Origin: a virus
Reading direction: 5' to 3' (one strand)
Virus record (IMG/VR): IMGVR_UViG_3300044974_000320
Location: 1-23,666 of that record
DNA length: 23,666 nucleotides
The position numbers and the translations under genes were made by a program. Under the pieces are notes generated by a model that saw nothing but the letters and a program-made list of their open reading frames with translations, made no database searches and was not told the DNA's origin. The number at the start of each line of letters is the position of its first letter. The stretch's first letter is position 1. This document shows, piece by piece, positions 1 to 23,666 of the stretch.

Positions 1-438
1 AGCAGCAATATCAACAACTTTTTTCATTTCTCCTGCAACTCGTCCTGCACCAATCCCGACATCTTTAAATCCTGATACTAATGTACCAACTTCTTGACCA
101 GTCACTCTCATTGTAGCGTAAAGGTCTTTATTTACTTCAGCAGATAATATTACGTTTCGTTGTAAAGCCTTTGAAGCATCCTGTTGTGTTTTAATAACGT
201 CCGCTATATCACCACCTAAAGTTCTAACGTTACTAACAGCATCAGCCATAGTAGCGTTTAAGGTTTGAGCCATTTGTTGACCAAGACCAAATTGTTTTAA
301 AAGTGAACTAGCTCCTTCGTCAAGAGTCGCAATAACTTCTTGAATTGATTCTTTATTAAAGTTACTTTTTAATGCCTTTCCAAATTCATCAATTATCCCT
401 TTACCTTTTTCCGCACTTTTATCTAAACCATCAGCCAT
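1..438 (-). CDS. Probable tape measure protein, N-terminal part (runs off window)
   Basis: An uninterrupted minus-strand frame starts at ATG 438 (MADGLDKSAEKGKG) and is open for 146 codons to the window edge, so only the N-terminus is visible. The visible part is helical and rich in Ala, Lys, Gln and Asp, with no Cys or Trp, as expected for the start of a long coiled rod. Position is the stronger argument: it follows the tube gene and a gp26-like gene, where the tape measure gene lies in many contractile-tailed phages. A tape measure protein sets tail length inside the tube. A promoter-like TATTTATAA lies 12 bases before the ATG and there is no Shine-Dalgarno. It could instead be another long structural protein, since no diagnostic tape measure repeat is visible. 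Confidence 0.65.
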   Translation of the reverse strand, partial: MADGLDKSAEKGKGIIDEFGKALKSNFNKESIQEVIATLDEGASSLLKQFGLGQQMAQTLNATMADAVSNVRTLGGDIADVIKTQQDASKALQRNVILSAEVNKDLYATMRVTGQEVGTLVSGFKDVGIGAGRVAGEMKKVVDIAA

Positions 439-450
439 ATTAAATTTGTT

Positions 451-459
451 TTATAAATA
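451..459 (-). promoter_or_regulatory. Late-type promoter motif before the tape measure gene
   Basis: The minus strand reads TATTTATAA, followed by AACAAATTTAAT and the ATG. The same 9-mer occurs before several other genes in the window. Spacing to the start is only 12 bases, so any transcript from it would have a very short leader. Confidence 0.45.
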
Positions 460-501
460 AATACACCAAAGACACATTTTAAATTAGGTCTCTGGTGTAT
501 T
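460..501 (-). terminator. Hairpin at the end of the small overlapping frame
   Basis: AATACACCA (460-468) pairs with TGGTGTATT (493-501); after one mismatch, AGAC (470-473) pairs with GTCT (488-491). In the minus direction the hairpin is followed by TTATTTAT, so it may terminate or attenuate the upstream unit just before the tape measure promoter. The stop codon at 484-486 lies in the loop. Confidence 0.45.
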
Positions 502-591
502 ATCTTCGATTATTCTATTTATTAAAAATTTCCTAACATAAGTAGGCATCTCGTTGAAATCTCTGTATGATGTTCTTATAAATTTAGACAT
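484..591 (-). CDS. Small overlapping or frameshift-extension frame (tail-assembly chaperone type)
   Basis: A 35-aa reading from ATG 591 (MSKFIRTSYRDFNEMPTYVR...) to TAA at 484. The same frame stays open upstream without a stop to 660, passing into the end of the gp26-like gene, and that upstream part reads like protein (GLFSNYRQLLIEEYYL). Relative to the gp26-like frame it is +1 (equivalently -2). The MP-x-Y-x-R segment near the C-terminus resembles what I recall from tail-assembly chaperone extensions in T4-like phages. Those lie, as here, immediately before the tape measure gene and are often made by programmed frameshifting. Either this is a separate short protein or it is the C-terminal extension of the gp26-like protein. 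There is no Shine-Dalgarno at ATG 591. Confidence 0.55.
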   Translation of the reverse strand: MSKFIRTSYRDFNEMPTYVRKFLINRIIEDNTPET

Positions 592-625
592 CAAATAATA
601 TTCTTCAATTAGAAGTTGTCGATAG

Positions 626-1381
626 TTAGAAAAAAGGCCGAAAAAACTCAACCCCAAAGGTTATCTCGTAAGATACCAATTCTCCTGATGGGGCGGTTGC
701 AGTTCTTTTAAGGTCTAATGATGGTTCATTTTCTCTTAAAAAAGTTCTTATGTATTTAGAGTCCATAATAGGTAAAGTATCAACAAACATTGCAATTTTA
801 CCTCTATCACTATCACCATCAATTTCAACAATTTGTTTTTGTAGTTTCCAAGTAACTCTTGGCGCTTGTCGACCCGCAGGATATTGTTCTACCATTTTAT
901 CCAACTCAATAGTATCATAAAAAGTGGTAGGTCTTAATTTGACTGTAACACCTGTTTTAGGTAATGTTGTAGTAAAAAAACCATTTTCGTCAGGTTGATA
1001 TTTAGATTTTTTAATATTTAATTCATCTAATACCACAGTATGTGGAAATGGTTTATTAGTGTTTGGGTCAACTAAATTAATAGTATATTCAGAACCAAAA
1101 GAAGTGTTTCTTAAAAATATCAAAATAGCCTCAACATCACCGTCTAATAATTCTTCAGGACGTAAATCGTGTTCAAACAATTTATTTCTTAATAATGTTA
1201 ATACTATATTTTCCTTTCCAGCTGCAGAACCAATCAAATAATTTTCATCAGACGCAGTTAAATAACCAATTTTGACTGATTTCTTTTTTGATTTGTAAAA
1301 AATACCACCACTAGGTAAAGACACAACGTCATGAGGTAATGTGAAATTTTCTGTTGCAGCATTAATTAAATTTTCATCCAT
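626..1381 (-). CDS. gp26-like baseplate / tail-assembly protein
   Basis: A 251-aa protein with an N-terminal LPSGGIFY segment followed by KKSVKIGYLTASDENYL. This pattern matches what I recall of the T4 gp26-like baseplate family (Pfam T4_baseplate), whose members are about 200-250 aa. Such proteins act in the cytoplasm on baseplate hub or tail assembly. The ATG at 1381 is preceded by AAAAACAAATTATT with no Shine-Dalgarno, and by a promoter-like motif at 1397-1408. The 3' end carries a C/T run, CCTTTTTTCTAA, and overlaps a second open frame (484-660), which suggests a frameshifted longer form. The downstream neighbour is the probable tape measure gene. Family assignment is from memory of the motif plus synteny; an alternative is a tail-assembly chaperone proper. 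Confidence 0.65.
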   Translation of the reverse strand: MDENLINAATENFTLPHDVVSLPSGGIFYKSKKKSVKIGYLTASDENYLIGSAAGKENIVLTLLRNKLFEHDLRPEELLDGDVEAILIFLRNTSFGSEYTINLVDPNTNKPFPHTVVLDELNIKKSKYQPDENGFFTTTLPKTGVTVKLRPTTFYDTIELDKMVEQYPAGRQAPRVTWKLQKQIVEIDGDSDRGKIAMFVDTLPIMDSKYIRTFLRENEPSLDLKRTATAPSGELVSYEITFGVEFFRPFF

Positions 1382-1396
1382 AATAATTTGTTTTTA

Positions 1397-1408
1397 TTAT
1401 AAAATATA
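1397..1408 (-). promoter_or_regulatory. Promoter-like motif before the gp26-like gene
   Basis: The minus strand reads TATATTTTATAA, a one-base-longer variant of the recurring TATTTATAA, 15 bases upstream of the ATG and followed by TAAAAACAAATT. Confidence 0.35.
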
Positions 1409-1436
1409 AACGTATCTGTTTTTTTTTAAATAGTTA

Positions 1437-1469
1437 ATAAAAAATCCACATACTTTTGATATGTGGATT
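1437..1469 (-). terminator. Intrinsic terminator of the tube gene
   Basis: A perfect 10-bp stem: AATCCACATA (1443-1452) with TATGTGGATT (1460-1469) and a 7-base loop. In the minus direction it is followed at once by TTTTTTATT. It lies 28 bases after the tube stop codon and separates the tube unit from the gp26-like unit. Confidence 0.75.
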
Positions 1470-1496
1470 CTTAATTTTAAATATATTTTGTAATTT

Positions 1497-1985
1497 TTAG
1501 TAAACTAATATACATCTATCCATACGTAACACCGCTGATATAGTAGCCAATGCGTCTGTATTATATGCCAATGAATCAAAGTTAACATCTGATAAGAAAG
1601 TCCCTTCCAATATCCATTTCTCAACAACTACACCCGTTGGGTCTAACATCTCAAGGTCAACATTCTTTTTATAACCCGCAGCATACCCCATACGTCCGGT
1701 AACTGATTCTGCACATAAACGTACCCACTCCATAAGTGCCTGAGACGCTGAAGGTCCAATTGGGTCACGGAATTTAACATTTATTGTACCCCAAGTAAAA
1801 CGACCGGCAACATATGTTTCAGTGTTTAAAAATGGAATCGCAACAGGATTAATTGTTATTTTTGGTCTTGCTGCCGATTCTACGAACCATTCATTAATTC
1901 CTAATGTTGAAGGAAAACGTAATATAAACCTATTTTGTCTTTTAGGTTCGTAAGGTATGGGCATTTTCATTAATAAATCAGCCAT
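1497..1985 (-). CDS. Tail tube protein (T4 gp19-like)
   Basis: A 162-aa protein, almost exactly the length of T4 gp19 (163 aa). It opens with PYEPKRQNRFILRFP, then INEWFVESAARPKI, and has a central WGTINVKFRDPIGPSAS followed by ALMEWVR. This layout is typical of the beta-barrel tube subunit that stacks in hexamers to form the inner tube of contractile tails. The ATG at 1985 (MADLLMKM) follows AAAAACAAATTGAA with no Shine-Dalgarno. It has its own promoter-like motif (2023-2034) and terminator (1437-1469), consistent with separate high-level late expression. The sheath gene is upstream, with a HAD-like gene between them, an unusual insertion because sheath and tube are normally adjacent. Confidence 0.9.
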   Translation of the reverse strand: MADLLMKMPIPYEPKRQNRFILRFPSTLGINEWFVESAARPKITINPVAIPFLNTETYVAGRFTWGTINVKFRDPIGPSASQALMEWVRLCAESVTGRMGYAAGYKKNVDLEMLDPTGVVVEKWILEGTFLSDVNFDSLAYNTDALATISAVLRMDRCILVY

Positions 1986-2022
1986 TTCAATTTGTTTTTA
2001 ATTTTATTTATTTTATCTTTAT

Positions 2023-2034
2023 TTAATAAATATC
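2023..2034 (-). promoter_or_regulatory. Promoter-like motif before the tube gene
   Basis: The minus strand reads GATATTTATTAA, a variant of the recurring motif, about 37 bases before the tube ATG. The region between is A/T only apart from a few G/C bases. Confidence 0.4.
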
Positions 2035-2095
2035 ACTATTTAAAAAATATTTTAGTTGACTTTTAGAATTTAATTTACTATTATTTTCTTCCAGT

Positions 2096-2158
2096 CTAGT
2101 TTTATTTAATACTAGTTTTATTTAATACTAGTTTTAATTTACTAGTTTTTTAATTATT
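2096..2158. repeat. Short tandem repeats with regularly spaced CTAG
   Basis: Two exact copies of a 16-bp unit (CTAGTTTTATTTAATA) start at 2096 and 2112. Two degenerate units follow at 2128 and 2142 (CTAGTTTTAATTTA, then CTAGTTTTTTAATTA). CTAG recurs every 16, 16 and 14 bases. The array lies in the 188-base gap between the HAD-like gene's stop and the tube promoter, with no open frame across it. It may be a protein-binding array or simple slippage-prone repeat. Confidence 0.7.
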
Positions 2159-2173
2159 ATTTATTATAACTAT

Positions 2174-2995
2174 TTAATATTCTTTTTTTATTCCTCCTGC
2201 TGTTGAATAAGTTTTAATAATATTTTCCGGGTCTTGCTCAAAATGTTTTTTAACTACATCTACATTTCTTACATCATCATCAGAAAACCCTACTTTAGGT
2301 ACAAAATAATTACTAATTTTATTTTTTAAAAAAGCTTTTTTCTGAATTTTTTTTGAAATATCTTTAACATATTGAACAAATTCTTTTAAAGCTTTAATTT
2401 TACCTTCTTCCGGATTTGTTGCTGAACCCTCACCAAAAGACACCGGATAAAAACGACACATATCTAAATATTCTTTTATCATTTCTGATTTAGATATTTC
2501 TTCTTCATCCGCTAAATCACGATATTTTTCTAAATTCTTAATTAATTCATTAGAATTTATACCGTTTGTATTTGATACAATATAATTGTAAACACCTTGT
2601 TTAAGTACATTAGGGTTGTGACCTCTTGCGGTAACAATCGAAAAAATCGACCCATTATTAATTGCCTCAACAAAATCACCCCAAGCAGGTCCTGGTTTTG
2701 CTAACATAGCGTCAACAATAAATTGTTTATCTCCTTTATCCCGAAAATATCTGAAAGGTTCTTCCGCAAAACCAACAATAGTATGGTCATTATACTCAAA
2801 TGGTTGATTACCAATTTCCGTTCTATAATCCGCAAAATCTTCAGTTGACATACCTACTTCACGACCTTCATCATCTTTTAAAATAATTTTGGTTGGCATC
2901 GTAACAATGTTATCGTCCCAATCAAATGCGTAGTATTTTTCATCAGGAGCACCTGATTCATCAATACCTTCTTTTAAAATTTTTTTATTAAACAT
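2174..2995 (-). CDS. HAD-superfamily phosphatase-like protein
   Basis: A 273-aa protein with HAD-type motifs in order. Motif I is FDWDDN (D25 nucleophile, D27), motif II is IVTARG (T122), and motif IV is the acidic run GFSDDD (D239-D241). Motif III Lys is probably in the Lys-rich stretch near residues 195-202. HAD enzymes transfer or remove phosphate through an Asp intermediate; polynucleotide 3'-phosphatase is one phage precedent, but the substrate here is unknown. The mid-region (about 140-225) is an acidic, helical cap-like insertion. The N-terminus MFNKKILKEG has an L-x-E like other proteins in this window. It lies between sheath and tube genes, separated from the sheath by a 12-bp perfect hairpin. 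No strong promoter of its own was seen, so it is probably read through from the sheath. Confidence 0.75.
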   Translation of the reverse strand: MFNKKILKEGIDESGAPDEKYYAFDWDDNIVTMPTKIILKDDEGREVGMSTEDFADYRTEIGNQPFEYNDHTIVGFAEEPFRYFRDKGDKQFIVDAMLAKPGPAWGDFVEAINNGSIFSIVTARGHNPNVLKQGVYNYIVSNTNGINSNELIKNLEKYRDLADEEEISKSEMIKEYLDMCRFYPVSFGEGSATNPEEGKIKALKEFVQYVKDISKKIQKKAFLKNKISNYFVPKVGFSDDDVRNVDVVKKHFEQDPENIIKTYSTAGGIKKEY

Positions 2996-3011
2996 AATTG
3001 TTATTTGGCTT

Positions 3012-3044
3012 AATTATGACCCACTATTACAATGGGTCATAATT
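3012..3044. repeat. Perfect 12-bp inverted repeat between sheath and HAD-like genes
   Basis: AATTATGACCCA (3012-3023) pairs with TGGGTCATAATT (3033-3044) around a 9-base loop. It starts 8 bases after the sheath stop codon in the minus direction and ends 17 bases before the HAD-like ATG. No T-run follows on the minus strand (AAGCCAAATAAC), so it is not a classical intrinsic terminator for the sheath. It may be an attenuator or an RNA processing or stability hairpin. The T-rich tail lies on the plus side, where no gene ends. Confidence 0.7.
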
Positions 3045-3051
3045 TTATTTA

Positions 3052-6000
3052 TTATATATTCTCGAAAGACGCACCTGTTGGAGTGATATAGAACGTGATG
3101 TCTATAAATTCTAACGATTTGGTTGGTTTGATGTAAATCTTACCTGTCATTTGATTTCTGTCTAAATCAGCTGCGTCTGACGAAACTGTTACACGGAAAT
3201 CGTAAAGACCTCTATCTCTTCTAATCGAATCTAATATTGGGTTAACAGAATCTAAGAAGTCTTGTCTTACTTTAGCATCGTTTTGTTCAAATAATAATCT
3301 AACAGAAACTGCCGATATTAATTTACGTGCTTGAAGTAATAATCTTCTTACGTTGATTCTATCAAGAGCCGATTGTCTAATTTGAAGAGTTTTGTTACCC
3401 CAAATTACTGTTCCAACATCAGAGAACGTTGCGATTGGATTTAAACGACCTTGATATAGAGTATCTCTATTCTCTTGAGTTAATTTAATTCTCGCTTTAA
3501 CCGCATTTACAATACCTCTCGTGTAACCCGCAGCTGCGAACCAAGGATAAGCGATGTTGTCTGTTAACGCTAAGTTTCTCGTTACCTCAGCAGTTGCCGG
3601 TAAGTAAATTTGAGTATTATTAACAGTATCTCTCATTAATACCCAAGGGTAGTAAGTAGCCGTGTAGTTAGAGTCAATACCTGAATTCGCTAAATTATCT
3701 ACGGCCTCTTGTGGGTAAATAAAATCAAATTGATTACCTGTTGAAGGAACATACATATTGTAGTCAGGTGTTGTACAAACGTACAATGAATCCGCTCTAC
3801 TATATTCAATCATATCGATTGCGTTTTCAACTAAATTAGAGTTATTAACATAATCAATACCCGGTGTAACAAACACATTAATATTTACCGCTTCAGGATT
3901 TGCGAATGTTTCTTGACCCAATAAATAAGCGTAATAATCAGTGTTAGCAAAATCTTGAGTATTACCGGCCACACTAATTTGTTTAAATGCCCCCCAACCT
4001 GTCGCTGAAGGGTATCTTGGTGTTGGACAAGCTCCTTTTAAATAACCTGCTCTACCTAATACAAATCTATCAGTATTTGTTCTAAATTCTCTGTAGATAT
4101 CCCATCCATCAAAACCACCTTTAACTAGTAAAGTAAATTTACGTGCAAAAATTCTATAATAAGGATTTTCAGGGTTATCAGGGTCAGATGTAAATGGTGC
4201 ATCACCACAGAAGAACGCCGGAGTACCACTAGTTACAAACACATTTGGTATTGTAATACCTGTTGCGTTTTCGTCCATATGGAATCCTCTTGTTCTAAAG
4301 TTCCAAGGATTACCTTCAGTATCATTACAGATATCTAAAGGAAGTTGTGTTCCTTTATATTGGAAGAAGTCAACATCAATACCTTCAGTATCAGAGATAC
4401 CTAAATAAGTTCTTCTTACATTATCACCTGCACTTGTAGTTGTGTCGTCCGCACCTGATGCCAAACCAAATGGTGGATTATAAACTACTTCACCAGGATA
4501 ATAGTATTTAGATTTTATTAATGGGAATGGTGGTCTTACACCAGCATATTCTCTATAATCATATCCCAAGAATCCACAAGGAAGTGCATCTACAGGAGCG
4601 TCTTCATTCATTTCAACCATTACATAACTTGATAATAATGGATATTCACCATCTAAACTACCAATTTTTTTACCTACGAATGAATTATCTTGAGGGTTCA
4701 TTGTACAATTAGTATATTTTTCAAGAACTACAGGTGCTGAATCAGTATCGAAGAAATCTCTAATCAATACATCAAAAGTACCGTTGTTAAATGACATATT
4801 AGCTAACGATATTTTAATATCAACGTTAGCAGAATCACCATCAGCAATAGTTGTAAATTTAAATAAGTTATAAACTTTATTACCCCTTAATTCTGAAACA
4901 ACCCAAGGTGATACCGGAGATTGATATTTCTCTAAATAAAAAGCTATTGATGTTGGGTCAATTGCTTGACGTGCATCAGGTAAAGCAGTTAATTCACAAT
5001 TTAAACCTCTAATATAACCCATTCTCCACGCATTAGTTAATAATGCTTGGAATCTTTCTTCAACAAATAACGGAACAACTGTTCTCGGTTTAGAGAAGTT
5101 AGACGAACCAAATACTTTACTAATATATTTAGGGTCAGAGTTTGATAATGATGTTTCAAAGAAATATTGGTCACCATCTTTACTTGTGATGTTAACACCA
5201 AAAGTTGAAAATGGGTTTTTAGTTACACCAGAATATGTTCCTGTACAATCTAAACTAACATCAGTTAATCCTGATACTTCATAAACCGGACCATCATCTA
5301 AACCATATGTTGAAAGACCTCTTGAACGTAACGTAGCAATTACTAAATCATCATAATCAGTATATGCGGTTCCCGAGTAGACATAAATAACACCTATCAA
5401 TGTACCTGTATAACAATGAACCGGTTTAGCCGTCGTTGTTGAAGTAGTCGATGTTGATGTAGTAGTTGTACATGGGTCGGTCGTAGTAGTAGTAGTTGAT
5501 GTTGATGTTGTAGTTGTTATTACAGGTGTTAATGTTAACCCTGTTACAACAGACCAAAATGAAAATCCTGTATATGCCGCATTTCCAACATTATCGAATA
5601 ATGAGTAATACCAAGGGTCATTTTGTGGTGCAGAATAATTACATAAATTAGCACTTACATTATCAACTTCATAAACATTTGTTTCTCCTGTATATACTTC
5701 ACTTAATCCTGAATAAACACTTGTTGGTACCGCTCCATAGTAATAAATTGAAGTGTCTTCTTTTGATGGTGTTGAAACTACGTCAAAAATTTGTTTAGAG
5801 AAATCAGTATACAATGTACTCATACTACCATCAAACTGTTCGTAAGGTTCGTACAATATTGAAGATATTTCAGGTGCTAAATTAGATGTGTTTGTAAATA
5901 CAATACTATCAATACTATTTGTACACGCCGAGAATTCAATCGAATAATTTATTGTTTTGAAGTCAACACATTCAGAAACACAGTTAACTGTTGTTGCACT

Positions 6001-6378
6001 TTCACAAAAGAAATCAACCGTTGTTGGGTTAACATTAGCTTTTGTTGTTATAGACCAAGATGGTCCCGCATCATAACCTGATAATCCTAAAACTCTTGTT
6101 ACGAATAATTGGTTAGATTGTTGTAAGTATGATTTGGCAATATAAGCCGCTTCGTACTTTGGAATTTGTGTATTTATAAATTTTTCTGGAGAAGTTCCAC
6201 CGAAGAAATTTGTGAATTCATCAAAATTTCGTATAAAGATAGGTTCGAAAGCAGGACCTTTTAAGGTCTCACCCACAATACCCAACGTGGTAACCCCCAC
6301 ACTTTGTGCTACGAAACTTAAATCAACTTCAGAAGTATATACTCCGGGAGATACGAATACTTTTTGATTTGATGCCAT
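3052..6378 (-). CDS. Tail sheath protein with a large insertion and a Thr-rich tract
   Basis: An 1108-aa protein. The start MASNQKVFVSPGVYTSEVD is the classic sheath N-terminus, followed by VTTLGIVGETLKGPAF and FGG. The C-terminus has RDRGLYDFRV, DLDRNQMTGKIYIKPT and IDITFYITPTG, the sheath core that contacts the tube. T4 gp18 is about 659 aa, so this protein is roughly 450 residues longer. The extra material lies in the first two-thirds and includes a Thr/Ser tract at residues 288-316 flanked by Cys-containing beta-rich segments, probably displayed outside the tail. An in-frame ATG 20 codons upstream (6438) is rejected because the extension (MVFFIIFINK...) is not sheath-like and lies in the promoter region; the leader before ATG 6378 is AAAAAAGACAAACTA. 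A promoter-like motif is at 6411-6424. Confidence 0.93.
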   Translation of the reverse strand: MASNQKVFVSPGVYTSEVDLSFVAQSVGVTTLGIVGETLKGPAFEPIFIRNFDEFTNFFGGTSPEKFINTQIPKYEAAYIAKSYLQQSNQLFVTRVLGLSGYDAGPSWSITTKANVNPTTVDFFCESATTVNCVSECVDFKTINYSIEFSACTNSIDSIVFTNTSNLAPEISSILYEPYEQFDGSMSTLYTDFSKQIFDVVSTPSKEDTSIYYYGAVPTSVYSGLSEVYTGETNVYEVDNVSANLCNYSAPQNDPWYYSLFDNVGNAAYTGFSFWSVVTGLTLTPVITTTTSTSTTTTTTDPCTTTTSTSTTSTTTAKPVHCYTGTLIGVIYVYSGTAYTDYDDLVIATLRSRGLSTYGLDDGPVYEVSGLTDVSLDCTGTYSGVTKNPFSTFGVNITSKDGDQYFFETSLSNSDPKYISKVFGSSNFSKPRTVVPLFVEERFQALLTNAWRMGYIRGLNCELTALPDARQAIDPTSIAFYLEKYQSPVSPWVVSELRGNKVYNLFKFTTIADGDSANVDIKISLANMSFNNGTFDVLIRDFFDTDSAPVVLEKYTNCTMNPQDNSFVGKKIGSLDGEYPLLSSYVMVEMNEDAPVDALPCGFLGYDYREYAGVRPPFPLIKSKYYYPGEVVYNPPFGLASGADDTTTSAGDNVRRTYLGISDTEGIDVDFFQYKGTQLPLDICNDTEGNPWNFRTRGFHMDENATGITIPNVFVTSGTPAFFCGDAPFTSDPDNPENPYYRIFARKFTLLVKGGFDGWDIYREFRTNTDRFVLGRAGYLKGACPTPRYPSATGWGAFKQISVAGNTQDFANTDYYAYLLGQETFANPEAVNINVFVTPGIDYVNNSNLVENAIDMIEYSRADSLYVCTTPDYNMYVPSTGNQFDFIYPQEAVDNLANSGIDSNYTATYYPWVLMRDTVNNTQIYLPATAEVTRNLALTDNIAYPWFAAAGYTRGIVNAVKARIKLTQENRDTLYQGRLNPIATFSDVGTVIWGNKTLQIRQSALDRINVRRLLLQARKLISAVSVRLLFEQNDAKVRQDFLDSVNPILDSIRRDRGLYDFRVTVSSDAADLDRNQMTGKIYIKPTKSLEFIDITFYITPTGASFENI
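5431..5517 (-). repeat. Thr/Ser-codon tract inside the sheath gene
   Basis: Twenty-nine codons, mostly ACT/ACA/ACG with interspersed TCA/TCG, interrupted once by Asp-Pro-Cys. They encode residues 288-316 of the sheath. The DNA is a degenerate trinucleotide repeat and could vary in length by slippage. A similar tract is in the 281-aa protein (17679-17759). Confidence 0.85.
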
Positions 6379-6410
6379 TAGTTTGTCTTTTTTATTTGTA
6401 AATTTATTTT

Positions 6411-6424
6411 TATTGATAAATATT
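6411..6424 (-). promoter_or_regulatory. Promoter-like motif before the sheath gene
   Basis: The minus strand reads AATATTTATCAATA, about 32 bases before the sheath ATG. The identical 14-mer recurs before the minus-strand gene starting at 9475. It is divergent from the motif at 6460-6468 that serves the plus-strand RHH gene. Confidence 0.5.
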
Positions 6425-6459
6425 ATAAAAAAAACCAAAATACTTTACTTCATAAGAAG

Positions 6460-6468
6460 TATTTATAA
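6460..6468 (+). promoter_or_regulatory. Promoter-like motif before the RHH gene
   Basis: TATTTATAA on the plus strand, preceded by AAG and followed by AT then the inverted repeat at 6473. It is the same 9-mer found before the tape measure, SOD, neck and 281-aa genes. Confidence 0.45.
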
Positions 6469-6472
6469 ATTA

Positions 6473-6501
6473 GGTAGAATAAATTCTGCCTTTATTCTAC
6501 C
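6473..6501 (+). promoter_or_regulatory. Perfect 11-bp inverted repeat abutting the RHH start codon
   Basis: GGTAGAATAAA (6473-6483) and TTTATTCTACC (6491-6501) flank a 7-base loop, and the right arm ends on the base before the ATG. As DNA it is a typical operator for a dimeric RHH repressor, placed just downstream of the promoter motif. As RNA it would put the start codon beside a stable hairpin. Either reading suggests autoregulation of the following gene. Confidence 0.65.
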
Positions 6502-6666
6502 ATGGCAGATGACGAAAAAAAGATTAAGAACCTAAAGATATCAATTGAGGTTCACAGTGTATTAAAGACCTATTGTGAAAAGAGGGGTATAAAAATGTAT
6601 CGTTTTTTAGAGAGAATGATTTTAGACCAATGTAAGGAAAAGAAGGATATCTATGGTGAGAACTAA
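6502..6666 (+). CDS. Small ribbon-helix-helix-type DNA-binding protein
   Basis: A 54-aa protein that starts at ATG 6502 (MADDEKKIKNLKISIEVH). The pattern is an N-terminal beta strand (NLKISIEV), helix (HSVLKTYCEKRG), turn, then a second helix (KMYRFLERMILDQCKEKK). This is the size and layout of Arc/CopG-type ribbon-helix-helix repressors, which bind inverted repeats as dimers of dimers. It is alone on the plus strand inside a minus-strand structural block. It has its own promoter-like motif (6460-6468) and an 11-bp inverted repeat ending exactly before the ATG. Its stop codon overlaps the stop of the convergent 345-aa gene by four bases (6663-6666). Role is inferred: a phage transcription regulator, possibly controlling itself and the divergent sheath gene. 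Confidence 0.75.
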   Translation: MADDEKKIKNLKISIEVHSVLKTYCEKRGIKMYRFLERMILDQCKEKKDIYGEN

Positions 6667-7700
6667 ACTATTTCATTATTTAACTCAATAATCCCTTCTT
6701 TTGTCTCATCATTTTTAACCACTATGATTTTCAAAACATCATTTGTGTTTATCTGAATTTGAAGTAAATCAGTACCATAATATTGATTATTTAGATACAC
6801 ATCGTATGACTCAATGTTGGTCGTTTCACCTAAATTTAAATCAACAGTATAATCAAAAATTTGTGATAAAATATTGTTACCGGCAACAAATAAAAAATTA
6901 GTTACTGTCGATTCATCCGCAATATTTTTTCTTCGACCACGAGTAAACGATTCTTTTTCAAATTCAATAACCGTTAAAACTCTTGAAACTGCCGGGGCAA
7001 CTTCAAATTCGTTTTCATCAATTAAAAATCCTAACATTGTAAAATCATAACTTTGAATATAATATTTTCTTTTATCAATACTCATAACTGATTCATCAGT
7101 AATGTTATTCATTATGATTGGAATATAATGACCTTTGATGGTTGTGTAGGCTTGACGAGAGGCAAACATTTCAAGAATGTTTTTATTTAAAGCGTTTAAT
7201 TCTCTCATTCTATTACAAATTATTTTAACACTATATGTAATATCAACAGGAACAGGTTGAGGTATTTTATATATATCCATACCATTTCTATTTCCATCCC
7301 AAGTTGGTACTTGAGCATAAAAATATTGTTTTCTATTTGGTATATTATAAATTGTTGCAGGATTTGTTCCGAATTTAACCTCAGGGTTTCTTACAACCGT
7401 AATAAATGGTGGTGACACGTTTGAATCTAAATCTTGAAAATTCCAAGTTTCTGTAAATTGTGACCAGTTTTGAGAGGTAATAAGAATATCGACCATTGGG
7501 ATTACTTGACCATCCACAATTGTTTGTAAATCATTTTGAACAAAATTTAACATACCCCCATCTAAATCGGCGTGTAAAATAGATTTTGGTAAATAAGTTC
7601 CGTCTTTATTAATTTTTTCCAATAGTTGTTCTCTTCTTGGATAAAGAGTTTTTGGAAATGTTAACGGAATTGTTTTCTTTATTTTATTTGGTAATGGCAT
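6663..7700 (-). CDS. Probable tail completion / sheath-terminator protein (gp15 position)
   Basis: A 345-aa soluble protein. The middle (about residues 145-250) looks strongly conserved: ITYSVKIICNRMRELNALN, then a GHYIPIIMNN segment, and YDFTMLGFLIDENEFEV. The last 70 residues look like a separate beta-rich domain (NIESYDVYLNNQYYGTD). I cannot name the family with certainty. It lies directly upstream of the sheath gene in the transcription direction, where T4 has gene 15 (tail terminator), which suggests a tail-completion or sheath-stabilising role. The ATG at 7700 is one base from the upstream gene's stop. A promoter-like motif (7713-7722) lies inside that upstream gene, so it can be transcribed independently. 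An alternative is another neck or baseplate component. Confidence 0.6.
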   Translation of the reverse strand: MPLPNKIKKTIPLTFPKTLYPRREQLLEKINKDGTYLPKSILHADLDGGMLNFVQNDLQTIVDGQVIPMVDILITSQNWSQFTETWNFQDLDSNVSPPFITVVRNPEVKFGTNPATIYNIPNRKQYFYAQVPTWDGNRNGMDIYKIPQPVPVDITYSVKIICNRMRELNALNKNILEMFASRQAYTTIKGHYIPIIMNNITDESVMSIDKRKYYIQSYDFTMLGFLIDENEFEVAPAVSRVLTVIEFEKESFTRGRRKNIADESTVTNFLFVAGNNILSQIFDYTVDLNLGETTNIESYDVYLNNQYYGTDLLQIQINTNDVLKIIVVKNDETKEGIIELNNEIV

Positions 7701-7701
7701 G

Positions 7702-8238
7702 TTATTGTTTTGTTATAAATATTTTGTCTCTTAAATTTATCATTTCAACTTCACCGGCACGATATATTGGTTCTTCGGTGTCTTTTACAACATAAGAGTT
7801 ATATTTGTAAGGATTATAGGTAACGATATTATTATTTGGTTGAGATGGTAAATCCTCACAAGGGTGTTTACAATAATCATCTAAAGTTCCAATCACAAAT
7901 GAATGAACGTTTTTTCGTTTTTCTTTTAATACTTTTTCTCTACCACCTTGTCTAACTCTAAATTCAACATCTGATAATTTAACATAGTCAGCGTGAATTA
8001 TTACACGACCTTTATAAATGATTGAAAATGTGTGTTTATGCAAATTGTAATACAACATCACTTTTTTTCCAACATATTCTTTTTCTTGATTATCGTGACC
8101 ACACTTGTGGCAGATATAAGGGTCGTTTCCTCCGTCGGATAACGCCCAAGACCAACCACACTCGTCACAAATTACTTCTTTATTTGTGACAGTTTCTAAT
8201 AGTTTTCTATATTGATTTTCGTTAATAATTATTTTCAT
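7702..8238 (-). CDS. Zinc-ribbon phage protein with an MKIIINE-type N-terminus
   Basis: A 178-aa protein. Residues 1-15 are MKIIINENQYRKLLE, very like the start of the next gene upstream. A four-Cys zinc ribbon follows: C24-x-x-C27 and C43-x-x-C46, with GGNDPY between. A basic C-terminal domain (about 55-178) contains MLYYNLHKHTFSI and a Lys/Arg-rich KEKRKNVHSF. I recall similar proteins in phages but not an assigned function. The gene's first 17 bases overlap the end of the upstream gene (8222-8238), so the two are translationally linked. The isoleucine-rich start with I-N-E could be a capsid-targeting peptide (see findings). The CDS is well supported; function is unknown. Confidence 0.8.
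   Translation of the reverse strand: MKIIINENQYRKLLETVTNKEVICDECGWSWALSDGGNDPYICHKCGHDNQEKEYVGKKVMLYYNLHKHTFSIIYKGRVIIHADYVKLSDVEFRVRQGGREKVLKEKRKNVHSFVIGTLDDYCKHPCEDLPSQPNNNIVTYNPYKYNSYVVKDTEEPIYRAGEVEMINLRDKIFITKQ
7713..7722 (-). promoter_or_regulatory. Promoter-like motif inside the zinc-ribbon gene, for the 345-aa gene
   Basis: The minus strand reads ATATTTATAA followed by CAAAACAATAAC and the ATG at 7700. It lies in the last codons of the upstream gene. Confidence 0.45.
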
Positions 8239-8632
8239 AATCGTAATATGTTGAAATTGTTTTAACCGGTAAATTAAAATTATCTTGGAACCATTTTTTC
8301 ATTGGTTCTTCCCAATGATTACCAAACATATTATCCAAATGTTTGGAGTATTCCCCCAAAACTTCTAAAATCGGAGCGTCTTTATAATAACCGGAGTGTG
8401 TATCATAATATTCCTTTTCAAAATAATGAAATACCATATCTGAATCATATTCTCCTTGCCAATCACCCTGATAAAAAATTAAAAAGTTTTCATTTTCGCT
8501 ATTAATATCCGGATATCCATCTTCATCTTCATCCACACCATAAACCCAACCCATTTCACTTGGATTAAATGTTTTATCAATATAATTGTATATTGAATTG
8601 AATAGTTTATTTTCTGTTATTATTAGTTTCAT
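8222..8632 (-). CDS. Acidic hypothetical protein with an MKLIITE-type N-terminus
   Basis: A 136-aa protein of unknown family. It begins MKLIITENKLFNSIYNYID, matching the start of the 178-aa protein downstream (MK-x-I-I-x-E-N). The rest is strongly acidic and aromatic (GVDEDEDGYPDINSENEN, DWQGEYDSD, many Tyr and Trp), with no signal peptide or membrane segment. Its ATG overlaps the stop of the preceding gene by one base (8632) and its 3' end overlaps the next gene by 17 bases, so it belongs to one tightly coupled unit with both neighbours. The shared N-terminus suggests a common targeting or processing signal; the body may be a packaged or accessory protein. Function is unknown. Confidence 0.75.
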   Translation of the reverse strand: MKLIITENKLFNSIYNYIDKTFNPSEMGWVYGVDEDEDGYPDINSENENFLIFYQGDWQGEYDSDMVFHYFEKEYYDTHSGYYKDAPILEVLGEYSKHLDNMFGNHWEEPMKKWFQDNFNLPVKTISTYYDYENNY

Positions 8633-9147
8633 TATAATCCTCTAAATTCGTTTTCCGTTACCGGAGTTGCAACATATGATTTATAAAATGGTTTATAACC
8701 GGCGTATGTATGTTTATTATCTGAATTAATTCTTCCGTCGTCACTTACCACATAATATCTTACTTTACTTTCAGTTTCATAATAACCAATATAATCTCCA
8801 TAATTAATTTGAATATTCAAATCATTAAGTTGAGCCGCGTAAACCGCAAACTTCATATTACCAGGTTCTGATTGTGTAATTTTTGAATTACCCAAGTATT
8901 TTGTTTCAGGCGGTAGTATTTGAACATAAGCTTTAAACTCAATGGGTGGTAAATATTTTATACCATCAGTCATTACCTCACCATAAACATCATCTGTTTT
9001 GGTTTTCAATCTATCTATCTTATAAAGGACTAATGTAAAGTTCATATCACCATACAACCATTCCTCACCCATAGAGATGTCTAAATCGTAATCCTCCGCT
9101 CCAAAGAACTTTCCTATCCTTGTTATTGGTACTAAATTTCTACTCAT
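8632..9147 (-). CDS. Probable neck / head-tail connector protein
   Basis: A 171-aa protein starting at ATG 9147 (MSRNLVPITRIGKFFGAEDYDLD), overlapping the end of the preceding gene by eight bases. A longer in-frame start at 9201 is rejected because it would lie deep inside that gene and adds a basic, unconvincing peptide. The protein is beta-rich: EEWLYGDMNFTLVLYKIDRLK, then INYGDYIGYYETESKVRY, SDNKHTYAGYKPFY and a C-terminal NEFRGL. It reads like a virion connector subunit. Position (upstream of tail completion, sheath and tube) corresponds to the head-completion genes 13-14 region of T4-like maps. Sequence similarity to T4 gp13 or gp14 is not evident to me, so the name rests mainly on synteny. 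Confidence 0.6.
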   Translation of the reverse strand: MSRNLVPITRIGKFFGAEDYDLDISMGEEWLYGDMNFTLVLYKIDRLKTKTDDVYGEVMTDGIKYLPPIEFKAYVQILPPETKYLGNSKITQSEPGNMKFAVYAAQLNDLNIQINYGDYIGYYETESKVRYYVVSDDGRINSDNKHTYAGYKPFYKSYVATPVTENEFRGL

Positions 9148-9475
9148 CTTGATATTTTTTTTGTCTTTCGTAATATGATTCCGATTGAGTGCTTGAGTCA
9201 ATAATTATAACATTAATTGCAAAATAATCTTTTATAGTTTTTTGTATTTCATGATTCCACTCATATCTGTAAGCAACAGGAATTGAATTTCGGTCAGAAT
9301 TAACTTTTAAATATTTACTGTCATCAGGGACAACATATGTTACCCTCATATAATATTCGTCACCAGTATCATCAGTAGGTCTTAATTCATAAGTAAGTTC
9401 AGACACACCATTAGGTTTAATGTGCTTTATCATTTTATTTATTAATCTTTCTAATGTTTCTTGTTCCATTCTCAT
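9140..9475 (-). CDS. Small virion-block protein of unknown function
   Basis: A 111-aa protein, first in the minus-strand structural unit. From ATG 9475 it reads MRMEQETLERLINKMIKHI; a second ATG at 9469 (MEQET) is equally plausible because the promoter-like motif (9477-9490) ends one base before the first ATG. A short N-terminal helix is followed by alternating beta segments (ELTYELRP, YYMRVTYVVP, AINVIIIDSS) and an acidic/basic tail ending KKYQDE. There are no Cys residues or membrane segments. Its end overlaps the connector-type gene by eight bases. A head-completion or tail-joining role is possible from context only. Confidence 0.65.
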   Translation of the reverse strand: MRMEQETLERLINKMIKHIKPNGVSELTYELRPTDDTGDEYYMRVTYVVPDDSKYLKVNSDRNSIPVAYRYEWNHEIQKTIKDYFAINVIIIDSSTQSESYYERQKKYQDE

Positions 9476-9476
9476 A

Positions 9477-9490
9477 TATTGATAAATATT
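9477..9490 (-). promoter_or_regulatory. Promoter-like motif of the connector unit
   Basis: The minus strand reads AATATTTATCAATA, identical to the 14-mer before the sheath gene. It is almost in contact with the first ATG (9475), implying a leaderless or near-leaderless transcript or use of the ATG at 9469. Confidence 0.5.
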
Positions 9491-9525
9491 AAATAATTTA
9501 TTATATTTCTATTAAAAGATTAAAT

Positions 9526-11301
9526 TTGGAAAACAATACATCTGAAAATAGTAATCTTACGTTAGAACAACGTGCGTTAACTCTCCTTGAAACTTACGAG
9601 GGGGCGAATAACTATATCCTTAAATTAAAATTTCAAAAGGAAAGTAATAAAAGATTTTACCCTACTCGAGCACAATCTGATTATATTATAAATTATTATG
9701 AGGTCATACCAAAGGTAGCTAAACGTTGGGTAGATTTAGACCCGTACTTTGCTAAAAAGATTGCCGATGAAAAATTACTACTAAAAATTCCTGAACAGGT
9801 ATGGGTTGAAAAGCTATTAGTTGAGAAAGAAAAATCCTATCACGTTTGGGGTAAAATTTTAGAGGGTGAAACCATCCACGAATTTTGGCTACCTAAAGGT
9901 GCTTTAATCAAAACACACACAATTAAAGATGTTAAAATTGATTACGAAAAATATTCACATCGACCACCACTAAACCATCAAAAAGAGGCTATTGAGAAAT
10001 TAGCCGGTTCCAAAAGATTTATTCTCGCTGACGATATGGGTCTTGGGAAGACAACGGCAACTATAATTGCTGCGTTAGAAACAGGTGCCAAAAAAATTCT
10101 AATAATTTGTCCGGCATCCTTAAAAATTAACTGGCAACGTGAGATAGAAAACTATTCCGATAGAAGTGTTTATATTTCTGAGAGTAAAAATTGGTCTAAC
10201 GAACACGATTTTGTTATCGTAAATTACGATATACTCAAAAATTTTTATGACCTCAAAGATAAAGATAATTCTTTAATTACCAAAGGTGAATTTGATTTAA
10301 TTATCTTGGATGAGGCACATTATGTTAGTAATGGTACCGCCGCAAGAACAAAATTGGTTAATAGTTTCACAAAAAAATGTGAAAGAGTTTGGTTATTAAC
10401 CGGGACACCGATGACTAACCGACCGATGAACTATTTTAACCTATTGTCTATTATTGAAAGTCCGGTGGCTCAGAATTGGATGGCTTACGCAATTAGATAT
10501 TGTCAGGGTTATCAGTTCACCGCGGGAACTCGTAAAATATGGAATGTAACCGGAGCATCAAACTTGGAAGAATTAAGAGACCGAACATCAAGACAAGTTT
10601 TACGTAGATTAAAAACAGATGTTTTAGATTTACCTGAAAAAATTATTACACCGGTTTACCTAAGATTAAAGTCAAAACTTTATGAAGGGTTAATGGGTGA
10701 GTATTATGATTGGTACAACAAAAACCCTGATGAATCAACCTCTTTAACAGTCCAATTCAGTAAGTTAATGAAAGTTCGTCAAGTGATTGCCGAAGAAAAA
10801 ATTAAAGATACTATAGAATTGGCTGAAAATATTTTGGAACAAGACAAAAAAGTTATTATCTTTACCAACTTTACCGAAACATTAAATAGAATTGCCGACC
10901 ATTTTGGGAAACAAGCTGTAAGATTAGATGGTTCAACATCAAAACCTCAAAGACAATATGCTGTAGACCAATTTCAAGATAATGAAAAAATTAAAGTGTT
11001 TGTTGGAAACGTGAAAGCAGCCGGTGTTGGTATTACACTAACCGCCGCTGAAGCCGTAATCATTAATGACCTATCATTTGTTCCGGGTGATTTAGCACAA
11101 GCGGAAGACCGAGCATACAGATACGGACAAAAAAATTCAGTGTCGGTTTACTATCCAATTTTTGATAACACCATCGAGGCTATTATTTATGATATGGTAA
11201 ATGAGAAGAAACAAAACATTGGAACGGTTATGGGAGATAACATTGGTGAGAGTGGTGACTTCATTGAAGAACTTATGAATAAAATCAACACCCGAAGATA
11301 A
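9526..11301 (+). CDS. SNF2-family DNA helicase / translocase
   Basis: A 591-aa superfamily 2 ATPase of SNF2 type. It has Walker A in DDMGLGKTT (G172-K175), DEAH box in ILDEAHY (D262-H265), motif III in LLTGTPMTN, motif V in GVGITLTAAE and motif VI in QAEDRAYRYGQ (525-535). Spacing and motifs resemble the SMARCAL1/HARP-like subgroup, which anneal or remodel branched DNA; in a phage it could serve replication-fork or recombination work like T4 UvsW. Residues 1-145 form a separate N-terminal domain. The start is a TTG at 9526: an in-frame TAA lies about 30 bases upstream and the first in-frame ATG is at the Walker A region, too late to be the start. It is the first gene of the plus-strand block, divergent from the connector unit. 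Confidence 0.92.
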   Translation: MENNTSENSNLTLEQRALTLLETYEGANNYILKLKFQKESNKRFYPTRAQSDYIINYYEVIPKVAKRWVDLDPYFAKKIADEKLLLKIPEQVWVEKLLVEKEKSYHVWGKILEGETIHEFWLPKGALIKTHTIKDVKIDYEKYSHRPPLNHQKEAIEKLAGSKRFILADDMGLGKTTATIIAALETGAKKILIICPASLKINWQREIENYSDRSVYISESKNWSNEHDFVIVNYDILKNFYDLKDKDNSLITKGEFDLIILDEAHYVSNGTAARTKLVNSFTKKCERVWLLTGTPMTNRPMNYFNLLSIIESPVAQNWMAYAIRYCQGYQFTAGTRKIWNVTGASNLEELRDRTSRQVLRRLKTDVLDLPEKIITPVYLRLKSKLYEGLMGEYYDWYNKNPDESTSLTVQFSKLMKVRQVIAEEKIKDTIELAENILEQDKKVIIFTNFTETLNRIADHFGKQAVRLDGSTSKPQRQYAVDQFQDNEKIKVFVGNVKAAGVGITLTAAEAVIINDLSFVPGDLAQAEDRAYRYGQKNSVSVYYPIFDNTIEAIIYDMVNEKKQNIGTVMGDNIGESGDFIEELMNKINTRR

Positions 11302-11313
11302 TCTATTTGTTGA

Positions 11314-11324
11314 GATATTTATAA
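11314..11324 (+). promoter_or_regulatory. Promoter-like motif before the SOD-nuclease gene
   Basis: GATATTTATAA, 19 bases before the ATG at 11344, followed by GAAATAAATAACAAGCCGA. The 11-mer is identical to the one before the neck gene (12881-12891). Confidence 0.5.
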
Positions 11325-11343
11325 GAAATAAATAACAAGCCGA

Positions 11344-12882
11344 ATGAAACATATTGAAAATAAAATCAAACTCATTACGGAAGAGATTCAAAATGTTGAA
11401 AAACAAGAGAATGAAACACTCTTTCTTAATGAGATGAAAAAGATAGGAATCGACAAATTACCATATTCCTATTCAGCACTAAAGCAATTTATTGATGCTG
11501 AAACAATGAACTACCATTATAACAAACATTATAAAGGTTATGTAGATAAACTAAACGCCGCTCTTAAAAACAAAGATTACGGTGATTTAGAACTTGAAGA
11601 AATAGTTAAATCCATCAGTAGATTTAATAAAACAATCAAAGATAATGCCGGAGGAGCGTTTAACCACGCATTGTTTTGGAAAATGTTATCCCCAAAAACT
11701 CAAACCCCAAATGGTGAAGTAATCAAACAAATCAAAAAAGATTTTAATACCTTTGCCAACTTTAAAAAAGAATTTGAAACTGTTGCAAAAGAAAGATTTG
11801 GTTCTGGATGGGTTTGGTTAGTCCTAACAAAAAGAAACACCTTAAAAATCGTATCTACAGCAAATCAAGAAAATCCATTAATGAATACTATTGAGGATGG
11901 TGGATATCCTGTGTTAGGGTTAGATTTATGGGAACACGCTTACTACCTAAAATACAGAAACAAAAAAGATGATTACATTAAAAACTTTTGGAAATGTGTA
12001 AATTGGGAATTTGTTAACAAATTATATATAATGAGAGTTGATAATAAATTAAATGAAAGTGCCGAATTAAAATCTGTTATTTCTGAAGGTAAATCTGAAA
12101 GATGTAGTAGAGAAATGAACGAAGCAATTCGTATGGTATTCAACATCAATCCAAAAGTTAAAACAATCTTCAAAGACGGAATTAACAGAATGTTAAAAGA
12201 AGTTTTCCCTGACAATTATTATGGAAATAATGAATATGACGAAGGAGAAGTTTCCGGAGTATATGATTTAGAAACTCAAGGTCGTTCAGTTTTAAATAAA
12301 CTAAACACAAACTATAGTTGTTTTTGTATTTTACTTAATGATGTTAATCAAGTTCTAAAAGCCAAACAATTACCTGAAATAAAAATGATTGGACTAAAAC
12401 CATTTGAACAAATAAGTGAAGTTAGAAAACTTGTAGATGTTTTAGATGAATACAAATTTAGAATATTTTCACAAAAATCATCCACATTCCAAAATCTTAT
12501 GAAAGTTTTAACCCAAACTAATAGTTGGGGACAATCAAGAGAAGATAAAACTATTGAAATATTAAAAAGACAATTCGGTGACGACAATGTTAATGCTGTC
12601 GGCAAACTTGGAAGTAAAGAGGATATGATTGGTGGTGTTGATTGTGAAGTAATTGTTGATGGTGTTAAAAAAACGGCACAAATAAAACCATATACCGGAG
12701 AAAAAGAAATAAAAGATTCAATAATGATTTTAGGGACAGGAAATGTTAAGAGATACTCTACCGATTGGTTAATTTTTACTCGTAATAATAAAGAAGTTTT
12801 GGTCTTTGACAATAAACATTCAAAAATAATGGACGGTCAGTTTATTTTCCCTAAAGAAGACCTGATTTATACATTAAGTTGA
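11344..12882 (+). CDS. Superoxide dismutase fused to a PD-(D/E)xK nuclease-like domain
   Basis: A 512-aa fusion. Residues about 35-235 are a complete Fe/Mn superoxide dismutase starting at LPYSYSALKQFID. Metal ligands are H58 (NYHYNKHY), H108 (NHALFW), D194 and H198 (DLWEHAYY), with gateway Y66 also present. Gly-Gly before NHALFW and Gln in STANQ (Q175) fit the Mn-type or cambialistic subclass. Such enzymes convert superoxide to peroxide and oxygen. Residues about 236-512 are extra: a helical linker, then a C-terminal domain with GGVDCEV (D433, E435) and QIKPY (Q446-x-K448), preceded by helix REDKTIEILKRQFG, resembling a PD-(D/E)xK nuclease core. The first 30 residues (MKHIENKIKLITEE) precede the SOD fold and contain I-T-E. 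It has its own promoter motif. The nuclease call is from motif spacing only. Confidence 0.88.
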   Translation: MKHIENKIKLITEEIQNVEKQENETLFLNEMKKIGIDKLPYSYSALKQFIDAETMNYHYNKHYKGYVDKLNAALKNKDYGDLELEEIVKSISRFNKTIKDNAGGAFNHALFWKMLSPKTQTPNGEVIKQIKKDFNTFANFKKEFETVAKERFGSGWVWLVLTKRNTLKIVSTANQENPLMNTIEDGGYPVLGLDLWEHAYYLKYRNKKDDYIKNFWKCVNWEFVNKLYIMRVDNKLNESAELKSVISEGKSERCSREMNEAIRMVFNINPKVKTIFKDGINRMLKEVFPDNYYGNNEYDEGEVSGVYDLETQGRSVLNKLNTNYSCFCILLNDVNQVLKAKQLPEIKMIGLKPFEQISEVRKLVDVLDEYKFRIFSQKSSTFQNLMKVLTQTNSWGQSREDKTIEILKRQFGDDNVNAVGKLGSKEDMIGGVDCEVIVDGVKKTAQIKPYTGEKEIKDSIMILGTGNVKRYSTDWLIFTRNNKEVLVFDNKHSKIMDGQFIFPKEDLIYTLS

Positions 12883-12891
12883 TATTTATAA
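12881..12891 (+). promoter_or_regulatory. Promoter-like motif before the neck gene
   Basis: GATATTTATAA overlaps the TGA stop of the preceding gene and is followed by AATAAAAACGTT and the ATG at 12904. It is the same 11-mer as at 11314-11324. Confidence 0.5.
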
Positions 12892-12903
12892 AATAAAAAC
12901 GTT

Positions 12904-14046
12904 ATGGCAATATTAACTGGTGCAACATACCAAACGGCAATTATACCGGAACCGGAAAGAACTAAATTATACACAAGAATTAAACACTTACTTGGTGCCC
13001 CATTAAGAAGTATTGAATTAGAAGACGAACAAATGGATAGTTTATTAGAATTATCTATCGGTGACTATTCACAATATATCCAAGATTGGTTAATCGAATC
13101 TCAATGGACTTCTTTATACAACTTAAATTTAGATACTGAATCATTATCAAGAGCGTTCATCACTAAAAGTTTAGATTGGGAAACAAGATATACTTACGCA
13201 TACTCGAAAATTGTTGGGTTACAAGCCGGTGGTGATTGGGTATTAAAGAAAGATTTTGTTCAATTAGTTCCAAACCAACAAATATATGAAATCCCTGCAA
13301 ACCGAGAAATAAATGAAGTGTTATGGTTTACACCATCAACATTAAACGGACTTTTATTTGACCCATGGACTTTTGGTGGTTTAGGTGGTGGTGGTTTTGG
13401 TGGACCGGGTGGTTTCGCTCAAATGGGTGCGTCAGGTTCATATTTTATGATGCCAGCATTTGATATGTTATTGAGAATGCAAGAGATTAATATCCAACGA
13501 AGAATTATTGCGGGAGATTTAACATATACGATAACAGCGTTACCTGAAGGTAAAAAAGCTCTTCACTTAATGAACACACCTGGTGGTAAATTTGACTTTG
13601 GTAACCAAGAAATGACAAGAGGTAAAGTATGGTATTGGTATTATGATGTTGGTCCGGCTGATAGAGATAATTGTTTAAAAAACAATCCGGATATTATTAA
13701 ATTACCATCGGATGTTCCAATTGATTCAATGTCTTGGATTGACTTAAATAATCCTTCACAACAATTTGTTAGAAGATGGTTTACCGCTTATTGTAAAGAA
13801 ACATTATCAAGAGTTAGAGGTAAATTTAGTGGTAACATTAAAACACCTGATAGTGAATTAACGATGGATTACGCAACTTTAGCAACTGAAGGTAAAGATG
13901 AAAAATCTAAACTTGAAGAAGAACTAAAATTACGATTAGAAAGATTAAGACCAGATAAAATGATGGAACGTGAAGCATTACTTGCAGAAAATTTAAACAA
14001 ACAACTTAAATTTAGAGCAATGCCAAGACAAATTTATGTAATATAA
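12904..14046 (+). CDS. Probable neck / head-tail connector protein with a Gly-rich loop
   Basis: A 380-aa protein. The N-terminus carries RIKHLLGAPLRSIELEDEQ followed by LLELSIGDYSQYI. This resembles the LGAP-x-x-x-V-E-L-x-D-x-Q pattern I recall from neck or virion connector proteins of large myophages. A Gly-rich stretch (about residues 157-176, GGLGGGGFGGPGG) interrupts a beta region and is likely an exposed flexible loop. The C-terminal 60 residues are charged and helical (KLEEELKLRLERLRPDKMM), with a possible coiled coil. There is no membrane segment. It is followed after three bases by the 123-aa gene, so the two are one unit ended by the terminator at 14420. The exact T4 equivalent (perhaps gp13) is uncertain. 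Confidence 0.65.
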   Translation: MAILTGATYQTAIIPEPERTKLYTRIKHLLGAPLRSIELEDEQMDSLLELSIGDYSQYIQDWLIESQWTSLYNLNLDTESLSRAFITKSLDWETRYTYAYSKIVGLQAGGDWVLKKDFVQLVPNQQIYEIPANREINEVLWFTPSTLNGLLFDPWTFGGLGGGGFGGPGGFAQMGASGSYFMMPAFDMLLRMQEINIQRRIIAGDLTYTITALPEGKKALHLMNTPGGKFDFGNQEMTRGKVWYWYYDVGPADRDNCLKNNPDIIKLPSDVPIDSMSWIDLNNPSQQFVRRWFTAYCKETLSRVRGKFSGNIKTPDSELTMDYATLATEGKDEKSKLEEELKLRLERLRPDKMMEREALLAENLNKQLKFRAMPRQIYVI

Positions 14047-14049
14047 TTT

Positions 14050-14421
14050 ATGAATACTATAACTCAAAGATTAACAAGAAAAACAATTAACGACCGACGA
14101 TTTTTAGGTAATGCTTTAATCGAGATAGAAAATGATGAAGTATTACCTATGAAAAAAATTATTACTGAATCAAATTATAGAACAAATGGTGAAGTTCTAA
14201 TTGTTGTTAAAGATATTGAATCTTGTAATATTATATTAGATTCTAACACTACAGAACATATTATTATTAAAGCATTAACCAAAGTTTTTATTAGACCTAG
14301 TTCAGGTAAAATTGATGAGTACTATGATGAAATATTTATTGATTGGGGAGCTTGTGTTGAATTTTATATGTTAGAAAATAATTGGTACATCGTCTCATCA
14401 GATGGTTTAAAATTAGAATAA
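14050..14421 (+). CDS. Small beta-rich conserved phage protein
   Basis: A 123-aa protein. From about residue 40 it is mostly beta strands: GEVLIVVKDIESCNIILDS, TTEHIIIKALTKVFI, then SGKIDEYYDEIFIDWGACVEF and a C-terminal WYIVSSDGLKLE. The last portion has the feel of a phage fibre or virion decoration fold (a compact beta-helix end). I recall similar C-termini in phage proteins of unknown role. The start at ATG 14050 lies three bases after the neck gene's stop, so it is co-transcribed with it; an internal ATG at residue 33 is possible but has no better leader. A strong terminator follows directly. Confidence 0.7.
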   Translation: MNTITQRLTRKTINDRRFLGNALIEIENDEVLPMKKIITESNYRTNGEVLIVVKDIESCNIILDSNTTEHIIIKALTKVFIRPSSGKIDEYYDEIFIDWGACVEFYMLENNWYIVSSDGLKLE

Positions 14422-14454
14422 AAAAAGGTGTCGAATATGACACCTTTTTTTTTT
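14420..14454. terminator. Strong bidirectional intrinsic terminator
   Basis: AAAAAAGGTGTC (14421-14432) pairs perfectly with GACACCTTTTTT (14439-14450) around a 6-base loop, with an A-run before and a T-run to 14454 after. It ends the plus-strand 123-aa gene and, read on the minus strand, the convergent DNA polymerase gene; it touches both stop codons. Confidence 0.9.
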
Positions 14455-17278
14455 AGTTAATAAACTCCTCCCATCCTTCAGATGCTAAATCATAAATATA
14501 ATCAGGACTCATTCCTCTTTTTTCCCAATATTTAATTTCACCCTCACTAATATCTAACACATCTTCTTTTAATCTATCTTGGTCACCCTCTTTAAATGGG
14601 ACACCATTTATAAGTTCAGATTGTTCTTTAGTAAAGAATCCTCTATCTTCAGGATTAGTTACAATTAATTGTTCTCTAACTTCTTCTTTAAACACAACCA
14701 ATAAAGGTCCAATTCTTTTATTAAATGTTGCAATCGCTCTCGCTACATTATAATCACCCCTCATATCCGGATTGTTTTCAATTTCGGTTTGGTCTAACAT
14801 ATAACAATTAAGTTGTATTGTTGAGGTTGACTTATCTTCAGGTTCTACACCATTTACTGATGTAAATAAATCCAATTCTTTTTTAGTGTAGTTGTTTTTA
14901 GTAATTTTTTGAACATCCCCATGTGAAGCCTTAATTCCATTATTAACATAACTAATAACATCACCTAACGATACTTTTAAATCGTGTTTAATAGCCAATT
15001 CCATATGAGCCATTCTACTCATCAATGAACCTGCTTTAGTTTTTTGTGTACAACGTTTTTTATAATCGTCAATTGATAACTTAACTTTTGCTCTTTGAGC
15101 AATTTTCATAAGAGGAATATCTTTATCATAAATTCTTTGTAAGTATTCATAATACCACTCAATAAATTCTTGTCCTTTACCTTCCAATAGTAATTTTACA
15201 CCTTTATCTAAAAAGTCCTCGATATATAATGGAAGTTTTTTAGATTTAATAGTATTACCAGTAAGTTTAATTTTACCACTCGCCTCCATAACGGCATAGT
15301 TCTTACGAGCCAAATTAATACAAGATGGCCAAGTACCATCAGTATCCAACGCCATTTCACCTCTCATAAAAAGGTCATTAAATTCTGCAACGTCGGCATC
15401 ATCACCGGTGTATTCTTTACCCTCTTTAACTTTCCAATTCAATCCTTTACCAATGTAACGTCTATTCTCCCATCCTTCAGGTTTAGAGAAGTTGACACCA
15501 TCGGTATCCATAACCAAAGGTGTATATCCTTTCTTCATAAAGAACTTAATCATCTGACGAAGATATTGTCTTCCGGTACAAGTAATCTGTTCCCCCATAA
15601 ACATATCACCCCATTCATAAACGTGTGGTGCGGATAACGCCCCAAACATCGAGTTAATGAATATCTTAATAGGTAATTGTTTTCGGTCATATGATAAGGA
15701 CTTTTTACGGTCAGTTTCATAGAACTCACCCGCCAAGTTTTTATACATAATACGAGCGTTACGGAAGTAAGCTAACATACCTTTCATTCCACCCATAACA
15801 TCACACTCGGGAAACACATCGTGAACCAACTGAATAGATGGGTATAGAGACGAGTAGTCAAGTTTAAGTACATTGGTAGAGTAACCAACTTTAAGTAGTC
15901 GTGAAAGACCTCCTACGAAGTCAGTCTTGTCTTCTTTTTGTGGGATTGCAAGTTTGTTCTTATAAGACCAAGCCAACATAATCATTCTCCACAGAGTTGC
16001 GGTTCCCATTGTGGAAACTCTTTCATATGTTGTTGGTACCATAGATGCTAATAGAAACGTTCCTTGGTTGAATTCATCATCCACTGTTAACGTTTCTTCC
16101 AAGTCATCGTCAAGATATCTCTCAACAATATTATCACCGGTTACTTTAATGTATTTTCCCGGGAATCTTGTATCTAAATTATTAAACTCAGGATTATCCG
16201 CTTTCTTATATTTTCCATTCTCGACATTTAACCAATATTCCTCTTTTTTGGCATACATCGGACCAATATCTAAATGGTCAATATAAACTCGGTCAGGTGC
16301 CTCAGCTTTAATATATTGTGTAATGTACTTTAACCCTGCAGATTTAATACTTGAATTAATTGCTTGTGCTCTACGAACAGAGTGAATAATGTCGATAATG
16401 TTATAACCCCATAATTGAGTTTGAGAATATCTCTCAACCTCGTTCGCAAGTTTTAACATCCCATCTTTTTGTCCGATAGGTCTTGCAGGATTTAAAGATT
16501 TTGCAATCTTTTTGATATCCAAGTTAAGTGCTTTACATCTTTCAAATATCCAAAACCAGTCGAAGTTTGCTGAGTTATACCCACCAATAATTGAAGGTTT
16601 AAGTTCATCAATAATTCTAAAGAATTCTACCAAACCTCTACGTTCTTGGTCTTCGTCCGCACACTCAATAACTTTTTGGTATCCTTTATTAGTTTTGATT
16701 CCAATCATAAATATACGGCCATCTTTAGGTTCTAAAGCAGTCGTCTCCAAGTCAAATCCGAGTCTAGTTATGTCGTTATACTCTTCATATCCTTTGAATA
16801 ATCTTTTCTCTCTTGAAATAAGGAATTGTTCTACCGGTGGAAGTACCGTTAATTTACCTTTTGTTTTTTCACCCCAAGGGTCTACACCACCCTCTTTAAA
16901 AAACTGAATGAGTGAACGATAACCTTTCATTGATTTAACCATAAATTTAAGACCTTTTTCTAATCTTTCATTACCTTTGGTTTCTAACTTATCAATGATG
17001 ATTCCGTGTTTTTTCATCGCCTCTTTTTGTTGGTCTTTAGATTTTGAATAAAAATTCAAATCTCTTAAGTCTCCAACCCAAGCAAATGCCGTAAATGTGT
17101 CTTTTTTGATTATCTTTCCCTGACCAGGGATTTCTTTAATTTTGTAGATTGCATCGGTGACGTAATCATACTCGATAGCAACTATGTGCTCTTCGGGGTC
17201 GTTTCCTTCAAGGAACGCCTTAATTTCTTCTTGTGTTACCATTTTATATTTTTTAGAATGACATATTGGCTCTGACAT
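14453..17278 (-). CDS. Family B DNA polymerase with 3'-5' exonuclease
   Basis: A 941-aa replicative polymerase. Exonuclease motifs: Exo I FDLET (D176, E178), Exo II in GGYNSANFDW, and a likely Exo III in RYLDDDLEET. Polymerase motifs: A in LDYSSLYPSI (D474), B in PIKIFINSMFG (N542), C in VMDTDG (D591, D593), and a later KNYAVMEASGKIKLTG segment matching the KKRY region. Motif C has DTDG where most family members have DTDS. Length is close to T4 gp43 (about 900 aa). The start at ATG 17278 (MSEPICHSKK) is preceded by ACAAGACAAACCTGACTT; an ATG 12 codons later (MVTQEE) is an alternative. A promoter-like motif lies at 17299-17309 and a short hairpin spans the start codon. It shares a terminator with the convergent 123-aa gene. 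Confidence 0.96.
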   Translation of the reverse strand: MSEPICHSKKYKMVTQEEIKAFLEGNDPEEHIVAIEYDYVTDAIYKIKEIPGQGKIIKKDTFTAFAWVGDLRDLNFYSKSKDQQKEAMKKHGIIIDKLETKGNERLEKGLKFMVKSMKGYRSLIQFFKEGGVDPWGEKTKGKLTVLPPVEQFLISREKRLFKGYEEYNDITRLGFDLETTALEPKDGRIFMIGIKTNKGYQKVIECADEDQERRGLVEFFRIIDELKPSIIGGYNSANFDWFWIFERCKALNLDIKKIAKSLNPARPIGQKDGMLKLANEVERYSQTQLWGYNIIDIIHSVRRAQAINSSIKSAGLKYITQYIKAEAPDRVYIDHLDIGPMYAKKEEYWLNVENGKYKKADNPEFNNLDTRFPGKYIKVTGDNIVERYLDDDLEETLTVDDEFNQGTFLLASMVPTTYERVSTMGTATLWRMIMLAWSYKNKLAIPQKEDKTDFVGGLSRLLKVGYSTNVLKLDYSSLYPSIQLVHDVFPECDVMGGMKGMLAYFRNARIMYKNLAGEFYETDRKKSLSYDRKQLPIKIFINSMFGALSAPHVYEWGDMFMGEQITCTGRQYLRQMIKFFMKKGYTPLVMDTDGVNFSKPEGWENRRYIGKGLNWKVKEGKEYTGDDADVAEFNDLFMRGEMALDTDGTWPSCINLARKNYAVMEASGKIKLTGNTIKSKKLPLYIEDFLDKGVKLLLEGKGQEFIEWYYEYLQRIYDKDIPLMKIAQRAKVKLSIDDYKKRCTQKTKAGSLMSRMAHMELAIKHDLKVSLGDVISYVNNGIKASHGDVQKITKNNYTKKELDLFTSVNGVEPEDKSTSTIQLNCYMLDQTEIENNPDMRGDYNVARAIATFNKRIGPLLVVFKEEVREQLIVTNPEDRGFFTKEQSELINGVPFKEGDQDRLKEDVLDISEGEIKYWEKRGMSPDYIYDLASEGWEEFIN

Positions 17279-17285
17279 AAGTCAG
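17272..17285 (-). promoter_or_regulatory. Short hairpin over the polymerase start codon
   Basis: On the minus strand CTGAC and GTCAG pair around a TTAT tetraloop, and the ATG straddles loop and stem. T4-type polymerases bind a hairpin at their own translation start. This 5-bp stem could be an analogous operator, but it may be chance. Confidence 0.35.
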
Positions 17286-17298
17286 GTTTGTCTTGTTT

Positions 17299-17309
17299 CT
17301 ATAAATATA
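17299..17309 (-). promoter_or_regulatory. Promoter-like motif before the DNA polymerase gene
   Basis: The minus strand reads TATATTTATAG followed by AAACAAGACAAACC, 20 bases before the ATG. It differs from the common motif only in its last base. Confidence 0.4.
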
Positions 17310-17339
17310 AAAGATAATAATTAATAAATCAATTTTAGA

Positions 17340-18185
17340 TTAATGACATGGAAGTAAATTATTAAAATTAACAATTCCGGTGATTATAGAATTAAAAACG
17401 GTAATTACTTGATATCCGTTTATTTGAGTAACATAACTACCATCATTAATCAATGAAATTGTTTGCCCATTAGGGTCACTATAAATTGTTCCACCTATTT
17501 GTAATGGGGTATACATATAATAATTCTCACCACCAATAATATAAAAAGGAGGTGCTAACACATAATCTTCAACAATACATTTAATTAGTTGAGGACCATC
17601 AGCAATAAAATCTATAAATAAATGACCAATATCATCATAAATGCCTGAACCCATATTAACTTCAGATAATACAGGAATTGTTGTTGTTGTGGTTGTAGTA
17701 TGATTAATTGTGGTAGTAGTTGTAGTACAAGGACAACATTCTGTAGTTGTTGTTGTAGTATAAGGTCCATTAATACAACAAGGGAATGTAGACACATAAC
17801 AACTATCGTAAACTAAATCATCCGCAATAAACGAATCTTGAACATTAATAAATAATTCTTCACGTATTGGTAATATAAGAACACCGTCAGAATTTCTTAA
17901 CATAAATTGACCGGCATAACGTCCAACTCTATTAGTATCTCTTGGAGTAAATTGATAATATATGTAATATTCAGGACCGGCGTTCAAGTCAACAAAAGTT
18001 TTTTCAACAAACCCTGCAGGTCTTGAACTTATTTTTGGAATACCCGTTTCTACGTCAACCATTGAGAAGAAAATGGCAGATTCTTCAATCATATCCATAA
18101 ACTTATTATAGTCACTTCTCCCGTCTTTAACTACTTGTAACTTTAATACCGGTAAGGTTGCGTTTTTCTTTATAAAAAAATCCAT
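17340..18185 (-). CDS. Thr-rich, Cys-containing virion-type protein
   Basis: A 281-aa protein in three parts. Residues 1-135 look like a beta-sandwich of baseplate or upper-fibre type (MDFFIKKNATLPVLKLQVV, later YYIYYQFTPRDTNRVGRYAGQF). Residues 143-169 are a Thr tract broken by ECCPC and INH. Residues about 170-281 are a second beta-rich domain ending LLPCH. A Cys pair also precedes the tract (TFPCCINGPY). The N-terminal domain vaguely recalls the BppU-type baseplate fold, but this is a weak guess. The Thr tract is like the one in the sheath, suggesting the same kind of exposed linker. A promoter-like TATTTATAA (18199-18207) and AAAAACAATAG leader precede the ATG. It is likely surface-exposed on the virion; its role is unproven. 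Confidence 0.65.
   Translation of the reverse strand: MDFFIKKNATLPVLKLQVVKDGRSDYNKFMDMIEESAIFFSMVDVETGIPKISSRPAGFVEKTFVDLNAGPEYYIYYQFTPRDTNRVGRYAGQFMLRNSDGVLILPIREELFINVQDSFIADDLVYDSCYVSTFPCCINGPYTTTTTTECCPCTTTTTTINHTTTTTTTIPVLSEVNMGSGIYDDIGHLFIDFIADGPQLIKCIVEDYVLAPPFYIIGGENYYMYTPLQIGGTIYSDPNGQTISLINDGSYVTQINGYQVITVFNSIITGIVNFNNLLPCH
17679..17759 (-). repeat. Thr-codon tract in the 281-aa gene
   Basis: Twenty-seven codons encoding six, six and seven consecutive Thr residues separated by ECCPC and INH, mostly ACA and ACT codons. This is a degenerate trinucleotide repeat parallel to the tract in the sheath gene (5431-5517). Confidence 0.85.
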
Positions 18186-18198
18186 CTATTGTTTTTAT

Positions 18199-18207
18199 TT
18201 ATAAATA
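18199..18207 (-). promoter_or_regulatory. Promoter-like motif before the 281-aa gene
   Basis: The minus strand reads TATTTATAA continuing into ATAAAAACAATAG and the ATG. The extended sequence also contains TATAAATA, the exact T4 late promoter core. Confidence 0.55.
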
Positions 18208-18231
18208 CTTTACTTTCCAAAAATAAACAAA

Positions 18232-19914
18232 TTAACTTTCTTTTCTTAACGAACCATCATAATGGTCAAATCTATTATGTTCAGTTGGTGTTAATAATAG
18301 TAGTCCCGGTTTAATGTTACCTATAACAGTTTCTTGATAAACATATGACATAATTGTTTGTTCAAATGGGTGAGCCCATCTTGTATCTAAAAAACATTTA
18401 TAGTTACCTTCTCTACTAACAACAATTGGCCAATTACATACGTAAATTTCACCTGTCACATATGGTAAACCATTATATGATTTAATATTTTTAAATTTTG
18501 TTTTAGGTGAATTAGGTTCTAAACCATGTTCAGGTAATCTCGGATTATCGGGCCAATGTCTTTGTCTAAAATCTTGTGGAACATTATACCAACTCCATTG
18601 AGTTCCATTGTCACCAAAAAATTCAGTAAAATTAAGTTTTAAAAAATCAAAATTTTCTTTTTTTACTATTTCTAAAGATTTTTTATATAAATTGGATACC
18701 CATCTATTAAACCCATTTTTACATGTTTCAATTTTGTTAGGATAAAAAGCCATATCATCTTCAAACCAAAAATAATAATCGTGATTTGTTTTATCAAAGT
18801 GGTCAGCAACAAAGATACGTCCACCAACTATACCAATATTATCTTTCTTAATATGTTCAAACCCATACTGTTCACATAACTCAATATATCTTGGAGTTGT
18901 TGATAAATCGGTCGAATTATTCAATAAATATTTTTTAGGTTTTTCAACAAAATCTTTATCATAATCCAACATAGATTGAATTAACACTTCAAATTGTTTT
19001 GGAGAATTAAAAGTTATCACATATAAACCAACATTATCTGTATTGATTTGAGGTTTATTTATTAGAATAAAATCTTTTGTGTATTTTTTTAATTCTTCAA
19101 AGAAAGGCCAAACTAACCCATTACCCTCAATTTCAAATCTATGGATTAAATCTTTATATCTATAAGAAAGTATTGTGAATAAACATTCGTCAGCACCCAT
19201 TAAACCTTCTTTTAACGTATCGTGCATTACTGAATAATAATATTCATTCATTCTGTGAATGTTATCTTTACTTCCACCAAAAAATCCGCCTCGACACACA
19301 TAACTAACGTAATCGGTATTACAGTAACGAGCCATAGATTTTCTTTCAAATCCATGAATCTCTTCACTACCATCATAAGGATATGATATTTGAATAAATT
19401 TATTATTGTTAAAACGAACATAATTTTCTAAATTATCCAAAACATTGTCATGAGTAAAATAACCTCGATTAACAGTATTAGTTAATCCACCATCAACCCA
19501 AAAGAAATAATCACTATTAAATGGATTAACAATCGCTGAATCATTTAACATAAAAAATTTGGTAAACATCATTGGATTATAATACTTTAATCCGGCTTGA
19601 GGAGATTCGGATAACCATCCCGCAAAATTTCTCCAATTATCTTGTGACCTAATTTTTTCAATATCGTCAAAAAAAGGATTCCAAGATTCAAAATCCTCAA
19701 CATTTTTAATAAAAATTTTAGTAGGTTTATTACCTCTAATTTTTAATACTTCATCTTCTAATTCTTGGGGAATCCAAATACACATTTGAGCATTTGTCTC
19801 TAACATTTCAAAAAACTTTGTCTTGTAATTTGAAAAATCTCTTTTTCCCCACCCATCAAGATTACCTCGACCTAAATCCCAAAGACCGGTCACTATTGTC
19901 ACATTATTATTCAT
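18232..19914 (-). CDS. Two-domain glycosyltransferase (HtrL/YibB-like plus GT-A)
   Basis: A 560-aa cytoplasmic protein with two enzyme-like domains. Residues 1-290 resemble the HtrL/YibB family: IVTGLWDLGRG near the start, a YYNPMMFTKFFML segment, and NPFNSDYFFWVDGG carrying a D-x-G metal-type motif. Residues about 295-560 look like a GT-A glycosyltransferase with VGLYVITFNSPKQFEVLIQ, and FWFEDDMAFY providing the acidic D-x-D-like site. It lies four bases after the 319-aa gene's stop, on the same strand, and there is no promoter motif between the three transferase genes, so they form one operon entering from beyond the window. The leader has no Shine-Dalgarno. Sugar donor and acceptor are unknown: host surface glycan, virion protein or DNA are all possible. 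Confidence 0.8.
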   Translation of the reverse strand: MNNNVTIVTGLWDLGRGNLDGWGKRDFSNYKTKFFEMLETNAQMCIWIPQELEDEVLKIRGNKPTKIFIKNVEDFESWNPFFDDIEKIRSQDNWRNFAGWLSESPQAGLKYYNPMMFTKFFMLNDSAIVNPFNSDYFFWVDGGLTNTVNRGYFTHDNVLDNLENYVRFNNNKFIQISYPYDGSEEIHGFERKSMARYCNTDYVSYVCRGGFFGGSKDNIHRMNEYYYSVMHDTLKEGLMGADECLFTILSYRYKDLIHRFEIEGNGLVWPFFEELKKYTKDFILINKPQINTDNVGLYVITFNSPKQFEVLIQSMLDYDKDFVEKPKKYLLNNSTDLSTTPRYIELCEQYGFEHIKKDNIGIVGGRIFVADHFDKTNHDYYFWFEDDMAFYPNKIETCKNGFNRWVSNLYKKSLEIVKKENFDFLKLNFTEFFGDNGTQWSWYNVPQDFRQRHWPDNPRLPEHGLEPNSPKTKFKNIKSYNGLPYVTGEIYVCNWPIVVSREGNYKCFLDTRWAHPFEQTIMSYVYQETVIGNIKPGLLLLTPTEHNRFDHYDGSLRKES

Positions 19915-19917
19915 ATA

Positions 19918-20877
19918 TTAAAATTTAAAATTAAATGTTTCGCCCTCATGAAGACCTATATTATATTTTTTATTTAAATTAGATTTAGGTGAAAAGTTAA
20001 CCATTAAAAATTTTTTAACCATCGGTACTGAATCACCACCCATAGTCAAATTATTTACATTAAAATTAAATTGTAAGTTATTTTCTTTTATTAATAATTC
20101 TTTTACAATGTCAGTGACATCATTACCTATATTTAAATTTGAATTTGAATACCCTTCATCTATTTGAAATTTAGGTGTCCCATAAAATGCTTTATGTAAT
20201 ACTATTTTATCTCCTGAATATTTTTTTTCTGATTTATACCAATCCTCACTAATATTTGTCAAATATGGATTATAATTAAACTTAAACCACTCATAATTTT
20301 TAACATTTTGAGAACCTTTATTTAACCAATCTTCATAAGCCCATCTTCCCCAAAGACCAACCGGTTCAGTTTTTTTAATATGGTTTGATTGTGACCACCA
20401 AAAATTACCCCAATACCAATTATTATTACAAGTTACACCAACATTATCATATTCATTTAGTAAGTTAACACATTCCTCCCATTTATCAATTACAAAATAC
20501 TCTAAACATTCTCTCCATGATTTAATATTTTCAATTTTTTCTTCAGATATTGTTTTATTGTAATAATCGTCATAATTATTACTTACACCTTTTGAATGAA
20601 AATAAAATATTTTGGTATTGTGATTTAAAGCTAATTCTCTAACTTTTTTAATTCCCGGGTATTCAGCGTTATTGTCTGTAAAATATTGAATATTTAATTT
20701 TGGATAATCTAACACAGTATCCTCAAATTCGGATTTTTCTGTTTTATCTAAATTAACAGTAACTTCTATTATATCCGCAGAATCGTAAAGTCCCGAAGAT
20801 TTTAATCTATTTAATTGTTCCTTAACAATTTCTTTCCAGTTACCAACCAGATAACAATGGTAAACAACACTTATCAT
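19918..20877 (-). CDS. Glycosyltransferase-like protein
   Basis: A 319-aa protein that starts MISVVYHCYLVGNWKEIV. Characteristic segments are KIFYFHSKGVSN (about 89-100), SWRECLEYFVIDKWEECV (about 119-136), YDNVGVTCNNNWYWGNFWW (about 143-161) and a WAYEDWL segment. This combination matches a family of capsular or viral glycosyltransferase-like proteins that I recall with an FH(T/S)KG motif. No classical D-x-D site is obvious, so catalysis is not certain. The C-terminal 70 residues form a separate polar domain (NNLQFNFNVNNLTMGGDS) of a kind often added for binding. It lies between the two larger transferase genes with nine-base and three-base gaps, in one operon. Confidence 0.75.
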   Translation of the reverse strand: MISVVYHCYLVGNWKEIVKEQLNRLKSSGLYDSADIIEVTVNLDKTEKSEFEDTVLDYPKLNIQYFTDNNAEYPGIKKVRELALNHNTKIFYFHSKGVSNNYDDYYNKTISEEKIENIKSWRECLEYFVIDKWEECVNLLNEYDNVGVTCNNNWYWGNFWWSQSNHIKKTEPVGLWGRWAYEDWLNKGSQNVKNYEWFKFNYNPYLTNISEDWYKSEKKYSGDKIVLHKAFYGTPKFQIDEGYSNSNLNIGNDVTDIVKELLIKENNLQFNFNVNNLTMGGDSVPMVKKFLMVNFSPKSNLNKKYNIGLHEGETFNFKF

Positions 20878-20886
20878 ATTTTTTTA

Positions 20887-23666
20887 TTATTTTTTAATTA
20901 TTACACTAGTGACGCTCCAATCAGGTCTGTTTTTATAAATTTCAACACTTTTTATATTTTCAGATAAATAATCCATATCATCTTGAGTCATATAATCGGA
21001 TTCAATTTTACCGGTTTCCTTAAATAATTGTAACATATTTAGTGTAATTGTTTTTGATGAATCACCCCACCCACACCAAGATTTTTCAGGCATAACCGCC
21101 TCAAAACTAGTGTGTAAATCTTCAAGTATGTATATACCGTCAGATTTTAACATTTTAAACAATTTGGCTAATGTAATCTGTTGGTCTCTCATTTTATGAG
21201 ACCCGTCATCTAAAATAACATCAACATTAGAATATGTTTCACTAAATTTAATCAAATCTTCTTCTTTAGATTGGTCACCATCAATAAAAGTCATTCTTTC
21301 TCTATTAGTGTTTCCTAGTCGTTCAAAACTATATGGTAAATTATTTTCAAAACCAATTATTTCAGAATTAACAAAATAATCTCTCCATAATTTAATTGAT
21401 TCTCCATCAGACACTCCAATTTCAATAAATGTTTTAACATCTAAATAAATGTCTTTAAATAGTTCATTATAAACTAAATTAAAAAAATTATGCTCATAAT
21501 GTTTATCAGTTGAATAATATTGAATAATGTCTAATAATTGAGTTCCGGTAGGTAATGGGATTTCAAATTTTTTGTAATAAATTGAATCAATAGTTCTATT
21601 TGGTAAATTACCATACGAAAATGCGTGAAATATAAACCTATTCGGATTATATTCACGAGAGTTAAAATCAAAATTATCAATAATTTTAAATTCTTGTGGT
21701 GTAGTTAAACGTTCGTGTAATAACCCAATACATGTTTGGTCATGCCATAACCCTTCTTTATATTGGGGGAATTCTTCACAAATGTCCCACCAATTTTTTA
21801 GAAAATCTTTAGAGAATTGATTATTTTTAATTAACATAACTCCGGCATTGACTAATGATGGACCATAATCTTTAGTCATTAATATACTAAAGTCATTAGT
21901 TATAAATTCCTCAATTTTTCTATTATTATCACAAAAAATTGCATCAATATCTAAAAATAAAACATACTCACAATCAGGGTATAAATTGAAAACTTCTTCA
22001 ATTAATAAAGGTTTATACCAAGTCCAAGCTCGAGTACCGATTTTATTTTTTATTTTATCACCATCTTTTTCAACATAATAATTATACCCATTATCCTCAC
22101 AATATTTTTGATTAATTTTTTCTGAATATTTTCCATAAGAAACATTTGACGTATAAAATTGACAAACAACTATTTTTTTATTTTCTATCATATAATCTTT
22201 TAATTTATTTAAATTTTGTTTCGTACCATGTAGTAATTTAGTATTTTTTATTTTAAAATGGTCAGATTCTTTTACACTAAAATCACCTAAAAAAACTTCA
22301 GACGTGGTATCCAATGGGTTAAAACAACAATTTAACCTTTTATGATTAATGTTATTTTCAAAAACATACTTAATAATAAAAAGTTCTTCAGGGTATCTTG
22401 AATAAAAATGATTTTGATTGTAATTGTGACCAAAATATTTTTTATGGTTTTCTTCAGTTATACTTAATAACTCTAACATGTTTTTTTGTTTACCCCCAAA
22501 AAAATTACCCATAGTCCATTTTTCTTCAGATGTGTTAAAATTTAATTCAACAATATCTGTAATTTCTTCGTGAATACCTTTTACCGGAGGTGCAAAATAA
22601 TGGTCTAAAAATGTAAAATCCGATTCTAACATTTCATCACCAATTTCTTTAATGAAGATTTGGTCATTATCGTTAACAAAAATATAATCATATTTGTCTT
22701 CAAGATATTTTAAACTCAAAATTTTCATCAAACACATATGCCAAAAATTATCAATTTTATAATCAAAATTTATATTTGTAACACCATCAATTTTAACATC
22801 ACTATTGTTCATAAAAATAAACTCAACATCGTGATGAGGTAAAAAATATTTTTTAGCACTTTCATAAAAACAATTAGTCATGAATCTATATTCTTCACTT
22901 ATACCATTATTTCCACCAAAGTTATACCATCCACTTATTACTGCTATTTTTTTTCTCATATTTTTAAACATTTTTTTTATTGAGTCATCAAAAACTTCAT
23001 ATTTTTTATTAGAATGACCCATATGACCTTGAAATTGATGTAATCTAAATGTATGGTTTGTTGAGTTAAAATCCACATTATTTCTATATTCATGTAGAGA
23101 TGGTCCTAAATGAACATCCACATCAAATATTTTATCCAAATAAATTTTACCTCTGATAATTGATTTACCACAACTTAAATGCCCATTATCTATTCGTTCT
23201 TGACATGACCATCTATAAAAATTTTGTTCTGTAATTGATTTATCGTAATCAAAAGGTGGGGTAAAATTATACATAGGAAGATAAAGAATATTTTCGTTAA
23301 CTTCTGATAGTGTTTTTTTTAAATCATAATCATCTATGTTATTAGGTACTATCCATTCATCAACATCAAAAATAGATATCCAATCAAAATTATTCCTTAA
23401 AGACATAAAACCATCTTTAAACGATTCTAATTGTCTATTCAAGTTACCTCCATTATGATAATTTCCGTTATACTCTCCAATAGGATTTGTAAATTTATAA
23501 TCAATACTATATGTTTTCTTTAACTCATTTAAAATTTCTTCAGAATCATCTTCAGGGTTATCTAAATAAAATAAAAAATGGTCTACATTATGAAAATAAG
23601 AATGAAACTCTACCCACTCTTTTAATCTTTTTGACTCATTTCTAATTTGAGTTATTACCGCTAAAG
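20887..23666 (-). CDS. Multidomain glycosyltransferase / methyltransferase (5' end outside window)
   Basis: The frame is open from the stop at 20887 to the window edge: 925 visible residues, no start seen. A TTG at 23442 is an internal Leu codon, because the residues before it (AVITQIRNESKRLKEWVEFH) continue the first domain. Order of domains, numbering from 23664: (1) GT92-like, to about 225, with DWISIFDVDEW; (2) GT6-like, about 235-475, with NDNDQIF and FTFLDHYF; (3) GT34/MNN10-like GT-A, about 500-690, with TWYKPLLIEEV and FLDIDAIF; (4) a SAM-dependent methyltransferase, about 715-925, with FIEIGVSDGESI, VDVILDDGSH and GIYILEDL. Such a chain would build and methylate an oligosaccharide. 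The acceptor is unknown. It heads the visible transferase operon. Confidence 0.85.
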   Translation of the reverse strand, partial: LAVITQIRNESKRLKEWVEFHSYFHNVDHFLFYLDNPEDDSEEILNELKKTYSIDYKFTNPIGEYNGNYHNGGNLNRQLESFKDGFMSLRNNFDWISIFDVDEWIVPNNIDDYDLKKTLSEVNENILYLPMYNFTPPFDYDKSITEQNFYRWSCQERIDNGHLSCGKSIIRGKIYLDKIFDVDVHLGPSLHEYRNNVDFNSTNHTFRLHQFQGHMGHSNKKYEVFDDSIKKMFKNMRKKIAVISGWYNFGGNNGISEEYRFMTNCFYESAKKYFLPHHDVEFIFMNNSDVKIDGVTNINFDYKIDNFWHMCLMKILSLKYLEDKYDYIFVNDNDQIFIKEIGDEMLESDFTFLDHYFAPPVKGIHEEITDIVELNFNTSEEKWTMGNFFGGKQKNMLELLSITEENHKKYFGHNYNQNHFYSRYPEELFIIKYVFENNINHKRLNCCFNPLDTTSEVFLGDFSVKESDHFKIKNTKLLHGTKQNLNKLKDYMIENKKIVVCQFYTSNVSYGKYSEKINQKYCEDNGYNYYVEKDGDKIKNKIGTRAWTWYKPLLIEEVFNLYPDCEYVLFLDIDAIFCDNNRKIEEFITNDFSILMTKDYGPSLVNAGVMLIKNNQFSKDFLKNWWDICEEFPQYKEGLWHDQTCIGLLHERLTTPQEFKIIDNFDFNSREYNPNRFIFHAFSYGNLPNRTIDSIYYKKFEIPLPTGTQLLDIIQYYSTDKHYEHNFFNLVYNELFKDIYLDVKTFIEIGVSDGESIKLWRDYFVNSEIIGFENNLPYSFERLGNTNRERMTFIDGDQSKEEDLIKFSETYSNVDVILDDGSHKMRDQQITLAKLFKMLKSDGIYILEDLHTSFEAVMPEKSWCGWGDSSKTITLNMLQLFKETGKIESDYMTQDDMDYLSENIKSVEIYKNRPDWSVTSVIIKK

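What the first reader, a model, noticed from the sequence alone, without database searches (positions are those of the whole stretch)
11344..12882. Phage-encoded superoxide dismutase fused to a nuclease-like domain
One uninterrupted 512-codon frame carries a complete SOD with all four metal ligands (H58, H108, D194, H198), and then about 275 extra residues. The C-terminal domain has PD-(D/E)xK spacing (D433, Q446-x-K448). SOD is rare in phages, and I know of no SOD joined to a nuclease. The fusion has its own promoter-like motif and lies among helicase and neck genes. If carried in the virion, it could detoxify superoxide during entry while the nuclease acts on host DNA. Alternatively the nuclease-like part only binds DNA, so that SOD protects the phage genome locally. 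The function is inference; the domain fusion is directly visible.
Basis: partly seen in the sequence, partly recalled or inferred. Interest (0 to 1): 0.78.

Follow-up and report, generated by a model that had tools for sequence, protein, structure and literature searches.

The report
Phage superoxide dismutase fused to nuclease
Large uncultured phages make one protein that joins an antioxidant enzyme to a DNA-cutting-type domain and carries short marks suggesting, without proof so far, that it is packed into the virus head, cut apart there and injected into the next host cell.

Summary
Window 11344-12882 encodes one 512-aa protein: a complete Fe/Mn superoxide dismutase (SOD) plus a C-terminal module whose model (pLDDT 90) best matches PD-(D/E)XK nucleases (Hjc resolvases, Z 8.8). 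D433, Q446 and K448 are invariant in 80 of 80 sequences; E435 is not. It is no misassembly: 79 of 80 IMG/VR loci carry both parts in one frame, the 80th is cut by its contig end. Some relatives lack SOD but keep the rest; the tree suggests two losses. New here is how it may work. Of four conserved (I/L)-x-E motifs, three lie in the two floppy stretches of the protein: the end of a 30-aa N-terminal extension and the interdomain linker. (I/L)-x-E is the cleavage motif of the T4 gp21 prohead protease. Two related 322-kb phages encode that protease family, show the motif in their capsid protein, and bear N-terminal tags on at least 30 otherwise dissimilar protein families. I propose capsid cargo: packed into the head, cleaved into SOD and nuclease, and injected. 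The fusion is near certain, the nuclease fold likely (0.9), packaging and cleavage inferred from sequence (0.55), the role open. The fusion is already in UniProt, named only as SOD.

The parts
11315..11323 (+). ATATTTATA, late-type promoter candidate starting 29 nt before the start codon (late use is inferred)
   Evidence: ATATTTAT is the top-ranked enriched 8-mer upstream of ORFs in two 322-kb relatives (115 vs 13.4 expected, 581 upstreams); TATTTAT in 46 of 46 distinct upstreams of the fusion gene
11344..12882 (+). SOD - PD-(D/E)XK fusion gene, 512 aa
11344..11433 (+). residues 1-30: candidate capsid-targeting propeptide (predicted helix, variable sequence), ending in (L/I)28-x-E30
   Evidence: [IL]xE30 in 36 of 36 non-redundant sequences; extension kept in SOD-less orthologues
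11434..12048 (+). residues 31-235: Fe/Mn superoxide dismutase domain
   Evidence: Pfam; VIA Z 24.4 to 4yio, 197 aa, 2.1 A; ligands invariant
12049..12057 (+). candidate prohead-protease site L236-N-E238
   Evidence: E238 36 of 36, [IL]xE 33 of 36; in low-confidence linker 233-248
12079..12087 (+). candidate prohead-protease site I246-S-E248
   Evidence: [IL]xE 35 of 36; same linker
12088..12879 (+). residues 249-512: C-module, helical part (about 256-374) plus PD-(D/E)XK-like core (about 380-512)
12541..12543 (+). E400, invariant acidic residue in the long helix of the core
12622..12624 (+). D427, invariant
12640..12642 (+). D433, PD-(D/E)XK aspartate
12679..12687 (+). Q446-I-K448, the (D/E)xK position carried as QxK
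9526..11301 (+). upstream neighbour: SNF2-type helicase
12904..14046 (+). downstream neighbour: neck / head-tail adaptor-like protein
   Evidence: phrog_211, E 8.9e-11
7702..8238 (-). Phage_L5_gp82-family protein with N-terminal tag MKIIINE; relatives carry a paralogous C-module fused to it
8222..8632 (-). unknown protein with N-terminal tag MKLIITE

Best explanation
The gene encodes a late, capsid-packaged polyprotein of large T4-like phages. Residues 1-30 act as a capsid-targeting propeptide; residues 31-235 are an active Fe/Mn-type superoxide dismutase; residues 249-512 are a PD-(D/E)XK (Hjc-like) nuclease. During head maturation the T4 gp21-type prohead protease cuts after (I/L)-x-E at E30 and in the linker at E238/E248, freeing SOD and nuclease inside the head; both are ejected with the genome. 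SOD would then remove superoxide in the infected cell or around the packaged DNA, while the nuclease acts on host or competitor DNA or on branched phage DNA. Shown: domain make-up, SOD family and fold, nuclease-like fold (modest scores), invariant catalytic-type residues, conserved (I/L)xE sites in linkers, protease gene in relatives. Inferred: late expression, targeting, cleavage, ejection, enzyme activities, targets.
For: (1) In 36 non-redundant sequences only four (I/L)xE sites are conserved in at least 90%: E197 beside the SOD metal ligands, and E30, E238, E248, which all lie in the two segments under pLDDT 50, 23-43 and 233-248 (37 of 510 positions; hypergeometric p 0.0013, post hoc). (2) E30 falls just before the point where most solved SODs start to align, model residue 32-33. 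(3) T4 gp21 cuts after L/I-X-E and removes 7-65-residue propeptides from virion proteins; the first 10 residues of IPIII suffice for incorporation into the head (PMC9026906, section 2.5 and passages of 2.6). (4) Relatives encode a Peptidase_S77 (gp21 family) protease: 3 of 8 records over the cut-off, both 322-kb ones included, and both gp23-like capsid proteins have INE-A at residue 60. (5) N-terminal MKxx(I/L/V)(T/S/N)E tags: 39 of 625 ORFs against 1 of 2484 internal-Met windows and a shuffle mean of 0.67, maximum 5; they sit on 30 body families, and a second kind (LTESDL...) on 12 ORFs of 12 body families. (6) The paralogous nuclease module fused to Phage_L5_gp82 has a tag in 11 of 11 fusions picked out, and a linker (I/L)(S/T/N)E-like site in 9 of 11; the two further fusions (L033, L047) are tagged too. 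(7) SOD-less orthologues keep extension, (I/L)xE and nuclease. (8) C-module fold: Hjc 2wcw Z 8.8, 3.4 A over 100 aa, other nucleases next.
Against: No virion proteomics or assay was available. The extension of the SOD protein does not match the strict tag pattern; its own ITE-like motif at 11-13 is kept in only 28 of 36, so the link to the tag families rests on position and on (I/L)xE. N-terminal enrichment holds for (I/L)TE (37 of 308 vs 6.8; 35 of 307 vs 3.8) but not for (I/L)SE (9 vs 8.2; 11 vs 8.4), and a second (I/L)xE at residues 15-30 is only moderately commoner in tagged ORFs (22 of 60 vs 114 of 555). Family counts come from two related phages, so diverged orthologues may be counted twice. 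The late-type motif also precedes genes that do not look structural, and its link to tagged ORFs is weak (13 of 57 vs 65 of 551, p 0.034). In the cultured relative immuto only 3 of 195 ORFs match the tag pattern and the capsid protein reads IVSE-A at the matching place, with V, not I/L, two before E. In SPN3US the cleavages found give N-terminal propeptides, apart from the protease's own, and 42 head proteins are not cut (PMC10052503 passages), which speaks against cutting between domains. Z 8.8 is only a little above what models without a clear match reach (notes), Foldseek's best E is 0.022, and Q replaces D/E of (D/E)xK throughout.
Confidence: 0.55

Rival explanations
1. A bifunctional cytoplasmic enzyme that is never packaged: the nuclease-like part binds DNA and holds SOD near phage DNA, which it protects from superoxide. 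The (I/L)xE motifs are incidental linker residues.
For: Both domains stay fused in 79 of 80 loci and the 80th is cut by its contig end; a viral SOD has been discussed as an auxiliary metabolic gene that buffers reactive oxygen species (PMC12542629, one passage).
Against: Does not explain conserved (I/L)xE in otherwise variable, low-confidence linkers, the extension ahead of the usual SOD start, the tags on the paralogous nuclease fusions, or absence of SOD with the extension kept.
Confidence: 0.27
2. The C-module is a catalytically dead PD-(D/E)XK-like fold that serves only for DNA binding or scaffold contact, and SOD is the only activity.
For: Q replaces the acidic residue of (D/E)xK in 80 of 80; no significant match to solved structures by sequence (best E 0.41); Pfam leads are scattered: MC4 E 0.0002 in 1 of 31 members, YcaO_C 0.0015 in 1, the restriction enzyme RE_MjaI 0.0018 in 3.
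Against: E400, D427, D433, Q446, K448 and P449 are invariant even in five paralogues at 25-27% identity, which suggests kept chemistry. That Q occurs at this place in active enzymes such as Mrr is recalled, not tested.
Confidence: 0.13
3. The nuclease belongs to DNA processing before or during packaging (a Hjc-like debranching enzyme in the prohead) and SOD protects DNA inside the capsid; nothing is delivered to the host.
For: Fold closest to Holliday junction resolvases; a distant C-module gene lies just after the prohead protease gene of G002.
Against: No direct evidence; several relatives lack SOD.
Confidence: 0.05

Closest known systems
Fe/Mn superoxide dismutase family (Pfam PF00081/PF02777), e.g. 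4yio
   Same: Whole fold and all four metal ligands; 41% identity over 197 aligned residues; many SODs tie
   Different: 30-residue N-terminal extension and about 275 extra residues at the C-terminus
PD-(D/E)XK nucleases, nearest Hjc Holliday junction resolvases (2wcw, 4tkd) and I-Ssp6803I (2ost)
   Same: Fold of residues about 390-512; E400 in the long helix, D433, and D-x12-Q-x-K; the same spacing and a helix glutamate in Sulfolobus Hjc are recalled
   Different: QxK for ExK; extra helical half (256-374); no sequence similarity above noise
T4 internal proteins (IPI-III, Alt) with capsid-targeting sequences
   Same: N-terminal propeptide-like stretch ending in (I/L)xE; gp21-family protease in relatives
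   Different: Further candidate sites between two enzyme domains; longer extension; packaging not shown
A0A6J5L953, 'superoxide dismutase [uncultured Caudovirales phage]', 501 aa
   Same: C-module matches over 256 columns, TM 0.89 on the query, 38% identity: by name and length the same fusion, already in a public database
   Different: Listed only as SOD; its sequence was not seen here
SODs of other phages (PA5oct-like Pseudomonas phages, Vibrio phage 2.275.O)
   Same: SOD domain, 28-29% identity
   Different: The match covers the SOD part only; no place in 50,697 phage records covers 80% of the query

Membership tests
Fe/Mn superoxide dismutase | Both Pfam domains above cut-off | tested here: met
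Fe/Mn superoxide dismutase | His-His-Asp-His metal ligands | tested here: met
   H58, H108, D194, H198 in 81 of 81 sequences
Fe/Mn superoxide dismutase | SOD activity and metal choice | not testable with these tools
   G104, Q175 and G192-L193 are invariant in 38 of 38; that these are Mn-type positions is recalled
PD-(D/E)XK nuclease superfamily | alpha-beta core of the superfamily | tested here: met
   Hjc Z 8.8 (four Hjc entries at 8.0 or more), NhoI 7.5, I-Ssp6803I 7.3, DpnI 6.1, over residues about 390-512; Foldseek best E 0.022. Scores are modest; the agreement of the whole top of the list carries the case
PD-(D/E)XK nuclease superfamily | D ... (D/E)xK residues conserved | tested here: inconclusive
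   D433 and K448 invariant, but Q446 in place of D/E in 80 of 80
PD-(D/E)XK nuclease superfamily | metal-dependent DNA cleavage | not testable with these tools
   needs an assay
T4-type capsid-targeted internal protein | gp21-family protease in the same phage | tested here: inconclusive
   Found in 3 of 8 records that carry the fusion (G001, G002, G004); the window itself is a 23.7-kb fragment and shows none
T4-type capsid-targeted internal protein | N-terminal stretch ending in (I/L)xE | tested here: met
   [IL]xE30 in 36 of 36
T4-type capsid-targeted internal protein | sequence similarity to the tag found on other proteins of the phage | tested here: inconclusive
   ITE-like motif at 11-13 in 28 of 36 only; strict pattern not matched
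T4-type capsid-targeted internal protein | presence in the virion and cleavage | not testable with these tools
   needs virion mass spectrometry

The most novel reading that the evidence does not exclude
These phages use a genome-wide tagging system: short N-terminal capsid-targeting peptides with (I/L)xE mark dozens of otherwise dissimilar protein families for packing into the head. The SOD-nuclease is one such cargo, a head-matured polyprotein whose SOD is an optional insert between two protease sites, so that an antioxidant enzyme and a nuclease are delivered together with the genome.
Probability: 0.45. Interest if true: 0.86.

Novelty: new variant of a known kind. Interest (0 to 1): 0.72.

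Why it matters
If true, an enzyme against superoxide and a nuclease enter the host with the phage genome, before any phage gene is expressed. The same tags might let one read the injected proteins of uncultured large phages straight from sequence. Cultured Flavobacterium phages (immuto) share the gp23-type head genes and hold two proteins with a tag-like start, which offers a bench system for the tag, though the fusion itself had no match there.

Tried and rejected
Misassembly: rejected, since 79 of 80 homologous loci have SOD and module in one frame. E435 as a catalytic residue: rejected (52 of 80). SOD-less genes as the ancestral form: not favoured; on the C-module tree (62 rows: 47 with SOD, 8 without, 7 paralogues) the SOD-less rows need two changes and lie inside SOD-bearing groups; the rooting rests on distant paralogues on long branches, and two SOD rows (L073, L080) are long too. 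SOD moved elsewhere in SOD-less phages: no match in 6 of 6 such records, two of them 308 and 318 kb, the other four 54-91 kb fragments. A known sequence family for the C-module: none above a Pfam cut-off is known to me, nothing but E 0.11 in PHROGs, nothing significant among PDB sequences. Fold search with the whole model told only of SOD. Tag letters in papers: 115 papers, the 20 listed were noise. Literature on such a fusion or on such tags: searches listed none that I could see; the library is partial and most hits were seen only as listings. Pfam names for 20 of the 60 tagged proteins: 2 peptidoglycan-binding, 1 chitinase-like and 1 Phage_L5_gp82 above cut-off, 2 with only sub-threshold hits, 14 with none; the other 40 were not scanned. 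Tag pattern in 12 bacterial loci: 0 of 76 ORFs; in immuto 3 of 195, two of which share a different start, LSEQF...GIITES. The distant C-module of G002 has no match in the phage collection. Families absent from the VIA lists are not excluded by them.

Full report
What is there. The frame at 11344-12882 is intact and 512 aa long. Pfam assigns residues 36-116 and 122-226 to the two Fe/Mn SOD domains and nothing above cut-off to the rest; PHROGs has only an E 0.11 match there. Around it lie an SNF2-type helicase upstream and a neck/adaptor-like gene downstream; no tRNA. The record behind the window is only this 23,666-base virus contig.

Is the fusion real. In 74 of 80 a single ORF spans the query and is the only hit; in 5 more it is also one ORF, with a second paralogous hit elsewhere in the locus; the last, L064, is cut by its contig end at residue 337. 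Many loci are near copies: 36 sequences remain under 95% identity, the window's included. In the INPHARED phages 31 records match a part and no place covers 80% of the query; nearly all match the SOD part, some records are bacterial by name, and two 735-kb megaphage records match the C-terminal part alone, where one was read and is a 290-aa stand-alone ORF. The structure library of viral proteins lists a 501-aa 'superoxide dismutase [uncultured Caudovirales phage]' that contains the C-module, and a 1113-aa uncharacterised marine phage protein with it.

The two enzymes. The SOD ligands H58, H108, D194, H198 are invariant in 81 of 81 sequences, and model residues 33-234 match solved Fe/Mn SODs at Z 24.4, 2.1 A over 197 residues; many SODs tie. 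G104, Q175 and G192-L193 are invariant in 38 of 38; from recall these are Mn-type positions. A scan of bacterial genomes gave 12 SOD loci: the best is 50% identical in a Chitinophagaceae MAG, then Halomonas 48%, Clostridium 47% and several Bacteroidetes MAGs. The C-module folded alone with pLDDT 90 and pTM 0.84. Foldseek against PDB puts I-Ssp6803I (E 0.022) and a Hjc resolvase (E 0.039) first, none below 0.001. VIA-align puts Hjc first (2wcw, Z 8.8, 3.4 A, 100 residues), then NhoI, SPARDA chains, I-Ssp6803I, Eco15I, DpnI, and lower RecU and PvuII; that nearly all of these are PD-(D/E)XK enzymes is recalled. The tool warns that Z near 8 is common, so the case rests on the agreement of the top rows and on the conserved residues: E400, D427, D433, Q446, K448 and P449 are invariant in 31 of 31 sequences, five paralogues at 25-27% identity included.

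Protease-type sites. The N-terminal 30 residues vary, yet (I/L)28-x-E30 is kept in 36 of 36; E238 in 36 of 36, with I/L two before it in 33; (I/L)246-x-E248 in 35 of 36. Over the whole protein only one other (I/L)xE reaches 90%, E197 beside the SOD ligands. The model's only segments under pLDDT 50 are 23-43 and 233-248, and the three sites lie inside them (p 0.0013, post hoc). In T4, gp21 cleaves after L/I-X-E, propeptides of virion proteins are 7-65 residues long, and ten residues of IPIII suffice to bring it into the head (PMC9026906: section 2.5 read, passages of 2.6 seen). In the giant phage SPN3US fourteen cleavage sites were found in nine head proteins (PMC10052503, abstract), but these give N-terminal propeptides apart from the protease's own, and 42 head proteins are not cut (passages).

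Machinery in relatives. Of 8 long records searched, 3 have a Peptidase_S77 match over the cut-off (G001, G002, G004); the others may be fragments. In G001 and G002 the protease gene is followed by what by eye is a scaffold gene and by the capsid gene, whose G002 protein matches gp23-type capsid proteins of 2498 phage records. Both capsid proteins read LINE-ATSD with E at residue 60; T4 gp23 loses 65 residues. The capsid protein of cultured immuto reads IVSE-A there, which does not fit I/L-x-E. Among 625 ORFs of the two records, 39 begin MKxx(I/L/V)(T/S/N)E against 1 of 2484 internal-Met windows and a shuffle mean of 0.67. These 39 fall into 30 body families (linked by blastp at E 1e-3), and a second kind, alike over about 22 residues (LTESDL...), sits on 12 ORFs of 12 families, 10 of which end it with (I/L)xE by my reading of the printed list. 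With looser patterns 60 ORFs in 50 families match; some of these are probably chance, one ORF fits both kinds, and diverged orthologues of the two phages may count twice. (I/L)TE is enriched near the N-terminus, (I/L)SE is not. Of 20 tagged proteins scanned, Pfam above cut-off names two peptidoglycan-binding, one chitinase-like and one Phage_L5_gp82. The SOD protein's own extension is not a strict match, which is the weakest link of the argument.

Paralogues and losses. In 11 of 11 Phage_L5_gp82 - C-module fusions picked out the N-terminus carries the tag, and the two further ones (L033, L047) do so too; 9 of the 11 show an (I/L)xE between the domains in the stretch printed (the other two, from shorter proteins, show only an LFE further on). 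Nine distinct ORFs lack SOD at the same place, with extension, (I/L)xE and nuclease kept; L094 and L095 still hold a remnant that aligns with the start of the SOD. No SOD was found in six records of this kind. The tree needs two changes for the SOD-less rows, nested among SOD-bearing ones: two losses is the simplest reading.

Expression. ATATTTAT is the top-ranked 8-mer upstream of ORFs in G001/G002 (115 vs 13.4 expected; 581 upstreams); TATCTTTG, which resembles the Bacteroidota -7 box (recalled), is another. The former precedes the protease gene of G001, the scaffold-like genes of both, genes that by eye are tail tube, neck and terminase, and the SOD fusion of G001, but also one that by eye is a DNA polymerase and other non-structural genes. 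Tagged ORFs have it in 13 of 57 against 65 of 551 (p 0.034) and the TATCTTTG-like motif in 1 of 57 against 52 of 551 (p 0.048). The SOD gene has TATTTAT in 46 of 46 distinct upstreams. That this is a late promoter is inference.

Host and nearest cultured relatives. The capsid protein is closest to Microcystis phage Mel-JY01, a metagenomic 484-kb phage and the Flavobacterium phages immuto; a Bacteroidota host is a guess from this, the promoter-like motif and some of the SOD relatives. Immuto is annotated with gp20, a prohead serine protease and gp23 in T4 order. About 10.7 kb of its 160 kb was not read here; absence of the fusion in it rests.

Verdict. Domain fusion and SOD fold: near certain. 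PD-(D/E)XK fold of the C-module: about 0.9. Nuclease activity: about 0.7. Packaging and cleavage: about 0.55. What the two enzymes do for the phage is open.

Noticed in passing
G001 and G002 records (loci L160-L193): Alike N-terminal tags (MKxxITExQ, MKKxIRLTESDLxxLVKRVIxEQ, MKKxLITEEEKxxIxxLY) on up to 60 ORFs with otherwise dissimilar bodies; possible genome-wide capsid-targeting system.
   Followed up: partly
window 7702-8238(-); L027, L028, L030, L032, L033, L036, L044, L047, L048, L049, L058, L061, L063: Relatives fuse a paralogous nuclease module to a Phage_L5_gp82-family protein; the window's copy lacks it.
   Followed up: partly
L166:4104-5057 (G002 118020-119060): Distant C-module protein with tag-like start, encoded just after the prohead protease gene; no match in the phage collection.
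   Followed up: partly
window 3052-6438(-) and 17340-18185(-): Long threonine-rich runs inside two unrelated proteins (by eye); look like shared low-complexity linkers.
   Followed up: no
window 18232-23442(-): Three consecutive genes that by eye look like glycosyltransferases or sugar-related enzymes, the last ending in a methyltransferase-like part; not searched.
   Followed up: no
MW353175 (L213:1646-2140, L214:25055-25456): Two proteins of cultured Flavobacterium phage immuto share the start MKKQILSEQFxRMQxLAGIITES, a further candidate tag in an isolate.
   Followed up: partly
LR756501.1 692651-693523 (L212:2743-3615): Stand-alone 290-aa C-module relative in a 735-kb megaphage, without tag or SOD.
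   Followed up: partly
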